Source: Candidatus Microgenomates bacterium (GTDB lineage: Bacteria; Patescibacteriota; Microgenomatia; UBA1406; HO2-37-13b). Taken from it: a stretch of DNA of 64,000 nucleotides. Below the pieces are notes generated by a model, which saw only the letters and a program-made list of their open reading frames with translations, had not been told where the DNA came from and did no database searches. Where the stretch lies: NCBI GenBank assembly GCA_025449735.1, contig JANWIV010000002.1, positions 62,001 to 126,000 on the forward strand, in the 5' to 3' direction. Every line of letters starts with the position of its first letter. The stretch's first letter is position 1. Below, one piece after another: positions 1 to 64,000 of the stretch. Both the position numbers and the translations under genes were made by a program.

Positions 1-105
1 GATTCAGCAGTTGAGGGGACGCCTTAAAAAAGCGGCCCCCAGCATCTGGGTATGCAAAATCATGAGCTCCCTCTCTTTTTCTTTTTTTGATAAAATGCAT
101 TTCAC
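1..105 (+). other. End of an upstream gene (unresolved) and radA leader
   Basis: Two frames could hold the C-terminus of a preceding gene. Frame 1 ends at a TAA at 25-27 (tail DSAVEGTP). Frame 2 stays open to a TGA at 107-109, overlapping the radA ATG. I cannot choose between them. A short hairpin CCCAG-CAT-CTGGG lies at 38-50 without a following T-run, so I do not call a terminator. The -10 for radA (TAAAAT with a TG one base upstream) is at 88-96. Confidence 0.3.
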
Positions 106-1389
106 ATGACAAACTACATTTGTTCTTCCTGTGGCGAACCATCATCAAGCTGGTATGGGAAATGCCCGGCATGTGGGCAGTGGAATACCTTGGGAAAAGC
201 AGAGGTAGACTCAACTAGCGCAAAAAAGAAAGGTAAAGCAACACCGGCGAAACTGGCTACTTTTAAAAATGTCGCCAGCATAAAGAGTAGCAAGCTTGAA
301 ACAGGAATTTATGAAATTGATCGGGTGTTGGCCGGCGGTTTTAGCCCGGGGCAGGTGGCCTTACTTGCAGGCGAGCCTGGAGTAGGGAAATCGACATTGC
401 TACTCAAGGGCTTGAGCAAATTGAAAGTGCTTTATGCTTCAGGCGAGGAATCAACCGACCAAGTGGCGGACCGGGCAAGACGAGTCGGGATCAATCTAGA
501 CAATTTTTTGTTTACCGACGAGAGTCAGGTGGAATCAATAATTGAGGCGGCAAAAGACAACATAAAGAAATTTCAAATAATTGTCATTGATTCCGTCCAG
601 ACGATTCATTCTGGTGATGTTTTAAGCGCGGCTGGCAGTGTGTCGCAAATTAGGTCTTGCGTCGATCTATTATCTGACTTTGTCAAAGAATATCAAAAGA
701 CTCTGGTCATCGTCGGCCATGTCAACAAAGCAGGAGATATTGCTGGTCCCAAGACGCTTGAGCACTTAGTCGATAGTGTATTTTATCTAGAAGGGGATAA
801 AAACTCTTCCTATCGGGTGCTTCGCGCTCGCAAAAATCGATTTGGGACGACCGACGAAGTGGGACTTTTTGAGATGCATGAGTCTGGGTTGCAACCGGTA
901 AAAAATCCCACCGCTTTTATTGACTATGACAGAAGCCCTCAACCCGGTCGCGCCATAACCGCCACAATCGAAGGTAGCCGGGCGCTATTTTTTGAGATTC
1001 AATGCTTGGTGTCGCCGACCAATTTTGCGCTGCCTCGGCGAGTCGTCAGCGGCATTGATTTCAATCGTTTGCAGCTCATCCTGGCGGCTCTTAAAAAACA
1101 TCTCTATCTCTCCCTTGACAATAGCGACGTTTTTGTCAGTGTTGTTGGTGGACTGAGTATCAAGTCGCCGGCCGCAGACCTTGGCATTGCGATGTCGATC
1201 ATTTCCAGTGCCAAAAATAAAGCCGTGCCGACGTCAACTTTATTTTTTGGTGAAATTGGCCTTTTGGGTGAAATACGCCACATCTATAAAGAAGAGCAAA
1301 TCGAGAAAGAAGCGAAGCGATTTGGCTTCAGTAAAATATATTCTGCCTCAAAAACAGCGACACTGAGAGATATCGGTCGACTATTTTAG
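106..1389 (+). CDS. radA: DNA repair ATPase RadA/Sms
   Basis: RadA (Sms) is a cytoplasmic ATPase that processes recombination intermediates and promotes branch migration. Seen here: an N-terminal zinc finger with Cys at residues 6, 9, 20 and 23; a P-loop GEPGVGKST at 89-97; the RadA-specific KNRFG motif at 243-247; and a C-terminal Lon-protease-like domain from about residue 285. At 427 residues it is slightly shorter than the usual 450 or so. The ATG was chosen because an extended -10 (88-96) ends 9 nt upstream, predicting a nearly leaderless mRNA; no Shine-Dalgarno is present. The identification is secure. Confidence 0.97.
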   Translation: MTNYICSSCGEPSSSWYGKCPACGQWNTLGKAEVDSTSAKKKGKATPAKLATFKNVASIKSSKLETGIYEIDRVLAGGFSPGQVALLAGEPGVGKSTLLLKGLSKLKVLYASGEESTDQVADRARRVGINLDNFLFTDESQVESIIEAAKDNIKKFQIIVIDSVQTIHSGDVLSAAGSVSQIRSCVDLLSDFVKEYQKTLVIVGHVNKAGDIAGPKTLEHLVDSVFYLEGDKNSSYRVLRARKNRFGTTDEVGLFEMHESGLQPVKNPTAFIDYDRSPQPGRAITATIEGSRALFFEIQCLVSPTNFALPRRVVSGIDFNRLQLILAALKKHLYLSLDNSDVFVSVVGGLSIKSPAADLGIAMSIISSAKNKAVPTSTLFFGEIGLLGEIRHIYKEEQIEKEAKRFGFSKIYSASKTATLRDIGRLF

Positions 1390-1411
1390 TTATACTTAAT
1401 AAGCGAGTAAT

Positions 1412-1588
1412 ATGAAAAAAAATCTTAACCTTATATTATTGCTGCTTTTCACTTTGACTGTTGCTTTTATCGCTCAATTTGTCTGGAATGGAAATTTTGA
1501 TTTCCGCTCAAGAGCCAGTCAAAACTCCTCATCTGCTTATGAATTTATTAATACCAAAGTCAGTAGCGAGGCGAATGCTGCAAAATAG
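1412..1588 (+). CDS. Small secreted or membrane protein, 58 aa
   Basis: I do not recognise a family. The ORF starts with a basic MKKN followed by about 18 hydrophobic residues (a signal peptide or single membrane segment) and a short polar tail rich in Ser and Asn. It begins 22 nt after radA on the same strand, and a start-site context TAATATG resembles other starts in this genome. It may be co-transcribed with radA. Its small size and lack of homologues known to me make the coding call moderate. Confidence 0.5.
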   Translation: MKKNLNLILLLLFTLTVAFIAQFVWNGNFDFRSRASQNSSSAYEFINTKVSSEANAAK

Positions 1589-1602
1589 ACTTCATTAACT
1601 GC

Positions 1603-2448
1603 TTACCGCTTCGGCCCAGCATAGTAGACTTCATAAAGGGCGGCGCCTAAGAACAAAACATAGATGAAGGGGATCATCAAAGGACTCGGTGGGGTCAGTC
1701 GAGTTAGGCTGGTTACGGTCCCTAAAATAATGGGCAGAGTAGCGCTATGAAGAGATATTTGCCAGGTTTTGCTAAAGGTCAGCGTCGGCACCATTCGGCG
1801 AACAATCAAAAAATAAACTATTGATAATAAAGCCAAAATCAGCATTGCCATAATTGTCATGAAGACAAAATAGATAGTAATAAAAAAGAGTAATAATGAC
1901 AGCAGGATGGCGGGGAATATAATCGAGACAATTTTTAACCTGTTTTTGACTAAATCAATATTGCTTTTGGTGACTTTGACATCAAGCCCTGGCTCATAGC
2001 GCATTACTTGCGTGGTATCATCAATATTGATGACGACACTACTACCAGTGAGTAAAATCGGCGTGCGATAAAGGTCGCGCTTGCCTGGTGTGGCAAACTC
2101 ATCAATGACAAGGATGGGTCGCGGTACTGAGTCGATCGTCATAAACACAATATAAGGCCGGTCAAAGCTAGTCATCAGCTGGCCATTTTTGATTCTAATA
2201 ACCAGGTTTTCCGGATAATTTTCTAGCACAGAATTAATTTCCTTATAAATATGCAAGCTGTCTTTGGTAATGAGCAGCTTATGAGAGATAGCCAGCCCGG
2301 AGAATGTGGCGATCATAAACATCAAGGCCAGAAAATACTTAAAAGAAAATTTAAATGGCGCTGTTTTTAACTTTTTATAATAAGTATCCAGCGGCAGAAG
2401 TGAGTTTAAAAAAACATGAATAAAGGTATTAATTTTTCTTAACATCAT
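1603..2448 (-). CDS. DUF1189-like integral membrane protein
   Basis: A multi-spanning membrane protein. An N-terminal amphipathic stretch leads into a first membrane segment (about residues 38-58), then an extracytoplasmic domain of roughly 110 residues, then four or so further hydrophobic segments packed in the C-terminal third. This layout and the pattern near the N-terminus suit the DUF1189 family, whose function is unknown. The frame can be extended to a TTG at 2481, but I prefer the ATG at 2448 because an AT-rich -10-like sequence lies just upstream. It is convergent with the small gene at 1412 and divergent from tuf. Confidence 0.6.
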   Translation of the reverse strand: MMLRKINTFIHVFLNSLLPLDTYYKKLKTAPFKFSFKYFLALMFMIATFSGLAISHKLLITKDSLHIYKEINSVLENYPENLVIRIKNGQLMTSFDRPYIVFMTIDSVPRPILVIDEFATPGKRDLYRTPILLTGSSVVINIDDTTQVMRYEPGLDVKVTKSNIDLVKNRLKIVSIIFPAILLSLLLFFITIYFVFMTIMAMLILALLSIVYFLIVRRMVPTLTFSKTWQISLHSATLPIILGTVTSLTRLTPPSPLMIPFIYVLFLGAALYEVYYAGPKR

Positions 2449-2501
2449 ATATAATATAATTATTGTAGAGATAGATTTCAATAGCCTGACAAAAATATTC
2501 A

Positions 2502-2518
2502 GTAAATCTTGAATTTAC
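2502..2518. other. Hairpin upstream of tuf
   Basis: A perfect 6-bp inverted repeat, GTAAAT-CTTGA-ATTTAC, sits between the divergent membrane-protein gene and the tuf promoter, directly upstream of the -35 box. There is no T-run on either side, so it is more likely a protein-binding or structural site than a terminator. Function unknown. Confidence 0.35.
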
Positions 2519-2521
2519 CTC

Positions 2522-2550
2522 TTGCAATTCGATCTGACCTTATATATAAT
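2522..2550 (+). promoter_or_regulatory. Promoter of tuf
   Basis: TTGCAA (2522-2527), 17-bp spacer, TATAAT (2545-2550): a strong sigma-70-type promoter. Transcription should begin near 2557, leaving a leader of about 29 nt that contains a T7 tract and no Shine-Dalgarno before the tuf ATG. Confidence 0.75.
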
Positions 2551-2585
2551 TGACAAATCAAGTTATTATTTTTTTGTATTAAAAA

Positions 2586-3773
<1,188 letters not shown>

Positions 3774-3876
3774 CAAGAAACAATAACCAAGAAACAAACA
3801 AGCTCCAATAACCAAATTTCAAACTAATTGGTCATTGTAAATTGAGATTTGTTTGTACCTTGTATCTTGTATCTTG
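3774..3876 (+). repeat. Dispersed about 100-bp word-repeat element, copy A
   Basis: An intergenic element made of repeated short words (AAGAAACAA, TTGTATC). Its left 26 bases (3774-3799) are identical to the reverse complement of 40246-40271, and its right arm (about 3840-3876) matches the reverse complement of 40166-40205 with only a few differences, while the centre has diverged. The two arms of one element are also imperfectly complementary, so the whole can fold. It lies between tuf and rpsJ. Confidence 0.8.
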
Positions 3877-3905
3877 GATACTTTAATTTTGCACTTTTAT
3901 AAAAT

Positions 3906-4217
3906 ATGCCAAAAGGTAAGATCCGAATTCGACTTAAATCCTTTGATCATCGTCTTATCGATGAGACCTGTCAGAAGCTGGTAGATACCGCAACTAAGAC
4001 AGGGGCATCTTTTGTGGGTCCAATCCCCCTCCCTACTAGAATTGAAAAATACACTGTCAACAAATCTCCTTTTACTGATAAAGACTCTAGAGAGTATTTT
4101 GGTCTAAAAATACATAAAAGACTGATTGATATTGTCAATCCTACCAATCAAACCATTGACTCGCTAATGCACCTTGATCTCCCCGCTGGAGTCTCGGTTG
4201 AGGTTAAAATGGGGTAA
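3906..4217 (+). CDS. rpsJ: 30S ribosomal protein S10
   Basis: S10, a 30S head protein that also serves in transcription antitermination as NusE. It is 103 residues, the normal size, with the conserved core ([10 protein letters not shown] near the start, [15 protein letters not shown] in the middle, [12 protein letters not shown] at the end). It follows tuf, but instead of being joined to rplC it is followed by a 5-kb island. A diverged copy of its last 12 codons lies about 950 bp downstream (5127-5162), indicating a rearrangement at this 3' end. The start lacks a Shine-Dalgarno and follows TATAAAAT. Confidence 0.98.
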
Positions 4218-4221
4218 AATT

Positions 4222-5094
4222 ATGACCGAGCCAACATCGGAAGATAAAGCGCCGCAATACTCACTTCCAGACTTGAAAGATTTAGCTTCCAATGGCGATT
4301 TGAATGAAGAGGCTTGGCAGGGTTTATATCATTTAGCTCGGGAGGAAGAGATTCAAACTAATGAAGCCTCATCTTTGAGCGACATTCCTGCTAGCGCGCT
4401 TATTGAACTAGCAGAAAAAGTCAGAGGTGAACCAGATCCTATAAAGCGATATGAATTGGTCTCAAGTCTAAGTCCACGTGAAGGAGTAATTTGGTTTGAT
4501 GTTTTAGAAACATTTTCAGATAAAAGTTCGAGAGACCTTATCTATGACAGCTTATTTCTATCGGCCGATGATCGCCGAAGAATAGTAGATTTGGGTACTG
4601 GGACCGGAAACTTGGCTATAGCGCTTGAAGATTTGGCTGACGAAGTCATTGGAGTGGATCGAGTCGACAAACTACTTGAAGTCGCTCGTCTCCAATCTCC
4701 AGATACGATTAAGTATCATCAAGCAGAAGTTTTTTCTACCGGACTTGCAGAAGCGTCATTTGATTTGGCGGTAAGCTTAGGACTTGAATCGTCATTTACT
4801 AAAGTACAAATTGCAGCCTTAACCCAAGAGGTAAGTAGATTGTTAAGAAACGGAGGATCGTATATTACTACTTTTAACACATTGGGCGATATTAGTGAGT
4901 TTGCAAGTACCGCTAAAGGATTGCTTGCTGATTGTATTGTTGACACAGTAAGTGGAAAGTCTGCACTGAGCAATGAAGACAAATGGGAATATAGCGATTT
5001 AGAAAGTGCATTTGAGTTGGTAGGAATGAGCTTGATCGAGTCGTATGAAAATGAAGATGGCAGTATGATTGCTGTTGAGTTTGTTAAATCATGA
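4222..5094 (+). CDS. Class I SAM-dependent methyltransferase
   Basis: A methyltransferase of about 290 residues. Motif I (VDLGTGTGNLA), the acidic end of strand 2 (IGVDRVDK) and a later hydrophobic strand with LRNGGSY (motif after strand 5) are visible in the second half; the first 100 or so residues are acidic and helical and show no known motif. The substrate cannot be told. An upstream in-frame TTG exists within rpsJ, but the ATG at 4222, 5 bp after the rpsJ stop, is the likelier start. It is the first gene of the island separating rpsJ from rplC and is flanked by rpsJ and a rpsJ remnant. Confidence 0.8.
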   Translation: MTEPTSEDKAPQYSLPDLKDLASNGDLNEEAWQGLYHLAREEEIQTNEASSLSDIPASALIELAEKVRGEPDPIKRYELVSSLSPREGVIWFDVLETFSDKSSRDLIYDSLFLSADDRRRIVDLGTGTGNLAIALEDLADEVIGVDRVDKLLEVARLQSPDTIKYHQAEVFSTGLAEASFDLAVSLGLESSFTKVQIAALTQEVSRLLRNGGSYITTFNTLGDISEFASTAKGLLADCIVDTVSGKSALSNEDKWEYSDLESAFELVGMSLIESYENEDGSMIAVEFVKS

Positions 5095-5126
5095 AATTCC
5101 AATCATGCTCATGGATATTACCGAGT

Positions 5127-5171
5127 CTTCCCGTCGGCGTCAGTGTTGAGGTTAAGATGGGGCAATTTTAA
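5127..5171 (+). pseudogene. Remnant of a second rpsJ 3' end
   Basis: Codons at 5127-5162 read [12 protein letters not shown], followed by Gln, Phe and a TAA, and match the end of S10 (4179-4214, [12 protein letters not shown]) at 11 of 12 residues, yet 8 of 36 bases differ, mostly at synonymous sites. This is the signature of a diverged, once-functional S10 copy rather than a recent duplication. No upstream S10 codons are recognisable. The remnant lies immediately after the methyltransferase stop and its TAA overlaps the stop of the reverse-strand NUDIX gene. Confidence 0.8.
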
Positions 5172-5674
5172 GCAAGTAGCTCTTTATAGAAGATATTGAT
5201 AACATAAAAGAAGGCATCGCCAAATTCTTTTTTATTTCTTTTCAACTCAATTTTCAATCCGCTTTTGGTGAACCATTCAAGGGACTCAGCCTCATCGCCA
5301 AGCACTGGTTCCTTGTCAGAAAAAATTTCATATAAAAGAAAGTAATGATTTTCGTGTCTACCAAGGACATGTCTGTTAAATATCGCTTTCCCTTTTAGTT
5401 TGTAAGTGAAATCTGAGATGCCTATTTCTTCAAGAACCTCTCTTTTTAAAGCATCAGTATCTTTTTCTCCGGAACTAACGTGACCGCCAACAGGGGAGAC
5501 GAATTGCCCAGCGTCCTGTTTGTGAGCGTAGGGTTTAATAAGCATAAACTCTCCTTTAGAGTTTATAAGCTCAGCAATGACGCATTTATGCAGCAGCCCC
5601 TTTTCATGAGCCATCTTCTTTGAAGTCTTGTAGAGATTGTTTAAATTACTATCAACGATATCCACCATTTCCAT
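5168..5674 (-). CDS. NUDIX hydrolase
   Basis: A NUDIX-family pyrophosphohydrolase of 168 residues. The Nudix box is complete: GGHVSSGEKDTDALKREVLE followed by EIGI, satisfying G-x5-E-x7-REUxEExGU. The substrate (nucleotide, sugar nucleotide or other diphosphate) cannot be deduced. A minus-strand -10 TATACT (complement of 5681-5686) ends 6 nt before the ATG, predicting a leaderless transcript. It runs opposite to its neighbours in the island. Confidence 0.88.
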   Translation of the reverse strand: MEMVDIVDSNLNNLYKTSKKMAHEKGLLHKCVIAELINSKGEFMLIKPYAHKQDAGQFVSPVGGHVSSGEKDTDALKREVLEEIGISDFTYKLKGKAIFNRHVLGRHENHYFLLYEIFSDKEPVLGDEAESLEWFTKSGLKIELKRNKKEFGDAFFYVINIFYKELLA

Positions 5675-5895
5675 GATGAGAGTATATCACAATGCAAAAC
5701 TGCGGAGTCCATTATTCCCACTCTGTAGTTGCTGGGGGTTTGAATGTCGACCTGTAGGCGCGACGGGAATATTTTGGTATAAATTGCAGAAGTTGAGCGT
5801 GCACACCTTGGAGGTGTGTGAGCTTAAACTTTGTAAAAAAATTAAACTTCACTTTGATTTTTTTCACTATCTTCTATGCTATAATCGGGTTTGAA
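5675..5895. other. Divergent intergenic region with hairpin
   Basis: Region between the divergent NUDIX and HAD genes. A perfect 7-bp hairpin CACACCT-TGG-AGGTGTG lies at 5802-5818; there is no T-run. The HAD promoter, an extended -10 (TG at 5877-5878, TATAAT at 5880-5885), predicts a start of transcription 3-4 nt before the HAD ATG. Nothing else is evident. Confidence 0.5.
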
Positions 5896-6540
5896 ATGAA
5901 ATATGATACGGTTCTTTTTGACTGGGATGGGTGTTTGGTCCATACGCTTGAGGTTTGGCTAAAAGCAGTGCACCTTTCATTAAAAAAAGAGAGAATTAGA
6001 CTCTCTGACAAAGAAATTGTCGAAAAAATACTACAAGGTAAAATCGAATTCTCAACAATTGGTTTTAAAGATTCAAGAGCATTTTGGGATTCTACCACCG
6101 CCTATATTGTTTCCCACCATGATGAAATAACCCTTCACACTGGTGTTAAATCAACATTGAGCCTTCTTAAAAAGAAGGGGATAAAATTATCAATAGTGAC
6201 GAGATCCTATCGGCATATATTTGAAGGTATGTATGAGGGCAAAGGAATCGACCATCTCATCGATCTGGTTATTACTCATGATGATGTGGCGCATCAAAAA
6301 CCCCACCCCGAGTCGGTACTTCTCGCTATGAAAAAACTGAGGTCAAAACCAAGCACCACCCTCATCGTTGGCGATAGCGAACATGAAGTGCGAGCTGGGC
6401 AAGCGGCTGGGATTGATACCGTCCTTTTTTACCCACCCCATAATGAAGCTTTTTATAATATTGATGATCATCATGCTCTTGAAGCCACCTATATGATTCA
6501 CTCTTTCAAAGAGTTACTGCCTATTGTGATAGGGCAATAG
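5896..6540 (+). CDS. HAD-superfamily phosphatase (phosphoglycolate phosphatase-like)
   Basis: A haloacid-dehalogenase hydrolase of 214 residues. Motif I LFDWDGCLV contains the nucleophile Asp and general acid Asp; motif II is the T of SIVTRS; motif III Lys lies in HQKPHPE; motif IV is VGDSEHEV. A helical cap follows motif I. This arrangement fits the phosphoglycolate phosphatase / pyrophosphatase group, but the substrate is inferred only. The frame extends upstream to a GTG at 5818; I chose the ATG at 5896 because it begins right before the conserved first strand and fits the promoter. Confidence 0.85.
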   Translation: MKYDTVLFDWDGCLVHTLEVWLKAVHLSLKKERIRLSDKEIVEKILQGKIEFSTIGFKDSRAFWDSTTAYIVSHHDEITLHTGVKSTLSLLKKKGIKLSIVTRSYRHIFEGMYEGKGIDHLIDLVITHDDVAHQKPHPESVLLAMKKLRSKPSTTLIVGDSEHEVRAGQAAGIDTVLFYPPHNEAFYNIDDHHALEATYMIHSFKELLPIVIGQ

Positions 6541-6865
6541 TGCGTTAGATTCCAACTTGCCTTTGAAGACGAAAGTGGCAACCTTTATAATAATTAAGAC
6601 TATCTTTCAATTCAGCATGCAGGGGAGAAGTTTTATTTCGGCATCGCTTGTCATCCCGTACTTGATACGGGATCCATGGATCCCCGCGTACCTGCCTCGC
6701 GGCAAGGCGGGCGCGAGGATGACAAAACAATTAGATCCTGAAACCCTCCGTCGTTAAAACTCTGGCGGGCAGGCAAGTTCAGGATGACGTAATCCGTCAG
6801 TTCAGGATGAAAGTTACTAGTATTTAATCCCTGTTTTTCCGTAGGCGGGGTAACTCAATCTTAAT
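6541..6865. other. Gene-free repeat-rich interval before the ATPase
   Basis: A 325-bp stretch with no credible gene. It holds the palindromic element at 6649-6724, then fragments of further units (TTCAGGATGA occurs at 6778-6787 and again at 6801-6810) and a GGCGGGCAGGC segment. These are parts of the TGTCATCC-type repeat family seen again near 55220 and 59738. No promoter was recognised for the downstream ATPase. Confidence 0.6.
6649..6724. repeat. TGTCATCC/GGATGACA palindromic element
   Basis: Outer inverted arms TGTCATCC (6649-6656) and GGATGACA (6717-6724) enclose a hairpin CCCGTA-CTTGA-TACGGG, the palindrome GGATCCATGGATCC, and a GC-rich inverted segment around CTCGCGGCAAGGCGGG. It is far richer in G+C than its surroundings. 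It belongs to the same family as the elements at 55220, 59738, 59941 and 60258. Confidence 0.85.
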
Positions 6866-9274
6866 GTGAAAGAAAAAGGATTATCATCAAGAGAAGCCAC
6901 CCAAAGGCAGGCTGAATATGGACGCAATATATTGCCTCGAGGCAAATCGGTATCGATTCTTAAAATACTACTGCGCCAATTTGTTTCACCTCTAGTCTTC
7001 GTCTTGTTTTTTGCCGCTTTAGTCACTATTTATTTTGCTGATTATTCAGATACGATTGTAATTTTATTAGCCGTCATATTAAATACCATTCTTGGTTTCT
7101 ATCAAGAGCTAAAAGCGGAGCATTCATTACATGCGCTATCGGGAATGCTGGCTATTAAAGTAATGGCTTATCGAGACTCTCGGCGCGTCCAACTATTAGC
7201 GACTGATGTTGTGCCGGGAGACTTGATTTATCTCTCCTCTGGAGACAGCGTCCCTGGTGACGGTGTGCTAATTGAAGCCAACAACCTACTCGTCAATGAA
7301 GCGATGCTGACCGGAGAAAGCACGCCTATTATCAAAAAAATTGATAAAAAAAGTGGCCAGATCGGGGATTGGGTATTTATGGGGACCACTGTGACTTCAG
7401 GAACGGGAATCTTTATCGTCAAGCGAATTGGGGCTAGTACTCAAATGGGAACAATTGCCAAAGATTTATCAAAAGTCGAAGAAGAAGCAACGCCACTGCA
7501 AAAAAGAATCACAAATCTATCTTTTTATTTGACCGGTGTCGTGGCAATAGTTTCGGCAATTATTTTTGTAACGGGCATCGCCGTTGGCAATAGCTTTGAG
7601 GATATGTTTACTACCGCTGTTGCTGTTGCCGTGTCGATGATTCCTGAGGGTATGCTTGTGTCGATTACGGTCGTTTTGGCAATTGGCATGCAGAGAATTC
7701 TTAAAAAACATGCCTTAGTGCGTCGCTTAGTCTCGGCTGAGACCCTAGGGATGGTGACTGTTATTGCCACCGATAAGACCGGTACCTTGACCGAAGGGAT
7801 AATGCGAGTCAAGAAAACTAAATTTACCGACAAAAAAGCGGCGATGCTGACATGTATTTATGCCAATGATTTGAGTGATTCACTGGAGTCCGCAATTTGG
7901 AAATGGGCTGATAAGGAAGGAATTGACGGGCAAAAAATTACTGAAGAGAATCCAAGGCAGTCTGTCGTTCCTTTTAACAGTGCGCATAAATATATGAGTG
8001 TCAAAGTTGACGGTAAAGTTTATATGAAAGGGGCACCTGAGGTGGTGCTTAAACTATGCAAACTATCTACCGACGAAAAAAAACAGTGGATGACACTCGC
8101 GGACAGTTGGTCAAGTGAGGGCTTAAGACTGTTGGGTCTCTCTCAAGGCGACAAATGGTTAGGATTAATTGGCGTTGAGGATCCCGTACGCGAAGATGTC
8201 AAATTGGTATTTGATAAAGCGAGGCGAGCGGGAATTCGAGTCATTATGATCACCGGTGACTATGTCGGCACCGCCGAGGCGGTATGGAGAGTAATCGCCG
8301 GCACGCAACCAAAGGTGATTGAAGGTATGGAGCTCAATAATATTTCCAAAAATGAGTTTGATAAAATTGTCCGCACCACTGATATTTTTGCCCGAGTTAC
8401 TGCTGACGAAAAACTGAAGATTGTCCAGGCGCTCTCATCACAGGGTGAGGTAGTGGCATTGGTTGGAGACGGGGTCAATGATGCCCCGGCACTTAAAGCG
8501 GCTGATATTGGCATCGTAGTCGGTGGGGCCAGCGATGTCTCTCGTGAGACGGCGGATATGGTGCTGATAGACTCAAATTTCAATACGATCATTGCCGCCA
8601 TTGAGCAAGGTAGAGGGATGTTTGAAACGATTAAAAAAGTGGTTTTATATTTGCTCGCTAACAGTTTTTCCGAAGTGTTACTTTTGGTTTTGTGTATGAG
8701 TGCTGGTTTGCCGCTAGCGGTGACTGCGGGGCAGATATTATGGATCAATCTAGTGACCGATGGGTTGCCCAATATTGCCCTCACACTTGAGCCTCATGAT
8801 AAAGGTTTGCTACTGAGAAAGCCAAATCTACCGGAAGCGCCGATTGTGGATGCAGTGGGGAAAATCTTGATACTGGTAGTTAGTATCTCGACCGGCTTTG
8901 TCAGCTTTGTCTTTTTTGATTTGTTCTATAGCACCTATGGCTTGTCACTAGCGCGTACAGTTGCTTTTTCTACACTTGGCTTGTCGACGATACTTATGGT
9001 TTTCTCAATAAGGTCATATAAGCCGATTTGGAAGGTCAATCAACTGCAAAATCCCTATTTAGTTCTCGCTGTCGCAATTGGGTTTATTTTGCAACTTTTG
9101 GCAATTTATCATCCGATTATGAATGTGTTTTTGCATACGGTGCCATTAGGGACGCCGGAGTGGCTCGCCGTCATAGCCGGTAGTTTAATTATCCTAATCC
9201 TAGTTGAAACTTTGAAACTTTTCTTTCATAACTTAATTAAGTCGAAAGCCCTGACAATGGTTATTTCTCGTTGA
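6866..9274 (+). CDS. P2-type cation-transporting ATPase
   Basis: An ion-pumping P-type ATPase of 802 residues in the membrane. Seen: TGES actuator loop (about residue 147), PEGM in M4, phosphorylation site DKTGTLT (about 303), nucleotide-binding KGAPE, hinge MITGD and GDGVNDAP, and M5-M6 with LVTDGLPNIAL, the pattern of Ca2+-pump-like P2 ATPases. I infer Ca2+ or a similar cation, not proven. The only in-frame start is a GTG 13 codons after a stop; the N-terminus starts at KGLSSREA, so the usual first 15-25 residues are missing, possibly trimmed by the adjacent repeat. The stop codon overlaps the -35 of the rplC promoter. Confidence 0.92.
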   Translation: MKEKGLSSREATQRQAEYGRNILPRGKSVSILKILLRQFVSPLVFVLFFAALVTIYFADYSDTIVILLAVILNTILGFYQELKAEHSLHALSGMLAIKVMAYRDSRRVQLLATDVVPGDLIYLSSGDSVPGDGVLIEANNLLVNEAMLTGESTPIIKKIDKKSGQIGDWVFMGTTVTSGTGIFIVKRIGASTQMGTIAKDLSKVEEEATPLQKRITNLSFYLTGVVAIVSAIIFVTGIAVGNSFEDMFTTAVAVAVSMIPEGMLVSITVVLAIGMQRILKKHALVRRLVSAETLGMVTVIATDKTGTLTEGIMRVKKTKFTDKKAAMLTCIYANDLSDSLESAIWKWADKEGIDGQKITEENPRQSVVPFNSAHKYMSVKVDGKVYMKGAPEVVLKLCKLSTDEKKQWMTLADSWSSEGLRLLGLSQGDKWLGLIGVEDPVREDVKLVFDKARRAGIRVIMITGDYVGTAEAVWRVIAGTQPKVIEGMELNNISKNEFDKIVRTTDIFARVTADEKLKIVQALSSQGEVVALVGDGVNDAPALKAADIGIVVGGASDVSRETADMVLIDSNFNTIIAAIEQGRGMFETIKKVVLYLLANSFSEVLLLVLCMSAGLPLAVTAGQILWINLVTDGLPNIALTLEPHDKGLLLRKPNLPEAPIVDAVGKILILVVSISTGFVSFVFFDLFYSTYGLSLARTVAFSTLGLSTILMVFSIRSYKPIWKVNQLQNPYLVLAVAIGFILQLLAIYHPIMNVFLHTVPLGTPEWLAVIAGSLIILILVETLKLFFHNLIKSKALTMVISR

Positions 9275-9299
9275 CTTCAAACTGACTGTAGTATATAAT
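9271..9299 (+). promoter_or_regulatory. Promoter of the L3-S9 operon
   Basis: TTGACT (9271-9276), 17-bp spacer, TATAAT (9294-9299): a near-consensus sigma-70 promoter. The predicted transcription start is about 9306, giving a leader of about 86 nt before rplC, one of the few long leaders in this window. The -35 overlaps the stop of the upstream ATPase gene. Confidence 0.88.
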
Positions 9300-9305
9300 T
9301 GCTTC

Positions 9306-9392
9306 TGCATGACAAAGATATTTGTCGTTCCTAGCGTAGTTTAGATCAACTAGATTGGTAAGTTATAAGCCCCAATCTGGGGCTTTTTTTGT
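9306..9392 (+). promoter_or_regulatory. Putative attenuator leader of the ribosomal protein operon
   Basis: The predicted leader can form four elements: hairpin 1 GACAAA-GATA-TTTGTC (9311-9326); hairpin 2 TAGTT-TAGATC-AACTA (9337-9352); an antiterminator in which CTAGATTGG (9350-9358) pairs with CCAATCTGG (9372-9380); and the terminator at 9367-9390. The antiterminator uses bases of both terminator arms, and hairpin 2 uses three bases of the antiterminator, so the structures compete. This is the classic logic of transcription attenuation, here before L3. Regulation by a ribosomal protein such as L4 (as in E. coli) is only an analogy. Confidence 0.7.
9367..9390 (+). terminator. Intrinsic terminator 2 nt before the rplC start
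   Basis: AAGCCCC (9367-9373), loop AATCT, GGGGCTT (9379-9385), with an uninterrupted T-run to 9390. The stem and T-run are textbook. It sits between the operon promoter and the rplC ATG at 9393, so it would stop transcription of the whole operon unless antiterminated; its position also occupies the place of a ribosome binding site. Confidence 0.85.
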
Positions 9393-10058
9393 ATGAAAAG
9401 ATTTATACTCGGAAAAAAACATGAAACTCTGCAAATGTTTAACGATGATGGGAAGCGAATCCCGGTAACTATTGTGAAATCTGAATCTTGTTATTTGGTT
9501 GGCATTAAAACCCAAGATAAGCACGGCTACTACTCAGCAGTGCTTGGTTTTGGAGACATGGCCAAACCTAAGAAACAGCGAGCTGGAGAACTAAAAAAAG
9601 CGGGGATAAAAACCCCGCTTCGTTTTTTAAAGGAAGTAAGGCTTACTGATGATATGGTGAAAGTGGGCGAAAAAGGCAAGCAAGCGCTAGTTCTCGGCGA
9701 GACCACAATTGAAATTGGTGGCAAAATTATGCCGCAGGACATGTTTGTGGTGCCGGCAATGCTATCAGTGAGCGGTCGATCAAAAGGTAAAGGCTTTGCC
9801 GGAGTTGTCAAACGACATGGTTTTGCTGGAGGGCCGGCGACTCATGGTCAATCAGATAGGCATCGAGCTCCAGGTTCAATTGGAGCTACCACCACCCCTG
9901 GTAGAGTGCTCAAGGGCAAGCGAATGGCCGGGCGAATGGGAAGGGTCAATAGCACGATAAGTGGGTTGTCGCTGGTATCAGCAAATGAGGACACATTGGT
10001 TATAAAAGGGATGCTTCCCGGTCGAACCGGAAGCCTACTCTTAATTACCGCAAAATAA
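9393..10058 (+). CDS. rplC: 50S ribosomal protein L3
   Basis: L3, an early-assembling 50S protein near the peptidyl transferase centre. At 221 residues it is normal. The central loop KRHGFAGGPATHGQSDRHR and the GRMG segment near the C-terminus are conserved. It opens the long operon; its ATG follows the terminator T-run by 2 nt, leaving no space for a Shine-Dalgarno. rplD starts 1 nt after its stop. Confidence 0.98.
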   Translation: MKRFILGKKHETLQMFNDDGKRIPVTIVKSESCYLVGIKTQDKHGYYSAVLGFGDMAKPKKQRAGELKKAGIKTPLRFLKEVRLTDDMVKVGEKGKQALVLGETTIEIGGKIMPQDMFVVPAMLSVSGRSKGKGFAGVVKRHGFAGGPATHGQSDRHRAPGSIGATTTPGRVLKGKRMAGRMGRVNSTISGLSLVSANEDTLVIKGMLPGRTGSLLLITAK

Positions 10059-10059
10059 T

Positions 10060-10749
10060 ATGGTAGCAACAAAAGCAGTAGCAGTTAAAAAAACAGTAAA
10101 GAAAGCGACCTCATTGACCATTCCGGTCATTGGTAGCGGACCTGCAAAAAAAGATGGCTTTGCTGTGTCAGAGGCAATCTTTAATGTCGTCGCCAGCCCA
10201 AAATTGCTTTCCCAATACGTGAGGGTTTATTTGGACCGAGCCAGATCCTCAAGAGCTAAAGCTCAAACCCGAGCTGAGGTAAGAGGTTCCAGTCGCAAGA
10301 TATATCGTCAAAAAGGCACTGGACGAGCTCGTCATGGGGATCGCCAGGCACCAATTTTTGTCGGTGGTGGCAAAGCTCATGGACCAAAAGGGATCTCTCG
10401 CATCTTGACAATAAATAAAAAGCAGCGTCAAAAGGCCCTTCTTTATGCCTTGTCACTCAAGCTTAAAAACAATTCAATCTATATGTCTCCTCAATTGGAA
10501 AAGGTCGGCGGCAAAACAAAAGAAATTTTGCCGATTTTAGCCAATGTTGAGAAGAGATCTGGATCGATTCTAATTGTCTTGCCGGATAAAAATTCCGAGC
10601 TTTTAGTGCGATCAATTTCTAATATTGGTAACATTCGCTCCACCTCAGCTCAAAACCTTAATGCTTATGAAGTGATGCAATCTGAAACCATCCTTTTTTC
10701 GCCCTCAGGACTAGCCGCTTTTATGAGTTTGCGTGAAAAAAAGTCATGA
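10060..10749 (+). CDS. rplD: 50S ribosomal protein L4
   Basis: L4 (229 residues) contacts 23S rRNA domain I and the exit tunnel. The tunnel loop with RKIYRQKGTGRARHG and the GGGKAHGP stretch are clear. The first 25 or so residues are a Lys/Ala/Val-rich extension not usual in the family. In E. coli L4 represses the S10 operon through its leader, which makes it a candidate regulator of the attenuator upstream of rplC. Its end overlaps rplW by an ATGA. Confidence 0.97.
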   Translation: MVATKAVAVKKTVKKATSLTIPVIGSGPAKKDGFAVSEAIFNVVASPKLLSQYVRVYLDRARSSRAKAQTRAEVRGSSRKIYRQKGTGRARHGDRQAPIFVGGGKAHGPKGISRILTINKKQRQKALLYALSLKLKNNSIYMSPQLEKVGGKTKEILPILANVEKRSGSILIVLPDKNSELLVRSISNIGNIRSTSAQNLNAYEVMQSETILFSPSGLAAFMSLREKKS

Positions 10750-11033
10750 AATCAAATCATATATTAATCAAGCCTATTATCACCGAGAAAGCAATGCAGC
10801 ATGTCAAAAGCAACGTCTATAGCTTTCAGGTGAACAGAAACGCTAATAAGCATCAGATTAAAAAAATTATTGAATCACTTTTTAAGGTTTCAGTGAGTCG
10901 AGTTCGTACTATTGTGCGTCGTGGCAAGACTCGTCGGGGGGGGAAAAAGCGAATTGAAAAAAGGTTGCCAGACAGAAAAATCGCCCATATATTAGTTTCC
11001 AAAGGGACAATAGACTTGTTTCCTAAAACATAA
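10746..11033 (+). CDS. rplW: 50S ribosomal protein L23
   Basis: L23 (95 residues), the exit-tunnel protein that docks signal recognition particle and trigger factor. The N-terminal IKPIITEKA motif and the basic RRGKTRRGGKKR loop are present. Start overlaps the rplD stop (ATGA), implying coupled translation. Confidence 0.97.
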   Translation: MKSNHILIKPIITEKAMQHVKSNVYSFQVNRNANKHQIKKIIESLFKVSVSRVRTIVRRGKTRRGGKKRIEKRLPDRKIAHILVSKGTIDLFPKT

Positions 11034-11035
11034 AC

Positions 11036-11809
11036 ATGAATATTGCAGGAATCAGTTACTCATCATCAACAGCCCAAAAAGGATTGCGAAAGATTTTAAA
11101 AAAGACCTCTGGTCGAGATGGACAAGGTCATATTTCAACCCGACATCGTGGCGGGAGACACAAGCGATTTTTGCGATTAATCGATTTTAAACGGGATAAG
11201 GTCGGCATGGAAGCGACGGTATTATCTATTGAATATGATCCCAACAGAAGCGCCAATATCGCGCTCTTAGAATATTCTGACGGTGAGAAGCGCTATATAC
11301 TCTGTCCAACTGGCCTTAAGGCTAAGGACACGGTCATGTCTGGGGTAAAGGGAGAGATAAAAATTGGTAATGCCTTGCCTTTGATGTCAATTCCAATCGG
11401 CACTGAAATTCACAATGTGGAGTTGTATCCAGGCTTGGGAGGCAAGATGATTAAGAGCGCTGGAGGTTTTGCGGTAATCGTCGCTAAAGGTGAAAAGCAT
11501 GTTGATATTAAGCTGAGCTCAAAAGAAATCAGACGCTTGCCAGCGCTTTGTATGGCGACTATTGGTCGAGTTAGTAGATCAGAAAATAAAAATAACAATC
11601 TTAAAAAAGCGGGAGATAGTCGTCATCGGGGTCGTCGACCAACTGTCCGAGGCACGGCGATGCATCCAGGAGCTCACCCTCATGGTGGTGGAGAGGGCAG
11701 GTCTAGCCAGGGAATGAATCCAAAAACCAAATGGGGTAAACCGGCTTTTGGTAAGCGTACCCGAACAAAAAAGTGGAGCGACAAATTTATTATTAAAAGA
11801 CGTAAATAA
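11036..11809 (+). CDS. rplB: 50S ribosomal protein L2 (short N-terminus)
   Basis: L2 supports peptidyl transfer and subunit joining. The C-terminal signature VRGTAMHPGAHPHGGGEG and the N-terminal HRGGRHKR are intact. At 257 residues it lacks roughly 18 of the N-terminal residues usual in bacterial L2 (no KPTSPGRR-type opening). In most bacteria rpsS follows; here rplV follows after 5 nt and S19 is found 3.4 kb downstream. Confidence 0.97.
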   Translation: MNIAGISYSSSTAQKGLRKILKKTSGRDGQGHISTRHRGGRHKRFLRLIDFKRDKVGMEATVLSIEYDPNRSANIALLEYSDGEKRYILCPTGLKAKDTVMSGVKGEIKIGNALPLMSIPIGTEIHNVELYPGLGGKMIKSAGGFAVIVAKGEKHVDIKLSSKEIRRLPALCMATIGRVSRSENKNNNLKKAGDSRHRGRRPTVRGTAMHPGAHPHGGGEGRSSQGMNPKTKWGKPAFGKRTRTKKWSDKFIIKRRK

Positions 11810-11814
11810 ACAGC

Positions 11815-12219
11815 ATGCAAATACAAAGCTATATTAAATACAATCGAATTTCACCAATTAAATTGCGCACGCTCTTGTCTGATATAAGAAAGCTGACTCC
11901 TCAGGAGGCAACCGATAAGCTATTTTTGATGCAAGATAGATCAGCAAAAATGCTTCACCGAGCTATAAAATCAGCGATTACATCAGCTAATAGCGCTAAT
12001 TATGAGGGTAGTTCGCTCGTTTTTAAAGAGATTATTGTCGAGGCCGGACCCTCTTTTAAAAGATTCAGAGCCGGTTCAAGAGGTATGGCATCTCCTTACA
12101 AAAGGCCAACGTCACATATAAAAATAATCCTAACCGGAGAAAAAGTAACAGAAGAAAAAGTAGTTAATAAGCCTGAAAAGAAAGAAGTAAAAGTTAAATC
12201 AATTAAACCAAATAAATAA
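11815..12219 (+). CDS. rplV: 50S ribosomal protein L22
   Basis: L22 (134 residues) lines the exit tunnel. The core has NRISPIKLR near the start and RGMASPYKRPTSHIKIIL near the end of the globular part. The last 25 or so residues are a Lys/Glu/Val-rich tail beyond the usual C-terminus. It directly follows rplB because S19 is missing from this place. Confidence 0.95.
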   Translation: MQIQSYIKYNRISPIKLRTLLSDIRKLTPQEATDKLFLMQDRSAKMLHRAIKSAITSANSANYEGSSLVFKEIIVEAGPSFKRFRAGSRGMASPYKRPTSHIKIILTGEKVTEEKVVNKPEKKEVKVKSIKPNK

Positions 12220-12220
12220 T

Positions 12221-12862
12221 ATGGGTCAAAAAGTACATCCTTTTGGATTTCGTCTTGGTATCACCAAATTTTGGGATTCAAGATGGATTTTCCCAGATAA
12301 AAAAGTCTATCGAGCGGCACTAATCAATGACATTGCCATAAGAGAAGGTATTATGAAAAAATTTGCTTTTGCCATTGTGACTAGAGTCGAGATTGAGCGC
12401 GCCATTAATAAGGTCGTGGTGACAATACATGCCGTCAAGCCGGGCATGATCATTGGTCGAGGTGGCAAGGGGCTTGAGGATGTCAAGAAATTCATCACTG
12501 GTACTTTAGGTAAAAATTATGTCGACGAGCAAAAACTAAAAATAGAGCTTCATGTCGAGCATGTAAAGAAACCATATTTAAGCGCTTATTATGTGGCGCA
12601 GGATATTGGCAATAAATTGATTCGCAATCTACCCCATCGCTTGGTGGTGCATCAGGCACTCGATCGAGTCCGTGAAGCTGGTGGGAAAGGCGTCAAAATT
12701 CAACTTGGTGGGCGTATTCGGGGTGCCACCATTAGTCGAACCGAGAAATATTTTGAAGGGACGATTCCCTCATCAACTATAAGAGAAGATATTGATTTTG
12801 CCAGTTTCCCAGCACGAACCAGATCAGGTTATGTTGGAGTTAAAGTCTGGATCGCCAAATAA
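12221..12862 (+). CDS. rpsC: 30S ribosomal protein S3
   Basis: S3 (213 residues) forms part of the mRNA entry channel. It opens with the conserved MGQKVHPFGFRLG, carries the KH-domain GxxG loop as IIGRGGKG near residue 76, and ends with a C-terminal domain containing GRIRGATISRTEKY. It is separated from rplP by a 65-bp spacer of repeated AATTAGAAA words. Confidence 0.98.
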   Translation: MGQKVHPFGFRLGITKFWDSRWIFPDKKVYRAALINDIAIREGIMKKFAFAIVTRVEIERAINKVVVTIHAVKPGMIIGRGGKGLEDVKKFITGTLGKNYVDEQKLKIELHVEHVKKPYLSAYYVAQDIGNKLIRNLPHRLVVHQALDRVREAGGKGVKIQLGGRIRGATISRTEKYFEGTIPSSTIREDIDFASFPARTRSGYVGVKVWIAK

Positions 12863-12927
12863 AGTTAAAAATTAATGAGATTTGTTTAGAAATTAGAAAT
12901 TAGAGCAATTAGAAATTTTCAAAAGAT
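12863..12927 (+). repeat. A/T-word spacer between rpsC and rplP
   Basis: Contains tandem imperfect copies of TTAGAAA (about 12885-12915). The same word array appears before the ferredoxin gene (about 59435-59457). It interrupts an otherwise tightly packed operon. Confidence 0.65.
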
Positions 12928-13338
12928 ATGTTACAGCCAAAAAGACAAAAATTTAGAAAACAGTTTCGCGGTAGTTGGAAGACAATCGCCATCAAAGGGG
13001 GCACGATTGTTTTTGGCCATTATGGTGTCAAAACTATGGAGCCAGGCTGGATTACTGACCGTCAAATTGAAGCTTGTCGCGTGGTTATGGCAAGAGCGAC
13101 AAGAAAAGCGGGAAAATTTTGGATTAGAATTTTTCCTGATAAACCTTTTAGTAAAAAACCACCCGAGGTCACAATGGGAGGAGGCAAAGGAGATATTTCT
13201 CATTTTGTCGCTGTCGTAAGCCCAGGAAGAGTGCTTTTTGAATACGAAATTCCAGATCATCTCGAAGCTAAACATGTCCATAAAGTCTTGTCCTCGAAAT
13301 TAGGATTAAATACAAAATTAGTTGAAAAAAGATCATGA
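12928..13338 (+). CDS. rplP: 50S ribosomal protein L16
   Basis: L16 (136 residues) lies near the A-site finger and tRNA elbow. The opening MLQPKRQKFRKQFRG and the PFSKKPPEVTMGGGKGD segment are characteristic. The stop overlaps the rpmC start as ATGA. Confidence 0.97.
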   Translation: MLQPKRQKFRKQFRGSWKTIAIKGGTIVFGHYGVKTMEPGWITDRQIEACRVVMARATRKAGKFWIRIFPDKPFSKKPPEVTMGGGKGDISHFVAVVSPGRVLFEYEIPDHLEAKHVHKVLSSKLGLNTKLVEKRS

Positions 13339-13508
13339 AAGTAAAACCAGTATTAACAAACGAGATTGATCGCTTGCGCCTTGATTTGACAAATAAAAAA
13401 CTTGAGGCAAAGCTTGATCAAAGTAGCGATAAAAATACCATCTCGAAATTAAAAAAACAGTTAGCAATTGCCTTGACTAAACGTCAATTGGAGGCCGTCA
13501 AAAAATAA
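13335..13508 (+). CDS. rpmC: 50S ribosomal protein L29
   Basis: A 57-residue Leu/Lys-rich helical protein with ATGA overlap to rplP and placed before rpsQ, exactly the L29 position. Sequence: NEIDRLRLDLTNKKLEAKL near the start and KKQLAIALTKRQLEA near the end, fitting the two-helix L29 fold. Divergent in sequence, but context makes the call strong. Confidence 0.92.
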   Translation: MKVKPVLTNEIDRLRLDLTNKKLEAKLDQSSDKNTISKLKKQLAIALTKRQLEAVKK

Positions 13509-13510
13509 TT

Positions 13511-13744
13511 ATGGCTAAAATACTAGTCGGAACCGTCGTTTCAACGAAAATGGAGAAAACAGTTGTGGTCGAAATTGAGCGTGCCTTTCGTCATAAGCTT
13601 TATAAGAAGATCATCAAAAGAAGCAAGAGATATCAAGCTCATAATTTGACGGACGGGCTTGCCGTTGGCGACAGAGTCAGAATTGAGCAAGTTAGACCAA
13701 TTTCAAAACACAAGCATTTTCAAGTTGTCGCTAAAGTTGAATAA
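13511..13744 (+). CDS. rpsQ: 30S ribosomal protein S17
   Basis: S17 (77 residues), an OB-fold primary 16S rRNA binder. Seen: GTVVSTKMEKTVVVEIER at the start and RIEQVRPISKHKHFQVV near the end. Normal size; SD-less start in an AATTATG context. Confidence 0.97.
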   Translation: MAKILVGTVVSTKMEKTVVVEIERAFRHKLYKKIIKRSKRYQAHNLTDGLAVGDRVRIEQVRPISKHKHFQVVAKVE

Positions 13745-13749
13745 ATAAT

Positions 13750-14124
13750 ATGTTGCAATTAAGATCGATTTTAACAGTTTGCGATAATACTGGCGCCAGA
13801 AAAGGGCAACTAATTGGTATTCCTGGGTCAGGAAACAAAAAAATTGCCAAAGTCGGTACCGTCATTACCGTCTCTATAAGAGAAGCCGATCCAAATTCTC
13901 CAGTAAAAAAGGGAGATATTGAACAAGCGGTTATTGTCCGCAGTAAGAAAGAAATTAGGCGAGTCGATGGCACTTATATTAGGTTTGATGATAATGCCTG
14001 TATATTGCTCACCGGAAGCAAGTCAAAAGATCCAAAAGGGACCCGATTTTTTGGTCCAATTGCCAGAGAAATAAGAGACAAAGGCTATGCTAAGATTGCT
14101 AGTTCGGCAAGCGAAATGTACTAA
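13750..14124 (+). CDS. rplN: 50S ribosomal protein L14
   Basis: L14 (124 residues) lies at the subunit interface. The beginning (MLQLRSILTVCDNTGARKG) and the internal VIVRSKKEIRRVDGTYIRFD stretch match the family. Start in AATAATATG context without Shine-Dalgarno. Confidence 0.98.
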   Translation: MLQLRSILTVCDNTGARKGQLIGIPGSGNKKIAKVGTVITVSIREADPNSPVKKGDIEQAVIVRSKKEIRRVDGTYIRFDDNACILLTGSKSKDPKGTRFFGPIAREIRDKGYAKIASSASEMY

Positions 14125-14129
14125 AAAAT

Positions 14130-14438
14130 ATGAAACTTAAAAAGGGTGATCACATCATCGTTATTACCGGTAAAGATAAAGGGAGAGAAGGGACAATCGA
14201 AAAAGTTTACTTTAAACAAAATAAGGTGCTCGTTCCTAAGGTCAATCTTTATAAGCGTCATATTAAAAAATCAGATGCCGCACCACAAGGAGGCTTAGTA
14301 GAGTTGCCAAGACCGATTGATGTCTCAAAAGTGATGTTGCTATCCCCAAAAACAAAAAAACCGACGCGCGTTGGTTACAAAATTAATCAGGGCAAAAAAG
14401 TCCGGATTGCAAAAAGCACCGGCGAAATTTTGAGCTAA
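14130..14438 (+). CDS. rplX: 50S ribosomal protein L24
   Basis: L24 (102 residues), an assembly-initiating 50S protein. A KOW motif is clear near the start (KGDHIIVITGKDKGREG). Located between L14 and L5 as usual. Confidence 0.97.
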   Translation: MKLKKGDHIIVITGKDKGREGTIEKVYFKQNKVLVPKVNLYKRHIKKSDAAPQGGLVELPRPIDVSKVMLLSPKTKKPTRVGYKINQGKKVRIAKSTGEILS

Positions 14439-14443
14439 AAAAT

Positions 14444-14980
14444 ATGTCATTTCAAAAAATATTTAAAGAAACAATTAAGAGTGAGCTAGGAACCGAGCTC
14501 AATATAGTGAATCCAATGGCGATTCCTACGGTCAGCAAAGTGGTGATCAATGTAGGGGCTGGTGAAGCGGTGGTATCTAAAAACGTCACTGAAAAAATTG
14601 CCGGTGACATTGCTCTTTTGACAGGTCAAAAGCCAATAATTACCAAAGCCAGAGTGGCGGTGTCAGCTTTTAAAATAAGAAGAGGTCAGCCGATTGGCGT
14701 CAAAGTTACCCTTAGGGGTGCACGCATGTATGATTTTTTAGAGAAATTGTTTAAAATTGTTTTGCCACGAATAAGAGATTTTCGAGGCATACCAGTCAAA
14801 AGCTTTGATGGTGCCGGTAACCTAAATATCGGGCTTCCTGATCAGACGCTCTTTCCTGAGATTGACTATGATAAAATAGATAAGATCAGAGGCTTGGAAA
14901 TAACTATTGTGACAAGCACCAAGAATAAAGATCATGCGAAGCAGTTACTCCAAAAAATGGGATTAGTATTTCAAGAGTAA
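14444..14980 (+). CDS. rplE: 50S ribosomal protein L5
   Basis: L5 (178 residues) binds 5S rRNA and contacts P-site tRNA. Seen: PTVSKVVINVGAGEA, a central GVKVTLRGARMYDFL and PRIRDFRG, and PEIDYDKIDKIRGLEIT at the C-terminus. Confidence 0.98.
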   Translation: MSFQKIFKETIKSELGTELNIVNPMAIPTVSKVVINVGAGEAVVSKNVTEKIAGDIALLTGQKPIITKARVAVSAFKIRRGQPIGVKVTLRGARMYDFLEKLFKIVLPRIRDFRGIPVKSFDGAGNLNIGLPDQTLFPEIDYDKIDKIRGLEITIVTSTKNKDHAKQLLQKMGLVFQE

Positions 14981-14986
14981 AACAAT

Positions 14987-15172
14987 ATGGCAAAAACATC
15001 AGATGAAGTAAAGTTTCATAAAAAACAAAAGTTTAAGACGCGATTTGTCAATCGTTGTTCGCTTTGTGGCCGAAATCGTGCCTACATGCGTCGATTTGGA
15101 TTGTGTCGAATTTGTTTCCGTGAACACGCATTAAAAGGAGAAATTCCAGGAGTTAAAAAAATTTCATGGTAA
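14987..15172 (+). CDS. rpsN: 30S ribosomal protein S14, zinc-binding type
   Basis: The short zinc form of S14 (61 residues): Cys at 24, 27, 40 and 43 make a CxxC...CxxC site, followed by FREHA and a terminal SW. In the usual spc order rpsH would come next; here a 53-bp word spacer and then rpsS intervene. Confidence 0.97.
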
Positions 15173-15225
15173 GCACTATGAGGGCTGAATGTTACATGTT
15201 TCGTGTTTCATGATTTGTAAATAAT
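15173..15225 (+). repeat. Word spacer at the S14-S19 junction
   Basis: A short low-complexity spacer containing ACATGTTTCGTGTTTCATG, which is internally repetitive and partly self-complementary. It marks the exact point where the displaced S19 gene joins the operon. No gene. Confidence 0.55.
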
Positions 15226-15510
15226 ATGAGTAGATCACAAAAAAAAGGACCAAATGTTGATGAGAGGTTGCTGAAGAAAGTCAACGCCCAAAAAGAATCG
15301 GGCGACAGGTCACCAATCAAAACTTGGTCAAGAGCTAGTCAAATGGCTCCAGATTATGTCGGTCATCGTTTGGCGATCCATAATGGTCGAAAATTTATCG
15401 AAATATTTGTATCTGAGGCGATGGTGGGTCACTATTTAGGAGAATTTTCACCGACACGCACCTTTAGAAGTCATGGTAAAGTTACCAAGCGCGTGCTTGA
15501 AAAGACTTAA
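15226..15510 (+). CDS. rpsS: 30S ribosomal protein S19 (displaced)
   Basis: S19 (94 residues) forms intersubunit bridges in the 30S head. Seen: [16 protein letters not shown] at the start, [38 protein letters not shown]. The identity is certain, but the position is unusual: S19 normally lies between L2 and L22, whereas here it sits between S14 and S8. Confidence 0.98.
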
Positions 15511-15518
15511 AAAAATAT

Positions 15519-15908
15519 ATGTCAACAATAATTATCGATTCAGTGATCAGACTTAAAAATGGCTATATGGCTGGGCGAAGAGAATTAGTATTGCAATATT
15601 CTAATTTGAATGTGCAGGCGATGACTATTCTTAAGAAAAATCAGTATATTAAAGATTTTGAAGTAATTACCGATGGGGCGAAAAAAAGCATTAATGTCGC
15701 GCTCCTTTATGACGCTTCCGTCCCGGCAATCGCCGATGTGAAAATAGTTTCTAAGTCGGGCAGGCGAATTTATCAAAAAGCGTCTCACCTCCCTTCAGTT
15801 TTGGGAGGAATGGGACTAGCCGTGGTGACCACCTCACAAGGGGTAATGACTGCGAGTGATGCTAAAAAGAATAAAATCGGTGGGGAGATTCTATTTAAGA
15901 TTTGGTAA
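15519..15908 (+). CDS. rpsH: 30S ribosomal protein S8
   Basis: S8 (129 residues), a central-domain primary binder; in E. coli it represses the spc operon. The C-terminal GGMGLAVVTTSQGVMTASDAKK matches the STSKGIMTxxxAR family signature. The gene begins 8 nt after rpsS. Confidence 0.97.
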   Translation: MSTIIIDSVIRLKNGYMAGRRELVLQYSNLNVQAMTILKKNQYIKDFEVITDGAKKSINVALLYDASVPAIADVKIVSKSGRRIYQKASHLPSVLGGMGLAVVTTSQGVMTASDAKKNKIGGEILFKIW

Positions 15909-15938
15909 TTTAGGAAAAAATTTACACAAATATATAAT

Positions 15939-16478
15939 ATGTCAAAAATAGGTGAAAAAGAAATTTTACTCAATGGAGTAAATGTCGACGTTGTCAAGCA
16001 AACAGTTTCAGTTAAAGGTAGCCAAGGTGACCTGCAAATTGATTTGCCGCGTGGCATCGATGCCGTTTTAAGTGAGGGGCAGGTTCTTGTCAAGCGATCA
16101 ACAGACCAGAAAAAAGTCAGGTCGCTTCATGGTTTATTTCGCTCACTGATTGCTAATGCAGTACTTGGTGTTGAGAAACCTTGGACCAAAACACTGAAAA
16201 TATTTGGTACTGGCTATCGGGTTAAACAACAGGATGATGGAATCGTGCTTGAAGTCGGTTATTCTCATCCGGTTGCCTTTAATAAGATTGATGGTGTGAC
16301 CCTGCTCGTCAAGGGTCAAGATACGATCGTGGTGTCGGGAGTTGATAAACAAAAAGTTGGTGAAGTGGCCTACAAAATTCGCAGCATTAAAAAACCGGAC
16401 CCATATAAAGGTAAAGGAATTCGCTATGCTAAGGAGATATTGCATCTAAAGCCAGGGAAGAAATCAAAAGTTGAATAA
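15939..16478 (+). CDS. rplF: 50S ribosomal protein L6
   Basis: L6 (179 residues) lies near the factor-binding site. Two-domain organisation is preserved, and the C-terminal PDPYKGKGIRYAKEIL is the family signature. SD-less start in ATATAATATG. Confidence 0.98.
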   Translation: MSKIGEKEILLNGVNVDVVKQTVSVKGSQGDLQIDLPRGIDAVLSEGQVLVKRSTDQKKVRSLHGLFRSLIANAVLGVEKPWTKTLKIFGTGYRVKQQDDGIVLEVGYSHPVAFNKIDGVTLLVKGQDTIVVSGVDKQKVGEVAYKIRSIKKPDPYKGKGIRYAKEILHLKPGKKSKVE

Positions 16479-16486
16479 TAAAAAAT

Positions 16487-16846
16487 ATGAGTAGTGAACT
16501 AAAATTAAAACACAAAAGAGCAAAGAGGCGAGCGACCCGTGTTCGTTCAAGAATCGCCGGCACCGCTGAGAAACCTCGTTTGTCAGTATACCGTTCAAGC
16601 AAACACCTTTATGCTCAGGTGATCAATGATGAGAAGGGTGTGACGATTATTGCTGTTAGCACAATGAAAATGCCAAAAGGGAGCTTGACTAAAACTAAAA
16701 AAGCCGAAGAGATCGGCGCGGAACTTGGCAAAGTCCTACTTAAAAAGAAAGTCACTCAAGTCGTTTTTGATCGTGGTCGTTATAAATATACTGGACGAGT
16801 TCGCCAGCTTGCCGAGGCCGTAAGGAGTATCGGCATCACAATCTAA
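16487..16846 (+). CDS. rplR: 50S ribosomal protein L18
   Basis: L18 (119 residues) carries 5S rRNA. Basic N-terminus, RLSVYRSSKHLYAQVI in the first third and VFDRGRYKYTGRV near the end match the family. Confidence 0.98.
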   Translation: MSSELKLKHKRAKRRATRVRSRIAGTAEKPRLSVYRSSKHLYAQVINDEKGVTIIAVSTMKMPKGSLTKTKKAEEIGAELGKVLLKKKVTQVVFDRGRYKYTGRVRQLAEAVRSIGITI

Positions 16847-16847
16847 T

Positions 16848-17327
16848 ATGAGACCAAGAGACAACAGATTTGAAGGTAATAAAGAGTTTTCTGAAGAGGT
16901 ACTGCTGATTCGTCGTGTATCCAAAAAAACGCCAGGCGGTAGTACCATTAATTTTTCGGCATTGGTGGTAATCGGTGATCGAAAAGGTCAAGTTGGTATT
17001 GGACTCGGGCGTGGGCTTGAAGTGCCTCAAGCGATTAGAAAGGCGATTCGTCGCGCTAAAAAAGAAATGTTTACCATTCCACTTATAAACGAGACGATTC
17101 CTCATGATATTAAGGTAAAATATAAATCAGCCAACATAATTCTAAAACCAGCCCCCAAAGGAGCCGGTCTTAAGGTCGGTAGTGTGGTTAGGTCAATATT
17201 AAGCGTAGCTGGAGTGAGAAATGCCTCTGGCAAAATTTTGCGTTCTCGTAATCAAATTACCAATGCCTATGGCGTCGTCAAGGGATTGAAGATGCTTCAG
17301 GCTAAAAAAAATAATAATCATGCTTAA
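16848..17327 (+). CDS. rpsE: 30S ribosomal protein S5
   Basis: S5 (159 residues) acts in decoding fidelity. The double-stranded RNA-binding-like domain (VVIGDRKGQVGIGLGRG) and the second domain with VRSILSVAGVRNA are present. rplO follows directly with an 8-nt overlap; there is no rpmD (L30) between them, a CPR trait. Confidence 0.98.
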   Translation: MRPRDNRFEGNKEFSEEVLLIRRVSKKTPGGSTINFSALVVIGDRKGQVGIGLGRGLEVPQAIRKAIRRAKKEMFTIPLINETIPHDIKVKYKSANIILKPAPKGAGLKVGSVVRSILSVAGVRNASGKILRSRNQITNAYGVVKGLKMLQAKKNNNHA

Positions 17328-17760
17328 TCAATTACAGAGTATATCAAGCAGAAAAGGAAAAAGAATCGGTCGCGGTGTCGGTAGCGGTGTTGGTGGCAAG
17401 TCAACCCGCGGTACCAAGCGTCACCAGGCGGCGCGTGAAAAAATTGCCTTGGGTTTTGAGGGTGGTCAAGGAAGAATCACCAAAAAATTTCCTTTGCTTC
17501 GTGGTAAACAGCGAAATAAACCAACAAGAATCGCTAATCTAGTAATTAAAACTGGCGCTCTAAATAAACTAAAGAAAGGTAGTAGCGTTAGCCTAGAGAC
17601 TTTGCTTGAGAATAAACTGGTGAGCGTAAAGGCGCGGACAAGAGGGGTCAAGATTGTGGCTGGGGGTGACCTTGAAGTTGATCTTATTATTAGTATTCCC
17701 ACCTCCCTTTCAGCAAAAGCGATCATTGAGGCAGCTGGGGGCAAGGTTAATCCAAAATGA
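17320..17760 (+). CDS. rplO: 50S ribosomal protein L15
   Basis: L15 (146 residues) with the Gly-rich N-terminus GRGVGSGVGGKSTRGTK and an internal FEGGQGRITKKFP. It overlaps both rpsE (8 nt) and secY (ATGA), suggesting tight translational coupling. Confidence 0.98.
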   Translation: MLNQLQSISSRKGKRIGRGVGSGVGGKSTRGTKRHQAAREKIALGFEGGQGRITKKFPLLRGKQRNKPTRIANLVIKTGALNKLKKGSSVSLETLLENKLVSVKARTRGVKIVAGGDLEVDLIISIPTSLSAKAIIEAAGGKVNPK

Positions 17761-19043
17761 AGCCAATCATAGAAAAATTGAGACTAATGGTCTCTGATAA
17801 GGAAATTTTTCGTAAACTTAAGTTTACATTTCTTATAATCCTCCTTTTCAGAATATTTGCTTTTTTACCGGTTCCTTCAGTTGATCTTGAGGCAATGCGC
17901 CAACTTTTTTCGCAAAATCAATTTTTTGCACTGCTAGATATTTTTTCTGGTGGTACCTTGATTAATTTTTCAGTAATGGCTTTGGGACTGGCTCCTTATA
18001 TTAATGCCTCAATTATTATGCAGCTGTTGACATCAGTCATTCCGAGCCTTGAGGAATTGGCTAAAGAACCCGGTTTTGGACGGGTCAAGATTAATCAATA
18101 CACTCGTTTTCTTACGCTACCAATCGCGATTGTGCAGGGAATCGGCATGTTTATACTACTTAACAAACAAGGGGTCATTCCTCATCTGTCTTTTTTGGAA
18201 TTCTTGACCTTTATTGCGACAATTACCGCTGGCACCTTCATTTTGATGTGGTTTGGTGAGCTTATATCTGAGTATGGACTCGGTAATGGCATTTCGCTTT
18301 TAATTTTTGTGGGTATTGTGGCTCGGATTCCGGTTGTCTTCTTGCAGACGGTCTTGACGACTACGAGCGAGCTGATCATCAACATGGCGGTTCTGACGAC
18401 TCTTGCAGGGCTAGTTGTCTATGGGGTGGTTTATATCAATGAATCAGTTCGAAAGGTGCCAATTTATTATGCGAGACGGGTCAGAGGGAACAAAATGTTT
18501 GGCGGCGCGAGTAATTTCTTGCCGTTGAGGCTTAACCAAGCAGGAGTGATTCCGATTATTTTTGCCATTTCTTTTGTCCTTTTTCCTCAAATGATTGGTA
18601 ATTTTTTAAGCCAAGTAGATAATTCAACCCTTGCCGGCATTGGCCGTTCCCTTACTGGAATTTTTAATCCACTAGGCATTATCTATAATGGTCTTTATTT
18701 CATTCTTGTCGTTGCTTTTACCTTTTTTTATACTGCAATTGTTTTTAGTCCTGACAAAATTGCCGAAGAGATTCAAAAAAACGGTGGTTTCATCCCCGGG
18801 ATCAGACCTGGAGAGGCGACGAAGAATTATTTGAAATACATCTTATATCGAATTACTGTCGTTGGTGCTTTTTTCTTAGGAGGAATTGCAATTTTGCCAT
18901 CAATAATCTCAGCAGCGACTGGTATTACTCAGGTGCTGGTGGGAGGCACTGGGGTGTTGATTGTGGTGTCGGTGGTCTTGGAGACTTTTAAGACCATAGA
19001 AGCACAAATGGCAATGAAGCGATATGACAAATTTCTTAACTAA
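17757..19043 (+). CDS. secY: Protein translocase channel subunit SecY
   Basis: SecY (428 residues), the channel of the Sec translocon in the cytoplasmic membrane. Ten hydrophobic segments are apparent; conserved stretches include APYINASIIMQLL, the YARRVRGNKMFGG loop, and NGGFIPGIRPG near the C-terminal cytosolic loop. It follows rplO by ATGA overlap. Usual genes downstream (adk, map) follow after an inserted rpmG. Confidence 0.98.
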   Translation: MKPIIEKLRLMVSDKEIFRKLKFTFLIILLFRIFAFLPVPSVDLEAMRQLFSQNQFFALLDIFSGGTLINFSVMALGLAPYINASIIMQLLTSVIPSLEELAKEPGFGRVKINQYTRFLTLPIAIVQGIGMFILLNKQGVIPHLSFLEFLTFIATITAGTFILMWFGELISEYGLGNGISLLIFVGIVARIPVVFLQTVLTTTSELIINMAVLTTLAGLVVYGVVYINESVRKVPIYYARRVRGNKMFGGASNFLPLRLNQAGVIPIIFAISFVLFPQMIGNFLSQVDNSTLAGIGRSLTGIFNPLGIIYNGLYFILVVAFTFFYTAIVFSPDKIAEEIQKNGGFIPGIRPGEATKNYLKYILYRITVVGAFFLGGIAILPSIISAATGITQVLVGGTGVLIVVSVVLETFKTIEAQMAMKRYDKFLN

Positions 19044-19068
19044 ATTAAATTTAAAAAAATAAAATAAC

Positions 19069-19245
19069 ATGGCAAAAAAGAAAGGAGCACGAGTTTTAGT
19101 CGGTCTTACCTGCACCGTTTGCGGCACCTTTAATTATGTGTCACAGCGGAATAAAACCAATACGGTGAGTCCACTAAAGTTAAATAAATATTGCAAGACC
19201 TGTCGCAAGCGGACGCCGCATAAGGAAAAAAAGAAATTACATTAA
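19069..19245 (+). CDS. rpmG: 50S ribosomal protein L33
   Basis: A 58-residue zinc-type L33: Cys at 15, 18, 42 and 45 form two CxxC pairs, with a TVSPLKLNKYCKTCRKRT core and a Lys-rich end. rpmG is not normally found between secY and adk, so this is a relocated gene. It is followed by a 108-bp word-repeat spacer. Confidence 0.94.
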   Translation: MAKKKGARVLVGLTCTVCGTFNYVSQRNKTNTVSPLKLNKYCKTCRKRTPHKEKKKLH

Positions 19246-19353
19246 TGAGACATTATTCATGTATCTTAAAACATGAATTATGAAGTATAAAATGAGACAA
19301 AACAAAATTGAGATTAAATTTTTCATGTTGCCAGTTTCATTTTCCATCTATTT
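19246..19353 (+). repeat. Word spacer with perfect hairpin after rpmG
   Basis: A/T-rich repetitive spacer. ATTCATGT (19255-19262) and ACATGAAT (19271-19278) form a perfect 8-bp stem around an 8-nt loop, and a second imperfect pair (AAAATGAGAC versus GTTTCATTTT) follows. No T-run, so not an obvious terminator. It separates the relocated rpmG from adk. Confidence 0.6.
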
Positions 19354-20484
19354 ATGAAGCTTGTTTTAATCGGAATTCAAGGCGCTGGAAAGTCCACTCA
19401 AGGAAATCTTCTTTCAGAACAGTTAGGCATCCCCTATCTTTCCACCGGGCATATTTTTAGAAAGATGGCTCGCGAAAAAACCGAATTAGGAAGATATATC
19501 AAAGAAGTAATGAACACCGGACTCCTTATCCCCGACGACAAAACAATTGAAATTGTTGAGCAGTATCTTTCTAGACGAGAATATCAAAAAGGTTATATTC
19601 TAGATGGCTTTCCTCGCACCATTAAACAAGCAGAAATTTTTAAAAATAACGTCGATCATGTGGTCTATATAAATCTTCCGGAGCGTGAGGCTTTGTGGCG
19701 TATTTCTCATCGCAATGATACTTCTCGTGCGGATGAGAATTTGGCTGGCATTAGAAAGCGAATTGATCTATTTAAAAAATTGACCACTCCAGTGGTTGAT
19801 TACTACATGGAAAAGGGAAAATTGGTCGAAGTCGATGGCACTAAATCAATTTCTCGCGTTAATAGTCAAATCTTGCAAGCACTAGGCAAACAAGTAGTTA
19901 AAAATGAGCTAAAGGATTGGAAGCCGGATAAAAAAACCATAATTGCGATAGTGGGTCTTTATGGTAGTGGCAAATCAGAGGCAAGCGCATATTTCAGTCA
20001 AAAAAAGTCTTTGCCGATAGTTTCTTTTGGAGCGGTTATTAATGAATACATCGATTCTCAAGGCCTGCCACATAATGAGGAGATTCATAAAAAGGTGCGC
20101 ATGGAATTGCGGGAGCAGCATGGCATGGAGGCCCTAGCGATTCTTAACCTAAAAAAAATTGATGAAGCGCTCAAAAAACATGATTTGATGATTATTGATG
20201 GGATGCGCTCTTGGGAAGAATATCAATATTTGAAACGTAATCTTCCCGATGTACGACTTGAGGTAGTGCTTATTTGGGCACCTAAGGAGGATCGCTTGTC
20301 AAGAATTGCCAAGCGAAAGGTGCGCTCTACCCATTCAGGAGATGATCGAGATATGAATGAAGTAATCTCTGCCAATATGGGGCCAACCTTGGCTTTAGCT
20401 GATCATGTGGTGATTAATCACTCAACCGTTGAAGATTTTCATAGTCGGCTTGAAAATGTTTATCGAGCTATTTATTTCTCTTGA
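19354..20484 (+). CDS. adk: Adenylate kinase fused to an archaeal-type UPF0200 P-loop domain
   Basis: Residues 1-190 are an adenylate kinase (ATP + AMP to 2 ADP): P-loop GIQGAGKST, AMP-site YLSTGHIFR, and DGFPRTIKQA are intact, with a short LID. Residues about 198-376 carry a second P-loop (IVGLYGSGKS), then SFGAVINEY, KVRMELREQHG, MIIDGMRSWEEY and a terminal LADHVVINHS; this order matches UPF0200, a kinase-like family I know mainly from archaea. Adk alone is about 215 residues. The gene occupies the normal adk position between secY and map, so the adk symbol is safe; the C-terminal domain's reaction is unknown. Confidence 0.88.
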   Translation: MKLVLIGIQGAGKSTQGNLLSEQLGIPYLSTGHIFRKMAREKTELGRYIKEVMNTGLLIPDDKTIEIVEQYLSRREYQKGYILDGFPRTIKQAEIFKNNVDHVVYINLPEREALWRISHRNDTSRADENLAGIRKRIDLFKKLTTPVVDYYMEKGKLVEVDGTKSISRVNSQILQALGKQVVKNELKDWKPDKKTIIAIVGLYGSGKSEASAYFSQKKSLPIVSFGAVINEYIDSQGLPHNEEIHKKVRMELREQHGMEALAILNLKKIDEALKKHDLMIIDGMRSWEEYQYLKRNLPDVRLEVVLIWAPKEDRLSRIAKRKVRSTHSGDDRDMNEVISANMGPTLALADHVVINHSTVEDFHSRLENVYRAIYFS

Positions 20485-20498
20485 AAAAGAGGCGTTTA

Positions 20499-21248
20499 AT
20501 GATTACCTACAAGACTCCTGCTGAACTGAAAAAAATGAAGCAGGGGGGAATAATTTTAAAAGGAGTGATTGAGAAGATGCTTGATTTTGTCTCCCCTGGG
20601 ATGCGGACCATTGAAGTTGACAAGTTAGCAGAAGATTATATTCTGTCCCAAGGTGGGAGCCCAAGTTTTAAAAGAGTACCAGGATATCATCATACCATCT
20701 GTATTTGTATCAATGAGCAAGTGGTGCATACGCCGCCGTCGGAGCAAGTGATTCGTGATGGGGATGTGGTGACGATTGATTGTGGGGTATTTTATGGCGG
20801 TCTAAATACCGATTCAGCAATCACCATCCAAGTTGGTAAAATTAATGCTGAAACTACTAAATTCTTGAAAATCGGTGAAGAGACGCTAAAAAAAGCATTG
20901 CAACAGGTTAAAGCGGGAAATAAAATTGGCGCGATTTCAACAGTAATTGATAGTGAAATATCAGGTGCTGGCTACTGCATCATCAATGAATTGACGGGTC
21001 ATGGAGTCGGACCGGACCTTCATGAGGACCCAATGATTCCAGGGTTTGCTCCTAAATCAATTGAGGCGACACCGACGATTCGTGAGGGAATGGTTCTGGC
21101 GGTTGAGGTCATTTATTCAAAAAGTAGTCACAATGTTAAGTTAGAAAAGGGCTCAAAATGGTCACTAATTAGCAGTGATCACTCGCTTTCTGCTTGTTTT
21201 GAAAGCACAATAGCCGTTTATAAAAATAAGACTGCAATTTTGGCCTAA
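20499..21248 (+). CDS. map: Type I methionine aminopeptidase
   Basis: MetAP removes the initiator Met from nascent proteins. Metal ligands are visible: Asp in VVTIDCGV, Asp in GLNTDSA, His in GHGVGPDLHEDP, Glu in VEVIY and Glu in ACFESTIAV. An in-frame TTG at 20481 overlaps the adk stop, but the ATG at 20499 is preceded by GAGG at 20489-20492 (6-nt spacing), one of the few Shine-Dalgarno-like sites here, so I chose it (249 residues). Confidence 0.96.
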   Translation: MITYKTPAELKKMKQGGIILKGVIEKMLDFVSPGMRTIEVDKLAEDYILSQGGSPSFKRVPGYHHTICICINEQVVHTPPSEQVIRDGDVVTIDCGVFYGGLNTDSAITIQVGKINAETTKFLKIGEETLKKALQQVKAGNKIGAISTVIDSEISGAGYCIINELTGHGVGPDLHEDPMIPGFAPKSIEATPTIREGMVLAVEVIYSKSSHNVKLEKGSKWSLISSDHSLSACFESTIAVYKNKTAILA

Positions 21249-21269
21249 ATAGTGTAAAATATAAGGTTT

Positions 21270-21491
21270 ATGAAAGAAAATGTCTTGACGGTTGAGGGAG
21301 ATGTAATTGAGAACCTTCCGAACACCATGTTTCATGTCAAGCTAGGGGAAGAGCATCAGAACAGCGTTCTTTTATGCTATCTATCGGGAAAAATGAGGAA
21401 AAATTATATTAAGATTTTGCCTGGAGATAGAGTTAGAGTTGAGGTAACACCTTATGATGCTACTCGAGGGAGAATTGTCTATCGATTATAA
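21270..21491 (+). CDS. infA: Translation initiation factor IF-1
   Basis: IF-1 (73 residues), an OB-fold protein that occupies the 30S A site during initiation. Seen: [38 protein letters not shown], and RGRIVYRL at the end. Standard position between map and rpmJ. Confidence 0.97.
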
Positions 21492-21494
21492 AAT

Positions 21495-21608
21495 ATGAAA
21501 GTTAGAGCGTCAGTCAAAAAAATGTGTTCGCATTGTAAGCTCGTCAAGAGACGAGGCATGTTATATATAATTTGCACTAACCCAAAGCACAAACAGCGAC
21601 AAGGATAA
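21495..21608 (+). CDS. rpmJ: 50S ribosomal protein L36
   Basis: A 37-residue zinc-ribbon protein: Cys 11, 14, 27 and His 32, with [15 protein letters not shown] at the start and NPKHKQRQG at the end. It starts 3 nt after infA. Confidence 0.96.
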
Positions 21609-21684
21609 TATTTAATTCAGAATTTAAAATGCAAAATTTAAAATTTAATACAGCACGCTTGAAAAAGCAAAAATTGAATTCATA
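21609..21684 (+). repeat. Word spacer between rpmJ and rpsM
   Basis: A/T-rich repetition of AAAATTTAAA-like words (about 21620-21650). No gene or terminator recognised. Confidence 0.5.
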
Positions 21685-22083
21685 ATGGTAAGACTGGTAG
21701 GGGTAAATATTCCGGATGAACAGCGATTGGAACATGCATTGACCGCCATTTATGGCATCGGTCGCGCCAGGTCAAAAGAAATTTTGTCATTGATAAACAT
21801 CAGTACTGATCGTCACGTCAAGGATTTAAGCGATGTCGAGCTTAAAAGCCTGCAAGAAGAAATCGAAAAAATGAAAGTTGAAGGAGACCTTAAAGAAGAG
21901 ATTAACAGCAACATAAAGCGACTTCGTGAGATTGGCACGTTGCGAGGAATTAGACATATTAGAAGCCTACCGGTTCGTGGACAGCGAACTAGAAGCAACG
22001 CTCGCACCAAACGAGGCAAGAGAAAGACCATAGGAGCTTTGAAGAAAGAGGATATGTTGAAATTGGATCAATCTAAAAAGTAA
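21685..22083 (+). CDS. rpsM: 30S ribosomal protein S13
   Basis: S13 (132 residues) contacts the P-site tRNA and L5. Seen: GVNIPDEQRLEHALTAIYGI, the helix-hairpin-helix region, and GIRHIRSLPVRGQRTRSNAR with the TKRGKRK tail. Confidence 0.98.
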   Translation: MVRLVGVNIPDEQRLEHALTAIYGIGRARSKEILSLINISTDRHVKDLSDVELKSLQEEIEKMKVEGDLKEEINSNIKRLREIGTLRGIRHIRSLPVRGQRTRSNARTKRGKRKTIGALKKEDMLKLDQSKK

Positions 22084-22107
22084 TCAAAAATATTTAATAT
22101 AAACAGC

Positions 22108-22485
22108 ATGATTAAAAAAAAGAAAGAAAAAAGAATGGTTAGCAGTGGTCGGGTCTATATTACCGCCACATTTAACAACACCTTAATTACCGTCACTGAT
22201 AATGAGGGGCGACCTTTGATGTCTGGAAGCTGTGGGATGTTTGGCTTTGCTGGAACCAGAAAGTCTACTCCCTATGCCGCCAGCGTCGTTGTTAGCACAA
22301 CTTTGAAAAAGGCAATGGATGAAAATGGTTTGCGTGATATATCAGTCTTTATAAAAGGGATCGGCCCAGGTAGAGAAGCATCGCTTAAGGCGATTCGAGC
22401 GCTTACGCTTGATGTTGAGAAGATTTTGGATGTGACCCCAACGCCTCATAATGGTGTCCGTCCACCAAAGCAAAGACGAGGATAA
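22108..22485 (+). CDS. rpsK: 30S ribosomal protein S11
   Basis: S11 (125 residues) lies in the 30S platform. Seen: VYITATFNNTLITVTD, FAGTRKSTPYAA, IKGIGPGREASLKA, and VTPTPHNGVRPPKQRRG at the end. The first ten residues are very Lys-rich. Confidence 0.98.
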   Translation: MIKKKKEKRMVSSGRVYITATFNNTLITVTDNEGRPLMSGSCGMFGFAGTRKSTPYAASVVVSTTLKKAMDENGLRDISVFIKGIGPGREASLKAIRALTLDVEKILDVTPTPHNGVRPPKQRRG

Positions 22486-22505
22486 AATTTAATTTTAAAT
22501 AAAAT

Positions 22506-23126
22506 ATGAGATACATAGGACCAAAAAATAAATTAGCCCGGCGCGAAGGAGTGGATCTTTCACTCAAGACTCAAGGGAGCAAATCGCAAAGCAACCTGTT
22601 GCGTCGACTTAATATCCCACCCGGTCAACACGGCACGACTCGATTTCGAAAAAGAACCGAATATGGTCAACAGCTTCGGGAAAAACAAAAAGTCAAGCGT
22701 ACCTATGGTTTGACTGAGACGCAACTTAAAAAATATTTTGAAATCTCCCAAAGAGAACAAGGCAACACCGCCGAGCTCTTATTTGCTCAACTGGAGTCGA
22801 GGTTGGACAATATTGTCTATCGATTGGGACTGGCGCCTACGCGAGCCGCCGCTCGTCAACTGGTCAATCATGGTCATGTCAGCGTCAATGATAATAAGGT
22901 GACAATCCCTTCTTATATTGCCAAAGTGGGCGATATAATCAAGTTTAGAAAGGCTAAGACAGTGAGTATTCCTTATATAACCGCTTTCATTGCTCAAAGT
23001 GAAGAAATGATGCCGGATTGGTTATCAAGAAAAGCGACAATTGGAAAAATTAATGCCATGCCGACAGAAGTGCATGTGTCATCTGATTTTAATTTGCAAT
23101 CAGTTATTGAATTCTATTCAAGATAA
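22506..23126 (+). CDS. rpsD: 30S ribosomal protein S4
   Basis: S4 (206 residues), a primary 16S rRNA binder with an S4 RNA-binding domain (RLDNIVYRLGLAPTRAAARQ, LVNHGHVSVND). The N-terminus has no zinc-binding cysteines, so it is the zinc-free form. Confidence 0.98.
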   Translation: MRYIGPKNKLARREGVDLSLKTQGSKSQSNLLRRLNIPPGQHGTTRFRKRTEYGQQLREKQKVKRTYGLTETQLKKYFEISQREQGNTAELLFAQLESRLDNIVYRLGLAPTRAAARQLVNHGHVSVNDNKVTIPSYIAKVGDIIKFRKAKTVSIPYITAFIAQSEEMMPDWLSRKATIGKINAMPTEVHVSSDFNLQSVIEFYSR

Positions 23127-23167
23127 ATTAGTTGTTTTTTATTTATTAGTTATTAAACAAAATATAT

Positions 23168-24097
23168 ATGTTCACCCCACAATTTGTTACCAAACGTATT
23201 GATCTCAAAGCCGATTATGGCCGATTTGAATTAACCCCATTACCAGCCGGCTATGGTCATAGTTTTGGCAATGCCCTCAGGCGAGTTCTTTTGTCCTCTA
23301 TGGAAGGCTCAGCGGTGACTTATGTCCGTATTAACGAAACCGTTCATCAGTTTGATACCATCTCTGGAATCAAAGAATCAGTACTTGATATCGTCCTTAA
23401 TTTAAAGCGACTCCGTTTTAAGGTAGCTGGAGAAGGACCTTTCACCATGCGTTTGAATGAAAAAGCAAAGGGGAGACTTACTGCTAAAGCCTTTGAAGGC
23501 GGTGACGTCGAGATAGTCAATAAAGACGAGTATATTGCCGAAATTACTAAAAATGGTACCCCACTCGAAATTGAACTTACCATTGAGCAGGGTGTCGGTT
23601 ATTCTCCTTCGGAGGAAAAAGAAAAGAAATCCCGTGGGAGCCTGGCGGTGGACTCGGTTTTCTCGCCGGTCACCAAAGTCAACTATCTTGTTGAAGGAGA
23701 AAGAGTCGGAAGAAAGACCAATTTCGATAAATTAATACTAGAAATCTGGACTGATGGCAGCTTGTCACCCGAGAAAGCGCTTAGTCAATCAGCCAAGATT
23801 TTAGCTGAATTTTATCAATATATTCTATCAGGTCAAGATGATGAATCAGATAAATCTAAAACTGAGGCAGAGACTCTTCAAGTGAGAAAAGTTGATGAGG
23901 ATGTTTATTCAACCATTATCGATGAGCTTGATTTGCCAACACGAGTAGTCAATGCACTGCTTCGAGAAGGCATTGAGACGATCGGTGACTTGGTCGAGCG
24001 AGGTCGTGAAGACCTAGTCAACCTTAAAGGCGTGGGGAGAAAATCCATAGACCTAGTTGAGGGAGAGCTAGAAAAGCTCGGAGTAACCATTCAATAA
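23168..24097 (+). CDS. rpoA: RNA polymerase subunit alpha
   Basis: Alpha (309 residues) dimerises to start RNA polymerase assembly. The N-terminal domain shows GYGHSFGNALRRVLLSSMEG and VTYVRINE; a C-terminal domain follows after an acidic linker with LDLPTRVVNALLREGIETIG and LVNLKGVGRKSI, the DNA- and activator-contacting helix-hairpin-helix. Both domains present means promoter upstream-element and activator control are possible, relevant to the operator found near 27876. Confidence 0.98.
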   Translation: MFTPQFVTKRIDLKADYGRFELTPLPAGYGHSFGNALRRVLLSSMEGSAVTYVRINETVHQFDTISGIKESVLDIVLNLKRLRFKVAGEGPFTMRLNEKAKGRLTAKAFEGGDVEIVNKDEYIAEITKNGTPLEIELTIEQGVGYSPSEEKEKKSRGSLAVDSVFSPVTKVNYLVEGERVGRKTNFDKLILEIWTDGSLSPEKALSQSAKILAEFYQYILSGQDDESDKSKTEAETLQVRKVDEDVYSTIIDELDLPTRVVNALLREGIETIGDLVERGREDLVNLKGVGRKSIDLVEGELEKLGVTIQ

Positions 24098-24103
24098 TAT
24101 AAT

Positions 24104-24637
24104 ATGAGACACGGTGTCAAAAAAAACCAATTTAAAGGAGGCAGAGACGCTAATCGTTCTATTGAGCGCAAGCTTTTAGTGGCTTTTCTTGAGCACGGCC
24201 AGCTAGAGATCACCATTAAACGCGCTAAGGCATTAAGGCAAAGTATTGATATTTTGGCCGGCAAAGCAAAAAGAGGTCAAGAATCTGATAAGAATGTCTT
24301 GCTTAGGAGATTGGGTAAAACAGCGATGGTCTCCTATATGATCGATACCGTCGGCCCAGCTCTTTCAGACAGGGAGTCTGGTTATGTTAGAATCGTTTCA
24401 ACTTCAATGCGAATGGGAGATAATGTGAAGTTGGCGAGGATTTCTTGGGTCAAACCAGTTACTGCCTTTAGATCGAATAAGGCAGGAGACAAGTCAATAG
24501 CCAAGATCGAAAAAGAGCCGACAGCCAGTAAACCGGAAAAAAAGGCAGAGCCGAAGACATTTGCCAATAAGAAAGTTATCAAATCAGTGAAAAAAGAATT
24601 GCCATCAAAACAGATGAGTAAGCGTATTAAAGTTTAA
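24104..24637 (+). CDS. rplQ: 50S ribosomal protein L17 with C-terminal extension
   Basis: L17 core in the first 118 residues (MRHGVKKNQFKG, then ARDxxR-like helices, RIVSTSMRMGDNVKLARI). The total of 177 residues exceeds the usual 115-125 because of a Lys/Pro/Ala-rich tail, probably disordered and rRNA-binding. Confidence 0.95.
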   Translation: MRHGVKKNQFKGGRDANRSIERKLLVAFLEHGQLEITIKRAKALRQSIDILAGKAKRGQESDKNVLLRRLGKTAMVSYMIDTVGPALSDRESGYVRIVSTSMRMGDNVKLARISWVKPVTAFRSNKAGDKSIAKIEKEPTASKPEKKAEPKTFANKKVIKSVKKELPSKQMSKRIKV

Positions 24638-24656
24638 AATAAAGTTAAAACATAAT

Positions 24657-25124
24657 ATGACACATTTAACACACTCGACAAAATCGATTTCAGAGCACGA
24701 TATAGAGAGGAACTGGCATTTGATCGATGTCTCAGGAAAGGTGTTAGGGCGAATTTCAACCGAAATTGCCTCACTTTTATCGGGCAAGAATAAGGTGACT
24801 TTTGTTCGCAACCTTGATTCAGGCGATCATGTCGTTGTTATTAATGCCAAGCAAGTGAAACTTACCGGAAGAAAAAGTGAGCAAAAAGTCTATAAGCGAT
24901 ATTCCGGTTTCCCCGGAGGGCTTAAAAATATTGCTTTTGAGGAAATGATGCTCAAGCGTCCAGATGAGATTGTCAGGCATTCTGTTTATGGAATGCTGCC
25001 AAAAAATAAGCTACGTAATCGAATGATTACCAGGCTTTCTATTTATAAGGATGACAAGCATCCATACGAAAATAAAATGAAGAATGCCCGCCCTGAGCCA
25101 GCCGAAGGGAAAAATGAAAAATAA
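24657..25124 (+). CDS. rplM: 50S ribosomal protein L13 with repeat-derived tail
   Basis: L13 (155 residues): WHLIDVSGKVLGRISTEIA, NAKQVKLTGRK, and VYGMLPKNKLRN are diagnostic. The last dozen residues include RPEPAEG, encoded by CCCTGAGCCAGCCGAAGGG (25090-25108), which looks like a piece of a GC-rich dispersed palindrome rather than ancestral L13 sequence. The tail therefore probably arose by repeat insertion at the 3' end. Confidence 0.95.
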   Translation: MTHLTHSTKSISEHDIERNWHLIDVSGKVLGRISTEIASLLSGKNKVTFVRNLDSGDHVVVINAKQVKLTGRKSEQKVYKRYSGFPGGLKNIAFEEMMLKRPDEIVRHSVYGMLPKNKLRNRMITRLSIYKDDKHPYENKMKNARPEPAEGKNEK

Positions 25125-25174
25125 TAAATTTGAATTACTTAAAAACTTTAATTTTAAAACTTTAATCTAATTAC

Positions 25175-25624
25175 ATGGCCAAGAAATCACCATTTACATA
25201 CTACGAAGGCATAGGCCGACGCAAGTCGAGTACCGCCCGGGTGAGGCTTTATGTGACTACTGGGAAGAAAGAAATAGTGTTGCGTGAAACAAAGATTAAA
25301 AAGGGGGATATTATCGTCAACGGCAAGACCATTGAAGATTATTTGCAATCTAATTTAGCCAATTATCGCTATAATCTGCCGCTGGAGTTGACAGACAGTA
25401 CGGCTCGATTTGCGATTTCTATTGTTTTGTCTGGCGGTGGCAAAATCGGGCAGCTTGATGCCATTGTCTTGGGGTTAGCTCGCGCGCTTGAAAAGGTTGA
25501 TGGTAACAATCGCACCACTCTCAAAACGCATGGACTCTTAACTCGCGATTCAAGAGAACGGGAACGTCGTAAGCCTGGAATGGGTGGCAAGGCCCGTCGC
25601 AAGAAACAATCTCCAAAACGATAA
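25175..25624 (+). CDS. rpsI: 30S ribosomal protein S9
   Basis: S9 (149 residues) reaches the P-site tRNA with its C-terminal tail (KARRKKQSPKR). Seen: GIGRRKSSTARVRL at the start, GGGKIGQLDAIVLGLARAL in the centre. Last gene of the operon; a NUDIX gene with its own promoter follows. Confidence 0.97.
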   Translation: MAKKSPFTYYEGIGRRKSSTARVRLYVTTGKKEIVLRETKIKKGDIIVNGKTIEDYLQSNLANYRYNLPLELTDSTARFAISIVLSGGGKIGQLDAIVLGLARALEKVDGNNRTTLKTHGLLTRDSRERERRKPGMGGKARRKKQSPKR

Positions 25625-25685
25625 TCATTATCGTAGTAATTCATTAGAGCTCTATCTAAGGCTATGTTTTGATATAATTTAGTTA

Positions 25686-26348
25686 ATGAACAAAGTAGAA
25701 GGAATATCATTTTCGAAGCTTACTAAAAGAGATAAGGAAAGGTATTTTAAAAATGCTCAATCGACATGGCTAGTTGACAAAAAGAATCCCCATTGGCAAA
25801 CAGTTGGAAATCCAAAATATTTATCAATCCGTCATGCAATGGTTTATCGCTATGGAGAAGCCATTTATGATACTGGAGAGCTGATTTGGCCGAGCGCGGT
25901 TTATGTATTGCCAATGCGATTTACGCCGGAAAATAAGGCCGAATTTTATCTAATAAAAAAACATCCCCCATTTTCTGGTCGGAGCGAAGGGGAATGGATG
26001 ATGCCTGGGGGTTATTGTGAAGCTGGTGAGGCGTCTCATGATGCGGCAAAAAGAGAGCTAGATGAAGAAACACCTTATCAATCTGAGTCATTAGTTTATA
26101 TTGGCTCAATTGCCCCTTTGATCAGCCATTCTCGTTCTCGTTTCCCCACTTATCTCGCCTTCGTACCTTTTGATCAAACGCGCTCAAAAAGTAGAAGTGA
26201 TGGCCAGGAAGTTATCGATGATGAAATGGGTGGCTGGTTTACTTTTTTCAAAGCTTCACAATTGACATTAACCGACGCAACAGTGCAAGCAGTTTTATTT
26301 AGAGCTTCAACAGTCCTGCCAACAAGTGCGCTCGATCTCCCTGAATGA
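25686..26348 (+). CDS. NUDIX hydrolase
   Basis: A 220-residue protein with a complete Nudix box, GGYCEAGEASHDAAKRELDE then ETPY, in its second half and a longer N-terminal part without recognised motifs. Substrate unknown; not closely similar to the NUDIX at 5168. TATAAT at 25673-25678 ends 7 nt before the ATG, so the mRNA should be leaderless. Convergent with the next gene, separated by 15 bp. Confidence 0.85.
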   Translation: MNKVEGISFSKLTKRDKERYFKNAQSTWLVDKKNPHWQTVGNPKYLSIRHAMVYRYGEAIYDTGELIWPSAVYVLPMRFTPENKAEFYLIKKHPPFSGRSEGEWMMPGGYCEAGEASHDAAKRELDEETPYQSESLVYIGSIAPLISHSRSRFPTYLAFVPFDQTRSKSRSDGQEVIDDEMGGWFTFFKASQLTLTDATVQAVLFRASTVLPTSALDLPE

Positions 26349-26363
26349 TTAGCTTTATATCTA

Positions 26364-27800
26364 TTATCCAATTTTTTTTATAATTCCGAGGTAAGCATCG
26401 ACGATGATTTTGTCCCCATTTTTAAGTATTTTAGTGGCGTTTTTTACGCCGACGATACAAGGAATTTTATATTCACGAGCCACAATAGCGGCATGACTAG
26501 TGACGCCACCTTCATCGGTGACAATTGCATTTACTCTGCGCATGGCGATTGTATAATCGGGATGAGTAGCGGTGGCGACCAATATTGAGCCATTTTTTAC
26601 TTTGTGCAAATCTCTGACACCAGTAACAATCGTGACGATTCCAGTGGCTTTGCCTTGAGAAGCAACTCTCCCCTTCAAGTTATGTAATGAGGTTTTAGTT
26701 TTTGGAATTTTAAAAATACTAAATGCCTTTTTCACTAAGTCTCCCTCTATGCATACAATTTCATTTTTTTCATTAAAATACATCACAAAACCTTTTTTCC
26801 TTTGAGTAATTATTTGAAGATTTGGAGGAGTTTGTTTTATTAAGAAATCGTTAATTTCTGAGGGTAATAAATAGCTGATATCTTCTAAATTCAACTTCAT
26901 TCGACGCGCGATTTCATTAAAAAGCGGTCTCATATAATAGACACCTTGTCTTCTGTAGTCATCTCTTACGTCCTTGATGTATACCATGCGTTTTGCCATT
27001 GAAAGTAACTCCAAATCTGACGCTTTTAAATTCAGAATTTTCAAATATTTATTAAATGACACATTTTTGCTTACCTCACTTTTTTTCAATTGATTTATGA
27101 GCGTTTTAAATTGAGTCCTTGTCCAAGGAGGATTGTGAATATCTTGACAGGAAAGCCAATGGTATCGGTTATACAGTTTTTCGAATTGGTCATCGGTGAG
27201 GTTGTTGGCATTTTTAATTTGCTGTTGAAATTTTAGACTTTGGGCTAGCTTTGGAGGTGTAAATAGTGATTCAACGATTTCCTGCTCTTTATTTTCTAGT
27301 TTATTATTTTTCAGATATTTTTTTAAAATAGTCATAGCATAATCGGCAATGTAGTTATTTAGAATGAAAGCGGTCGCCACAAAAATAGTGTAGTCAAAGA
27401 GTATTTTCTGGTTTTGCTTGTAGATAACAAATAGTTGTTGAGTTGATTGCTGAGTCAAATTAGCTCGACTAATTCTTTTCCCAAAATTGACATACTTTTT
27501 ACCATTTGTAATTAATTTTTTTTCAAATTTTCTGAGGGCAATTGGACTAGTGGCATATTTTTTATAAAGTGATTTGGACAGTTTGTCCCATGAGCGTTTG
27601 TCGGCATAAAAGGCCGAATAATTTTCTTGTGGAACGATTATATGTGTATTTGAAGGTTTTGGAATTATATGTTTGGCATGTTTTGAGATGGACATTAACA
27701 TCATCTGAGAATATTGCACTCCATATTCTCGGGAATAGATTTGAGTCCACTGTATGTTTTTTATTAAGCGCTTAAAGATTGATATTGGTACCTCCGCCAT
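26364..27800 (-). CDS. PEP-utilising-enzyme mobile-domain protein
   Basis: The last 100 or so of 478 residues form the phosphohistidine (swivel) domain of PEP synthase/PPDK/EI-type enzymes: GRVASQGKATGIV, LVATATHPDY, and GGVTSHAAIVARE with the phosphorylatable His after TS. The N-terminal 370 residues are Lys-rich and largely helical and do not show an ATP-grasp kinase or a TIM-barrel PEP domain, so it is not a full PEP synthase. It may relay phosphate from a partner or bind a nucleotide. A minus-strand TATAAT (complement of 27809-27814) ends 8 nt before the ATG. Confidence 0.8.
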   Translation of the reverse strand: MAEVPISIFKRLIKNIQWTQIYSREYGVQYSQMMLMSISKHAKHIIPKPSNTHIIVPQENYSAFYADKRSWDKLSKSLYKKYATSPIALRKFEKKLITNGKKYVNFGKRISRANLTQQSTQQLFVIYKQNQKILFDYTIFVATAFILNNYIADYAMTILKKYLKNNKLENKEQEIVESLFTPPKLAQSLKFQQQIKNANNLTDDQFEKLYNRYHWLSCQDIHNPPWTRTQFKTLINQLKKSEVSKNVSFNKYLKILNLKASDLELLSMAKRMVYIKDVRDDYRRQGVYYMRPLFNEIARRMKLNLEDISYLLPSEINDFLIKQTPPNLQIITQRKKGFVMYFNEKNEIVCIEGDLVKKAFSIFKIPKTKTSLHNLKGRVASQGKATGIVTIVTGVRDLHKVKNGSILVATATHPDYTIAMRRVNAIVTDEGGVTSHAAIVAREYKIPCIVGVKNATKILKNGDKIIVDAYLGIIKKIG

Positions 27801-27875
27801 GAGAGCAGATTATAGCAAATTAGCTAGAAGTTAGATTGATATACTAGCTTTTTTTAGTCATATCGATGAACTTTT

Positions 27876-27921
27876 GATATAGTTTGACCATATTGACGAG
27901 ACATAAATCTTAAGATAACAT
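27876..27921 (+). promoter_or_regulatory. Operator-promoter site 1 of the ketosynthase regulon
   Basis: GATATAG (27876-27882), 7 nt, ATATTGAC (27890-27897). The TTGACG inside is the -35 (27893-27898), 17-bp spacer, TAACAT -10 (27916-27921). Half-sites ATATAG and CCATAT form an imperfect inverted repeat spaced by 5 nt. The same arrangement stands before three other units in this region (28571, 33515, 34990). Confidence 0.8.
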
Positions 27922-27931
27922 TGGCAGGAGT

Positions 27932-28498
27932 ATGAATTTAATTCTTCTTGGCGGAAACAATATTGGGAACAAGAAATGGATACATGGTATGGAAAATCTT
28001 TTCAAACCTTACTTTGCTACCCACACCTTAAATTACAAGCATTGGGAAACCGGGGATGAATGGGTAAATCCTGATCGTGAGATGAAGCGATTGGCCGAGA
28101 TTTCTGAAAAAATGGGTGATTATATTATTTTTTCGCGTTCCGCAGGAACAATGATTACTTTAATGGGAATATCTAAAGGTTTAATTAATCCGAATCGTTG
28201 TATTTTTGTTGGCATTTCGATTAAATGGTCAGAATATTTTGACCCTGACTATGATAAGTGGCTTAAAAATTTTACGACGCCAAGCTTGATAATACAGAAA
28301 AGTAAAGATCCAGCAATTTCGACTGAAAAATTACAAAGTTTCCTAGCTGAAAAAAATTTTGCAAATTATAAACTAAAAGAACTTCCAGGTGAAGATCATT
28401 ATTATGGAAATATTGAGGAGCTACGTGATTTAACTATTGATTTTTGCAAACCAAAAAGCAAACATTCTTCTTATTACCATATGAGAAGCGCAATTTGA
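27932..28498 (+). CDS. Alpha/beta-hydrolase-fold protein
   Basis: A 188-residue single-domain protein with alpha/beta-hydrolase order: an opening strand LILLGGNN, a nucleophile elbow FSRSAGT (Gly replaced by Ser at the first position), an acid loop QKSKDPAIS and a late His in GEDHYYG. Thioesterase or esterase activity is plausible, which would suit release of acyl chains in the adjacent ketosynthase cluster, but this is inference from shared promoter control. AGGAG lies 1 nt before the ATG, too close to act as a Shine-Dalgarno; predicted transcription starts about 27928. Confidence 0.65.
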   Translation: MNLILLGGNNIGNKKWIHGMENLFKPYFATHTLNYKHWETGDEWVNPDREMKRLAEISEKMGDYIIFSRSAGTMITLMGISKGLINPNRCIFVGISIKWSEYFDPDYDKWLKNFTTPSLIIQKSKDPAISTEKLQSFLAEKNFANYKLKELPGEDHYYGNIEELRDLTIDFCKPKSKHSSYYHMRSAI

Positions 28499-28570
28499 TA
28501 CATTCGACTCAGTTTACAGGGAGTTTGTTAAACTGCTCACCACTAATCCTGAGCTCATGCCGAACGGATT
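28499..28570 (+). other. Intergenic region before the FabH-like gene
   Basis: No gene seen. Contains a small perfect hairpin AGTTT-GTT-AAACT near 28524-28536, with no T-run. Followed directly by operator-promoter site 2. Confidence 0.4.
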
Positions 28571-28616
28571 GATATAGATAAACTATATTGACGGAGTGAT
28601 TGTAAATCGTTAGTAT
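28571..28616 (+). promoter_or_regulatory. Operator-promoter site 2 of the ketosynthase regulon
   Basis: GATATAG (28571-28577), 7 nt, ATATTGAC (28585-28592). Here the inverted repeat is perfect: ATATAG-ATAAA-CTATAT. -35 TTGACG at 28588-28593, 17-bp spacer, -10 TAGTAT at 28611-28616; predicted start about 28623, 5 nt before the ATG of the FabH-like gene. Confidence 0.85.
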
Positions 28617-28627
28617 ATGGCAAATAT

Positions 28628-29938
28628 ATGCCAATAGAAAGGGCAACGCGTCCAGATTTAGAGACATTTTTAGTTCGCGATGAGGGAATTGATATCGAGC
28701 TTCCTTATAATGGAACTCTTCATCTTGAAAGTTATGAGAATTCTGAATATAGCGTCGGTGCTGTTGTTGGGCGTTGGGGCGAAAAATGGGAGCGCGACCA
28801 AATTGACAGCCAAATTAGAGCGCTTTATGGCTTGGATGAAAATGGTCGTGATCAAATCGTCGGTGACTCCAGCGGTTTCAAAAATGTTCATAGACCTCAA
28901 GCAGAACTCAGCTATAGAGAGCTTACTCACCAAAGTATTGCGGTGACCGGTTTACATGCCGCAGAAGTAATTAAATTAAATGGCTGGAAACCAAGTGATG
29001 TTGGCGGCTTATTCATTGGTGGTGACGCTCTACCGATTGGAAAGAAAGATAAAGGCCTATCACTCAAACGTCAGCTTTTAGCAGCAAGTGGACTACAGCA
29101 TCTTGACGAGTCTAAGCAAGTATCAATAAAAGCACTGGCCTGTAATTCTGGGGCTGATGAGCTGTTACATGCCCTGGTGAACCCTGATTTTAGAGGTCGA
29201 CCAGTTGTTATAGTTGGCATATCAACTCTTTTTAATGAATTGTCAAAAGCCAAATATCGAGCTCGACCACTGTCGCTAAACATTGACCCTTTTTCATTGC
29301 AAGTATTTTCATATGGTGCCGCTGCCTTTGGCATAATACCTGGTGAGACGATGTCAATCATTGAAGATCTCGGAGGTGAGCCGATTACTATCGTAGATGA
29401 AGAGTTTGATACCGAGCAATCACTCGCGGCAATTACCCCGTTTGACAGCCTGATTGATCACAGCGAACCATATCGAGTGAGGCAAGAAATTGCCGAAAAC
29501 GTCGTCATTGGAATGATGCCAAGGCCGAGGCATAAAGGGAGAGCGCTTGATATGAATTCATATTTGACTTCAAAACTGTTTCCAAAAACGACGACAAAGA
29601 GAGTGCTACAATTTTGGGATCAATTTCGCCAAGCTTATCCAGAGGGAAAATTTGATGAATTGATTATGCATCATGCGAGCTACGCAGTGGGTCAAAGTGT
29701 CCATGGGAAAATGATTAAAGCCGGTATAGACGTGCCTTTTTACTGGACTGTCGACGACGGCAATGCGCCGCCGGCAACAACGCTAACCCATTTAGCTCGT
29801 CGACTGCCATATCTGGGAAATAAAAATATCATGGTTGTCAGTTTTGGCGGGGGCGCTACCTATACCATTTTTGGTCTTCGATTAGGTCCAGATGGGGCGA
29901 GTCCGGATATTGTTAGCAGTTTAAAAGTTTCGATATAA
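28628..29938 (+). CDS. Ketoacyl synthase III-like enzyme (FabH/HMG-CoA-synthase fold)
   Basis: A thiolase-fold condensing enzyme of 436 residues, longer than typical FabH (about 320). The Cys-His-Asn triad is visible: Cys in LACNSGADELLHAL (about 171), His in MHHASYAVGQSVHGKM (about 347), Asn in DGNAPPATTLTHLA (about 378), followed by SFGGGATYTIFGL. It should load a starter acyl-CoA or form a C-C bond by decarboxylative condensation. First gene of a three-gene operon; the FabF-like gene follows after 3 nt. FabH, a hydroxymethylglutaryl-type or a polyketide starter enzyme all remain possible. Confidence 0.85.
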   Translation: MPIERATRPDLETFLVRDEGIDIELPYNGTLHLESYENSEYSVGAVVGRWGEKWERDQIDSQIRALYGLDENGRDQIVGDSSGFKNVHRPQAELSYRELTHQSIAVTGLHAAEVIKLNGWKPSDVGGLFIGGDALPIGKKDKGLSLKRQLLAASGLQHLDESKQVSIKALACNSGADELLHALVNPDFRGRPVVIVGISTLFNELSKAKYRARPLSLNIDPFSLQVFSYGAAAFGIIPGETMSIIEDLGGEPITIVDEEFDTEQSLAAITPFDSLIDHSEPYRVRQEIAENVVIGMMPRPRHKGRALDMNSYLTSKLFPKTTTKRVLQFWDQFRQAYPEGKFDELIMHHASYAVGQSVHGKMIKAGIDVPFYWTVDDGNAPPATTLTHLARRLPYLGNKNIMVVSFGGGATYTIFGLRLGPDGASPDIVSSLKVSI

Positions 29939-29941
29939 ATT

Positions 29942-31255
29942 ATGAGAAATCCTGAAGGAGAACAAAGAATAGTCGTAACCGGTATGGGGGCGGTTACTTC
30001 ACTTGGTCACAATTTAGATACTACTTGGGAAAATGTTAAAGCGGGTAAGACCGGATTTTCATATGTTGACCTTTCACCCTCGGACATTTCAGTAGTTGGA
30101 GAGGTCAAAGATTTTAATATGGAGCAATTGTTGCCGTCTGTTGTCGAGATTGGGGGTAAGCAATATCCAATTAGAAAAGTGATCAAAAGATTATCTCCAG
30201 CAGCTCAGTTTGCTATTTCTGCGTCATACGAAGCATTAAAAAATGCTGGAGTGGTGCAAAATGAATTTGAGCTTGATCCTGCGGTTAATCCTGAAAAATT
30301 CGGAATTACTGGGGCCTCTGGAATTGGAGGTGCCGAGGAAGTGGCCGAAATATATAAAAGATTAATTGAGGGCAAAACGGCTCATCCATCGAGTCTATTC
30401 ACTCTTCTAATTGAGAGAGGGGCGACTTTTCTAAGCATAATGGTTGATGCTAAGGGTCCAGTTGAGTCGGTATCGCTCGCTTGCGCTTCGGGGGGTCGAG
30501 CAATTAATAATGCGGTGAGGCTACTGCTTTTGGGCGATGCGGAGATAATGGTTGCTAATGCTGGTGAGCATGCGGCCAATCAAATTGCTGCTTCGCTTTT
30601 TACCAACACCGGGACGACTTCAAATGACGTTAGTACTACTGGTGCCGGGCTACCATTTGATAAAAACCGCAATGGTTTTGTACTCGGCGAAGGGGGCGGA
30701 GCGATGGTCATCGAAACTCTAGAGCATGCCTTAAGAAGGGGAGCGATCCCGGTAGCTGAGATCGTCGGTTATGCCGACACGGCCGATGCTTGGCATGAGT
30801 CTGATCCCAGTGGTAAAGGGGCGGTACGAGCAATTCAGAAGGCAAAAGACAAAAGTGGTATAGACTATCGTGGTAGAAATAAATTTATTAAAGCTCATGC
30901 TACTGGCACTATTAATGGGGATCCGGTTGAAGCAAGATCAATAAAGGAAGCTAATGAAGAAGAGGGACAGATTCTTATATGGGCGCCTAAAAGCCAGCTC
31001 GGTCATACGCTTGGTAATGCTGGGATGGTTGAGGCGGTTCTATCTATAAAGGCTCTTGAGGAAGGGGTGCTGCCGCCGACGGTGAATTTAAATGATCCTA
31101 TTGAAGAAATTGATGGCTTTGAATTTACGACTGAGAATGCAATACCGATGGAAAATGTCGATATTGCGATAAGCAATTCCTTTGGTTTTGGCGGTGGCAA
31201 CGCGGTGACAATTTTTCAATCCTACGATGGGCCACAGCCTAAGAGAGAAATATAA
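29942..31255 (+). CDS. Ketoacyl-ACP synthase II-like enzyme (FabF type)
   Basis: An elongating condensing enzyme of 437 residues. Catalytic residues are intact: Cys in LACASGG (about 180), His in KAHATGTINGDPVEA (about 318), Lys and His in KSQLGHTLGNAG (about 349 and 354), and the oxyanion/Phe-gate region NSFGFGGGNAVTIF. Substrates are probably acyl-ACP and malonyl-ACP, though no ACP or malonyltransferase gene is in this window. Cotranscribed with the FabH-like gene under operator 2. FabF of primary fatty acid synthesis or a KS of a polyene/polyketide pathway are both possible. Confidence 0.9.
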   Translation: MRNPEGEQRIVVTGMGAVTSLGHNLDTTWENVKAGKTGFSYVDLSPSDISVVGEVKDFNMEQLLPSVVEIGGKQYPIRKVIKRLSPAAQFAISASYEALKNAGVVQNEFELDPAVNPEKFGITGASGIGGAEEVAEIYKRLIEGKTAHPSSLFTLLIERGATFLSIMVDAKGPVESVSLACASGGRAINNAVRLLLLGDAEIMVANAGEHAANQIAASLFTNTGTTSNDVSTTGAGLPFDKNRNGFVLGEGGGAMVIETLEHALRRGAIPVAEIVGYADTADAWHESDPSGKGAVRAIQKAKDKSGIDYRGRNKFIKAHATGTINGDPVEARSIKEANEEEGQILIWAPKSQLGHTLGNAGMVEAVLSIKALEEGVLPPTVNLNDPIEEIDGFEFTTENAIPMENVDIAISNSFGFGGGNAVTIFQSYDGPQPKREI

Positions 31256-31261
31256 CTTTAG

Positions 31262-31729
31262 ATGACAGAATACGTAAGGTTTCATAATACGGAATTATCG
31301 TTTGCAGACGAGAATAATCAAGAAATAGATATCGGCACTCATCTTACTGTCAAAAAGAGTAAATCTCCTACTGTCCTTGAATTTGATTTGAATCGCAATC
31401 TCGATAGCATTGACGCGCTGACGATTTTTGGCTATACTCGCCAATTTCTAAGTAATTCAGAATCCGATTTTAGACTTTTAGCCACTCAACTTCAAAGTGA
31501 AGAATTTGAGCAGATCGTGGAGATTTTCGGAATAGGCGTTTTTCCTGAAGCGATGGGAAAAAGGTTTGGTTTTCAGTCAGAAATATATTCAACTAACCAA
31601 AAATTAATTGCTAAGTTTCTTAAACAAACGCCAAAAAAGTCGCTATTAGGTAGCGATCATAGTAAAAAAGCCTTGAGAAGATTTTCAATTAGTCGGGAAG
31701 ACTTTATTCAAAAATATTCAAATTCTTAA
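31262..31729 (+). CDS. Unknown protein of the ketosynthase operon, 155 aa
   Basis: I do not recognise this protein. It starts 6 nt after the FabF-like gene, so it is cotranscribed with the two ketosynthases. A beta-rich first 45 residues is followed by helices; a stretch NLDSIDALTIF loosely recalls the ACP DSL site, but the preceding helix of an ACP is absent and I do not call it one. Soluble, no signal peptide, basic C-terminus. It ends 2 bp from the convergent reductase-dehydratase gene. Confidence 0.75.
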   Translation: MTEYVRFHNTELSFADENNQEIDIGTHLTVKKSKSPTVLEFDLNRNLDSIDALTIFGYTRQFLSNSESDFRLLATQLQSEEFEQIVEIFGIGVFPEAMGKRFGFQSEIYSTNQKLIAKFLKQTPKKSLLGSDHSKKALRRFSISREDFIQKYSNS

Positions 31730-31731
31730 AA

Positions 31732-33462
31732 CTATTCAGAGAATGTTCCTTCAAGCATCGCAATTAGTCTTTCTTTCGGGACGACTTTACAATTAATTCC
31801 AGTAATAACTCCTCTCTTTTTTCCATCAATAAAAAATTCTACATTACCTTCAAACAGCGACTTTCCGGATTTTGTCATTAAGGCTCTAAATTCAATTGTA
31901 CTATCAACTGTTAGATCGCTTAATTGATCAAAAAAATCGACATCCTCAATGCTTTTTAAAAGTGGCAATCGATCGCTCATTTCCCTTGATTGAGAATAAA
32001 GCAGGCCTAGAGTTTGCGCGGCGGCTTCAATAATCTGTTCGCTCGGAAATAACCTTGTTTCGTCTGCAACTATCCATTCACCTACCATCGTTTCAATTTG
32101 AGCAATTTCACTTTTTTCGGTTGTCAATATGGTTTCCTCAGCATAGAAGGACCCTTTAAGATCTCCGGCATCAGATTTAATTTTAAGTGTGTCTCCGGGC
32201 CGAACCACATTTACAAATTGTATTGGATCAAAAATTCCTCCTAATGCGACTCTTTTATTCTGGTCACGATATCCCCTTCTAATGAACGAAGCCATTTCCA
32301 TTTTAGCGCCAGCAATTAGAGAAACGGCAATTTGATCGACGCCGCGCAATACGCTAGGGAGACCGGAAGCGGCGTCAAAATGGCCGGCAACATGGTTATC
32401 TGTGATCTTCACTTGTGCTATATACTCATCAATAAGCTCAATTTCATCATCAGTAAATGTTGGCTTCATTCGATCCAGCGTAACTTTCATTGTGGCGACG
32501 GCCTCATTTTCACCGAAATTCATAAAATCATCAAGTAATAATTTATTTGGACCATACATATAAAGTATTTCTGCAATCTGCGGTCGGTCTAGACCGCTCA
32601 CCCCAACAAATACATTTTGTCGGGCTTCCCATGGATCTAAGGCGAGATTAAGTGCTGAAACGGCGACGTCGACCCGCATTGGCGTCCGATGCTCACCATT
32701 GGTGTTGCTTTTGTCATGAAGTTGAGCGATTTGTTCGTCGCTCATTTTTCGCATCATTAAATTCATCGCACTTGTATCAATGACTGGTCCTGATATTAAA
32801 GAAACTCGTTTAATTCCCACATCAGAAAGCGCTTCAGACATTTTGTCAAGCCGCATATCGCCCTCATGCTTGGCATGCGCGGTTCTTTGATAACGATCAA
32901 TTGGCATGGGAAGCGAAAGATATTTAGATGGGGTGCTGGGGATGGTGACAAATAAGCCACGATCAAACAGCGTCGTCTCACCAAACATTTGCTCATAAAG
33001 GAGAGCTGTTTCAACCGGAGCCTTTACATTCAAATTTTCTGCCTCCTCATCGGTGCCACGAATTCCACCCGCGGGAAGGAAAAAAATCCCATCAAGTCGA
33101 CCATAGGTTTCTTTTATATGCTGAAATAAAGTCGCTCTGCTCTCACTGTCGGTAATATCAGCCTGCAAGGCGACAATTTCTCCCCCCAATGCAAGCTTGC
33201 TTGCCCATTGCAGTTCTTTTATTTGTGCCTGGGTATCTTCGTTATCGTGAATATGAGGAATGATAACGGTGGCTTCTTTCATTGCAAGTGCTAATGTGAT
33301 TGCGCCACCGATGCTACCTTCAATTCTATTACCACCCGGGACTAAATATACCTTGTTTTTAAGCTCAGCGCCCTCTTCAATACATGATCTAAGTTGATCG
33401 ACTAGTTCAAGTCTTGCTTTTCGATAGTCCAATTCCTTTGTTTGAGGTCTTTCAGTTGTCAT
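31732..33462 (-). CDS. SDR reductase - hot-dog dehydratase fusion
   Basis: A 576-residue two-domain enzyme. Residues about 35-260 are a Rossmann short-chain-dehydrogenase-like domain: nucleotide loop PGGNRIEGSIGGAI, LQADITD, and FLPAGGI at the NAG position. The canonical YxxxK pair is not obvious; the nearest is RYQRTAHAK. Residues about 350-460 resemble the FabZ/FabA hot-dog fold: a His in NHVAGHFD followed by LPSVLRGVDQ. Together they would reduce and dehydrate a 3-ketoacyl group. The ATG at 33462 follows a -10 TATTCT by 7 nt; an upstream TTG in frame is rejected. No enoyl reductase accompanies it here. Confidence 0.72.
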   Translation of the reverse strand: MTTERPQTKELDYRKARLELVDQLRSCIEEGAELKNKVYLVPGGNRIEGSIGGAITLALAMKEATVIIPHIHDNEDTQAQIKELQWASKLALGGEIVALQADITDSESRATLFQHIKETYGRLDGIFFLPAGGIRGTDEEAENLNVKAPVETALLYEQMFGETTLFDRGLFVTIPSTPSKYLSLPMPIDRYQRTAHAKHEGDMRLDKMSEALSDVGIKRVSLISGPVIDTSAMNLMMRKMSDEQIAQLHDKSNTNGEHRTPMRVDVAVSALNLALDPWEARQNVFVGVSGLDRPQIAEILYMYGPNKLLLDDFMNFGENEAVATMKVTLDRMKPTFTDDEIELIDEYIAQVKITDNHVAGHFDAASGLPSVLRGVDQIAVSLIAGAKMEMASFIRRGYRDQNKRVALGGIFDPIQFVNVVRPGDTLKIKSDAGDLKGSFYAEETILTTEKSEIAQIETMVGEWIVADETRLFPSEQIIEAAAQTLGLLYSQSREMSDRLPLLKSIEDVDFFDQLSDLTVDSTIEFRALMTKSGKSLFEGNVEFFIDGKKRGVITGINCKVVPKERLIAMLEGTFSE

Positions 33463-33469
33463 GATTAAT

Positions 33470-33515
33470 AGAATATCACTGGTTTTAAAAGTGATCAATA
33501 TCGCTTATCTATATC
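33470..33515 (-). promoter_or_regulatory. Operator-promoter site 3 of the ketosynthase regulon
   Basis: On the minus strand GATATAG (complement of 33509-33515), 7 nt, ATATTGAT (to 33494). -35 TTGATC is the complement of 33493-33498, 17-bp spacer, -10 TATTCT complement of 33470-33475; start codon 7 nt further. Inverted half-sites ATATAG and CGATAT, one mismatch from perfect. Confidence 0.8.
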
Positions 33516-33531
33516 AAAATAAACCAATTGT

Positions 33532-34929
33532 TTATAAATTGGCGAGGCTATATATTTCAGGTAGGTATTCAGAATCATCATTTTTTCTGTCATAAAATGA
33601 AAGCCAGGCAGCAGGCACGGTATATTTCCAATTTGGCCATTGATCTTTGACAAAAGGGACAGGTATTTTTCGAAGCTGAAGTTGATCTTGTGTCAAATAA
33701 TCGGCAATTTTCTCTTCTGATAAATTTTTAATTCCCTTTTGTTGAGCAATAATTTCCAGAAGCTCTTTCGCATCAATGCTTCCAGCCATGAACTCCGGAT
33801 TAAATGCCAACTCTTGATGATTTTCTGTCATCAGATAAAGTAGACTTCGCCAACCATCAGCTAATGTGCCGCGAGGATTTTTTGCTGACCAATAGTCGAA
33901 ATAATTTTTCCCCCCGTGTTTTGTCGATCTTTGTCGGGTAGCAATAAATGGAGAAAAAGACGGACCGAGCACATTGCTGGCGCCAAATCGACGCGCTTTA
34001 TCGATGATACCAAATAAAGCGGCTCCCACAATTTCGTCGCCCTCGATCTTGCTGTCTTTGCCGACGCTCGTTATAATGATAGTTTTGCCGGCCAAATCAT
34101 TATTGGTCTGCATACGGACACGACGATCTAACAGTTCCTGCCAGGTAATTCGCGACAATTCGACATAATTCTCATCCTCAGGATTATCGGTGACTATTTT
34201 TTCAACTGCAAAAAAACTACCATATCCAACAACTTCCCTATCATTACGGTCAAGTATTGCAAGCCATCCTTTTCCCTCCTCAACTCCGCGTTGATTTATG
34301 GGAGCGCCTGGTTTTATCAAAAGGCGTTGTCTTCGCAATGAATCAAAACCCCAATGCTGATTGACGATTGACTCAATTTTTGGCCATTGCCGCTCATTTG
34401 GGTCGACGGCGTCGAATTTTTTCTCAAGCTGAAAGCGAGCTTCCCGTTTCAACCCATCTGGTATCATTCTTACCATCAATTCCGCCCTTCCATGAAGGCG
34501 TCTGGCTGCTTGTTCATCCTCGCCATTATCAATCATTTCTTTTATAAAATCCTCTTTATCCTTTAAATGGTCAGTGGTTTCACCGATCGGTTGAAGTACT
34601 CGACTGATACGTCTGAGCGAGGATTTATTATCGCTCTCCTTATCCCTATGAAAGAGAGAGGAAGCAAAATTGTGAGTGAATTTGGTTATTGGTGAATCAG
34701 GGTGGGTTTTCTCTGCGGCTTCCTCGATCGCCATAGCTGAATTTTGTTCATCGGATGGAATTTCGGTTATTTGTTTTCGAGACTGCCAAAAGTCGTAACT
34801 TTTCTTGAGACCATAGGAGGCGCTCAAAGCCGCAACCGCAATAAGACCAGTGTAGACGGCATTTTTAGCGCGATGATGCTTATCAACTTCATCAGACGTG
34901 TCATAAGGTGAGCTTGAATCTTTTTCCAT
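33532..34929 (-). CDS. Membrane-anchored GNAT-like protein
   Basis: A 465-residue protein with an N-terminal cytoplasmic stretch, one membrane segment (about residues 27-43), a charged helical linker, and a C-terminal domain from about residue 200. That domain has WLAILDRNDREVVGYGSF, then VELSRITW, then DEIVGAALFGIIDKARRFGA, the strand-strand-helix order of GNAT acyltransferases, but the acyl-CoA loop (Q/RxxGxG/A) is not clean, so the call is tentative. It is controlled by the same operator as the ketosynthases, suggesting it uses or modifies their acyl product at the membrane. Confidence 0.5.
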   Translation of the reverse strand: MEKDSSSPYDTSDEVDKHHRAKNAVYTGLIAVAALSASYGLKKSYDFWQSRKQITEIPSDEQNSAMAIEEAAEKTHPDSPITKFTHNFASSLFHRDKESDNKSSLRRISRVLQPIGETTDHLKDKEDFIKEMIDNGEDEQAARRLHGRAELMVRMIPDGLKREARFQLEKKFDAVDPNERQWPKIESIVNQHWGFDSLRRQRLLIKPGAPINQRGVEEGKGWLAILDRNDREVVGYGSFFAVEKIVTDNPEDENYVELSRITWQELLDRRVRMQTNNDLAGKTIIITSVGKDSKIEGDEIVGAALFGIIDKARRFGASNVLGPSFSPFIATRQRSTKHGGKNYFDYWSAKNPRGTLADGWRSLLYLMTENHQELAFNPEFMAGSIDAKELLEIIAQQKGIKNLSEEKIADYLTQDQLQLRKIPVPFVKDQWPNWKYTVPAAWLSFYDRKNDDSEYLPEIYSLANL

Positions 34930-34944
34930 ATTAGTGTGCAGGCA

Positions 34945-34990
34945 AAGATATACTATTTATCTAGGCAAGTCAATATGATCAAACTATATC
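34945..34990 (-). promoter_or_regulatory. Operator-promoter site 4 of the ketosynthase regulon
   Basis: Minus strand GATATAG (complement of 34984-34990), 7 nt, ATATTGAC (to 34969). -35 TTGACT complement of 34968-34973, 17-bp spacer, -10 TATCTT complement of 34945-34950, 15 nt before the ATG of the GNAT-like gene. Shares GATATAGTTTGAxCATATTGAC with site 1 at all but one position. It fills the gap behind the VanW gene. Confidence 0.8.
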
Positions 34991-34998
34991 GATGAATT

Positions 34999-36414
34999 TT
35001 ATCCTCCAGTTCCCACAAGAAATACGGCTTGCCAGGGGCGGAAAACAGAGACAAAATCACGATCTTGAATTACCTCCCCATCTTTTTCTACCCGATAATG
35101 GAATTTGGCTTTGGTCCCGGGAGCCGCCCAATCGATCTGTTTTTTTGTGCCAGTGGGTAAAGTCGGATCATCTTGATATCGTGACTCGGGAGCGGCGACG
35201 ACATCCCAAATTGTCGCGTCTGAGATTGTTCGTATTCGCCCGTCACGTTTGCCATAAAGGGTAAAAGTGACAATACGGGTTGTTTTATCAATACTGGTTT
35301 GGATAAGAATTGAGCCCTCGGTGTCATTTTTAAATTTCAGGTCAACAGTAGGAGAAAAAACGGTGGCATCAAAACCGGGTTTGCGGTCATTCTCGTAATA
35401 ATGCACCCGATAAGCATGAGCCGTGCGCTCAATAATTGGAAGCCCGGCATCAAGCGCTGCACGAAAAAGAGTCGTTGATACCTGGCAAATCCCACCACCA
35501 TCACCAAGTACGGTAGCCCCTTGTTTAATAATATAAGCGGGTTGATAGCCGGTAGCGGAGGAAATATCCCCAACCGTTTTATTGAATGAAAAAACTTCTC
35601 CTTTTGGAATTAAGACGCCATTAAATTTTGATGTTCCCAATGCGACATTGTGGACTCTTCCTGGAATTGAGCCAGTATAGTCTGAAGTCGCCGTCCCAAT
35701 GCGCTCGACGATGCCAAAATCATTGACTTGAGAGAGAGTTGTTTTAGGTTTAGAAATCGTTTTCTCAACGTTAACATTTACAATCTCCCCATTTTCTTTA
35801 AGGGGAATTTTAATGGTGGATAGTTGTCGTTCTAGTTCTAGTTCAGCTTTCTCAGTTTGCAGGGCAATACCATCGGCTTCTTCTTTAAACGCGATCACTC
35901 GCCCATTTTGAACTTCAAATAAGGCATCGGTTGGGGGCTTTTCATAGCTTTCCTTCAGCAGCTCTAATTTCTCAATTACCATGGCATTATCATAATCGGG
36001 AGTATAGTTGAAATGAAATTGACTTAAATTTAAAATAGTGACAATTTTTTGATATATGCGAGAAGGTTTATTTTCACTTCTACCAATTTGTAGCGCTTGG
36101 GTTTTGGGAGTGTCAACATCATAATGAAGATTCAGCATCGACGCAGAAAAAGTAGCCACCTTTTCCTCATCATAAGTTAAAACAACGGATATATTATTTA
36201 GCTCTTTATTTAAGGCATTAAAATAAGTATCGACCTCTTTTTTATCCGCGTTACCAAAAGGGACCCCGTTAATATATACGTTTGGATAAATACTGTCCCC
36301 GATCATATAGCTTTGTTGCGCCACATATAGTGAGAGTCCGAGTAGACCGACAACAGCGAAAATTATCGAAAACAATAAAGATCTTGTTAAAATAGAAAAA
36401 GCAGTATTTTTCAT
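34999..36414 (-). CDS. VanW family surface protein
   Basis: A 471-residue protein anchored by an N-terminal membrane segment (about residues 11-31) with the remainder outside. It has two alpha/beta repeats of the putative peptidoglycan-binding type in the first 230 residues and a VanW domain with GDGGGICQVSTTLFRAALDA and HAYRVHYYEND, then FKNDTEGSILIQT. VanW proteins are frequent in CPR and linked to the cell wall, function unproven. ATG 36414 preferred over the longer frame starting at 36498. Divergent from the solute-binding-protein gene with 41 bp between the starts. Confidence 0.85.
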   Translation of the reverse strand: MKNTAFSILTRSLLFSIIFAVVGLLGLSLYVAQQSYMIGDSIYPNVYINGVPFGNADKKEVDTYFNALNKELNNISVVLTYDEEKVATFSASMLNLHYDVDTPKTQALQIGRSENKPSRIYQKIVTILNLSQFHFNYTPDYDNAMVIEKLELLKESYEKPPTDALFEVQNGRVIAFKEEADGIALQTEKAELELERQLSTIKIPLKENGEIVNVNVEKTISKPKTTLSQVNDFGIVERIGTATSDYTGSIPGRVHNVALGTSKFNGVLIPKGEVFSFNKTVGDISSATGYQPAYIIKQGATVLGDGGGICQVSTTLFRAALDAGLPIIERTAHAYRVHYYENDRKPGFDATVFSPTVDLKFKNDTEGSILIQTSIDKTTRIVTFTLYGKRDGRIRTISDATIWDVVAAPESRYQDDPTLPTGTKKQIDWAAPGTKAKFHYRVEKDGEVIQDRDFVSVFRPWQAVFLVGTGG

Positions 36415-36455
36415 CTCGGTATAAATGTTATCAACTAGTTTACTATAATTATAAT

Positions 36456-37946
36456 ATGCCTGAAGACAGAGAAACAATAAGTCAGAGTCCTGAACCAATT
36501 CCTGAAACTGAAGTAATAAAAGAGGAGTCTAAGGAGGCTGTTTTAAAGGAAGTCCCTCAAGAGGTACCGATCGAAATTGCTGAGGAGACACCAGAAAGCT
36601 TGACGGTTGATCAGTTGAACGAAATTCCACCAACACCGCCGGCATCAAATAATCGAAGATTGTATATGGCGATTTTATTTGCTGGAATCTTTTTTATATT
36701 TTTTTTTATTCTGATTTTTAAAGGACTGCTGTCATTTATTGGTGGTGGAAGCAATAAAAAAGTTGAACTTGTCTATTGGGGGTTATGGGAAGATGAGTCA
36801 GTGATGGCACCACTTATTGCTGATTATGAGCAAGAACACAAAAACGTAAAAATCGAATATAGCCAGCAAGAACCACAAAGCTATCGGGAGAAGCTTGTGG
36901 CTCGAATTGGAGAAGGTCGCGGACCTGATATTTTTCGGTTCCATAACACTTGGTTACCAAGCATTGCTCAATCGGTCGCCCCATTGCCACAGGATTTAAT
37001 GACGAGTGAGAAGTTTGAAAAAACCTTTTTACGCTCAGTGAGTCAAGATTTGAAGATTGATGATAAATATTATGGTTTACCTTTGGAAATCGATGGGTTG
37101 GTACTTTTATATAACGAGGATTTATTCAAAGCGGCTGGTTTGAACGGTCCACCCAAAACATGGAATGATGTGGTGACGATGGCCGGCAACCTATTAGTCG
37201 CTGATGCTGAGGGGAATATTGTCACCTCAGGTATTGCAATGGGGACAGCCAACAATATCGAGCATTTTGCCGAAATTTTCGGCACGCTACTGCTACAAAA
37301 TGGCGGTAGCTTGAACAATTTGGGAAGCAATGAGGCAGTTGAGGCATTGCGTTTTTATCGTAGCTTTGCAGAGCCACCTACGGCGCTCTGGGATGAATCG
37401 ATGCCCAATAATTTAAATGCCTTTATCACCGGTAAAGTTGGTATGATTTTTGTCCCGACCTGGCAAATTTTAACTATCAAAGCGGCTAATCCAGATTTAA
37501 AAATAAAAACCGCCACTATGCCGGTACTCCCTGGTTCGGCGCTAAACTCGATTTCAAGTTATTGGGTCGAAGGTGTCTCGAGAGCCAGCAAAAAACAGAA
37601 TGAAGCTTGGAAATTTCTCATTTACTTGACAGAAAAAGAACAAATGACTCGACTCTACGAACAAGAAGTGAAACAAGGAAGATTATTTGGTGAGCCATAT
37701 TCAAGAGTTGACCTCAAAAGCACCCTGATTGATGATCCCTATCTTGGTGCGCTTATGGAGCAAGGGGAGTCAATGCATGGTCTGCCTTTGGTCTCAAGGA
37801 CTTATGATAATGGCTTAAATGACAAGATTATTTCTTATATTGCTGATGCCATAAATGCTACTTCTCAGGGAGAGTCTTATGAATCAGCTCTGCAGACTGC
37901 AGGTCGCGGTGTGACGCAAGTTTTAAAGCAATTTAGTATAGAATGA
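36456..37946 (+). CDS. Membrane-anchored extracellular solute-binding protein
   Basis: Family-1 (sugar) solute-binding protein: VELVYWGLWEDESVMAPLI, GPDIFRFHNTWLPS, YGLPLEIDGLVLLYNEDLF and FITGKVGMIFVPTW are typical of the MalE-like group. Unusually it has neither signal peptide nor lipobox; instead an acidic, Pro-rich cytoplasmic tail of about 65 residues precedes one membrane segment (about 68-90). No ABC permease or ATPase gene is nearby. A TATAAT (36444-36449) ends 6 nt before the ATG: the transcript is predicted to start at the A of ATG. Confidence 0.88.
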   Translation: MPEDRETISQSPEPIPETEVIKEESKEAVLKEVPQEVPIEIAEETPESLTVDQLNEIPPTPPASNNRRLYMAILFAGIFFIFFFILIFKGLLSFIGGGSNKKVELVYWGLWEDESVMAPLIADYEQEHKNVKIEYSQQEPQSYREKLVARIGEGRGPDIFRFHNTWLPSIAQSVAPLPQDLMTSEKFEKTFLRSVSQDLKIDDKYYGLPLEIDGLVLLYNEDLFKAAGLNGPPKTWNDVVTMAGNLLVADAEGNIVTSGIAMGTANNIEHFAEIFGTLLLQNGGSLNNLGSNEAVEALRFYRSFAEPPTALWDESMPNNLNAFITGKVGMIFVPTWQILTIKAANPDLKIKTATMPVLPGSALNSISSYWVEGVSRASKKQNEAWKFLIYLTEKEQMTRLYEQEVKQGRLFGEPYSRVDLKSTLIDDPYLGALMEQGESMHGLPLVSRTYDNGLNDKIISYIADAINATSQGESYESALQTAGRGVTQVLKQFSIE

Positions 37947-37950
37947 GTAT

Positions 37951-40155
37951 ATGATAAAGTTGTTTTCAAAATTTTCCCAAAAAAAGGAAGAGGTTATTGG
38001 GATAATTCTCAAAGAGGACGAAGGTTCAATGATGCTGCTTTCACTTGACAGTGAAACAGGAATAGTCGAGAAGCTTGATGACATTAATTTTACCTATACT
38101 AATTCCTGGGAAAGATTGGTGCAGGATATCGATGAGAATCTGTTTAAGTTGGAGCAAAAAAATAACGTCAAAGTTAAAAAAGCGATTTTTTTTGTTTATT
38201 CCCATTTAGTCGATCAATCTTCAGGTGAGGTTAAAGATCAATATCTATCCAAATTGCGCGAGGTAATTTCTGAAAATGGCCTTGAGCCTTTAGGATTTAT
38301 TGAGCACCATCAAGCGATTTCGGCTTATTTAAGCAAGAAAGAAGAGGTGCCGTTGACGGCAGTAATTGTCGAGGTTGATAGCCCAGCGATAGCGGTCTTT
38401 ATATATAAAGGGGGCGAGCAGGTATTTGCTACTCAAGTAGCCAAAACCGAACAAGTTACCAGTGATATCTCAGAAGCATTTTCAAAAATACCTAAAAGCA
38501 GTGTATTGCCAGCTCGATTGATAATCTACAACTCTATGGCACTTGATCAACAGGCGACTGAAATAATTAGTCACCGTTTCCCTGAAGAGTTATTTATTCA
38601 AATGCCGAAAGTGGAAATATTTAATGCTGAAGAAATCTTTTCGGCACTTATTTTTGCTTTCGAATCACAATTAGGGCATGGTATGAGCGAGCAAGCCAAT
38701 CAATTTATCAGCGATGAGAAGTTTGAGGAAGGTGATAAGAAGCAGGAAATTGAAGTGGAAACAGCAGTTGAGGATGAGCCGGTAGATGATACTCCTCAGA
38801 GCGTGAGCAGTGCGGCATTTGGTTTTGTGGTCGACAAGGATATAAGAGAAAATATCAACAACCAAAAAGCGGATGTTCATACGATGGCGATTAACAATGA
38901 GTTGATAATTAATGAAGCACAAGAAGAAGAGCCAATCGTTGATGATTATGTGAGTCCTAAGAGTGATGACAACTCTCAAAATTTTATTGCAATGAAACTG
39001 ACATCGTTAAAGGATATATTTAGCAAATTTAGAGGTGGTTCGGCGAATAGCAAGCGAAATATATTGTTGTTATTTGGCTTCATTATGCTTGGGATGTCAA
39101 TTATTACAGTTTTATTTTTCTTTCATAAAGTGACCTTAACCATATTCTTTAAATCGCCATCAATTGAGCGAGAGATAATATTGAAAGATGAGCCAAAAAT
39201 TAATATTGTTGAAAACCGGGTTACCGAAAAAACTACAATCGCCACTACCGGTCAGAGTGATGTTGGCGAAAAATCTAAAGGTGAGGTAACAATATACAAT
39301 GCTGATTTGTCAGAAGTGAGCTTCAAGAAAGGAGTGATTCTTACTGCCAGTGGTGGTAAAAAATATATTTTGCAAGACGAAGTAAAGGTGGCATCGGCCT
39401 CGACGCAATTAACTGAGGGCGGGGATTTGCTGACAGTCACTGGTAAGAAAAAAGGCAATATTGTCGCCTTTGAAATTGGCTCCGAATTTAATTTGGATAA
39501 AAATGTTCGACTAGCAATCGAAAATTCTTCTCCGAGCAAGCATTATGCGATAACTGATACGCTCATTGCCGGAGGATCGAAGAAAAAGATTCGTACCGTA
39601 TCGGCAACCGATTTGAAAAGAGCCATTTCGGCAGTCGAGACAAAAATCAAAAAAACTAGTATCGATGAGGATAACACTCAAGTTGGAATGGTCGCAATTC
39701 CACTTTTGGCAACTATAGAGAGAGACAAGGAAACTTATTCCGCCGAGGTTGATGAGGAAGCAACTGATTTGACCGTCGAGATCACGGCCGCTGTCTCTTC
39801 TTATATATATCCCGAGACAGAAATGAAAAAATTGTTAAGTGGAAAGCTAAAAGACGCCGTCCCTGATGGTTATGAAATAAGACCTGAAGATATTTCTTAT
39901 CAAATTACCGACGCCGAAGCAGATGGTGAGATAGTGTTGACTATTGAGGCCAAAGTTAAACCAATTTACAAACTCGATCAGGTGGCAATTAAGAAGGCGA
40001 TTGCGGGGAAGAAGTTAAATCAGATAAGCTCAATTGTCAAAGATGATTTTGACGCTCAGGGTTATGAGATTGCAATTGAAAATGAATTGCCCATATTAAA
40101 AACGATAATACCTTTTTTTACTCAAAATATTGAAATAAAAACCAAATCGCTTTAG
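37951..40155 (+). CDS. Large bitopic membrane protein, baseplate-J-like C-terminus
   Basis: A 734-residue protein: an N-terminal cytoplasmic domain of about 240 residues with alternating strands and helices that recalls actin-like/PilM folds (not proven), an acidic linker, one membrane segment (about 372-392), and an extracytoplasmic domain of about 340 residues rich in beta-strands and Thr/Lys. The outer part resembles proteins annotated as baseplate J-like in CPR genomes; I am not certain. It starts 4 nt after the solute-binding-protein gene and is surely cotranscribed. It could couple a cytoplasmic machine to a surface structure. Confidence 0.55.
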   Translation: MIKLFSKFSQKKEEVIGIILKEDEGSMMLLSLDSETGIVEKLDDINFTYTNSWERLVQDIDENLFKLEQKNNVKVKKAIFFVYSHLVDQSSGEVKDQYLSKLREVISENGLEPLGFIEHHQAISAYLSKKEEVPLTAVIVEVDSPAIAVFIYKGGEQVFATQVAKTEQVTSDISEAFSKIPKSSVLPARLIIYNSMALDQQATEIISHRFPEELFIQMPKVEIFNAEEIFSALIFAFESQLGHGMSEQANQFISDEKFEEGDKKQEIEVETAVEDEPVDDTPQSVSSAAFGFVVDKDIRENINNQKADVHTMAINNELIINEAQEEEPIVDDYVSPKSDDNSQNFIAMKLTSLKDIFSKFRGGSANSKRNILLLFGFIMLGMSIITVLFFFHKVTLTIFFKSPSIEREIILKDEPKINIVENRVTEKTTIATTGQSDVGEKSKGEVTIYNADLSEVSFKKGVILTASGGKKYILQDEVKVASASTQLTEGGDLLTVTGKKKGNIVAFEIGSEFNLDKNVRLAIENSSPSKHYAITDTLIAGGSKKKIRTVSATDLKRAISAVETKIKKTSIDEDNTQVGMVAIPLLATIERDKETYSAEVDEEATDLTVEITAAVSSYIYPETEMKKLLSGKLKDAVPDGYEIRPEDISYQITDAEADGEIVLTIEAKVKPIYKLDQVAIKKAIAGKKLNQISSIVKDDFDAQGYEIAIENELPILKTIIPFFTQNIEIKTKSL

Positions 40156-40165
40156 AAAACTAACT

Positions 40166-40271
40166 AACAAGATACAAGTTACAAGATACAAACAAATCTC
40201 AATTCACAAATTCCAATCTAGATAAATTTCTAGATTTAGTGATTAGTTTGTTTCTTGGTTATTGTTTCTTG
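40166..40271 (-). repeat. Dispersed about 100-bp word-repeat element, copy B
   Basis: Inverted copy of the element at 3774-3876. The 26-nt arm at 40246-40271 is the exact reverse complement of 3774-3799; the other arm (40166-40205) matches with few changes. The centre contains TCTAGATAAATTTCTAGA and differs from copy A. It separates the bitopic protein gene from the sortase gene; any protein-coding extension of the sortase into it is spurious. Confidence 0.8.
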
Positions 40272-40286
40272 TCTCTTAATAAATAT

Positions 40287-41036
40287 ATGGCTATTTACAG
40301 TTACAAGAAACAAATTATCACTCGTCGGAAAAAAATTGCTACCACATTGTCTTATATCTCAATGTTTGCTGGCTCACTTTTTCTTTTTTTATCCTTCTAT
40401 CCGGTGATTGCCTCGGAAATTTATTTAAGATTGACCACAAACAATCTAACGAGTCCAATTCGACTTTCAGGATCGGTGAGTGAGGAGAAGTCCCTCTTGG
40501 TCTTAGGAGAAAAATCAACCGTCTCCACTAATTTAGTTGATTATACCAAAGCCGCAGTCTGGTTTCCGTCGGCAAAGCAGGATCTAGAAGAAATTTCAGC
40601 ACAGGAGGAAAGAATTAATAATTACACGATAACAATTCCTAAAATAAGTGTCGATGATGCTCGGGTGATTGTTGGTGGAGAGAATCTTTTGACTGGGCTG
40701 GTTCATTATTTGCCGAAAACCGCACCTGGTGAGCTTGGCAATGTGAGCATTTTTGGGCACTCAACGCTCACCCAACTGCATAAGAAAGGCGACTATAAAT
40801 CTATTTTTACCTATCTTCCCACCCTTGAAGAGGGAGATAAAATTTATGTCCATTACAACAGCCTGGATTATGAGTATGAAGTGATAGATAAGGTTGTTGT
40901 CAAACCAAGTCAGGTTGATGTTTTAAATCAAAATTATGATGATTCTTATATAACTCTCATTACCTGCGTGCCACTGGGCACATATTGGAATCGACTCGTC
41001 GTCCGCGCCCGCCTCACTGAACTACCGGTGAATTAA
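40287..41036 (+). CDS. Sortase
   Basis: A sortase transpeptidase (249 residues) that would attach proteins to the wall or to each other outside the cell. N-terminal membrane anchor at about residues 16-38. Catalytic residues visible: His in SIFGHST, Cys in TLITCVP, Arg in YWNRLVVRARL. No LPxTG-type substrate was noticed in the window. The ATG at 40287 was chosen because the upstream frame lies inside the repeat. It precedes a class A PBP gene. Confidence 0.9.
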   Translation: MAIYSYKKQIITRRKKIATTLSYISMFAGSLFLFLSFYPVIASEIYLRLTTNNLTSPIRLSGSVSEEKSLLVLGEKSTVSTNLVDYTKAAVWFPSAKQDLEEISAQEERINNYTITIPKISVDDARVIVGGENLLTGLVHYLPKTAPGELGNVSIFGHSTLTQLHKKGDYKSIFTYLPTLEEGDKIYVHYNSLDYEYEVIDKVVVKPSQVDVLNQNYDDSYITLITCVPLGTYWNRLVVRARLTELPVN

Positions 41037-41118
41037 CGCAAATTTTGTAAAAATTCATTTTGAAACACGATATTATAGTTTGCTAATAGCCTGTAGTCTA
41101 TGGTAAAATTAGGCTGTT

Positions 41119-43449
41119 ATGCCGAGCACAAAAAATCAAAATGGGCCCTTTGCAGAGCTTCTTATTCTATTAGTGCGTCTATTTATTTTGCTTGGGGATG
41201 GTGTAATTAATTTCGTCAAGCTAATACTACTTAGTTTGAAATCTTTTTCAATTTTGTCTATTTCTCTACTCGACCGCTTTTCTTTTACCGGTAAAAAACT
41301 GAAAAATAAAATTTTTACTAATTCTAAAAGTAGGTTGTCAGTGATTTTGAGTCAGGTTGACAATGGGATAGTCAATTTTATCAGCAAACTTCCAAAAAGA
41401 ACTAAAAAAGCGCCAGTGGTAAAGAAACCAGGTAGGGAAATACTGATATTTAAAGAAAAAAGTCGAATTCGTGGTTTTAAATATTTTGCGGTTGGAATAA
41501 TTACTTCGCTAATAGTCTTATTTTTCTATCAAAGCTATCTTTTCATAAATTCTTTGCCAAACCCGAGACTAATAGGTACGATTAATTATCCAGTTTCCAC
41601 CCAACTCTATGATCGTAGTGGCCACCTGCTATATGAAATCTTTCGCGATGAAAGTCGCACTCCGGTGAAACTTGATGAATTGCCTGAGTATATAAAGACC
41701 AGTACGATTGCCACTGAGGACAAGGACTTTTATAAACATAATGGGATATCAATAGTGGGAGGTGTCGTCCGAGCCATGAAGGATATGGTTCGCACGGGCA
41801 ATCTTCAAGGAGGCTCAACTATAACACAGCAACTGGTTAAATCAGCGCTTTTGACACCAGAGCGCACTCTGGAACGAAAAATACGCGAGGCAATCCTTGC
41901 GGTATGGACGGAGCAAATATATTCTAAAAATGAGATTTTAGAAATGTATCTTAATCAAGTTCCTTATGGAGGCTCCTCATATGGCATTGAGGAAGCAGCA
42001 GAGACTTATTTTGGAAAAAATGCTACCGAGCTATCGCTTCCTGAAGCAGCATTTTTAGCCGGACTACCTCAGGCACCGACGACCTATTCTCCATATGTCA
42101 ATCCACAATTATCGGTAAAGCGAAGAAATGAAGTTTTATCATTAATGCTTGAAGACAGTTATATTACTGAGGGTGAATATGAAGCGGCGGTGACAACGAC
42201 GCTTGATGTCAGGTCGCCGGTGGCTTTTATTCGCGCCCCCCATTTTGTATTTTATGTCAAAGCCTTCTTGGAAGAAAAATTTGGCATCAGGCGAGTTGAG
42301 GAAGGTGGGCTTAGAGTCACCACTAGTCTTGATATTGATTTGCAAGATAAGGCCGAGCAGATGGTTAATGAAGAATTGTCAACTCTAACCTCATTTAATG
42401 TCAACAATGCTGCGGCACTGGTTACCAAACCGAATACCGGAGAGATTCTCGCCATGGTAGGGTCCAAAAATTATTTTGAATTGCCTTATGGGGCATATAA
42501 TGTCGTCACTGCCCGTCGCCAACCAGGTTCAGCGATCAAGCCAGTGTTGTATTCGTTAGCCCTTCAAAATGGTTATACCGCCTCAACAATAATTCCTGAT
42601 TCACCAGTAATATTTCAGATACCGGGTTCAAAACCATATCGGCCTGTCAACTATGACGGTCGATTTCATGGGTCGGTGCCATTGCGATATGCTTTGGCCA
42701 ATTCATACAATGTACCAGCCGTCAAAACCTTAAACACTCTTGGAGTAAAAAATTTCATCGAGCATGCTCAAAAAATGGGGATATCCACTTGGGATAGTCC
42801 TGAGCGTTATGGATTGTCGCTTACACTGGGTGGGGCGGAGGTCAAAATGGAAGATATGGCAGTCGCTTTTGGCGTCTTTGCTAATTATGGCGACAAGGTG
42901 CCGTTGTCGCCAGTACTTAAAGTTGAAGATTTTCGTGGTCATGTGCTATATGAATCAAAGGAGGTAAGGAAAACCAAAGTGATGTCTTCTCAGATTGCTT
43001 TTATTATCAGTGATATTTTGTCAGATAGCGCTGCTCGTCGATTCGCTTTTGGAAACTATTCCAAGCTGGATATTCCAGGGCACAAGGTTGCCGTCAAAAC
43101 CGGTACCACCAATGATCTTAAAGATAATTGGACGATTGGTTACACAAGGGACTATTTGACAGCAATCTGGGTGGGTAACAATGACAATACACCAATGTCA
43201 CGCGTCGCTTCTGGTGTCACCGGCGCCAGTCCAATTTGGCATCGGGTGATGAATTATGTTTTAAACCATACGGAAACAAGCTCTCCCATGCCAATAAACG
43301 AACTAAAAAATTCCTTTACTATTCCTGCTGGATTGGTTACTAAGAAATGTTTTTTTGACAGAGATGAGTATTATCTCGCCGGCACTGAAGATAAATCTTG
43401 TCGAACTTCAATTTTCATCACCCCAACGCCCGGAGTAGTCAATCAATAA
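41119..43449 (+). CDS. Class A penicillin-binding protein
   Basis: Bifunctional peptidoglycan synthase (776 residues). A basic N-terminus of about 125 residues with hydrophobic stretches precedes a main membrane segment (about 127-147). Glycosyltransferase domain: ATEDKDFYKHNGI, GGSTITQQLVKSALL, YLNQVPYGGSSYG. Transpeptidase: RQPGSAIKPVLY with SxxK, NSYN (SxN), and VKTGTTN. TG-G-TAAAAT (41101-41109) ends 9 nt before the ATG. Similar to the PBP at 48350 but with a longer N-terminus. Confidence 0.96.
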   Translation: MPSTKNQNGPFAELLILLVRLFILLGDGVINFVKLILLSLKSFSILSISLLDRFSFTGKKLKNKIFTNSKSRLSVILSQVDNGIVNFISKLPKRTKKAPVVKKPGREILIFKEKSRIRGFKYFAVGIITSLIVLFFYQSYLFINSLPNPRLIGTINYPVSTQLYDRSGHLLYEIFRDESRTPVKLDELPEYIKTSTIATEDKDFYKHNGISIVGGVVRAMKDMVRTGNLQGGSTITQQLVKSALLTPERTLERKIREAILAVWTEQIYSKNEILEMYLNQVPYGGSSYGIEEAAETYFGKNATELSLPEAAFLAGLPQAPTTYSPYVNPQLSVKRRNEVLSLMLEDSYITEGEYEAAVTTTLDVRSPVAFIRAPHFVFYVKAFLEEKFGIRRVEEGGLRVTTSLDIDLQDKAEQMVNEELSTLTSFNVNNAAALVTKPNTGEILAMVGSKNYFELPYGAYNVVTARRQPGSAIKPVLYSLALQNGYTASTIIPDSPVIFQIPGSKPYRPVNYDGRFHGSVPLRYALANSYNVPAVKTLNTLGVKNFIEHAQKMGISTWDSPERYGLSLTLGGAEVKMEDMAVAFGVFANYGDKVPLSPVLKVEDFRGHVLYESKEVRKTKVMSSQIAFIISDILSDSAARRFAFGNYSKLDIPGHKVAVKTGTTNDLKDNWTIGYTRDYLTAIWVGNNDNTPMSRVASGVTGASPIWHRVMNYVLNHTETSSPMPINELKNSFTIPAGLVTKKCFFDRDEYYLAGTEDKSCRTSIFITPTPGVVNQ

Positions 43450-43472
43450 ACAAATATTCTGCTCAATGATCT

Positions 43473-44192
43473 TTATTTTGTAAAATACTCTTGAGGAATT
43501 ACTAGCAATCTAATGGCGGAGACGGTTTTGGTTTTTTTAGCAGTCGGCTTTTGGATGACAAAATGAACATTATCACCAATTTTTAATTTACTAAAGCCGG
43601 CTTTGACAAGCTCAAGAGTATCAGTATCCATTATTTGGGTGACAGTTGATTTTTCAACATCAAGCACGTAAGCGTCTTTTTCGACAGTGACCACACTAAC
43701 AGTAAAGTTTGCCTCATCGACTTCGGTGATTTGACCAGTAGCGACGATATATTGTTTTTGCAAATAAACTTTGGATGATGCTAAATCATTGTCGATTTTT
43801 TTTCCAGAAACGACAATATAATCATTTTTTTCAAGAGAGTCTCTTTCCAGCTCATCAGCACTCCCGATCGAAGTTTCTTTATAGGTGGTAAGCACTTCAT
43901 CAGTTGTAATTGTGGTCTCATGTTTGGAATCATCGACGATGACAATATTATTGTCATCGATAGACTTGATTATTCCAGTGACAACCATATCAGCTTGTTT
44001 TGATAATTCGGCGACCTTGGTCGCAATTTTATCTTTCAAGATTTGAGCATTTTTTTCGAGACTGTTCTCTAGGGCATCTGGTGGGGTTGGGTCGGTGGTC
44101 GGTACATTATCTTGAGCGAATACCATGCTCGACATAATACTTCCAAATATCAAGATTCCAATTGCGATCGAAATTAATTTATTCGTCTTCAT
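43473..44192 (-). CDS. Secreted protein of repeated beta-strands (DUF5666-like)
   Basis: 239 residues with a signal peptide ending at VFAQD (cleavage after VFA, about residue 26). The rest has two or three similar beta modules (VVTGIIKSIDDNNIVI, VATGQITEVDEANFTV), resembling DUF5666-type OB-like repeats in CPR secreted proteins. Function unknown. Its start overlaps the upstream gene by 14 nt, indicating coupled expression. Confidence 0.65.
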   Translation of the reverse strand: MKTNKLISIAIGILIFGSIMSSMVFAQDNVPTTDPTPPDALENSLEKNAQILKDKIATKVAELSKQADMVVTGIIKSIDDNNIVIVDDSKHETTITTDEVLTTYKETSIGSADELERDSLEKNDYIVVSGKKIDNDLASSKVYLQKQYIVATGQITEVDEANFTVSVVTVEKDAYVLDVEKSTVTQIMDTDTLELVKAGFSKLKIGDNVHFVIQKPTAKKTKTVSAIRLLVIPQEYFTK

Positions 44193-44604
44193 TTTGAATG
44201 TAATAAATATTTAAAGTATGTGTTTCAATATCAGTGCCATTATAAGAGGTAATTTTTATGATATTTTCACCAACCGACAATGGAAAATCAAAATCAAACT
44301 GAGTCTTATTGCCTGTCTCTACGGTGACCTCGGAGGTAGGCGAATGAGCGACGATTAGCGATTTTTTTTCTGCTTTTCCTTTTATATTGATGCTTTTCTT
44401 ATCAGTTGACTCTTTATCATTTGGAGCATCGATTTTAAAGCTAGTTAATGATTCGCTACCGGCGACTACGGTGGGAGTGATATTACCGGAAATTATTTTG
44501 CTGGTCCTAAGGGCTCCCTTGCCGGTGGCGAAAAGAATCGCAATCGCAATTATGACCCCAGTGCCTATTCCCAATGAAATCGCGATCAATGTTTCTTTTT
44601 TCAT
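44179..44604 (-). CDS. Membrane-anchored Ig-like domain protein
   Basis: 141 residues: an N-terminal membrane segment (about 6-27) and an outer beta-sandwich domain with FDFDFPLSVGENIIKITSYN, the pattern of bacterial Ig-like/glucodextranase-B domains. First gene of a two-gene operon with the secreted protein at 43473. Function unknown, presumably surface adhesion or scaffold. Confidence 0.6.
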   Translation of the reverse strand: MKKETLIAISLGIGTGVIIAIAILFATGKGALRTSKIISGNITPTVVAGSESLTSFKIDAPNDKESTDKKSINIKGKAEKKSLIVAHSPTSEVTVETGNKTQFDFDFPLSVGENIIKITSYNGTDIETHTLNIYYIQNEDE

Positions 44605-44636
44605 GTTTGTTTAAGTAATACATCTTAATTGAACTC

Positions 44637-45548
44637 TTAAGTATTGTCAAATAATACTTTTTTACTGACAATCGGTATCATTTGTATCAGTTGAGAGGTA
44701 TTAAAATATGGCCCCATATCTTTATATAAGCTTTCAGCCGCTGTCTTGACTATATAAGAAGCAATGACGGCACTGCTTTTGACGTTGCTTTTGCAGGCAA
44801 AGGAGCTGACGAGCCCAGCTAAGACATCGCCGCTACCACCTTTGGCGAGCCCTTCATTGCCACCAACAATTTCAACCAACTCCGTCCCATCGCTAATAAA
44901 ATCCTCAACGTCTTTCAAAAGAATTATGCAATGGAATTCTTGAGCTTTCTGGCCAACTAGTTCCTGTTTATTCTGGTCTGTTATTTCCACCCCAAAAAGC
45001 TTTTGGAATTCTTTTGTGTGCGGAGTGACGATGGCTTTGGTTTGCAATAATTTCATCCAATCTGGATTCATCATTTGCAGGGCGGCGGCATCAAAGACAA
45101 ATTGTTTTTGAGGATATTTTTCTATCAAAAATTTAATTAGTACATAAGTGTATTCGGCTTCATTTTCTATTTTAATAATTTCCTCAAAAGTGGGCGTCTC
45201 ACTAAATTTATTAATTTCAATCTTGCCACGCTCCATACCGGGTCCAATTAGTATTACATCATCCTCTTCTAAATAATCAAGAAGTTTCTCTTTCGGGATT
45301 ACGATTCCATTGGTGAATTTTGATTTTAAATTCAAAAACACAGTTTCATTTTCTGTTGTGGACGCATAATGCACTAGGTCAACAAAATGACTGGCAATTT
45401 CCGCTGACCAAAGAGAAGCGGCATGAAATATTTTAGAGCCACCAATAATTAGTAGCCGACCATTCTGTCCTTTGTGGGAGCGGGGAGCCGGTTTAAATAT
45501 TTGTCCAAGCGATTTTTTAAGTTGAGTATCGGGTTTTACTTCTGCCAT
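44637..45548 (-). CDS. nnrD: ADP-dependent NAD(P)H-hydrate dehydratase
   Basis: Repairs damaged NAD(P)H hydrates in the cytoplasm using ADP. Ribokinase-like fold of about 303 residues with NGRLLIIGGSKIFHAA, ILIGPGMERG, FVFDAAALQMM, IVTPHTKEFQKLFG and the nucleotide site GNEGLAKGGSGDVLAG. The epimerase (NnrE) half often fused in bacteria is absent. The ATG at 45548 was preferred over the frame start at 45632; a minus-strand TATAAT (complement of 45555-45560) ends 6 nt upstream. Divergent from alaS. Confidence 0.9.
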   Translation of the reverse strand: MAEVKPDTQLKKSLGQIFKPAPRSHKGQNGRLLIIGGSKIFHAASLWSAEIASHFVDLVHYASTTENETVFLNLKSKFTNGIVIPKEKLLDYLEEDDVILIGPGMERGKIEINKFSETPTFEEIIKIENEAEYTYVLIKFLIEKYPQKQFVFDAAALQMMNPDWMKLLQTKAIVTPHTKEFQKLFGVEITDQNKQELVGQKAQEFHCIILLKDVEDFISDGTELVEIVGGNEGLAKGGSGDVLAGLVSSFACKSNVKSSAVIASYIVKTAAESLYKDMGPYFNTSQLIQMIPIVSKKVLFDNT

Positions 45549-45553
45549 AAGTC

Positions 45554-45565
45554 TATTATATAATA
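45554..45565. promoter_or_regulatory. Symmetric divergent promoter of nnrD and alaS
   Basis: TATTATATAATA is a perfect 12-bp palindrome. Read rightward it gives TATAAT at 45559-45564, ending 8 nt before alaS; read leftward it gives TATAAT from 45560-45555, ending 6 nt before nnrD. The two -10 boxes overlap by 2 bp, so RNA polymerase can use this site in either direction but not both at once. Both transcripts would be leaderless. Confidence 0.75.
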
Positions 45566-45572
45566 ATGAGCA

Positions 45573-47360
45573 ATGATAACTAGCTGGGATGTACGACAAA
45601 AATTCAATGAATTTTGGGAAAAAAAAGATCATAAATTAATTCCGACGTCACCCTTGGTGCTTGAGGTCGACACTACGTTGTTTACAATTGCTGGAATGCA
45701 ACAACTGGTGCCCTATTTATCTGGCACTCCGCACTCGCTAGGAAAGAAACTTTATAATATTCAACCTTGTTTCCGCACCGTCGACATTGATGAGGTGGGG
45801 GATAATAGACATACCACCTTTTTTGAGATGTTGGGTAATTGGTCGCTGGGCGATTATTTCAAAGCAGAGCAGATTCCTTGGATGTGGGAATTTTATACCA
45901 AAGAACTTGGAATTGACAAAGAAAAAATTCATGTGACAGTATTTGGTAGTGGATCTGGGGTCGCGCGTGACGAGGAATCTATAAAAATCTGGCAAGATCT
46001 AGGTTTGCATAATAATCATATTCATGAGTATGGAATTGAAAAAAATTGGTGGTCCGAATTTGGGCCACCAGAAAAAATGCCAGTAGGAAAGATCGGTGGG
46101 GTAAGTACTGAGGTTTTTTTTGAATTTACCGATGTTACCCACGATAAAAAATATGGAGCCACCTGTCATCCTAATTGTGATTGTGGGAGGTTCCTAGAAA
46201 TTGGCAATAGCGTCTTTATCGAATATCGCAAAACCGCTACTGGTCTTGAAGAGTTGCCACAAAAAAATGTCGACTTTGGCGGAGGGCTGGAGAGACTAAT
46301 TATGGCGGCAAATAATGAATCGGATGTTTTTAATATTGATTTGTTTGCTCCAATTATTTCAGAAATCGAGAGCATTACCGGTAAAAAATATGTAAAGGAA
46401 GCGGATAAACAAGAGATGCGAATCATCGCCGATCATTTAAAAGCAGCAACTATGATGCTAGTCGAGGGAGTACTGCCATCAAACAAAATGCAGGGCTATA
46501 TTGTCAGGCGCCTACTTCGTCGAGTCGCTGTCAAACTCTACGATCTTGAGGGGATGTCTAAATGGGAAGATATTGCCTCTGCCAGTAATCGTATTTTGGA
46601 CATTTATGACGGCATAATCTTTAATAAAGAAGCAGTCGGGAGCAGCGTAAGCGCGGCGATCAGCCAGGAATTATCCCGCTTTACCATGACTCTTGATCGT
46701 GGAATTGCTGAGTTTAATAAATTGCAAACAATCGATGAGGTGACTGCTTTTAATCTTTTTCAAACATATGGTTTTCCTTTTGAGATAACGGAAGAGCTGG
46801 CTAGACAAAAAGGAATCAATCTTGATAAGAAGCTTTTTGATGAAGAAGTTGGCAAACACCAAGCGGCATCTCGCTCTTCTTCTGTCGGCATGTTTAAAGG
46901 TGGCTTAGCAGATCACAGTGAGCAGACGATCAAATATCACACTGCTACTCATTTGCTACATCAGGCGCTCAGGGATGTTCTTGGAGACACAGTTCGTCAG
47001 CAAGGGAGCAATATCACCGGTAGTAGACTGCGGTTTGATTTCTCCTTTGATCGCAAGCCAACAGATGAAGAGTTGAGTAAAGTAGAAGGAATCATCAACG
47101 ACAAAATAAAAGAGGCATTGCCAGTGATCAACAAAATAATGCCAAAGGAAGAAGCCGAGAAGCTTGGTGCGATGTCTTTTTTCAAGGATAAGTATGGGGA
47201 TGAAGTTTCAATCTATCTGATAGGAGGAAATGGCAATGAGACCTATTCCAAAGAATTTTGTGGTGGTCCTCATGTCAAAAATACCAGCGAGATTGGACCG
47301 GTAAAAATTACCAAGACAGAGCGTATCGGTGCCGGTTTAATAAGAATTTATGCTGAATAA
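45573..47360 (+). CDS. alaS: Alanyl-tRNA synthetase (lacks C-terminal domain)
   Basis: AlaRS charges tRNA-Ala. Class II catalytic core: NIQPCFRTVDIDEVGD, FFEMLGNWSLGDYF, and the motif 3 region VDFGGGLERL. The editing domain follows with HTATHLLHQALRDVLG and FCGGPHV (zinc ligands; the usual CGGTH is CGGPH here). At 595 residues it stops after the editing domain and lacks the C-Ala/DHHA1 domain and oligomerisation coiled coil of typical 870-residue AlaRS. Such short forms exist; the stop codon is followed by a perfect hairpin, so this is a real end rather than a frameshift as far as I can see. Confidence 0.95.
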   Translation: MITSWDVRQKFNEFWEKKDHKLIPTSPLVLEVDTTLFTIAGMQQLVPYLSGTPHSLGKKLYNIQPCFRTVDIDEVGDNRHTTFFEMLGNWSLGDYFKAEQIPWMWEFYTKELGIDKEKIHVTVFGSGSGVARDEESIKIWQDLGLHNNHIHEYGIEKNWWSEFGPPEKMPVGKIGGVSTEVFFEFTDVTHDKKYGATCHPNCDCGRFLEIGNSVFIEYRKTATGLEELPQKNVDFGGGLERLIMAANNESDVFNIDLFAPIISEIESITGKKYVKEADKQEMRIIADHLKAATMMLVEGVLPSNKMQGYIVRRLLRRVAVKLYDLEGMSKWEDIASASNRILDIYDGIIFNKEAVGSSVSAAISQELSRFTMTLDRGIAEFNKLQTIDEVTAFNLFQTYGFPFEITEELARQKGINLDKKLFDEEVGKHQAASRSSSVGMFKGGLADHSEQTIKYHTATHLLHQALRDVLGDTVRQQGSNITGSRLRFDFSFDRKPTDEELSKVEGIINDKIKEALPVINKIMPKEEAEKLGAMSFFKDKYGDEVSIYLIGGNGNETYSKEFCGGPHVKNTSEIGPVKITKTERIGAGLIRIYAE

Positions 47361-47378
47361 TCCGGATCGTCGTACTCA

Positions 47379-47397
47379 TTCCGATCCAGGATCGGAA
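47379..47397. other. Perfect 8-bp palindrome after alaS
   Basis: TTCCGATC-CAG-GATCGGAA. No T-run follows, so it is not a standard terminator; it may be an RNA processing or protein-binding site. It stands in the 93-bp space between alaS and the next gene, which is otherwise featureless apart from a possible GATAAT -10 at 47439-47444. Confidence 0.5.
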
Positions 47398-47453
47398 ATG
47401 TGGTCCAATAGGGTGTATGCGCTATGAGTGAAATAATTGATAATTAAAATTAT

Positions 47454-47885
47454 ATGGAAGTAGCTCAAAGGAAAATTACAAGTACATACGAGGTTCAAGG
47501 TGAAACGTTTGAACTAGAATACTTTACTAATCATTATTTTGTCGATCCAGAAGCTCAAGCTCAAGCACTAAACGGTAGAACTGTTCTAAACTACATTTCA
47601 GAAATTGACAAAAGTCAGGATTTTCAAGGAAATCCAAAAGATGAATATTGGTACGAGAGGGCATGGAATTTGTTAAGGGAAGTAAAAGCGGGTCGCGTGT
47701 CATTAGATGACGTAGTTGATTTTATGAAGGGTCAGGGAGTTAATGAACTTGATATTTTTTATTACATCGAAAGAGTGGCAAGAGACATGGAAGAAAACGA
47801 TCGAGATGAAGACATCTGGTCGCGAATGTTTGAGGATGATGGTTTTGATGAGGATGATGAAGATCCTGAGTTGATGGGATATTGA
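47454..47885 (+). CDS. Unknown acidic protein, 143 aa
   Basis: No family recognised. Soluble, helical, without signal peptide; mid-region DEYWYERAWNLLREVKAG and DVVDFMKGQGVNELDIFYYI, and a very acidic C-terminus (many Asp/Glu in the last 30 residues). GATAAT ends 9 nt before the ATG, matching the leaderless pattern of the genome. Codon usage and promoter support a real gene. Confidence 0.7.
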   Translation: MEVAQRKITSTYEVQGETFELEYFTNHYFVDPEAQAQALNGRTVLNYISEIDKSQDFQGNPKDEYWYERAWNLLREVKAGRVSLDDVVDFMKGQGVNELDIFYYIERVARDMEENDRDEDIWSRMFEDDGFDEDDEDPELMGY

Positions 47886-47894
47886 GGATAAAAT

Positions 47895-48257
47895 TTAATC
47901 TAATGTTGGACGTACCACTGCTTCAGCCGGAAGCTCAGTAAAATGACCATTTTCATCAGGACTAAACGGAATGACTCGCTCGACAGCATCGATTGATAGT
48001 GGCCCATAAATATGAGGATGTTTTTGGCCGCCCTTACCAGCATCTTCAAAAACAATCTTTTCAGTCACTAGTTTGGTATTGATGACAAGAAGCAACAAAT
48101 TTTTAACCCCTTTATAGCTTTTGTTGGCGGTTTTAAGTAGTTGCTCAAGGGTGGAATTATGTATGTAACCCGAGGTTTTAAGAGAAATAGGATTGTAGAT
48201 TCTGGCTTCGCGAGCTTTACTCCACACTGCTTTATCCAGAATATGATAGATATTCAC
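47895..48257 (-). CDS. DUF952 family protein
   Basis: 120 residues beginning IYHILDKAVWSKA, with GYIHNSTLEQLLKTAN and HPHIYGPLSIDAVERV, the conserved blocks of DUF952. Function unknown in the family; the fold is related to small ADP-ribosyl-type or NAD-binding domains only by suggestion. Convergent with the acidic protein gene, 9 bp away. Confidence 0.85.
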   Translation of the reverse strand: MNIYHILDKAVWSKAREARIYNPISLKTSGYIHNSTLEQLLKTANKSYKGVKNLLLLVINTKLVTEKIVFEDAGKGGQKHPHIYGPLSIDAVERVIPFSPDENGHFTELPAEAVVRPTLD

Positions 48258-48349
48258 TATTAATCATTATACACCACTGAAATAATAAATGTAGTAGTTA
48301 ATTGACTTAAATTACATGCGAATTTGGTACAATCATTGATAACATTCAT

Positions 48350-50623
48350 ATGGAAAAACTTAGAAGTGTAAAATCAGGAATTATCGATATTGCTTATCGA
48401 TTGGCGCAAAAAACACCCCTAAGACGGTTTTCAAGGAGAACGCAAATTGGAGTTATCCTTGCCTTTTTTATTACGTTTTCTTTTTTACTCTGGTACTTTA
48501 TCATAAAAGACCTGCCTAATCCCCAAGGGTTGCGCAATTATAAATCAATTCCGGTCTCTACCCAGATTCTAGATCGAGATGACGAGCTCTTGTATGACAT
48601 TTTTGCTGATGAAAATAGACATCCGGTGAAACTTGAGGAAATTCCAGTGTATGTCCCGCAGGCCACAATTGCCATTGAAGATGCCAGTTTTTATACTCAT
48701 GGGGGTATTTCGATCATTGGGGGAATTGCTCGGGCAATCAAAGATACCGTTTTTTTACATAAAGGACTTCAAGGTGGCTCAACAATTACTCAACAGTTGG
48801 TCAAATCAGCCCTTCTCACTCCAGAGCGAACTATTCAGCGAAAAATCAAAGAAGTAATTTTAGCCTTGTGGGTGGAGCAGATGCTTACCAAGGCAGAAAT
48901 ACTAGAGCTTTATCTCAATCAGGTGCCTTATGGTGGGGTTTCATATGGCATCGAACAAGCGGCGCAAACTTTTTTTGATAAACCAGCCAAGGATTTGACA
49001 TTGGCTGAATCGGCGCTGTTGGCTGGCTTACCAAGAGCGCCAAGTGCTTATTCGCCATATAATAATTTCGAGCGTGCCAAAGCGCGTCAGCTTGAAGTGT
49101 TATCTCGAATGGTAGAGCTTGATTTTATCAACGAAGAACAAAAAACTGTTGCGAGCGAAGAAAAGTTAAGACTAAAGGCACCATCAAGCGGTATTTTAGC
49201 ACCCCATTTTGTCTTCTACGTCAAGTCAATTTTAGAGGAGGAGTATAGCAAGGAGCTGGTTGAAGAAGGTGGACTCAAAGTGACGACAACTCTAGACAAA
49301 CAAATTCAAGCTACCGCAGAAGCGGCAGTGAGCAATGAAATTGAAGATCTGAAAGGCGCCCGAGTCAGCAATGGTGCCGCTCTGGTGACCCGCCCTGCCA
49401 CAGGTGAGATATTGGCGATGGTGGGGTCATCAGACTTTTTTGCCACGCCCTCAGGATCTTTTAATGTGACGACGGCACTTCGCCAACCGGGATCATCAAT
49501 TAAACCTTTAAACTATGCCGCTGGCATTGATAGTAAAAAAGTAACGGCGGCAACTATTTTTCTTGATACGCCAACTTGTTTCAATGCCCCAGGTCAACCA
49601 AAAGCCTATTGTCCGGTCAATTATGACTTTTCCTTTCATGGGCCGGTGGCGCTTCGTAACGCTTTGGCAAATTCTTATAATATCCCGGCTGTCAAAATGC
49701 TGGCTTTAAATACCTTGGATGGATTTATAGCTTATGCCAGGCGTTTTGGCATCACCACTTTCAAAGATCCGACTCGATATGGGTTGTCATTAACGCTTGG
49801 TGGTGGTGAGGTACGGATGACTGAGATGGCCACTGCCTTTTCATCATTCGCCAATGAAGGGGTACCAAAAAAGCTGGTCGCTATCCTTAAAATCGAGGAT
49901 AAAAATGGCAAGGTGCTTTATGATTATAAAGATGCCAATTTTGCCCTTGACGTCCATAAACCACTTGATTATCCAAATTTTTTGGCCATTGGTGGCACTC
50001 GCGCTATCAGCAAAGACACCGCATTTATCATGTCACATATTTTGTCGGATAATTTAGCCCGTGCTTCAGCCTTTGGTACTGGTAGCGATCTATTTATTCG
50101 TGGTCAGACGGTTTCAGCCAAAACTGGCACCACTAATGATTTTCGAGATAATTGGACAATCGGTTATACTCCGAACTTTTTGGTAGTCAGTTGGGTTGGC
50201 AATAATGATAATACACCGATGTCTAGAGTGGTATCGGGAGTTACCGGGGCGAGTCCGATATGGAATCGGATTATGAGCTCAGTGCTTGTTGGTCAACCCA
50301 ATTTGGCACCGCGTAAACCCGACACTGTTGTAGGAAGGCAAGTTTGTAATTTGACCGGCGCCCCACCACCATCAGCAGACCAAAGTGGGGAACCAATTTG
50401 CGGTGGCACTCATTTCGAATGGTTTGCGGCTGGTACTGATAAGATCCCTGGAGCGACAATCACCCATGAGACCATTCCAGTGAACCGAGATACTGGAGTA
50501 ATGACCAAACCAGAGGACCCGGCGGCTGAGATGCAAGATCATTTGGTGATAAAAGATGCCATCTCTACTTATTGTATTGACTGTAATCATGAGAAAGAAG
50601 GAGAAAGTACTGTCAACCTTTGA
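48350..50623 (+). CDS. Class A penicillin-binding protein
   Basis: Second bifunctional peptidoglycan synthase (757 residues). Short cytoplasmic N-terminus and membrane segment (about 29-50); glycosyltransferase motifs AIEDASFYTHGGI, GGSTITQQLVKSALL, YLNQVPYGGVSYG; transpeptidase RQPGSSIKPLNY, NSYN, AKTGTTN; a C-terminal tail with four Cys (VCNLTG, EPICGG, TYCIDCNHE). TACAAT with an upstream TG (48325-48333) ends 16 nt before the ATG. Its 3' end overlaps convergent pgk by 11 bp. Confidence 0.96.
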   Translation: MEKLRSVKSGIIDIAYRLAQKTPLRRFSRRTQIGVILAFFITFSFLLWYFIIKDLPNPQGLRNYKSIPVSTQILDRDDELLYDIFADENRHPVKLEEIPVYVPQATIAIEDASFYTHGGISIIGGIARAIKDTVFLHKGLQGGSTITQQLVKSALLTPERTIQRKIKEVILALWVEQMLTKAEILELYLNQVPYGGVSYGIEQAAQTFFDKPAKDLTLAESALLAGLPRAPSAYSPYNNFERAKARQLEVLSRMVELDFINEEQKTVASEEKLRLKAPSSGILAPHFVFYVKSILEEEYSKELVEEGGLKVTTTLDKQIQATAEAAVSNEIEDLKGARVSNGAALVTRPATGEILAMVGSSDFFATPSGSFNVTTALRQPGSSIKPLNYAAGIDSKKVTAATIFLDTPTCFNAPGQPKAYCPVNYDFSFHGPVALRNALANSYNIPAVKMLALNTLDGFIAYARRFGITTFKDPTRYGLSLTLGGGEVRMTEMATAFSSFANEGVPKKLVAILKIEDKNGKVLYDYKDANFALDVHKPLDYPNFLAIGGTRAISKDTAFIMSHILSDNLARASAFGTGSDLFIRGQTVSAKTGTTNDFRDNWTIGYTPNFLVVSWVGNNDNTPMSRVVSGVTGASPIWNRIMSSVLVGQPNLAPRKPDTVVGRQVCNLTGAPPPSADQSGEPICGGTHFEWFAAGTDKIPGATITHETIPVNRDTGVMTKPEDPAAEMQDHLVIKDAISTYCIDCNHEKEGESTVNL

Positions 50624-51782
50624 TGGCTTCAATGCCTGGAAGCGTGCCACCTTCAATAAATTCAATCATAGCGCCGCCACCAGTAGACAAGTGACTAATT
50701 CTATCGACGTTTTTTTTAGACGCGATAGAAGCAATGGTATCGCCACCCCCAACGAGTGAGAAGGCTTGGCGATCGCCGACAATTGCTGAATAGACGGCGT
50801 TATTCCCAGCTTGGAATACTGATTTCTCGACCATGCCCATCGGTCCATTCCAAATTATGGTTTTACCGCGAGAAATGCGACTGGCAAATAGCTCTCTTGT
50901 GGCAGGGCCGATATCACCAATTATCATTTCTTTTTTAACTTCGCTTAACAATTTGGTCATGATTCTGTTTTGTTTAGTTTTAACTATGACATCTATGGGC
51001 AATATTAAATCAACCTGTTTGTTTTTTGCATGATTTAAAATGAGGCGCGCTTCTTCTCCTTCTTGTTTCTCAAATAGACTGTTACCCACTTCATGACCTT
51101 GTGCATGAAGAAATGTGTTGGCCATACCACCACCAAGCAGGAGCACCTGAGATCGATCAATGAGCTTGTAGAGCATTTTTATTTTAGTGCTAATTTTGGC
51201 CCCTCCAAGTATTGAGATAGTTGGTTTTTTAGGATGTTCCAATATATTACTAATGGTTTCAATTTCGGATTTTAAAAGTAGTCCGGCATAGGAGGGTAAA
51301 AGTTTAGGAATCCCAATAACTGAGGCATGGGGTCGATGACAAACTCCAAAGGCATCCTGAACAAAAATATCAGCCAATTCCGCGAGCGACCTGGCAAAGT
51401 CCTCGTCATTAGCCATCTCACCAGGCCAAAAGCGAAGGTTATCAAGCAGAATAATTGCCGAATTTTGACGATCAAATAATGGGCGACTCTTTTTGTTATT
51501 CCAATCATTGACCAAAATTACAGGATGATTAATTAATTTGGAGAGGTAATTAGCTACTGGCAAAAGAGTCAGCGTCCGATCATGATCTTTTGGATCTCCA
51601 AGGTGGGAACAGAGTATCAGCTTGTTTTTATGCTTGAGGAGTACTTTAAGTGTGGGCAAAGTTTGCCTAATGCGCAGATCGTCGATAATTTTTTTATCTT
51701 TCCCAAGCGTCACGTTATAGTCAACTCGAACCAGAACGGTGGAATTTTTAATTTCAACGTCATCAATCGATTTAATGTCCAT
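50613..51782 (-). CDS. pgk: Phosphoglycerate kinase
   Basis: Glycolytic/gluconeogenic enzyme interconverting 1,3-bisphosphoglycerate and 3-phosphoglycerate with ADP/ATP. Seen: VLVRVDYNVTL, the substrate loop LILCSHLGDPK, VILVNDW, ILGGAKISTKI, LLGGGMANTF and the C-terminal SLVGGGDTIASIA then LSTGGGAMIEFIEG. About 389 residues from ATG 51782; an ATG at 51791 and the longer frame start at 51809 are alternatives. The start overlaps the fbp end by 11 nt, so fbp and pgk form an operon. Confidence 0.96.
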   Translation of the reverse strand: MDIKSIDDVEIKNSTVLVRVDYNVTLGKDKKIIDDLRIRQTLPTLKVLLKHKNKLILCSHLGDPKDHDRTLTLLPVANYLSKLINHPVILVNDWNNKKSRPLFDRQNSAIILLDNLRFWPGEMANDEDFARSLAELADIFVQDAFGVCHRPHASVIGIPKLLPSYAGLLLKSEIETISNILEHPKKPTISILGGAKISTKIKMLYKLIDRSQVLLLGGGMANTFLHAQGHEVGNSLFEKQEGEEARLILNHAKNKQVDLILPIDVIVKTKQNRIMTKLLSEVKKEMIIGDIGPATRELFASRISRGKTIIWNGPMGMVEKSVFQAGNNAVYSAIVGDRQAFSLVGGGDTIASIASKKNVDRISHLSTGGGAMIEFIEGGTLPGIEAIKG

Positions 51783-52743
51783 AATTCTCATTATGGTAAA
51801 ATTTTTCAAACTCTGCCACTTGAGATTTACTCCCCAAGACTATTGGTAGTCGCATATGAAGAGACGTCGGCGTCATTTCAAGGGGGTTTGACCCTTGAGA
51901 AAATGAACTCCCTCCGGCGTGATTTATGATATAAGCCATTGGGTTGACCTCATACAATAATCGAAGTTTGCCCTCTTTTTGTATTCTATCCTCAGGATAG
52001 AGAAAGATTCCACCTTTCAAGAGAATTCGATAGACATCAGCCACCATGGCGGCAGCATATCGCTGGGTTAAGGGTGCACTCCTTTCTTTAATGTGAGATA
52101 AATATTTTCTGATATATTCGGGGTAGCGCGAATAATAACTTTCATTGATAGTATAGGTTGGGCCGACAAGCGGAATTTTAATGTTAGGATTGGTCAAGAC
52201 AAAGCTTCCAATTTCCGGGTCCAATGTGAAACCATTTACTTTTCCCCCGGCGCAATAAATAAATATGACCGACGGGCCATAGAGAAAAAAACCTGCGGCA
52301 ACTTGAGAGATTCCTTTTTGAAGTAGATTATTCGATTTTTTATATATGGAAAAAATTGTGCCAATGCTCATATTGACATCAATATTGCTTGAGCCGTCGA
52401 GAGGATCAAAAAAAACGACATAATCTCCATGAGAATTCTTTATTTTTTCAAAGCTCTCTCTTTCTTCAGATGCAAAGCCATGGACAAGTCCGGATGAGCG
52501 CAATGTCTCGGCAATGAGAAGATCAGCGAACTCATCTAATTTCTGGACTTCATCAGCAAAAATATTTTTCTTGCCCACTGGTCCTAAGATGTCAACCAGA
52601 CCGGCACGTTTGACATGAGAAGCAATAATACGCCCGGCATTATCAAGACTGTTTATAAGCAGGCTAAAATTACCTGTGGCGTTTTTGATCTTTTTTTCCT
52701 CGCTTAAGACAAATTCCGAAAGCGTCGTTATTTGACGATACAT
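51772..52743 (-). CDS. fbp: Fructose-1,6-bisphosphatase, class I
   Basis: Dephosphorylates fructose-1,6-bisphosphate in gluconeogenesis (323 residues). Metal site DPLDGSSNIDVNMSIGTIF and GFASEERE are diagnostic; substrate-site residues KEGKLRLLYEVNPMAYII appear near the C-terminus. Operon with pgk and divergent from the aldolase gene, a functional cluster around triose/hexose bisphosphates. Confidence 0.95.
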   Translation of the reverse strand: MYRQITTLSEFVLSEEKKIKNATGNFSLLINSLDNAGRIIASHVKRAGLVDILGPVGKKNIFADEVQKLDEFADLLIAETLRSSGLVHGFASEERESFEKIKNSHGDYVVFFDPLDGSSNIDVNMSIGTIFSIYKKSNNLLQKGISQVAAGFFLYGPSVIFIYCAGGKVNGFTLDPEIGSFVLTNPNIKIPLVGPTYTINESYYSRYPEYIRKYLSHIKERSAPLTQRYAAAMVADVYRILLKGGIFLYPEDRIQKEGKLRLLYEVNPMAYIINHAGGSSFSQGSNPLEMTPTSLHMRLPIVLGSKSQVAEFEKFYHNENYGH

Positions 52744-52790
52744 AATCGTGATATTTATATTAACACATATTTATTGTTATACTTATATCC

Positions 52791-53816
52791 ATGGAGGAAG
52801 ATAACAATACAAAACTGGCAAAAATTGCCCAATCGCTTATTCCTATCGGCAAGGGAATACTTGCTGCTGATGAATCGACTAGCACCATTACCAAGCGCTT
52901 TGAATTAATAGGTGTTCCATCAACCGAGGAAACTAGACGACAATATCGGCAACTTTTATTTACTACTCCAGAGATCGAAAAATATATAAGTGGGGTGATA
53001 ATGTATGATGAGACAATTCGCCAAAAAAGCGATAATGGTGAGAGCTTTGTCTCAATTCTTCAAAATAAAGGAATTATACCGGGGATCAAAGTCGATGGCG
53101 GGACCACACCTCTTAGAGTAGGCTCGAGTGAGTTGCTTACAATCGGACTTGAGGGACTGCCAGAAAGGCTTGCATCTTATTATGAATTGGGCGCTCGTTT
53201 TGCTAAATGGCGCGCCGTCTTCACCATTTCAGACGAGTTTCCTACTAGCGAATGTATTGAAAAAAATTCCCAGGCGCTCGCCTTATATGCCATTCAATCT
53301 CAGCAGGCCGGACTAGTGCCAATTGTTGAGCCCGAGGTTATGATGGAGGGGAGTCATAGTCAGGAAAGATGTTATGAGGTAACAAATCAAGTTTTATTGC
53401 AGGTTTTTAAGGATTTAGAAGTCCAAAAAGTAAGCTATCCCGGAATGTTGCTTAAGCCGAATATGATTGTTCCTGGTAAATCCGCCGCTATGGCGATAAA
53501 TCCATATCAAACGGCTCAAAAAACGCGAGCTCTCCTTGAGACGGTGGTGCCAAAAGAAGTTCCTGGGATAGTTTTTCTCTCCGGAGGGATGACACCAGTG
53601 CAAGCTACCGAAAACCTAAATGCAATGAATAAAGAGAGGGCTCTTTGGCAATTGTCTTTTTCTTATGGACGGGCCCTTCAGGAGCCAGTATTAAAAGCCT
53701 GGAATGGATCGAGAGGTAATGAAAGCACGGCGCAAGAGATGTTTTTAGAGAGAGCCCGACTCAACAGTCTCGCTGTCGTTGGTAAATACGATTCCAAGAT
53801 GGAAACAATGTCTTGA
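52791..53816 (+). CDS. Class I fructose-bisphosphate aldolase
   Basis: Schiff-base aldolase of 341 residues of the type known from animals and plants: GKGILAADESTSTITKRF at the start, GIKVDGGTTPL, ARFAKWRAVF, VPIVEPEV, and the Schiff-base Lys in MLLKPNMIVPG (about 221), then FLSGGMTPVQAT. TATACT (52778-52783) ends 7 nt before the ATG, so the mRNA is predicted leaderless. Divergent from fbp and pgk. Confidence 0.95.
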   Translation: MEEDNNTKLAKIAQSLIPIGKGILAADESTSTITKRFELIGVPSTEETRRQYRQLLFTTPEIEKYISGVIMYDETIRQKSDNGESFVSILQNKGIIPGIKVDGGTTPLRVGSSELLTIGLEGLPERLASYYELGARFAKWRAVFTISDEFPTSECIEKNSQALALYAIQSQQAGLVPIVEPEVMMEGSHSQERCYEVTNQVLLQVFKDLEVQKVSYPGMLLKPNMIVPGKSAAMAINPYQTAQKTRALLETVVPKEVPGIVFLSGGMTPVQATENLNAMNKERALWQLSFSYGRALQEPVLKAWNGSRGNESTAQEMFLERARLNSLAVVGKYDSKMETMS

Positions 53817-53903
53817 CGGTCTAAACCTAATTAGCAGACACTATTTTGATCTGCTAATACAATGCAATTATTATTTAGATTGTTGTGACAGTCTAAATTG
53901 TAT
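53817..53903. other. Inverted repeats between aldolase and CPBP genes
   Basis: ATTAGCAGA and TCTGCTAAT form a perfect 9-bp stem around an 11-nt loop, followed by a second pair TTTAGA...TCTAAA; the sequence GTCTAAA occurs near both ends. No T-run, so termination by this structure is doubtful. Confidence 0.45.
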
Positions 53904-54476
53904 ATGAATATTTACATTGTGGGAACACTTTTAATTGGTTACTTTGCCTTTTCCTTGTTGTATAAAAAGGCCCACCGCTATTTATATGACTTGGTTTGGC
54001 GGGGAATCATTATTGGCTTTGTCTTATTGACTGCCGAACAGACTGTCGCGATAAGTCAAAATCAATGGCTTATTTTGGTCGGGGTATTTATTTCGGCCTT
54101 TATTATGGCAATGGTAGCGATGAGGACGACTGCGGTCTATCAGACATTTGTTGCTGTCATCGCCGCACCAATAACGGAGGAGTTTTTGTTTCGTGGCTTT
54201 ATCCTGTCAGTCGTCACTGGTACGAATTTTGAGAGGATTTTGATTACCTCAATTCTATTTGGCGTTTGGCATTTGAAAAACCTAAGAGTTTTGACTTTTT
54301 CCTTACTCATTTATCAGGTTATATATGCTTTCGTCTTTGGTTTTCCACTGGGGTACCTAGCAATTTATAGCCAGTCATTGTTTTTGCCAATTCTAGTCCA
54401 TACGATTAACAATGCTGGTGCTAGCATGATCCATCGCAAGCTTCCATTCTTGCGACAAGAAAAGAATTCCTCATGA
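53904..54476 (+). CDS. CPBP family intramembrane metalloprotease
   Basis: A membrane protein of 190 residues with five or six hydrophobic segments and the CPBP/CAAX protease motifs: EEFLFRG (EExxxR), GVWHLKN (His), and a C-terminal LVHTINN (HxxxN). Possible roles include processing of peptides or lipid-modified proteins. ATG 53904 chosen over an in-frame TTG two codons upstream. Confidence 0.88.
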   Translation: MNIYIVGTLLIGYFAFSLLYKKAHRYLYDLVWRGIIIGFVLLTAEQTVAISQNQWLILVGVFISAFIMAMVAMRTTAVYQTFVAVIAAPITEEFLFRGFILSVVTGTNFERILITSILFGVWHLKNLRVLTFSLLIYQVIYAFVFGFPLGYLAIYSQSLFLPILVHTINNAGASMIHRKLPFLRQEKNSS

Positions 54477-54510
54477 TTTTCGCCGTCTTAACGTTATAAT
54501 TAAGCTTTCA

Positions 54511-55230
54511 ATGCTGATAATCAAAAATCTTTCTGTCAATATCGAGAGAAAGAAAATCCTAAACAATATCAACTTCACTTTTGAGCCGGGGCGGGTTTAT
54601 GTCTTGATGGGCCCAAATGGTTCGGGTAAGTCATCGCTCGCCAGTGTCATTATGGGGAACCCAATTTATAAAACTAGCGCTCGGTCAAAAGTCAAATTTA
54701 AAAATGAAGGTATCTTAGGTCTTAAAGCTGAGGAGAGAGCAAAACAGGGTATATTTATGTCATTTCAGAATCCAGTCTCTCTGACTGGCGTCTCAATCTA
54801 TCAACTGATGCGCTATGTCATGGGTGGGAAAATCGACCCGCTAGCAATTCGTCAACAATTGCAGAAGTATGCCAAAGAGTTATCAGTGAGTGAAGAGTTA
54901 CTGTCAAGATCATTAAATGATAATTTTTCTGGAGGAGAGCGGAAAAAAATGGAGATATTGCAGGCGGCAATACTTGATCCGTCGCTTTTGATATTTGACG
55001 AAATTGACACAGGAGTTGATGTCGATTCATTGAAAGCGATTGCCAAATTTATCAATAAGATGAGGGATAAGAAAAAAATCTTTATCATCATTACTCACTA
55101 CAATCGAATTTTAAAATATATCAAGCCCGATAAAGTACTTATCCTCGTCGGTGGAAAATTGGTTAAAGTGGGGGATTCAAGATTAGCTGAGAAGATTGAA
55201 AAATCTGGTTATGAGCATTTGTCATCCTGA
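54511..55230 (+). CDS. sufC: Fe-S assembly ATPase SufC
   Basis: ABC-type ATPase of the SUF scaffold complex (239 residues). Walker A GPNGSGKSS, signature FSGGERKKMEI, Walker B LLIFDEIDTGVD, all intact. The final codons (ending Ser-Ser-stop) lie in a dispersed palindrome whose left end TGTCATCCTGA supplies the TGA stop. TATAAT at 54495-54500 ends 10 nt before the ATG. First gene of the SUF group. Confidence 0.97.
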   Translation: MLIIKNLSVNIERKKILNNINFTFEPGRVYVLMGPNGSGKSSLASVIMGNPIYKTSARSKVKFKNEGILGLKAEERAKQGIFMSFQNPVSLTGVSIYQLMRYVMGGKIDPLAIRQQLQKYAKELSVSEELLSRSLNDNFSGGERKKMEILQAAILDPSLLIFDEIDTGVDVDSLKAIAKFINKMRDKKKIFIIITHYNRILKYIKPDKVLILVGGKLVKVGDSRLAEKIEKSGYEHLSS

Positions 55231-55305
55231 ATCCGCCTCGGTGGATGAAGGATCCCATTTACCAGTGAGATTCTTTTCCCACCGACCAGCGGGATCAGAA
55301 TGACA
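55220..55305. repeat. TGTCATCC palindromic element between sufC and sufB
   Basis: Arms TGTCATCCTGA (55220-55230) and TCAGAATGACA (55295-55305) pair over 11 bp with one mismatch. Inner GGATCC and CACCGACCAGCGGGATC segments are GC-rich. The left arm overlaps the sufC stop codon and the right arm ends 10 bp before the sufB ATG. The mRNA hairpin may alter sufC/sufB ratio. Confidence 0.85.
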
Positions 55306-55315
55306 TTCAGAGAAT

Positions 55316-56716
55316 ATGAAACAAACTCAAAACAATTTAAATCTTGATTATAAATTTGGCTTTTCCATGCCAGAAAAACCAATTTATAAAACCAAACCCG
55401 GTTTGACAGTAAGCACTGTCAAAGAAATATCGAAAATAAAACGGGAGCCAAAATGGATGCTTGACTATAGACTTGCAGCTCTTAAGATTTTTTTTGAGAA
55501 AACAATGCCCGAGTGGGGAGCGGATTTATCAAAAATTATTTTTGAGAAGATTGTCTATTTTGTCCGCTCTTCAGACAAGCAAATGAGCTCGTGGGAAGAT
55601 TTGCCAGCCGACATCAAAGAGACTTATGACCGTATTGGAGTGCCTGAGGCTGAGAAGAATTTCCTTGCTGGCGTCTCGGCTCAATATGATAGTGAGGTAG
55701 TCTACGAAAGTGTGCAGAAGGAGTTGACAAAGCAAGGAGTGATTTTTTGTGATATGGATACCGCTCTCGCTAAATATCCAAAATTGGTCAAAGAATATTT
55801 CGGGACACTTATACCCGCCCATGATAATAAATTTGCTGCCCTAAATTCTGCGGTCTGGTCAGGCGGTTCATTTGTCTATGTGCCTAAGGGAGTGCAAGTC
55901 AAGCTCCCGCTTCAAGCCTATTTTCGGATTAACAGCGAGCGATTTGGTCAATTTGAAAGGACGCTCATTATCGCTGAACCGGGTTCCAACGTCCATTATA
56001 TCGAGGGTTGTACCGCGCCAATCTATACTACTGACAGTTTGCATGCGGCAGTCGTGGAGATATTTGTCAAACGTGGCGCTCGCGTCCGATATACCACCGT
56101 GCAAAATTGGAGTAGCAATGTCTACAATCTAGTCACCAAGCGAGCTCGAGCTGATGAGCATGCTATTATGGAATGGATTGACTGCAATATTGGAAGCAAA
56201 GTGACGATGAAATACCCCAGTGTCTATTTAATGGGGGACGGCTCAAAAGGGGAGGTATTGTCGATCGCCTATGCGGGAGCGGGGCAACACCAAGATGCCG
56301 GTGCGAAAATGTTTCATTTTGGGAAAAATACTTCCTCAAGAATTGTTTCCAAATCAATATCAAAAGATGGTGGACGCACTTCTTATCGTGGCATGGTAGT
56401 GGTGCGACCAGGAGCGACTAATGCCTCTGTATTTGTCTCCTGCGACGCACTGCTTATGGATGAAAAAAGCAGATCCGATACTTATCCGACAATGAAAATA
56501 AAAGAGTCAGAGGTAATGATTCAGCATGAAGCGACGGTTGAGAAACTAGGCGATGAGAAACTTTTTTATCTCGCCAGCCGCGGTCTAACTAAAGAGGTTG
56601 CCGAAGGGATGCTGGTCAATGGCTTCATTGAACCAGTAACACGTGAGATACCACTCGAATATTCAATTGAGCTTAATCGATTAATGCAACTGGAGATGAG
56701 TGGTAGTGTGGGTTAA
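55316..56716 (+). CDS. sufB: Fe-S scaffold protein SufB
   Basis: SufB (466 residues) with SufC and SufD makes nascent Fe-S clusters. Seen: WMLDYRLAALKIF, YVPKGVQVKLPLQAYFRIN, the beta-helix core, SCDALLMDEKSRSDTYP and HEATVEKLGDEKLFYLASRG. Normal length. Confidence 0.97.
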   Translation: MKQTQNNLNLDYKFGFSMPEKPIYKTKPGLTVSTVKEISKIKREPKWMLDYRLAALKIFFEKTMPEWGADLSKIIFEKIVYFVRSSDKQMSSWEDLPADIKETYDRIGVPEAEKNFLAGVSAQYDSEVVYESVQKELTKQGVIFCDMDTALAKYPKLVKEYFGTLIPAHDNKFAALNSAVWSGGSFVYVPKGVQVKLPLQAYFRINSERFGQFERTLIIAEPGSNVHYIEGCTAPIYTTDSLHAAVVEIFVKRGARVRYTTVQNWSSNVYNLVTKRARADEHAIMEWIDCNIGSKVTMKYPSVYLMGDGSKGEVLSIAYAGAGQHQDAGAKMFHFGKNTSSRIVSKSISKDGGRTSYRGMVVVRPGATNASVFVSCDALLMDEKSRSDTYPTMKIKESEVMIQHEATVEKLGDEKLFYLASRGLTKEVAEGMLVNGFIEPVTREIPLEYSIELNRLMQLEMSGSVG

Positions 56717-56928
56717 CTCCCCACTGCAACCAAAGCGACGCTGATGAAAATTATAAAAACAGTGAATAAGACTAAAATAATAGGCAGGCTAAGTAAAATC
56801 TTTACCCAGATTTTCCATTTCATCCATGCAAACATGAGGATTAGTCCAATCGGATATGCAAATATTAATGCCAATACAACGATAAGCGTTTGAGTGTCGT
56901 AGGAGAGCTCATCGCTTTTTTTTGCCAT
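56713..56928 (-). CDS. Small membrane protein, 71 aa
   Basis: Two strongly hydrophobic segments (about residues 13-35 and 41-68) flank a Trp/Lys loop MKWKIWVK; no family recognised. It lies opposite to sufB and sufD, between them, and overlaps the sufB stop by 4 bp. A CATAAT on the minus strand ends about 5 nt before its ATG. Interrupts the SUF operon on the other strand. Confidence 0.6.
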   Translation of the reverse strand: MAKKSDELSYDTQTLIVVLALIFAYPIGLILMFAWMKWKIWVKILLSLPIILVLFTVFIIFISVALVAVGS

Positions 56929-56972
56929 TATTTATTATGTAGAAATTTTACAACTCAAGTCAAGAGTCAAAA

Positions 56973-57539
56973 ATGAAATTTATTGATATCACTCACTTAA
57001 AAAAAAATAAATATAGAATTGACAAGCCGGGTCAATATATTTTTTTCATGTTTAATCGATCGGGCAATTTGCAAATTGATATTAATGCAGAAAATGCCAA
57101 GGTCTACATTTTTGGCCTTTATACCGGCAAGAGTGATGAGGTGTTTACATTAAATACGATTCAACATCATATGGTAGGGAACTCGATATCGGATCTTTTG
57201 ATAAAGGGAGTTTTTACCGATTCTTCAAAATTCATTTATAAGGGGCTTATCAGAATTGATAAAAAGGCCCAAAAATCAAATGCCTATCAAAAAAATCAAA
57301 ATTTGGTATTATCGAGCCAAGTTTATGTAGATTCAAATCCCTATCTTGAGATCCTAGCAGATGATGTGCGTTGTACTCATGGCTCAACTACCGGAGGATT
57401 GGATAAGGATCAACTTTACTACGTTATGACAAGGGGTATTGATAAAATTAAAGCTGAAAAAATGTTGATTGAAGGGTTTATTAAAGAAATTGAATTTAAG
57501 ATTCGTGACCTAGGTTATGAAGGAAGCCTTTCTAGATAA
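56973..57539 (+). CDS. sufD: Short SufD-like protein
   Basis: 188 residues matching the C-terminal part of SufB/SufD: QVYVDSNPYLEILADDVRCTHGSTTGGLDKDQLYYVMTRG is split over about 120-160 and corresponds to the SufD segment with its conserved Cys-x-His (CTHG). Normal SufD has about 420 residues; the N-terminal domain and half the beta-helix are missing. Placed between sufB and sufS, so a working minimal partner of SufB is likely. I infer function from context. Confidence 0.82.
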   Translation: MKFIDITHLKKNKYRIDKPGQYIFFMFNRSGNLQIDINAENAKVYIFGLYTGKSDEVFTLNTIQHHMVGNSISDLLIKGVFTDSSKFIYKGLIRIDKKAQKSNAYQKNQNLVLSSQVYVDSNPYLEILADDVRCTHGSTTGGLDKDQLYYVMTRGIDKIKAEKMLIEGFIKEIEFKIRDLGYEGSLSR

Positions 57540-57637
57540 CAGCAGCGGCATTAAAAAAATGTTCAATTTTCAATGTTCATTGAATATTTTAGTGTTGATT
57601 GATCATTATATATTGGTAATCGTATAGTTAATCGCTT
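57540..57637 (+). repeat. Word spacer before sufS
   Basis: Repeated TTCAATTTTCAATGTTCATTGAA-like words (about 57560-57582, written here only in part) forming weak inverted repeats; TATAGT at 57623-57628 ends 9 nt before the sufS ATG and could be its -10. Confidence 0.5.
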
Positions 57638-58861
57638 ATGCTAGATGTCAAAAAAATAAAAGCAGATTTTCCGATTTTTAAGACGCATCCAGAGCTTATT
57701 TATCTTGATTCGACATCGACCTCGCTTAAGCCGCAATCGGTTATTCATAAAACCATGTCGTATTATCGCGATTACTCTGCCAATATTCATCGCGGTATTT
57801 ATAAAATTTCAGATCATGCCACCGAAGAATTTGAAGGGACTCGCAACCTAGTGGCTGAGTTTATTAATGCCCCTTCTCCAGCTGAAATAATTTTCACCCG
57901 AGGCACCACGGAGTCAATGAATCTGATTGTTTACGCACTAGGAAGGCAAATTATTGAGCAAGGTGATGAGATTGTGACGACGATCATGGAGCATCATAGC
58001 AATTTTGTCCCATGGCAACAACTGGCTATTGAAAAAAAAGCGACTCTAAAAATTATTGATATTGATGAGAGCGGAATCCTAGACAGCAATAATCTTGATA
58101 AATATATTTCAAAAAAAACAAAAATACTAGCGATCACTTATATATCAAATGTCTTGGGGACAATCAATCCGATTAAAGAAATTATTATAAACGCTCGCAA
58201 AATAAATCCCAATATAATCGTTATCGTTGATGCCGCACAAGCCTCTCCTCATCACAAGTTAGACGTGCAAGATTTAGATTGTGACTTCTTAGCTTTTTCT
58301 GGGCACAAGATGCTTGGACCAACTGGAATTGGCATTTTATGGGGTAGACAAAAGCTACTTGATCAGATGAAACCATTTAATTATGGGGGTGATATGGTTG
58401 AGGAGGTTTATATCGATAAAACCATTTTTCACCCCTCCCCTTCTAAATTTGAAGCCGGTACGCCACATATTGCGGGTGTAATTGGAATGGGGGCGGCAAT
58501 TGAATATTTAAATAGAATTGGCTTAGATAATATAGCTAGTCACGAGAATAGGCTTATTAAAATTGCGCTTAATCGGTTAAACGAAGAATTTGGTGAGGAA
58601 ATTAATATTTTAGGACCAGATTTTGACCAAAAGGTAGCCATTGCTACTTTTACTTTCAATGATTGCCATCCTCATGATTTGGCGCAGCTTTTGGATGAGG
58701 AGGGGATTGCGGTGCGGATTGGTTTTCATTGCGCGATGCCGCTTCATACTAGGCTCAAGGCTCATGCGACTACCAGAGCCAGTTTCTATCTATACAATGA
58801 TGAGGCCGATGTTGAGAATTTAATCGAAGGGCTTAAGCATGCAAGGAGAGTGCTTGCTTAA
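57638..58861 (+). CDS. sufS: Cysteine desulfurase SufS
   Basis: PLP enzyme that takes sulfur from cysteine for Fe-S clusters (407 residues). PLP Lys in FSGHKMLGPTGIG (about 223), catalytic Cys in RIGFHCAMPLH (about 365), His in MEHHSNFVPW. Group II desulfurase pattern, consistent with SufU as its partner. Confidence 0.97.
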   Translation: MLDVKKIKADFPIFKTHPELIYLDSTSTSLKPQSVIHKTMSYYRDYSANIHRGIYKISDHATEEFEGTRNLVAEFINAPSPAEIIFTRGTTESMNLIVYALGRQIIEQGDEIVTTIMEHHSNFVPWQQLAIEKKATLKIIDIDESGILDSNNLDKYISKKTKILAITYISNVLGTINPIKEIIINARKINPNIIVIVDAAQASPHHKLDVQDLDCDFLAFSGHKMLGPTGIGILWGRQKLLDQMKPFNYGGDMVEEVYIDKTIFHPSPSKFEAGTPHIAGVIGMGAAIEYLNRIGLDNIASHENRLIKIALNRLNEEFGEEINILGPDFDQKVAIATFTFNDCHPHDLAQLLDEEGIAVRIGFHCAMPLHTRLKAHATTRASFYLYNDEADVENLIEGLKHARRVLA

Positions 58862-58939
58862 ATTATCAATTTTCAATTATCAATTATCAATCAATACTCA
58901 AATATTCAATAATCACTAATTAATTGAAAATTAACTATA
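58862..58939 (+). repeat. Word spacer between sufS and sufU
   Basis: Multiple copies of TCAATTATCAA-like words across the whole interval; the right end TAATTAATTGAAAATTAA partly complements the left end. No gene. Resembles spacers at 19246 and 57540 in style. Confidence 0.6.
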
Positions 58940-59296
58940 ATGTCAATTTATTCAGAAATCATATTGCATCATTACAAACACCCCAGTAATTATGGGTCAT
59001 TGGAACATCCGGATCTTAAGGCAACTGCGGTCAACACTGTTTGCGGGGACAAAGTGGCAATTACCATTAAAAAGAAGCATGATAAAATTGTTGACATTAA
59101 ATTTGAGGGCAGTGGTTGTGCCATTTCTATTGCATCGGCATCGCTCCTCAGCGAAAAAGCCAAAGGCATGAAAATCGTTGATTTGCAAAAATTAGATAGA
59201 GCTGATATTGTGAAGTTATTAGGAATAGAATTATCTGCCTCAAGATTGAAATGTGCTCTGTTGCCACTTGAAGCGTTGAAGAAAGCAGTATTATAA
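58940..59296 (+). CDS. sufU: SufU-type sulfur acceptor / scaffold
   Basis: NifU-N-like protein of 118 residues. Three conserved Cys: VCGDK, GSGCAIS, RLKCALLPLE, and an N-terminal YSEIILHHYKHPSNYG. In Gram-positive-type SUF systems SufU accepts sulfur from SufS via a zinc site. Shorter than B. subtilis SufU (147). Confidence 0.94.
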   Translation: MSIYSEIILHHYKHPSNYGSLEHPDLKATAVNTVCGDKVAITIKKKHDKIVDIKFEGSGCAISIASASLLSEKAKGMKIVDLQKLDRADIVKLLGIELSASRLKCALLPLEALKKAVL

Positions 59297-59462
59297 ATTG
59301 ATCTAATTGACCTAAAATATTAATTTCGAACTCCGAAGTTCGAAATACGAAACAAATTCTAAATTCGAATTTATGTAATTATTAAATATTGTTTCGAAAT
59401 TCGAGATTCGAGATTCGGATTTGTTATCTAGACATTAATTAGAAATTAGAAATTTTAAACAA
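59297..59462 (+). repeat. Long palindromic word spacer before ferredoxin
   Basis: A perfect palindrome ATTTCGAACT-CCGA-AGTTCGAAAT occupies 59323-59346. Further right, TTCGAAATTCGAGATTCGAG words (about 59393-59415) complement the AAACAAATTC/GAATTT region in inverted fashion, and AATTAGAAATTAGAAATT follows at about 59438-59455, the same word as in the rpsC-rplP spacer. No gene or terminator seen. Confidence 0.65.
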
Positions 59463-59732
59463 ATGACTATTCCAAAAGATGCCTCATTTCCCTCCGGGCC
59501 AGTCAAGGTTGGCAAATATACCGTGACCATTGATCGGGATCTTTGCATCGGCGCCGCTACTTGCCTGGCTCTCGCGGTCAAGGCTTTTAATCTCGATAGT
59601 TTGAACAAAGCGATTATTTTAAATACTGCTGAGGAAGAGACAATTGAAGCAATTATCGATGCCGCCAAAGGTTGCCCGACGACGGCAATTTCTATCACTG
59701 ATGAAAATGGACAAAAAGTCTATCCCAGATAG
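59463..59732 (+). CDS. Ferredoxin, single cluster
   Basis: 89 residues. Cysteines: DLCIGAATC (first and last ligands; the middle position is Ala) and KGCPTTAI. The CxxAxxC...CP pattern fits [3Fe-4S] or variable single-cluster ferredoxins of the type used with P450s, rather than a two-cluster ferredoxin. It follows the SUF genes and could be a client or electron donor. Its stop is 5 bp before a palindromic element. Confidence 0.88.
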   Translation: MTIPKDASFPSGPVKVGKYTVTIDRDLCIGAATCLALAVKAFNLDSLNKAIILNTAEEETIEAIIDAAKGCPTTAISITDENGQKVYPR

Positions 59733-59737
59733 CTTGT

Positions 59738-59803
59738 TGTCATCCCCGACTCGATCGGGGATCCATGCAACTTATATGGATTCCCGCTTTCGCGAGAATG
59801 ACA
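59738..59803. repeat. TGTCATCC palindromic element
   Basis: TGTCATCCCCGA...GAGAATGACA with inner hairpin CCCCGA-CTCGA-TCGGGG, GGATCCATG and a CCCGCTTTCGCGAG segment. A solitary half unit CGCAATGACA follows near 59815-59824. Same family as 6649 and 55220. Confidence 0.85.
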
Positions 59804-59853
59804 TTTCCAATCTTCGCAATGACAACCTCCGCCCCTGCCCACAATGTGAAGAA

Positions 59854-59934
59854 ATGAGTTTGTCTGGTATGCCAGGAGGTAGCGACTCTACTTGCCACAA
59901 TTGCGGCTACAAAGACCCTTGTTGTTATGATTGA
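59854..59934 (+). CDS. Cys-rich mini-protein cassette, copy 1
   Basis: Short coding stretch MSLSGMPGGSDSTCHNCGYK then DPCCYD, stop TGA. In frame upstream RPCPQCEE adds a CxxC pair, but no better start is seen because a palindromic repeat lies immediately before; the true start may be a non-ATG codon or the gene may be truncated. A second copy at 60897-60971 differs at 7 of 75 bases, 5 of them synonymous, showing that the peptide is or was under selection. CxxC and CC pattern suggests metal binding or a redox role. Unknown family. Confidence 0.6.
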   Translation: MSLSGMPGGSDSTCHNCGYKDPCCYD

Positions 59935-59940
59935 TTGCTT

Positions 59941-59974
59941 TGTCATCCCGACCGAAGTGGAGGGATCTAATTAA
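59941..59974. repeat. Left half of a palindromic element, upstream of GIY-YIG gene
   Basis: Begins TGTCATCCCGACC and ends GGGATCTAATTAA. Its missing right half (TTAAGAGATTCC...CGGAATGACA) appears at 60258-60290, on the other side of the GIY-YIG gene. Confidence 0.8.
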
Positions 59975-59976
59975 AT

Positions 59977-60255
59977 GTGAAAGAATATTATGTTTATATC
60001 TTAAGAAACAAATCAGGAACTTTTTACACCGGTATGACGCATAACCTCACAATAAGAGTTCTGCAACATAAAAACAAAATGACTGATGGCTTTACCGCAA
60101 AATACAATATCAACATGCTTATTTATTTTGAGCAATTTAACGATGTTAATGAAGCAATAGCAAGGGAAAAGCAAATTAAAAATTGGAATAGAAAAAAGAA
60201 AGTTTTTCTCATTAAGCAAAAGAATCCAAGCTTTCAAGAAATTAAAATCGATTGA
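59977..60255 (+). CDS. GIY-YIG nuclease superfamily protein
   Basis: 92 residues of a standalone GIY-YIG domain: YYVYILRNKSGTFYTGMT (YVY...YTG form of the motif), catalytic Arg in LTIRVLQHK and Glu in AREKQIKNW. Starts at GTG, in the same AATGTGAAAGAA context as the P-type ATPase gene at 6866, which also follows a palindromic repeat. The gene is exactly bracketed by the two halves of a TGTCATCC palindrome, suggesting a link between nuclease and repeat. Confidence 0.85.
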   Translation: MKEYYVYILRNKSGTFYTGMTHNLTIRVLQHKNKMTDGFTAKYNINMLIYFEQFNDVNEAIAREKQIKNWNRKKKVFLIKQKNPSFQEIKID

Positions 60256-60257
60256 GA

Positions 60258-60310
60258 TTAAGAGATTCCTCGACTACGCTCGGAATGACAATGACCAGCT
60301 CGGAATGACA
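60258..60310. repeat. Right half of palindromic element, plus duplicated end
   Basis: TTAAGAGATTCCTCGAC...CGGAATGACA ends at 60290; CAGCTCGGAATGACA is repeated to 60310. Complements the left half at 59941-59974. Confidence 0.8.
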
Positions 60311-60330
60311 CGAGTCCTTTTTTGTTATGA

Positions 60331-60359
60331 TTGACGGATAAGGTCTCTTGGTATATACT
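60331..60359 (+). promoter_or_regulatory. Promoter of the gene at 60368
   Basis: TTGACG (60331-60336), 17-bp spacer, TATACT (60354-60359), ending 8 nt before the ATG: predicted leaderless transcript. Confidence 0.75.
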
Positions 60360-60367
60360 ATATTTTT

Positions 60368-60847
60368 ATGTCTATAGAAGCACCTTCATCTCGATTGAAT
60401 TCTTTGAAGAGCCGGGCCAAAGAAAAAAAAGCTGAAATAATTACCGCCGCTAGTATGGTAACAACCGTGGGTCTTTGCGCACATGCGGGCTTTGGTTTTA
60501 TTAACAATGTTAATGAGGTTGATCAATATTACGAAGATCATGGATATAGCATTGCGAGTGAGCAAATTGCAGAGTATGAGTCTCTTTCTGAAACCCTAGC
60601 TCTTGAGGGTAGGCTCGAAGAATTACCGCGCGAAATTGATATTCCAAAAGTTGAACAGTCATATCAAACTATTCAGACTTTAGAAGACACTGCCCCAAAA
60701 ATGCAACTGAAATATTATTATGAGCTCTTGGCCGCATTTGCTATTGCTGGAGTTGGTATTTTGAATTCAACTATTGATTCTGTGAATAAACTGAAAAAAT
60801 CATCAGCATCAAAGCAAGAAACACCTGAAACTCTTTCCACTTCATAA
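60368..60847 (+). CDS. Unknown protein with two membrane segments
   Basis: 159 residues, family not recognised. A basic N-terminal 25 residues, a first hydrophobic segment (about 24-47), a soluble acidic central loop rich in Glu/Tyr/Ser with coiled-coil-like spacing (about 50-110), and a second hydrophobic segment (about 115-137), then a Ser/Lys-rich tail. The consensus promoter just upstream supports real expression. Confidence 0.65.
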   Translation: MSIEAPSSRLNSLKSRAKEKKAEIITAASMVTTVGLCAHAGFGFINNVNEVDQYYEDHGYSIASEQIAEYESLSETLALEGRLEELPREIDIPKVEQSYQTIQTLEDTAPKMQLKYYYELLAAFAIAGVGILNSTIDSVNKLKKSSASKQETPETLSTS

Positions 60848-60896
60848 ACAGCAAACATTAGACTATTTCCAAGTAACTCAACTTGAGCTTATAGCA

Positions 60897-60971
60897 CTGT
60901 CTGGTATGCCAGGAGGAAGTGACTCCACTTGCCACAAATGTGGCTACAAAGACCCTTGTTGTTATTACTAA
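60897..60971 (+). pseudogene. Cys-rich mini-protein cassette, copy 2
   Basis: LSGMPGGSDSTCHKCGYKDP then CCYY, stop TAA. Homology to copy 1 continues upstream as QLELIAL versus QCEEMSL, so the CPxC pair is lost. The frame is open from about 60795 but no ATG precedes the conserved part other than the one inside it (60906). Either a very short peptide, a non-ATG start or a decaying copy. Confidence 0.5.
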
Positions 60972-61282
60972 AGCCAGAGGTCTTTTTTACTTACCCCCTG
61001 GTCAAGCAGACTTTGCAATCTTTTACCGTATGCAATAAGATCATGCGCATGTGATGATTCCCATGTGTCCGCTTGAGACATTACGAAACCAAACAATTGA
61101 AGCTGCCAAGAGAGATTACAAATATCGACAAAAGTGCCTTCTGGTGTATTTCCAGTAGAATTTTGATATATTTCAAAATAATCATCAATAATTTTGTTAG
61201 CGATAAGTTTATCGCCTGACGAGAGATGTTGATCTTGTTCTAAACAATTGTGGACAGTTTTTCTAAAAGCTAACCTTTCCAT
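60968..61282 (-). CDS. Unknown soluble protein, 104 aa
   Basis: No family recognised; helical, with MERLAFRKTVHNCLEQDQ, DKLIANKIIDDYFEIY and a C-terminal DLIAYGKRLQSLLDQG. The frame opens at a TTG (61306), but the ATG at 61282 is preceded by TTGAGT, 17 bp, TATAAT (complement of 61289-61294) ending 6 nt away, so I take it as start of both mRNA and protein. Its 3' end touches copy 2 of the Cys-rich cassette. Confidence 0.65.
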   Translation of the reverse strand: MERLAFRKTVHNCLEQDQHLSSGDKLIANKIIDDYFEIYQNSTGNTPEGTFVDICNLSWQLQLFGFVMSQADTWESSHAHDLIAYGKRLQSLLDQGVSKKDLWL

Positions 61283-61392
61283 TTGAGTATTATAATATCT
61301 TGACAAGCCAAACTCAAACTAATCTCAAAAAATAATTGAGCATAGGTTTGTAGTCATGATAAAAATATCATTGAATTTGGTATAATAATAGT

Positions 61393-61977
61393 ATGGAAAG
61401 AGATCGAACTGACGGTCTAGGAATAACTGATGCAGATAGAGCCCTACTTTTAGGTGAGGAAAACCCCGAGGTAATTAAAGATATGATTGGGCTTGAAGTT
61501 GCATTTCTAGGTCGTAGCTTATTTATCCAGAATACATCAGGACAAGACAAAAGAATTGGGCATTCTCTGCCATTGAAAGCTGATAATAGTAGCCATGTAG
61601 TTATAGCTACTGATGGTGCGCTCGCCATAATTTGTTCAAATGAAAAATATCCTGAACCTGAGATACCTTCTTCAATTAAGTCCGGCTGGTATCGTTTCAA
61701 TTTTGGTGGCACTGGCCGAAGCATAATCATTTCAAAATTTGGAGGAAGTCTATCTATTCATTTATTTGACCATTTATATCGTCATAAAAGCAGTTACAGA
61801 ATCGATGGATTAATTGACGGCCGACTTCCTCAAAATGTCGAAACAGTAACAAATGGTCTTACTGACGCAATAAGAGAATCCCAAAAAGAGAGAGAAATAA
61901 TTTTAAATGCTGCACGCGCGAACAGTGAAGTGACTCTCAGTAAATTGGCTAGATTTAAACGGCCACCAACGCACTAA
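61393..61977 (+). CDS. Unknown soluble protein, 194 aa
   Basis: No family recognised. No signal peptide or membrane segment; central beta-rich region with LFIQNTSGQDKR, IATDGALAIIC and GWYRFNFGGTGRSIIISKFG, then a helical C-terminus. TATAAT with an upstream TG (61378-61386) ends 6 nt before the ATG, predicting a leaderless mRNA. Confidence 0.65.
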   Translation: MERDRTDGLGITDADRALLLGEENPEVIKDMIGLEVAFLGRSLFIQNTSGQDKRIGHSLPLKADNSSHVVIATDGALAIICSNEKYPEPEIPSSIKSGWYRFNFGGTGRSIIISKFGGSLSIHLFDHLYRHKSSYRIDGLIDGRLPQNVETVTNGLTDAIRESQKEREIILNAARANSEVTLSKLARFKRPPTH

Positions 61978-62008
61978 GTTACCTCAAATTCATCTTCAAA
62001 TATTCTCC

Positions 62009-62037
62009 TTGACAATTAGCAAAGGCTGCGATATACT
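62009..62037 (+). promoter_or_regulatory. Promoter of lon
   Basis: TTGACA (62009-62014), 17-bp spacer, TATACT (62032-62037): one of the best promoters in the window. Transcription would begin about 62044, 5 nt before the lon ATG. No heat-shock element (such as an inverted CIRCE repeat) is seen. Confidence 0.85.
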
Positions 62038-62048
62038 GCTAACTAAAT

Positions 62049-64000
62049 ATGAAAATAATTGCTGATTCCAGCTCAAATCGCTACCCTGTCGTCGCCCTTC
62101 GCGATGGCATAATCTTTCCTTCAACTGAGAATATGCTTCTTTTTGGTCGCGAGAAAAGCGTTGAGGCAATCAATACGAGTCTCCGTGATAGCAACAAGAT
62201 AGTTTTGGTCATGCAAAAGGATCATCTGCTTGATGACCCATCGACAAAAGATCTTCATTCAATTGGAGTGCTAGCCCAGATTCAGCGCATTTTTGATGGT
62301 GAGCGAGGCGAAATATCAGCGCTAATCAAAGGTCTGCATCGTGTCAAAATCAATCGATATACCAAAGAAAACCCTTATCTTGAGGCCGAGATTGAACTTT
62401 TGACAGAGATAATTCCTGAGACCGAAGAAGTGACCGCCCTGGTGCGCCATATCAATAGACAGCTTCGAGAGGCGATTAACCTAGGCAAAGGAATTGATGT
62501 GGTTTTCTTGATGAATCTGATGAATAATAGCTCGCCAAGCCAGTTTTCAGAGCAAGTAAGTATGATTCTTGACGTCAAGCCGGCGGTCCGCCAGAATCTT
62601 CTTGAGGAATTAAATCTTTTTGAAAGGTTGAAAAAGCAATCGGAGCTGATCTCAAAAGAAGTCAAGGTGCTTGAAATTGAAAAAAATATCAGTAATAAAA
62701 CCCAACGCAAATTTGAAAAAGGGATGAAAGATGCTGTGCTACGGGAGAAATTAAAGACAATTGAAAGAGAGCTAGGTACAGAAAACAGCGAGGACAAAGA
62801 AATTCATGAGCTAGAAAGCAAAATTAAAAAAGCCGGCATGTCTGAGGAAACGGAAAAGAAAATTCTTAAGGAGCTGAAAAGACTGGCGCAAATGAGTCCT
62901 TATAATCCAGAAGCTTCATATCTTCGCACCTATATGGATCTCATCGTCGAGCTCCCATGGAGTAAGGTTAGCAAAAGTAACTATGATACCAAGCGGGCCG
63001 AAGCGATTCTTGATGAGGATCACTTTGGACTTAAAAAAGTCAAAGAAAGAATTTTGGAATATTTGGCAGTGATTAAGTTGAAGCATATGGCGGTTAAAGA
63101 AGGCATTGTCGACAAAAAATCAACTATTGCCAAGCACCCGACCATTCTTTGTTTTGTCGGGCCTCCAGGAGTCGGTAAGACTTCATTAGGACGCTCAATT
63201 GCTCGCGCATTAGGACGCAAATTTGTCAAAGTCTCACTCGGTGGTATTAGGGATGAAGCTGAGATAAGAGGTCATCGTAGGACCTATGTCGGCGCTTTAC
63301 CGGGTCGAATCATCCAAGGGATTCATCAGGTCGAGACCAAGAACCCAGTATTTATGCTTGATGAAATTGATAAAGTGGGCCATGATTATCGGGGTGATCC
63401 CTCATCGGCGCTTCTGGAAGCGCTTGATCCAGAGCAAAATCAGGCTTTCTCTGACCACTATTTGGAAGTGCCATTTGATTTGTCAGAGGTCATGTTTATC
63501 ACTACCGCCAATATTCTCGACACGATTCCATCTGCTCTTCGCGATCGACTGGAAATCATTCACTTCCCCGGATACACCGAGGATGAAAAATTCAAGATTG
63601 CCAAAAACTACCTAGTGAAAAAACAAAAAGAAGCCCATGGCTTAGGTAACAAAAAAGTCAGCATGACCGATGATGCCGTCAAACTAATCATTAGGCGCTA
63701 CACCAGAGAAGCGGGAGTTAGAGAGCTGGAGCGTCAAATTGCTGGCAACTTCAGAAAGATAGCCCGCGAAGTGGTTGAAGGCAAAATGAAGTCTAAAAAA
63801 ATAACTATCACCGATGTGCCAAAATACCTTGGCGCTTATAAATATTCAGCACAAATGATTGAGGAAAAAGATACCGTTGGCATTGTCAATGGACTGGCTT
63901 GGACACAAGCCGGTGGAGATATCTTGTTTATTGAAGTCGCCAAAATGCCCGGGAAGAATCGATTGACTCTCACCGGTCATCTGGGAGATGTGATGAAAGA
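62049..64000 (+). CDS. lon: ATP-dependent protease Lon (3' end outside window)
   Basis: Lon degrades misfolded and regulatory proteins in the cytoplasm. About 650 residues are within the window: the N-terminal substrate domain (YPVVALRDGIIFPSTENML), a helical region, the AAA+ module with Walker A VGPPGVGKTSLGRSIA (about 371), FMLDEIDKV, and RLEIIHFPGYTEDEK, and the start of the protease domain (GIVNGLAW). The catalytic Ser-Lys dyad lies beyond the end, so completeness cannot be judged. The ORF is open to the last base. Confidence 0.97.
   Translation, partial: MKIIADSSSNRYPVVALRDGIIFPSTENMLLFGREKSVEAINTSLRDSNKIVLVMQKDHLLDDPSTKDLHSIGVLAQIQRIFDGERGEISALIKGLHRVKINRYTKENPYLEAEIELLTEIIPETEEVTALVRHINRQLREAINLGKGIDVVFLMNLMNNSSPSQFSEQVSMILDVKPAVRQNLLEELNLFERLKKQSELISKEVKVLEIEKNISNKTQRKFEKGMKDAVLREKLKTIERELGTENSEDKEIHELESKIKKAGMSEETEKKILKELKRLAQMSPYNPEASYLRTYMDLIVELPWSKVSKSNYDTKRAEAILDEDHFGLKKVKERILEYLAVIKLKHMAVKEGIVDKKSTIAKHPTILCFVGPPGVGKTSLGRSIARALGRKFVKVSLGGIRDEAEIRGHRRTYVGALPGRIIQGIHQVETKNPVFMLDEIDKVGHDYRGDPSSALLEALDPEQNQAFSDHYLEVPFDLSEVMFITTANILDTIPSALRDRLEIIHFPGYTEDEKFKIAKNYLVKKQKEAHGLGNKKVSMTDDAVKLIIRRYTREAGVRELERQIAGNFRKIAREVVEGKMKSKKITITDVPKYLGAYKYSAQMIEEKDTVGIVNGLAWTQAGGDILFIEVAKMPGKNRLTLTGHLGDVMK

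Follow-up and report, generated by a model that had tools for sequence, protein, structure and literature searches.

An adenylate kinase fused to a UPF0200-type domain, a putative (d)CMP kinase from the operon slot of cytidylate kinase, in an order of Microgenomatia

Closest described systems and the fusion locus

Short-LID bacterial adenylate kinases (e.g. M. tuberculosis Adk, 2cdn) have the fold and the catalytic residues of the N-terminal half of the gene analyzed here, but only the fusion carries a second kinase domain. This second domain has the same P-loop, DGxRS and ADxxIxN motifs as UPF0200 protein SSO1041 (3lw7, 3h0k), presumably a member of arCOG01045, which was solved with AMP bound according to the PDB entry title. 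Whereas SSO1041 is an archaeal protein of ~180 aa with no fusion partner, the domain here is bacterial, lies behind Adk and belongs to a separate clade. With canonical cytidylate kinase (Cmk; PF02224, TIGR00017) the UPF0200 domain has in common an operon slot, a complementary presence and the reaction proposed below; it is not a member of the Cmk family, but may work like Cmk. CoaE (PF01121) has a related kinase fold, and is presumed by us to share a C-terminal ADxVIxN pattern with the UPF0200 domain. Bifunctional Cmk fusions listed in NCBIfam (pantoate ligase-Cmk, EPSP synthase-Cmk and Cmk-Der) join a CMP kinase to another enzyme, whereas in the fusion described here the kinase is of the UPF0200 type and its partner is Adk.

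Proteins of arCOG01045 occur in nearly all archaea according to PMC6650551, where two such proteins of one species did not show the dephospho-CoA kinase activity with which they are annotated, and their function was left unclear. TK1334 of the same source would be a UPF0200 protein, given that a primer printed there encodes MIVIVTGM. In Parcubacteria, cmk is described as poorly and adk as well represented in PMC4508563, where this was called puzzling and a relaxed Adk was guessed. According to PMC2596488, a putative CoaE and AF 1395 both end in a C-terminal UPF0201 domain. Neither the term UPF0200 nor a link between UPF0200 and the missing CMP kinase was found in the open-licence literature searched.

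Within the window (the whole stretch of 64,000 nucleotides that was analyzed), the fusion gene is a single intact open frame of 376 codons, flanked by secY and a small ORF on one side and by map on the other (Table 1). The small ORF is taken by us to encode ribosomal protein L33 (rpmG). An adenylate kinase and a second P-loop kinase in one ORF had been recognized in the sequence-only reading, and both halves of the frame were indeed matched. Upstream of the slot, rpsE and rplO overlap at positions 17320-17327 and rpmD (uL30) is missing between them, as is expected of CPR bacteria.

Table 1. Features of the fusion locus, with positions in the window, and the PF13189-type protein encoded elsewhere in the same genome
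Feature	Position	Strand	Evidence or remark
secY, ORF of 428 aa, upstream slot marker	17757..19043	+	Same upstream neighbour in related loci
Small ORF in the secY/adk interval, two CxxC pairs	19069..19245	+	Assigned by reading the sequence
adk-UPF0200 fusion gene, 376 aa	19354..20484	+	One open frame; stop included
Short-LID adenylate kinase domain (residues 1-180)	19354..19893	+	PF00406 at residues 5-155, 130.2 bits (cut-off 26.8); TIGR01351, 168.9 bits (cut-off 168)
Adk-half P-loop GIQGAGKST (residues 7-15)	19372..19398	+	Identical in the 30 fused homologues: G7, G10, G12, K13, T15
Interdomain junction, residues 181-190	19894..19923	+	W189 invariant; secondary structure
UPF0200-type kinase domain (residues 191-376); (d)CMP kinase activity proposed	19924..20481	+	Sequence and fold matches
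UPF0200-half P-loop GLYGSGKS (residues 201-208)	19954..19977	+	Identical in the 30 fused homologues: G201, G204, G206, K207
DGMRSWEE motif, residues 282-289	20197..20220	+	S286 and E289 invariant in 30 fused homologues
map (methionine aminopeptidase), downstream slot marker	20481..21248	+	Overlaps the fusion end by 4 bases; TTG start is a mechanical choice, with an ATG 6 codons further on
PF13189-type protein, own genome	G000:C4:28137-28697		TIGR02173, 65.5 bits (cut-off 102.1); PF13189, 52.1 bits (cut-off 28)

Identity and conservation of the two halves

Judged by its profile matches and active-site residues, the N-terminal half is a member of the adenylate kinase family. In addition to the P-loop residues given in Table 1, T31, R36, D84, R88, Q92, R116, R120, R125 and R136 were invariant in the 30 fused homologues; by analogy with E. 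coli Adk, we take the invariant residues of this half to be those of the P-loop, the AMP site and the LID arginines.

In the C-terminal half (residues 191-376), the P-loop is followed by SFGAVI, VRMELREQHG, IIDGMRS and LADHVV, the order of motifs on which the sequence-only reading had based its UPF0200 assignment, and this order was conserved in the 30 fused homologues, as were R249, R253, R314, R317, R332, D333, D350 and N355. The best PDB relatives of the isolated domain were the two entries of SSO1041 (phmmer E 1.3e-13), and the same search against solved structures gave only one further, non-significant row. With a profile of the order, SSO1041 was again found on top (E 7e-21), CoaE being the next family (E 0.0026). 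The fold that AlphaFold predicted for the domain (pLDDT 91, pTM 0.86) was closest to that of SSO1041 (VIA: Z 23.3, rmsd 1.9, 169 residues aligned), with the next fold at Z 17.0, and SSO1041 was also matched by Foldseek (E 1.8e-11). The model of both domains together reached a pTM of 0.66, and therefore no domain arrangement is claimed.

Among the Pfam and NCBIfam results for the domain there was no curated UPF0200 profile, only the broad models AAA_18 and AAA_17, and named families matched more weakly. The isolated domain scored 22.0 bits against CoaE, under the cut-off of 27 (the whole fusion reached 29.0 bits, with no single stretch passing), and 23.8 bits against the archaeal (d)CMP kinase TIGR02173, and it had no match to PF02224 or TIGR00017 at E values up to 1. 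Among phage families, it matched phrog_10255 ("kinase"; E 4.4e-11) and, weakly, the dNMP kinase phrog_139 (E 1e-7); a phage search with the UPF0200 domain found nothing, and at least one distant relative was present in viral contigs among the matches listed. CoaE and archaeal Cmk were rejected as families to which the domain might belong, both matching more weakly than UPF0200, and dNMP kinase, also the weaker match, is less likely. With SSO1041 on top both in sequence and in fold, and no other kinase family matching better, the earlier UPF0200 assignment was upheld.

A survey of adk fusions at the level of the order covered 57 genomes, all from the own family and order, and yielded both halves unbroken in one frame in 52 of them, ruling out chance or an assembly artefact as the cause of the fusion. 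The fusion was cut by contig ends in two genomes (G015 and G042), and in G006 the two halves were found as two adjacent ORFs. The remaining two genomes belong to genus g2: in G001 Adk stands alone and the UPF0200 domain is absent, and in G007 the frame is shortened and the domain is degenerate, having lost the P-loop lysine and part of its middle (loci L197 and L199, respectively, on the minus strand). No Tmk scored over the cut-off in G001 and G007, both of which are 86-87% complete, and genus g2 may have shed several nucleotide kinases. In G048 (L200), a free tandem UPF0200 copy (267 bits) lies after the fusion gene.

Relatives and origin of the fusion

In a tree of 84 rows, the 45 bacterial type-1 rows, including a gene of a Nostoc plasmid, formed one clade (support 98/97), which was sister to, and not nested inside, the 8 archaeal rows (98/92). 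Both were joined by a branch with support 100/99, apart from 29 type-2/3 rows, which makes the domain a true UPF0200 relative. Archaeal sampling in this tree is thin, being limited to Thermoproteota (the 8 rows) and a long-branch row from a Halobaculum plasmid. This tree, the second to be built, excludes a very long-branched Rhizobium plasmid row along with two rows of 16-17 bits. The domain had been called archaeal-type, which is correct insofar as it groups with archaeal UPF0200 proteins, but in this bacterial class stand-alone type-1 homologues are common, and one is found on the Nostoc plasmid. Acquisition from archaea, also suggested in the sequence-only reading, was not supported: the bacterial type-1 sequences are a clade of their own beside a thinly sampled archaeal one, and a recent acquisition from the sampled archaea (the 8 Thermoproteota rows and the Halobaculum plasmid row) is not supported by the tree. 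As far as sequence data go, the fusion was formed inside the phylum, from a gene that already adjoined adk.

The type-1 homologue of the conjugative cyanobacterial plasmid pNLP1 of Nostoc (L173:3013-3570) is 36% identical, and its neighbours are DNA methyltransferase, radical SAM and helicase genes. On the Halobaculum plasmid, a distant UPF0200-like gene (L174:1998-2552) is located near a ribonucleotide reductase gene.

Several relatives of the UPF0200 domain point to pyrimidines by their partners and neighbours. In both L095 (G162) and L099 (G191), a more distant UPF0200-like kinase is joined to a dCMP-deaminase-like domain, which is PF00383 in L099 (81.5 bits) and was recognized by eye in L095. 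Within the own order, a second, type-2 UPF0200-like copy lies beside tmk and two consecutive ORFs that were named ndk-like by eye (L203 in G010 and L204 in G018). In L098 (G155), a deaminase-like part seemingly lies ahead of the UPF0200-like kinase.

Alternation with Cmk and the proposed function

In sister families UPF0200 stands as a gene of its own, immediately after adk and ahead of map, and the occupant X of the slot secY-adk-X-map was either a UPF0200 gene or a canonical Cmk gene. In the class sample, 23 of the 26 type-1 UPF0200 genes outside the own order lay directly after adk, and three (G272, G307 and G352) were away from it. Full-length Cmk was found directly after adk in 13 of 35 genes (G178, G201, G207, G220, G224, G261, G270, G289, G313, G314, G325, G351 and G356) and after adk plus one or two further kinase genes in another four (G265, G279, G308 and G343), the remaining 18 being elsewhere or of unchecked position. 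On TIGR00017, which has a cut-off of 135.55, three Cmk ORFs from the slot reached 187.5, 211.9 and 233.9 bits.

The two genes excluded each other. Among the 187 genomes of the class sample, 43 had type-1 UPF0200 and 35 had full-length Cmk, with no overlap as against 8.0 genomes expected (Fisher 7e-5, a statistic that ignores relatedness). The own order contributes 17 of these 43 genomes; outside it, 26 and 35 of 170 genomes had the respective gene, again with zero overlap (p 0.003, Fisher, ignoring relatedness). The first count of type-1 genomes was 44 (80-bit limit) and became 43 when G310, placed with a weak group by the tree, was dropped. PF02224 was matched over its cut-off in 45 genomes, ten of which were not counted as full-length Cmk: seven had only short P-loop matches (28-33 bits) and three (G237, G251 and G294) had a divergent paralogue (81-87 bits). 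When all 45 were counted, the overlap rose to these three of the 43 genomes, versus 10.3 expected (p 0.002). The divergent paralogue (81-92 bits on PF02224) was present in all five sample genomes of genus g202, G270 and G313 included, and since it is there whichever gene fills the slot, it does not alternate. In G237 and G270 the paralogue ORFs (L207:447-1304 and L208:450-1250; 266-285 aa) have an altered P-loop and adjoin a Nudix-like ORF, these names being given by eye.

No full-length Cmk was found in the own order, neither in 28 genomes nor in the 17 of the class sample at E 1e-6. Weaker UPF0200-like genes (28 genomes) overlapped with Cmk in 7 cases versus 5.2 expected, i.e. without exclusion, and the claim is therefore limited to type-1. 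In the wider phylum sample, none of the 7 genomes with type-1 above 80 bits (the own genome included) had full-length Cmk, which was present in only 5 of 145 genomes, so that the exclusion test is without power there. As the control archaea match PF02224, and arCOG01045 is said in PMC6650551 to be near-universal, the exclusion fails in archaea.

The exchange of the two genes was repeated and was also seen at a finer scale. In family f89, 8 genomes had UPF0200, 6 had Cmk, 1 had neither and none had both (p 0.0014, Fisher, ignoring relatedness), the total of 15 being genomes that appear in the match tables, where those with no match are not all listed. In genus g202, UPF0200 is present in G237, G251 and G294 and Cmk at the same place in G270 and G313; all four combinations of the two kinds of Adk with the two occupants were seen, and X is therefore exchanged on its own, as one gene. 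A SecY tree was built from 46 slot loci, drawn from the roughly 57 slot genomes according to whether a SecY of at least 300 aa was available. It requires the Cmk label to change 9 times, no fewer than 6 of these changes being forced by well-supported branches, and the fused loci form one clade (100/100); SecY lies in the same operon as the slot, and co-transfer could blur this tree.

The fusion would thus be a putative bifunctional nucleoside-monophosphate kinase, the N-terminal half of which would make ADP from AMP, and the C-terminal UPF0200 half of which would be a second active P-loop kinase acting on CMP, and probably on dCMP too, in place of the canonical bacterial Cmk missing from the order. 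The UPF0200 gene would first have taken the position of Cmk between adk and map, and would then have fused to adk in the ancestor of the order. In our judgement the domain is probably such a non-orthologous (d)CMP kinase, which displaced Cmk and was then fused to Adk, given that UPF0200 and Cmk alternate as occupants of one operon slot. The "linked nucleotide reaction" of the sequence-only reading is accordingly narrowed, by that alternation, to what is most likely CMP/dCMP phosphorylation. From these patterns we infer the substrate and the activity, as well as any benefit of the fusion such as equal dosage. Several observations count against the (d)CMP reading. Neither type-1 UPF0200 nor full-length Cmk was found in 109 of the 187 class genomes, and Cmk must therefore be dispensable or otherwise replaced in many relatives; moreover, archaea keep both kinds, genus g2 has lost or degraded the domain, and the order keeps a PF13189-type Cmk-like protein.

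The last point leads to an alternative that we consider unlikely, namely that the PF13189-type protein is the real (d)CMP kinase of the order and that the UPF0200 domain phosphorylates another nucleotide. This protein, below the TIGR02173 cut-off but above that of PF13189 (Table 1), is nearer to the archaeal (d)CMP kinase profile than the isolated UPF0200 domain is (65.5 versus 23.8 bits), and was found in 93 of the 187 class genomes, including 16 of the 17 of the own order. It coexists, however, with full-length Cmk in 24 of the 35 Cmk genomes, so it is not the replacement of Cmk, and with type-1 UPF0200 in 39 of 44 genomes (38 of 43 without G310). Co-occurring with both, it is therefore not what alternates with Cmk, and the alternation of UPF0200 and Cmk in one slot would be left unexplained. 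It is distinctly improbable that the UPF0200 domain is a broad or deoxynucleotide kinase, accepting for example dCMP and dTMP like phage dNMP kinases, with Cmk replacement as one part of its role. The weak match to phrog_139 and the type-2 relatives beside tmk or fused to a dCMP-deaminase-like domain would fit such an enzyme, but Tmk over its family cut-off in 26 of 28 genomes of the order (in some only because the Adk half itself gives a weak cross-match) means that no dTMP role is needed in most of them.

A dephospho-CoA kinase replacing CoaE, which is likewise missing from the order (over the cut-off in only 1 of 28 genomes), is a very improbable reading: the common fold and weak sequence similarity of UPF0200 and CoaE are set against a score of the isolated domain below the CoaE cut-off and against two archaeal arCOG01045 proteins reported in PMC6650551 to be without that activity, and the exclusion with Cmk would not be accounted for. 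Even harder to credit is a non-catalytic role, in which the second domain would regulate either Adk or some ribosomal process by binding nucleotides. The fusion partner is a housekeeping enzyme inside a ribosomal-protein operon and genus g2 keeps Adk after losing the UPF0200 domain, which speaks for such a role, but the P-loop lysine and LID-type arginines of the UPF0200 half are invariant in the 30 fused homologues and free UPF0200 versions exist without fusion.

The slot evidence, which ties together the function of arCOG01045 and the scarcity of cmk, would, if the (d)CMP kinase reading is true, identify the missing CMP kinase in part of the phylum as a UPF0200 protein that either neighbours Adk or is joined to it; this would provide a functional assignment for UPF0200/arCOG01045 and a partial answer to the scarcity of cmk in these bacteria. 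A tentative extension, possible and in our view somewhat doubtful, is that the whole of UPF0200/arCOG01045 is an unrecognised pyrimidine (d)NMP kinase family, which would have swapped with Cmk in the slot at least six times, given rise to a bifunctional AMP/CMP kinase in one order, and have its near-universal archaeal members acting as cytidine-nucleotide kinases beside archaeal Cmk.

The adk-map slot was also seen to collect other nucleotide kinases, with divergent Adk-like genes in many relatives; a second gene of this kind lies between adk and map in L041, L043, L045, L046, L049, L070, L073, L078, L079 and L080. In G279 (L153:1309-2658), Cmk is fused in frame to methionine aminopeptidase in a protein of 450 aa (PF02224 at residues 8-220 and PF00557 at 226-438), the opposite side of the slot thus being fused as well.

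Follow-up and report, generated by a model that had tools for sequence, protein, structure and literature searches.

Gene regulation in CPR bacteria is little understood, and most of these bacteria cannot be grown. The described systems closest to the locus considered here are the class II activator sites of the CRP/FNR and LuxR type, which overlap the -35 box, the SOS network reportedly found in Patescibacteria (Sanchez-Osuna 2017, Environ Microbiol 19:3465, as cited in PMC8565304), and the regulons of type II fatty acid synthase (fab) genes. The locus belongs to a Candidatus Microgenomates bacterium and lies in a 64-kb stretch of its genome, referred to as the window, that was analysed as a whole. 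It contains four promoters with a common 22-bp element, arranged around a cluster of ketosynthase and related genes; to our knowledge, this element is unlike the FapR, FabT or FadR boxes. At 16848-17760 of the window, the genes for S5 and L15 are direct neighbours, in that order, and lack an intervening L30 gene, which fits CPR bacteria.

Four promoters and their genes

Exact matches to the motif GATATAG-N7-ATATTGAY number four in the window and four across the 822-kb genome. Sites 1 (GATATAGTTTGACCATATTGAC, 27876-27897) and 2 (GATATAGATAAACTATATTGAC, 28571-28592) are on the plus strand, and sites 3 (GATATAGATAAGCGATATTGAT, 33494-33515) and 4 (GATATAGTTTGATCATATTGAC, 34969-34990) are on the minus strand. 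Counts, strands and positions agree with the initial annotation, as does its remark that no such arrangement stands before other genes of the window. The genome-wide scan that it had proposed, run with the motif pattern, gave four copies with no mismatch, none with one and five with two; position 9 is likewise invariant (T) across the four sites. Most of the weak matches inspected in the genome are intragenic, and none has a TAnnnT -10 at 17 bp ahead of a start codon. Under an order-3 Markov model of the same genome, the expected number of exact copies is 0.014 for the whole genome and 1e-4 for a 7.1-kb stretch. The site recurs in separate promoters and is absent elsewhere in the genome, as in a regulon controlled by a single factor. 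Pairwise identity of the 40-bp flanks on either side of the elements is at background (18-43%), so the four elements are not recently duplicated promoters.

At all four sites TTGAY serves as the -35 and is followed, after a spacer of exactly 17 bp, by a TAnnnT -10, just as had been described. The hexamers are TTGACG (27893-27898) and TAACAT (27916-27921) at site 1, TTGACG (28588-28593) and TAGTAT (28611-28616) at site 2, TTGATC (33498-33493) and TATTCT (33475-33470) at site 3, and TTGACT (34973-34968) and TATCTT (34950-34945) at site 4. These are promoters of the sigma70 type, with TTGACA-like and TATAAT-like hexamers spaced within the range of 16-18 bp near a gene start. The element stands 53-61 bp from the start codon and, if transcription is assumed to begin 7 bases past the -10, at about 27928, 28623, 33463 and 34938, leaders of about 4, 5, 1 and 9 nt precede the start codons at 27932, 28628, 33462 and 34929. 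Other promoters of the window likewise place a good -10 merely 4-9 nt ahead of the start codon, and leaderless or near-leaderless transcripts therefore look normal here. The four -10s each have two mismatches to TATAAT, versus 0-1 at the other near-start promoters of the window; for this reason the weak -10s, together with a site near -43 beside the -35, suggest an activator.

The imperfect inverted repeat ATATAG-N5-CNATAT that had been seen in the element is indeed perfect at 28571. Elsewhere it is weaker than claimed: the arms differ at 1, 0, 1 and 2 of 6 positions in sites 1 to 4, the right arm reads TCATAT at 34990, and that arm is not conserved in the sites of other families. With only site 2 perfect, the four sites do not have conserved symmetric half-sites, and the repeat is best regarded as weak and imperfect.

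The first unit (27932..28498, plus strand) encodes a small alpha/beta-hydrolase-like protein of 188 aa, its fold assigned by eye from FSRSAG, which has no Pfam match. The second unit, also on the plus strand, begins with a KAS III (FabH)-like gene (28628..29938), for which 28628 is the in-frame start; Cys172, His348 and Asn379 are invariant in the protein family, and a profile of the family retrieves KAS III structures (E 5e-14). It continues with a FabF/KAS II-like ketosynthase (29942..31255), whose catalytic Cys-His-His is visible in the sequence, and with a 155-aa protein (31262..31729) that has no Pfam or NCBIfam family match and whose gene ends 2 bp from a convergent gene. The ketosynthases have intact catalytic residues, as in a type II fatty acid synthase. 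The third unit (31732..33462, minus strand) encodes an SDR fused to a FabZ-like hotdog domain; its start is corrected to the ATG at 33462, because the TTG at 33498 of the mechanical open reading frame is the first base of the gene's own -35. Homologs of this fusion enzyme adjoin FabF genes in two other genomes (G353 and G337). The fourth unit (33532..34929, minus strand) encodes a protein of 465 aa whose N-terminal part has a hydrophobic helix. The label "GNAT-like" in the initial annotation is unconfirmed, as the protein has no Pfam match and its single-sequence structure model reaches a pLDDT of 36; the models of this and the KAS III-like protein (pLDDT 36-37) are unusable. The genes of the cluster are mutually compatible. 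Since the acyl carrier protein family (PF00550) has no match in the assembly, they cannot yet be taken for an ordinary fatty acid synthase.

The element and the ketosynthases in other genomes

The KAS III-like gene and the cluster are absent from all seven other genomes of the family, no relative close enough for orthologous promoters is present in the collections searched, and the KAS III-like protein has no close relatives in GTDB or in viral contigs. Among 373 genomes of the class (this one included), a KAS III-like match occurs in 10 and a FabF-like match in 21. The original motif, at up to one mismatch, has no copy in these ketosynthase neighbourhoods. The homologs are distant (only 22-40% identical), and their own ketosynthase promoters are without the element. 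One member of the family (G170) has two one-mismatch copies, both intragenic. A CRP/FNR gene of one subfamily adjoins the ketosynthase cluster in four genomes of the class (G261, G337, G071 and G300), and TTGTAA-N6-TTACAA-like dyads are found near three of these. The cluster of G300 (L062:6894-14724) is a fuller one, with a CRP/FNR gene, KAS III, FabF, a FabH-like gene, a hotdog gene and two SDRs. FabF-type ketosynthase genes are also found next to dinB (four genomes) and, in one more genome, with uvrB on one side and lexA on the other (L057, L059, L061, L063 and L064).

A close form of the element, TGATATAGWTTGWYC-N3-TTGAC, occurs in other families of the class ahead of lexA, dinB, DUF3276 and small-RNA-like genes. 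This recurrence means that the element is not a ketosynthase-specific operator; the term "ketosynthase regulon" holds for the present genome and does not extend to the other families. Scanning the class turned up a single additional exact copy, which matches site 1 at 22 of 22 positions and lies in a promoter that precedes a DUF3276 gene (G234). In three more genomes (G073, G169 and G300), the DUF3276 orthologs have GATATAGTT nearby, again with a 10-bp gap before TTGAC; G169 has a second promoter, placed downstream of the element and ahead of the gene. The element precedes lexA in four genomes (G296, G353, G365 and G208), and the LexA domains were checked in three of them. The relaxed form TGATNYANNTTGWYC-N3-TTGAY adds four sites within ketosynthase neighbourhoods, which belong to dinB promoters (G118, G129) and small-RNA-like promoters (G325, G337). 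In G159 and G215 the element is followed by short transcripts that carry hairpins and intrinsic terminators. Structured short transcripts of this kind lie at L056:9421 (plus), L057:4523 (minus), L206:4045 (plus) and L211:4847 (plus); those of L056 and L057 have an ACCUGU/ACAGGU closing stem in common and no Rfam match.

Across 45 genomes of another family of the class, a scan of gap lengths gave 14 matches at a gap of 10 against an average of 7.6 (P 0.02). With the element restricted to GATATAG[AT]TT, the same genomes gave 10 at gap 10 against 0.9 per other gap (P 4e-8, an indicative value, as the restriction was picked after the matches had been seen). Sites 2 and 3 of the present genome match the class-wide consensus only in TGATATAG plus T9. 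Over GTDB contigs, the exact element plus a -10 has 11 matches, treated as chance because they are scattered singles in unrelated phyla; viral contigs contain none. These observations permit the tentative reading, to which we give somewhat less than an even chance, that TGATNYANNTTGWYC, locked 3 bp in front of a TTGAC -35, is an undescribed promoter module of several families of the class with a conserved reader factor and rewired targets. These targets would be lexA, dinB, DUF3276 genes and small RNAs in other families, versus the complete ketosynthase cluster here.

The factor that reads the element

Because the element is private to the cluster, locked in position and placed in four promoters that are not duplicates, it is best explained by one factor that acts in trans from a gene elsewhere in the genome and probably co-regulates all four units through this shared cis-element. 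Control of the four units by one factor, for which the initial annotation saw strong evidence, thus stands as the best reading of the sequence, with the binding and the singleness of the factor inferred; its statement that the regulator is not encoded in the cluster is consistent with the open reading frames of the window. The factor would recognize TGATATAG-W-T-N5, followed by ATA and the -35 TTGAY, with the core of the element at about -53 to -39 and a fixed 3 bp upstream of TTGAY. It would act as an activator of the alpha/beta-hydrolase gene, the KAS III-KAS II-155 aa operon, the reductase-dehydratase gene and the gene for the 465-aa protein, which would be transcribed as leaderless or near-leaderless mRNAs. 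The cluster would then be one case in which the class-wide element is put to use, with targets that vary from family to family.

The alternative that survives best, although it is unlikely, is that the polymerase itself reads the element as an upstream promoter element (alpha-CTD, UP-like), with no dedicated transcription factor. The fixed distance to the -35 fits this reading, as does the presence of the element ahead of small-RNA-like and lexA promoters, which would profit from strength. However, an element of this kind should be common at strong promoters, whereas it is confined to four promoters of the genome, all within one cluster, is lacking from the ribosomal operon of the window and, in another family, is present far less than once per genome.

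A role of the element as a LexA (SOS) operator, with damage-inducible expression of the cluster, is very improbable. This possibility arises from the element ahead of lexA and dinB in other families and from the five genomes in which ketosynthase homologs neighbour dinB or are flanked by uvrB and lexA. Yet no LexA is detectable in the present genome: tblastn with two LexA proteins of the class gave no significant match in an assembly that is 88.7% complete and was read nearly in full. The uvrB and dinB genes of this genome are without the element, and the dinB operon promoter (L220:11500-11560) has a palindrome, AGTGAAC-N4-GTTCACT, directly past the -35; it resembles a Gram-positive-type LexA box, though no LexA was found. 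What lexA, dinB and most DUF3276 promoters of other genomes have in common is a different repeat, the direct repeat ATTYGGG-N4-ATTYGGG (period 11) between the -35 and the -10 (L150-L167, L061:4470-4600, L208-L210, L213, L063, L064, L057 and L059), which occurs also without GATATAG and is the probable SOS box of the class. LexA was accordingly rejected as the reader. The SOS reading thus appears already largely refuted for this genome; the link to SOS genes that exists in other families finds no support here.

The sole CRP/FNR-type protein of the genome (C3:325191-325826), which is also its only PF00027 protein, is a most improbable reader. Its strong homologs occur in 8 of 372 other genomes of the class, among them G234 with its exact element, and this co-occurrence made it a strong candidate, as did the CRP/FNR genes that adjoin other ketosynthase clusters. 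It was rejected over what appears to be a conserved operator of its own: TGTTC-N6-GAACA, with 0-1 mismatch, stands before or after the gene in 8 of 9 genomes and has the geometry expected for CRP, unlike GATATAG. At the element, no even palindrome fitting the protein's own site was found. The subfamily is marked by a TR-x-R-x-TE recognition helix, and with TGTTC-N6-GAACA flanking the gene (L129:1405-2043; L131-L138) it is a probable autoregulated regulon in eight genomes of the class.

Coincidence, or the recent duplication of a single promoter, might be suspected in an AT-rich sequence in which each half of the motif is common alone; it is refuted by the copy number relative to expectation (4 versus 0.014) and by flanks no more alike than background.

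For the single dedicated factor, the candidates that remain after a rough census of helix-turn-helix (HTH) proteins in the genome, pre-filtered with a home-made HTH matrix and not exhaustive, are two proteins of the TrpR family and several small HTH proteins, of the HTH_3/HTH_31 and HTH_17 types. The palindromes that precede the genes of the TrpR-family paralogs (CTACTAGTAG and ATGTTTAAACAT) are unlike the element. TetR and MarR_2 proteins were rejected, as neither was found in the genome.

Comparison with known systems

With the four-site regulon and the class-wide element, a CPR transcription factor becomes open to experiment, as do leaderless transcription in CPR bacteria and the question of when such reduced cells activate a pathway of lipid- or polyketide-like type. 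Among known systems, the SOS network of Patescibacteria belongs to the same broad group of organisms, and the element stands ahead of lexA and dinB in related families; the network differs in that the present genome is without a detected LexA and another repeat is common to those promoters. The fab regulons are comparable in placing KAS III-like, KAS II, reductase and dehydratase genes under common control, but an acyl carrier protein family match is lacking here. Class II activator sites differ from the element in its odd, weak dyad, which has no TGTGA or TTGAT half-site pair; they resemble it in a centre near -41 to -43, in abutting a sigma70 -35, and in the poor -10 that follows.

Follow-up and report, generated by a model that had tools for sequence, protein, structure and literature searches.

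A gene of a Microgenomates genome encodes a protein in which an SDR domain of the PRK07806 type is fused to a FabZ-derived dehydratase. We consider the product to be a bifunctional enzyme of beta-carbon processing, combining dehydratase and enoyl reductase, that belongs to a small cluster for fatty-acyl or polyketide-type synthesis in Microgenomates, and we give this reading a probability of roughly 60%. The window, i.e., the 64,000-nucleotide stretch of DNA that was analyzed, corresponds to positions 62001-126000 of a 277-kb contig (genome of 0.82 Mb in 4 contigs). A reading of the nucleotide sequence and its translations (here called the sequence-only reading) had already described a fusion of an SDR with a FabZ-type domain. 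This description was borne out, since Pfam/NCBIfam matches were found in both halves and five orthologues keep the architecture. The features of the gene, of its product and of the neighboring genes are listed in Table 1.

Table 1. Features of the fusion gene, its product and its neighbors (window positions; residues are those of the 576-aa protein)
Feature	Positions	Strand	Remarks
KASIII-like ketosynthase	28628..29938	+	No Pfam match; Cys-His-Asn positions conserved
FabF-type ketosynthase	29942..31255	+	Cys-His-Lys-His conserved
155-aa protein	31262..31729	+	No family match; last in the ketosynthase row, convergent with the fusion gene
SDR-double hot-dog fusion gene	31732..33462	-	576 aa, ATG at 33462
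465-aa protein	33532..34929	-	Without family; upstream of the fusion, same strand
SDR (Rossmann) domain, PRK07806-type	32554..33366	-	Residues 33-303
Nucleotide-binding loop PGGNRIEGSIGGA	33301..33339	-	Residues 42-54 (GGNRIEGSIGGA = 43-54); 3-residue insertion compared with the other fusions
Asn145	33028..33030	-	Aligns with the SDR catalytic Asn; 5/6 fusions
Ser176	32935..32937	-	Invariant, 6/6 fusions
Tyr191-x6-Lys198 motif YQRTAHAK	32869..32892	-	Tyr and Lys invariant, 6/6 fusions
Dehydratase region, FabZ-derived double hot-dog	31735..32553	-	Residues 304-576
First 2 strands of host hot-dog, split off by the inserted hot-dog (proposed)	32455..32550	-	Residues 305-336
Inserted hot-dog (proposed) with catalytic His (GHF)	32074..32454	-	Residues 337-463
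His361	32380..32382	-	Invariant in 6 fusions and standalone L003
Host hot-dog (proposed): helix and last strands, catalytic Glu, C-terminal tail	31735..32073	-	Residues 464-576
Glu479 (IIEAAAQ)	32026..32028	-	Invariant in 6 fusions and L003

The fusion gene and its distribution

An in-frame TTG at 33498, located 36 nt upstream of the ATG, is an alternative start that would add 12 amino acids to the protein. A class-wide search of 372 genomes identified five full-length fusion orthologues, which share 23-27% identity with the window protein and are found at loci L019/L029 (genome G682), L020/L030 (G738), L021/L031 (G680), L022/L032 (G754) and L023/L033 (G725). Two of these genomes are from Candidatus Daviesbacteria (Microgenomates). 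The open reading frame is real and not a product of chance, because its architecture is kept in the five full-length orthologues and Tyr191, Lys198 and Ser176 are invariant. No further full-length fusion was found in 96 relatives or elsewhere in 379 genomes of the phylum, and the window fusion used as a single query had no match in genome contigs, viral contigs or plasmids. The alignment of the six fusions had no stretch conserved enough to serve as a search query. Within the class the fusion is a genuine trait with a sporadic distribution, and its parts also exist separately: the SDR part alone is encoded in two more Microgenomates genomes (L024 and L025) and the dehydratase part alone in one (L003, 330 aa).

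Active site and family of the SDR domain

The exact Tyr-x6-Lys spacing is present in all six fusions and in the standalone SDRs L024 and L025, while nearly all FabG-type SDRs recovered in the same searches have YxxxK. The sequence-only reading had noted this spacing; the lysine that it also placed eight positions after the tyrosine is the one in this motif, at +7. Conservation of the tyrosine and lysine in orthologues, which it had proposed as a check, was confirmed (Table 1), and Ala195 is also invariant in the six proteins. The altered nucleotide-binding loop that it had described is present in the window protein but is not conserved: the loop of the relatives is of the ordinary TGxxxGIG type and GGNRIEGSIGGA is a private three-residue insertion. 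Insertions at the same position also occur in three neighboring FabG genes and in FabI, so the window loop is no evidence of FabI kinship. Because this change is confined to the window protein, the idea of a FabI-type loop was rejected.

The SDR half of the window protein matched Pfam adh_short_C2 (3.9e-7) and NCBIfam PRK07806 (2e-15, residues 33-252). Each of the five orthologues had PRK07806 (NF005868) as its best SDR model, with scores of 96-156 bits compared with 57 bits for the window protein, and no fusion passes its curated cut-off of 162 bits (the best, L029, reaches 156). The FabL model was second-best for L029 (54 bits) and L030 (75 bits), and in L030 its match spans nearly the whole domain and scores above FabG; the fusions score 33-75 bits with this model and do not pass its cut-off of 328 bits. 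In the tree, the fusion SDRs and PRK07806-type SDRs of other phyla form a single clade (100/100). FabG-type SDRs lie beyond a 97/93 branch, and FabL and FabI are located on the Y-x6-K side together with the fusions, although FabI is a very long branch within this split and the window copy is a long branch too. The fusion SDRs are not in one clade with FabL and are separate from the FabI clade. The reference sequences BsFabL and EcFabI each match a PDB entry over their full length. Within the tree the SDR domains from G680 and the window pair (88/83), both as long branches.

Our literature search found no assayed function for any PRK07806-type SDR, no paper on PRK07806 and no paper on CPR enoyl-ACP reductases. 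One PRK07806-type SDR with Y-x6-K, encoded on an E. coli IncP plasmid (L123:2992-3723), adjoins the intI1 integrase gene, and qacEdelta1 and sul1 follow downstream of the SDR gene, an arrangement like that of a cassette in an integron.

A double hot-dog dehydratase

The C-terminal part had been described as a single FabZ/FabA-like hot-dog. Its derivation from FabZ held, but the region is a double hot-dog and not one domain. NCBIfam FabZ matched residues 348-458 of the window protein (3.2e-8), and a profile of the seven available hot-dog regions (the six fusions and L003) matched FabZ structures with its first half (4zw0, 2.7e-7) and with its second half (4i83, 5.5e-7). The two halves also match one another in profile comparison. 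Among the profile matches MaoC appeared only with an E-value of 0.05 and in two of the seven members, the others being FabZ/FabA, and no PKS dehydratase was among the sequence matches. In the first half the motif GHF...PGHKxIAA keeps the FabZ histidine and the FabZ glutamate is absent, whereas in the second half the motif IIEAAAQ keeps the glutamate and the histidine is absent; both residues are invariant in 7/7 sequences. At the level of sequence, this complementary loss implies that each chain would have one composite active site, formed by His361 and Glu479 from different hot-dogs.

The arrangement of the two hot-dogs was approached by modeling and alignment. Both AlphaFold models had a mean pLDDT of only 60. 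The top fold match of the L036 dehydratase model (mean pLDDT 60) was FabZ (Z 15.4, 125 residues, rmsd 2.6), and the match spans model residues 1-245. It needs sequence beyond the second half, because that half alone has only about 90 residues; in the model, part of the match most likely comes from the confidently modeled strands at residues 9-23. When residues 305-336 were joined to residues 464-576, a colinear FabZ alignment of 108 columns with a score of 43.6 was obtained; the second half by itself scored 40.8, and none of 20 shuffled controls exceeded 41.7. A combined alignment of single FabZ and double hot-dog sequences was left out of the folding, since in it FabZ must be split over both halves. 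The L036 match and the colinear alignment of the joined segments lead us to propose, with moderate confidence, a nested arrangement in which the active-site loop of one hot-dog accommodates the other.

Keto- or enoyl-reductase

FabI and FabL, both enoyl-ACP reductases, have the Y-x6-K spacing, and the signature of B. subtilis FabL is Asn-Ser-Tyr-x6-Lys (PMC9260719). Four of the six clusters have a gene for a separate YxxxK SDR immediately 5' of the fusion and in the same orientation; of these four, two were profile-scanned and both match FabG. Ketoreduction is therefore already provided for in these clusters. No FabK-family match was found in G738, G680 or G725, all three of which have the upstream YxxxK SDR, and the weak FabK-family matches in G682 and G754 were not counted. 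Metagenomic FabG-like enzymes with Val at the position of FabG Tyr151 rescue fabI(Ts) mutants of E. coli but do not rescue fabG(Ts) mutants (PMC5006077). When a YxPVAxSK motif is placed on FabG numbering its Val falls exactly at the Tyr151 position, a link that is suggestive only, because Val at Lys-4 is also found in FabL. The Y-x6-K spacing, the upstream FabG in 4/6 clusters, the side of the tree and the Val link favor enoyl reduction, and the SDR half is probably an enoyl reductase that is FabL-like in its motif and is not a FabI.

The combination of enoyl reductase and dehydratase had been put forward by the sequence-only reading, and it is the better one in view of the invariant Y-x6-K and the adjoining FabG, but neither the window genome nor G754 yielded any SDR besides the fusion. 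In these two genomes, which are 88.7% and 96% complete, respectively, the SDR half may therefore act as a ketoreductase or have a dual role. The more general alternative, that the SDR reduces a 3-ketoacyl thioester and the hot-dogs dehydrate the product to a 2-enoyl (possibly polyene) chain, or that the SDR does both reductions, appears considerably less probable. Such an enzyme would carry out consecutive steps and would supply the ketoreductase that the set of ketosynthase, SDR and dehydratase otherwise lacks in the two lone-SDR genomes, and many ketoreductases are present in the fold match lists. On the other hand, it would leave the four clusters with a canonical FabG directly upstream with two ketoreductases and no enoyl reductase, its Y-x6-K is invariant where YxxxK would be expected, its clade is separate from FabG, and the lone-SDR genomes could miss genes or rely on a reductase from a different family. 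The earlier deduction that the product would be a saturated chain instead of a polyene does not follow, since the sole SDR of the window genome may be a ketoreductase. Structure prediction, which had been recommended as a check, produced the FabZ fold match described above and, for the full-length model, a Foldseek list of SDR matches only, but it did not separate keto- from enoyl-reductases.

Neighboring genes and the acyl carrier

The three-gene ketosynthase row on the opposite strand stops 2 bases from the fusion gene, and alignment with relatives showed that the catalytic positions are intact in both ketosynthases. Ketosynthase and fusion genes are tail to tail in G680 (L031:7511-9037 / 9026-10684) as well as in the window, and share a strand in G738, G754 and G725. 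A member of the KASIII-like family in G078 (L018:11872-13155) is located near a gene for a PlsC-type acyltransferase and not near a fusion. The 155-aa protein has a segment, LDSIDALTIF, that by eye resembles an ACP attachment site; it matched no family and was not counted as an ACP. Genes for a Crp/Fnr-like regulator, identified by eye, were seen near the fusion clusters at L029:6384-7073, L032:12623-13354 and L033:12504-13208.

The strong divergence of the window copy raises the question whether it is a remnant, decayed or repurposed, with one half that has lost catalysis. The insertion in the nucleotide loop, the window hot-dog motif GHFDAASGLPSVLRG, which deviates from the PGHK consensus, the long branch in the tree and the status of only SDR in the genome would agree with decay. 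Nevertheless, the open reading frame is intact, all residues shared invariantly by the other five fusions are kept in the window protein and the ketosynthases retain their catalytic residues, which makes a remnant very improbable.

In G682, G754 and G725 a FabD gene lies in the vicinity of the fusion, and an acetyl-CoA carboxylase-type carboxyltransferase was seen in G680 only. Pfam ACP matches were obtained in G725 and G682 only, in both cases between nusB- and rnc-like genes, and none was found in the window genome and the three other fusion genomes. In these two ACP-like proteins (L116:1471-1806, minus strand, in G725 and L117:1095-1331, plus strand, in G682) the sequence GP(V/I)EL replaces DSLxxxEL; the Asp-Ser of the prosthetic-group site is Gly-Pro, so there is no serine. 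They may be relics of an ACP, or an ACP put to another use, at the customary acpP-rnc location. No ACP synthase above the cut-off was found in any of the six fusion genomes; a weak candidate in G000 (E 0.11) was rejected, as it is a 190-aa open reading frame unlike ACP synthase. The positive controls of these pathway-gene searches were detected in reference genomes. The carrier may be too divergent to detect, CoA may be used or the genes may be absent from the assemblies.

An MFE-2-like CoA enzyme, acting by hydration and dehydrogenation in acyl breakdown or in the recycling of scavenged lipids, would have the same domain order, an SDR followed by a double hot-dog, and would be consistent with the searches of the genomes, in which neither a canonical ACP nor an ACP synthase was found, and with the view that CPR bacteria scavenge lipids (PMC12455944). 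We regard it as improbable: the hot-dogs match FabZ and not MaoC/hydratase-2, the neighbors are those of synthesis (ketosynthases and, in relatives, FabG and the malonyl-transferase FabD), and the SDR has Y-x6-K instead of YxxxK.

Proposed pathway and significance

According to the dehydratase-enoyl reductase reading, the KASIII-like and FabF-type ketosynthases beside the fusion would extend the chain and, in most relatives, the 3-hydroxyacyl substrate would be made by the separate YxxxK FabG whose gene directly precedes the fusion. The double hot-dog would dehydrate this 3-hydroxyacyl thioester at the composite site of His361 and Glu479, and the trans-2-enoyl thioester so formed would then be reduced by the SDR part with NAD(P)H by means of Tyr191 and Lys198. 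We infer the direction and order of these reactions and the enoyl-reductase assignment, as well as a carrier that would be ACP or CoA. A more specific picture, in which a dehydratase-enoyl reductase whose two hot-dogs are interleaved serves a minimal Patescibacteria acyl synthesis that operates without a canonical phosphopantetheinylated carrier, is speculative and, taken as a whole, rather unlikely.

Patescibacteria are generally described as lipid scavengers that are unable to make fatty acids and are without a complete fatty acid synthesis (PMC7143001, PMC12455944). A conserved fusion beside ketosynthases, with the catalytic residues intact, points to some in-house building of acyl chains in several Microgenomates, and the fusion is a concrete protein with which acyl synthesis by Patescibacteria can be assayed. 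Enoyl reduction is also suggested as a function for the unassigned PRK07806-type SDRs. A single-chain dehydratase built from two split and apparently nested hot-dogs would be unusual.

Comparison with known systems

The closest family, PRK07806 (NF005868), has Ser...Tyr-x6-Lys like the fusions and shares a clade with them that includes plasmid-borne members; its members seen elsewhere are standalone proteins, and the fusions remain below its 162-bit cut-off. With FabL, the enoyl-ACP reductase III of B. subtilis, the fusions share Asn-Ser-Tyr-x6-Lys without Met (the asparagine in 5/6) and the orthologues share an ordinary nucleotide loop; they differ from it in their low scores (33-75 bits compared with 328), their position outside the FabL clade and the attached dehydratase. 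The spacing is also that of FabI and InhA, and the sequence-only reading had suggested that the domain could be FabI-type. This assignment did not hold: FabI has Met in its motif (YxxMxxxK), where the window protein has Thr and the orthologues Val, the fusions carry a FabG-like Ser176 instead and belong to the separate PRK07806-type clade, and the FabI loop GxxxxxSxA is approached by the window protein alone, with G for A, through its private insertion, a likeness that is superficial. FabG has Tyr-x3-Lys, as do the separate adjoining genes, while the fusions have x6 in 6/6.

FabZ, which both hot-dog halves match by sequence, is a single hot-dog with His and Glu. Both residues of the FabZ dimer site are present in the fusion, but here they are split over two hot-dogs per chain that would form one site, and the fusion further differs by the apparent nesting and the attached SDR. 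Peroxisomal MFE-2 (HSD17B4/Fox2) is a single chain in which an SDR precedes a double hot-dog hydratase. The fusions share this order; they differ in having FabZ-type motifs instead of the hydratase-2 motif, a split His/Glu pair, Y-x6-K and a synthesis-type neighborhood. In the double hot-dog dehydratase of type I PKS, the first hot-dog contributes a His and the second an acidic residue to one site. The fusion chain has no ACP or ketosynthase and its hot-dog order is proposed to be nested, but it likewise combines a histidine and an acidic residue across two hot-dogs.

Follow-up and report, generated by a model that had tools for sequence, protein, structure and literature searches.

In REP/RAYT systems, RAYT genes are described as lying, in every case, between two REPs of inverted orientation and as correlated with REP abundance (PMC2817692), and TnpA-REP is described as acting on its own REPs in the form of folded single strands, with nicking near the tag (PMC8266576). 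The CGTC REPs (Di Nocera et al. 2013) are characterised by a CGTC or TGTC tag, a stem of 8-9 bp starting with AT pairs, a loop of 4-5, a CCA tail and an arrangement mostly as dimers; they were reported from Neisseria, Bradyrhizobium, Rickettsia and others, they are stated to be without associated transposase genes, and the term GIY is absent from the main text (PMC3733652).

Among the papers listed in a literature search, none was recognised as reporting REP-like repeats on both sides of a GIY-YIG gene. Outside the reach of that search lies a 2025 study by Chenal et al. in Nat Commun, which is said to describe Ssn proteins as GIY-YIG site-specific single-strand nucleases whose cognate repeats in Neisseria are the NTS, and which reportedly stresses cleavage and transformation. 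To that work, the present analysis would add that the gene-in-dimer unit is a discrete insert for which empty sites exist.

The locus considered here lies in a stretch of 64,000 nucleotides (the window, by which the whole stretch analysed is meant) from the 822-kb, four-contig genome of a Candidatus Microgenomates bacterium. The unit at 59941-60290 is probably a REP/RAYT-like mobile element built on a GIY-YIG nuclease, whose cleavage activity and movement we infer.

A small GIY-YIG nuclease gene between two inverted hairpins

The features of the window referred to below are as follows.

59977..60255, forward strand: GIY-YIG nuclease gene, GTG start, 92 aa, Ssn-like subfamily (..REKQIKxWNR..NP..), assigned from Pfam, the subfamily motif and the predicted fold
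59941..59969, forward strand: left hairpin (half-element), tag TGTC 59941-59944, stem 59945-59949 / 59962-59966, tail CTA
60262..60290, reverse strand: right hairpin (inverted half-element), tag TGTC 60290-60287, stem 60286-60282 / 60269-60265, tail CTC
60298..60310, reverse strand: extra truncated tip, a tandem repeat (20-nt spacing) of 60278-60290
59738..59803, no strand assigned: bare dimer made of hairpins of this class, lying between a ferredoxin gene and a mini zinc-ribbon ORF
55220..55305, no strand assigned: bare dimer, spacer 14 nt
6649..6674, forward strand: single hairpin

The 92-residue protein matched the Pfam GIY-YIG family (E 6.8e-14), and its predicted structure was a confident GIY-YIG fold (pLDDT 93.5). 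By sequence and fold, the nearest solved structures were the UPF0213 proteins BH0048 (1zg2) and EF2693 (1ywl), at 28-29% identity in the fold alignment, followed by Slx1; among these fold matches only 1zg2 scored below E 0.001. Across 48 sequences, Y7, Y17, G19 and E64 were invariant and R27 was at least 90% conserved, residues which we take to include the GIY and YIG tyrosines and the Arg and Glu of the active site. The window gene was the sole subfamily member seen in its own genome, where the other GIY-YIG matches comprised five small genes outside the subfamily and a match within a 432-aa open frame that is probably UvrC.

The protein may well be a member of the Ssn family of single-strand nucleases. 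This assignment fits the finding that a gonococcal homologue, presumably Ssn itself, is 41% identical, has the same C-terminal motif and lies among an array of ATTCCC(N8)GGGAAT repeats of the dRS3 type. A small GIY-YIG protein with cognate repeats is what the two systems would have in common. A close homologue (55%) was also seen with hairpin arrays on Planktothrix agardhii plasmid NZ_LR882964.1 (18247-19722; L306), at a locus with an MmeI-type restriction gene on one side and DISARM drmA on the other.

The original prediction had placed the gene inside one split palindromic element. Inverted repeats do flank it, the 29-nt arms at 59940-59968 and 60263-60291 being 83% complementary across the gene, but they are rather two separate hairpins in opposite orientation, each consisting of a TGTC tag, a stem starting with AT and a tail. 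Both are weak, with 5-bp stems and DNA fold z-scores of -1.2 and +0.2; the bare dimers fold better (z -3.1 for 59738-59803 and -3.7 for 55220-55305). Palindromes without the gene had been noted at 6649, 55220 and 59738 and were found at all three places, the first as a single hairpin and the other two as complete dimers.

A loose 10-mer taken alone was found 11 times in the window against 6.1 expected, which is not significant. The element is also accompanied by a 22-nt imperfect direct repeat (59913-59934 and 60313-60334), which was set aside as a single case. The end of the mini zinc-ribbon ORF (GMPGGSDSTCH.CGYKDPCCY) occurs twice in the window, at about 59860-59934 and 60903-60971, and the two ends bracket the GIY-YIG element and a gene at 60368.

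Tagged hairpins in the genome

Across the 822-kb genome, the pattern TGTCATYCY...RGRATC returned 45 half-hairpins, more than expected by chance, as against 0 for the reversed control pattern. Ten outward-tagged dimers were found, of which nine are bare, with spacers of 6-17 nt, and one holds the gene, which makes its spacer 296 nt long; the gene thus stands in for the short spacer. Exact TGTCATYCYSA sites, some of which may not be hairpins, numbered 28: the three at the gene read YCCGA, and the remaining 25 comprised 23 YCTGA, one YCCGA and one YCCCA. The hairpins at the window gene are therefore of a stem type unlike most bare ones of the same genome, and the bare copies in this genome are not simple copies of the window copy. 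A comparison of a gene's own hairpins with the bare ones of its genome, which covered two of 18 genomes, was set aside, stem types being mixed within genomes.

Also present in the genome is a single Y1-type transposase gene (C1:66556-66798). The list of 45 pattern-matching hairpins has none between C1:51985 and C1:79025, so this gene is not flanked by a hairpin of this pattern. The Y1-type transposase could act in trans on the hairpins, which would count against a process driven by the GIY-YIG nuclease.

The gene-between-hairpins layout in other genomes

Relatives of the gene were assembled, by protein sequence alone, as a class set of 128 subfamily loci in same-class genomes and a GTDB set of 80 loci from a species-genome scan (best 80 of 527 relatives), which covers Bacteroidota, Pseudomonadota, Thermodesulfobacteriota, Cloacimonadota, Omnitrophota, Chloroflexota, Spirochaetota, Planctomycetota and others. 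Four loci are common to both sets, so that the 208 loci represent 204 distinct ones. As controls, 29 other small GIY-YIG genes were used, three clipped loci (L049, L057 and L061) having been left out.

Outward GTCAT/ATGAC tags were present on both sides of the gene at 116 of 128 class loci and 58 of 80 GTDB loci (best 80 of 527 relatives), as against 0 of 29 for small GIY-YIG genes outside the subfamily, and one side or both had a stem-checked hairpin within 300 nt at 127/128 class loci, 76/80 GTDB loci (again the best 80 of 527) and 3/29 controls. The layout of a gene in a hairpin dimer is real and general. Neisseria and Bradyrhizobium deviate from this, their nearest tags being turned towards the gene and not outward. 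Matching the flanks strictly as a split inverted repeat performed poorly, with only 76/128 and 51/80 loci beating all 50 shuffles (controls 3/29), since stems often differ between the two hairpins of one dimer; the tag test was used instead.

Among 374 half-hairpins, the tag was TGTC in 277 and CGTC in 61 (together 338/374), GTCAT having been the search seed, so that only the base preceding GTC is informative. Stems of at least 5 bp were found in 331/374 halves and in 67/374 after shuffling, a count biased towards structure since the pairs were located by searching for pairing. The median stem was 8, the commonest loops were 4-5, and stem positions 3-8 held many different pairs. The commonest tail was CCA (112 of 331 halves), and the hairpins of the window gene end in CTA and CTC. 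This arrangement of a constant tag, first AT pairs and tail around a variable stem suggests that a folded single strand would be recognised and nicked near the tag.

Like the CGTC REPs (PMC3733652), the hairpins of the subfamily have a CGTC or TGTC tag and a stem that starts with AT, and many of them end in CCA; those at the window gene have the TGTC tag, 5-bp stems and the tails CTA and CTC. Unlike the CGTC REPs as published there, the present repeats have a gene between them and occur also in Patescibacteria and many other phyla. The nuclease is not a tyrosine transposase, so the statement of that paper that no transposase genes are associated is extended more than contradicted (PMC3733652).

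A protein tree of the window protein and 76 GTDB rows without stops (the 4 rows with stops having been dropped) mixed the phyla but was poorly resolved; horizontal spread of the gene among phyla is thus suggested rather than established.

Gene presence and hairpin number

Among 281 class genomes, most of them drafts, hairpins per genome had a median of 24.5 in 74 gene-positive and of 1 in 201 gene-negative genomes (p 8e-24), six genomes with borderline protein scores having been left out and kinship being handled solely by looking inside one order and one family. Within the order of the window genome, 15 positives had 9-205 hairpins and 17 negatives 0-39. Exceptions occurred in both directions: 11/74 gene-positive genomes had fewer than 5 hairpins and 14/201 negatives had at least 20.

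In class genomes, the presence of a GIY-YIG subfamily gene thus tracks the number of cognate repeats, a feature of REPtrons. The analogy to REP sequences and RAYT enzymes that had been drawn for this locus fits: as in REPtrons and with TnpA-REP, an enzyme gene lies between inverted tagged hairpins, many bare hairpins and dimers are present, gene and hairpin number are linked, and the substrate is presumed to be a single-strand hairpin (PMC2817692, PMC8266576). The enzymes and tags differ, the tag being TGTC/CGTC here and GTAG there, and the enzyme here being by Pfam and fold a GIY-YIG nuclease, where a REPtron has an HUH tyrosine transposase of the IS200/IS605 kind.

Insertion, decay and persistence of the unit

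Two pairs of paralogues delimit the unit. In genome G002, the likeness of L041 and L045 (93%), two copies at different places, starts at the left tag and stops just beyond the right one, the surroundings being different, and in G012 the likeness of L241 and L247 (91%) starts at the left tag and continues through repeated tips on the right. More than one gene copy, at different places, was found in 31/74 gene-positive genomes, and presence of the gene is patchy between congeners. The search for empty sites in relatives gave one clear case, a contiguous empty site in a congener, among 15 insertion sites fully tested: in G117 the unit lies between two genes that we take, from their encoded sequences, to be gatC and gatA, G206 and G165 read straight through, and G213 is without the element there. 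In relative G004, the mini zinc-ribbon ORF likewise stands beside the ferredoxin gene, but neither the bare dimer that precedes it in the window nor the gene-bearing unit that follows it is present. Target-site duplications were not consistently found, 6/173 flank pairs scoring at least 12, mostly in repeat arrays, so that the unit lacks this type of transposition signature.

These sites bear on homing, an unlikely account in which the GIY-YIG gene would be a parasite of pre-existing bare dimers, copied in by cutting and repair, while the palindromes spread otherwise. GIY-YIG is, as is generally known, a classic homing-nuclease fold, the gene sits exactly where bare dimers have their spacer of 6-17 nt, and a likeness of copies that ends at the hairpin ends would also be expected from gene conversion limited to shared homology; against this, relatives are without both hairpin and gene at gatC-gatA and beside the ferredoxin gene, homing does not require a strong link between gene and hairpin number, and no orthologous site was found at which one species has a bare dimer where another has the gene-bearing form.

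In-frame stops were present at 8/208 loci (80 of the 208 being the best 80 of 527 relatives). By eye, five further copies among eight loci examined (L307, L308, L309, L310 and L312) were truncated, stopped or frameshifted with both hairpins kept, the other three being without such a pattern. In L307 the GIY-YIG half is gone, the state expected for a non-autonomous derivative. The original prediction, in which the gene-bearing element is the autonomous form and the bare palindromes derive from it, is right in outline and partly supported: the general layout, the link to hairpin number, the behaviour as a discrete insert and the decayed copies that keep their hairpins speak for it, whereas the stem type of the window copy differs from that of most bare ones.

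The two recent paralogue pairs gave dN/dS values of 0.08 and 0.22 and are under purifying selection. In Flavobacteriaceae, L087, L090, L095 and L119 have one downstream neighbour in common and L073, L112 and L116 another, so the unit can remain in place for long; the fixed position of the gene in several species of this family looks like vertical inheritance. Selection and maintenance at the same site would be accounted for by a host-kept, Ssn-type single-strand nuclease that limits or shapes DNA uptake and recombination at target hairpins, the hairpins at the gene being regulatory, and Neisseria Ssn reportedly modulates transformation. Such a housekeeping or immunity role is, we consider, quite improbable as the explanation of the unit, given the several copies per genome at different places, the decayed copies and the patchiness between congeners.

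Truncated extra tips (tag and stem start) are repeated outside the element, mostly at a spacing of 17-26 nt, in the window (60298-60310), L045, L115, L164, L306 and others. A tag in the same orientation lay within 45 nt on 62/370 sides, 31 of these being at least 10/13 identical to the tip; the opposite tag occurred on 46 sides and a reversed control on 9. The repeated tips are a possible footprint of repeated nicking and extension. In L080, an identical truncated tip and an identical short spacer stand outside both hairpins as mirror images.

A model for movement of the unit

In the mobile-element reading that we favour, the unit consists of two CGTC/TGTC-tagged hairpins in inverted orientation, with a GIY-YIG nuclease gene in place of their short spacer. 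The nuclease would most likely recognise tag and hairpin when these are folded in single-stranded DNA, such as the lagging-strand template or DNA that is being taken up, and would nick at or beside the tag. The nick may lead to copying or movement of its own element and, in trans, of bare hairpin dimers, and decay of the gene would then leave bare or gutted dimers. A GIY-YIG enzyme, unlike an HUH transposase, has no covalent hold on the DNA end; joining would hence be left to host replication and repair, which fits the absence of target-site duplications.

That ordinary intergenic hairpins or terminators happen to flank a small gene, as the stability of some bare hairpins and their position between genes might suggest, is scarcely credible, since the gene lies between outward tags at 174/208 subfamily loci pooled (80 of them the best 80 of 527) against 0/29 controls, stem-checked hairpins are distributed as given above, a hairpin upstream of the gene would terminate before the gene start, and tags and tails are conserved across phyla.

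Recurrence of the gene and repeat unit across phyla suggests that the nuclease is the partner so far lacking for a large class of short bacterial repeats of unexplained origin, and its gene, lying between CGTC/TGTC-tagged repeats in many phyla, specifies a candidate enzyme that can be tested with short oligonucleotides. More broadly, we see about an even chance that the CGTC/TGTC-tagged REPs of bacteria at large belong to a single mobile superfamily whose driving enzymes are GIY-YIG nucleases and not tyrosine transposases, with hairpin-gene-hairpin units as the autonomous form, bare dimers as non-autonomous offspring, and movement via nicked single-stranded hairpins joined by host replication or repair. 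If so, intergenic repeats that number tens to hundreds per genome would, in many bacteria, gain an origin and a mechanism, the GIY-YIG nuclease would gain a role as a mobilising enzyme, and transposases and homing would be joined by another route through which a nuclease can propagate its own gene.

Other small GIY-YIG genes

A tRNA gene was present at 16/29 loci of other subfamilies (10/11 and 6/18) and at 2/33 subfamily loci examined, the locus lengths being different. By eye, the small GIY-YIG genes of other subfamilies at L004/L055, L005/L059, L044, L054, L056 and L060 lie between a 5' tRNA-gene part and a complete tRNA gene. The 5' part often holds an extra hairpin and in several cases belongs to the same tRNA as the complete gene, as would be seen if a homing insert had brought a substitute 5' half with it.
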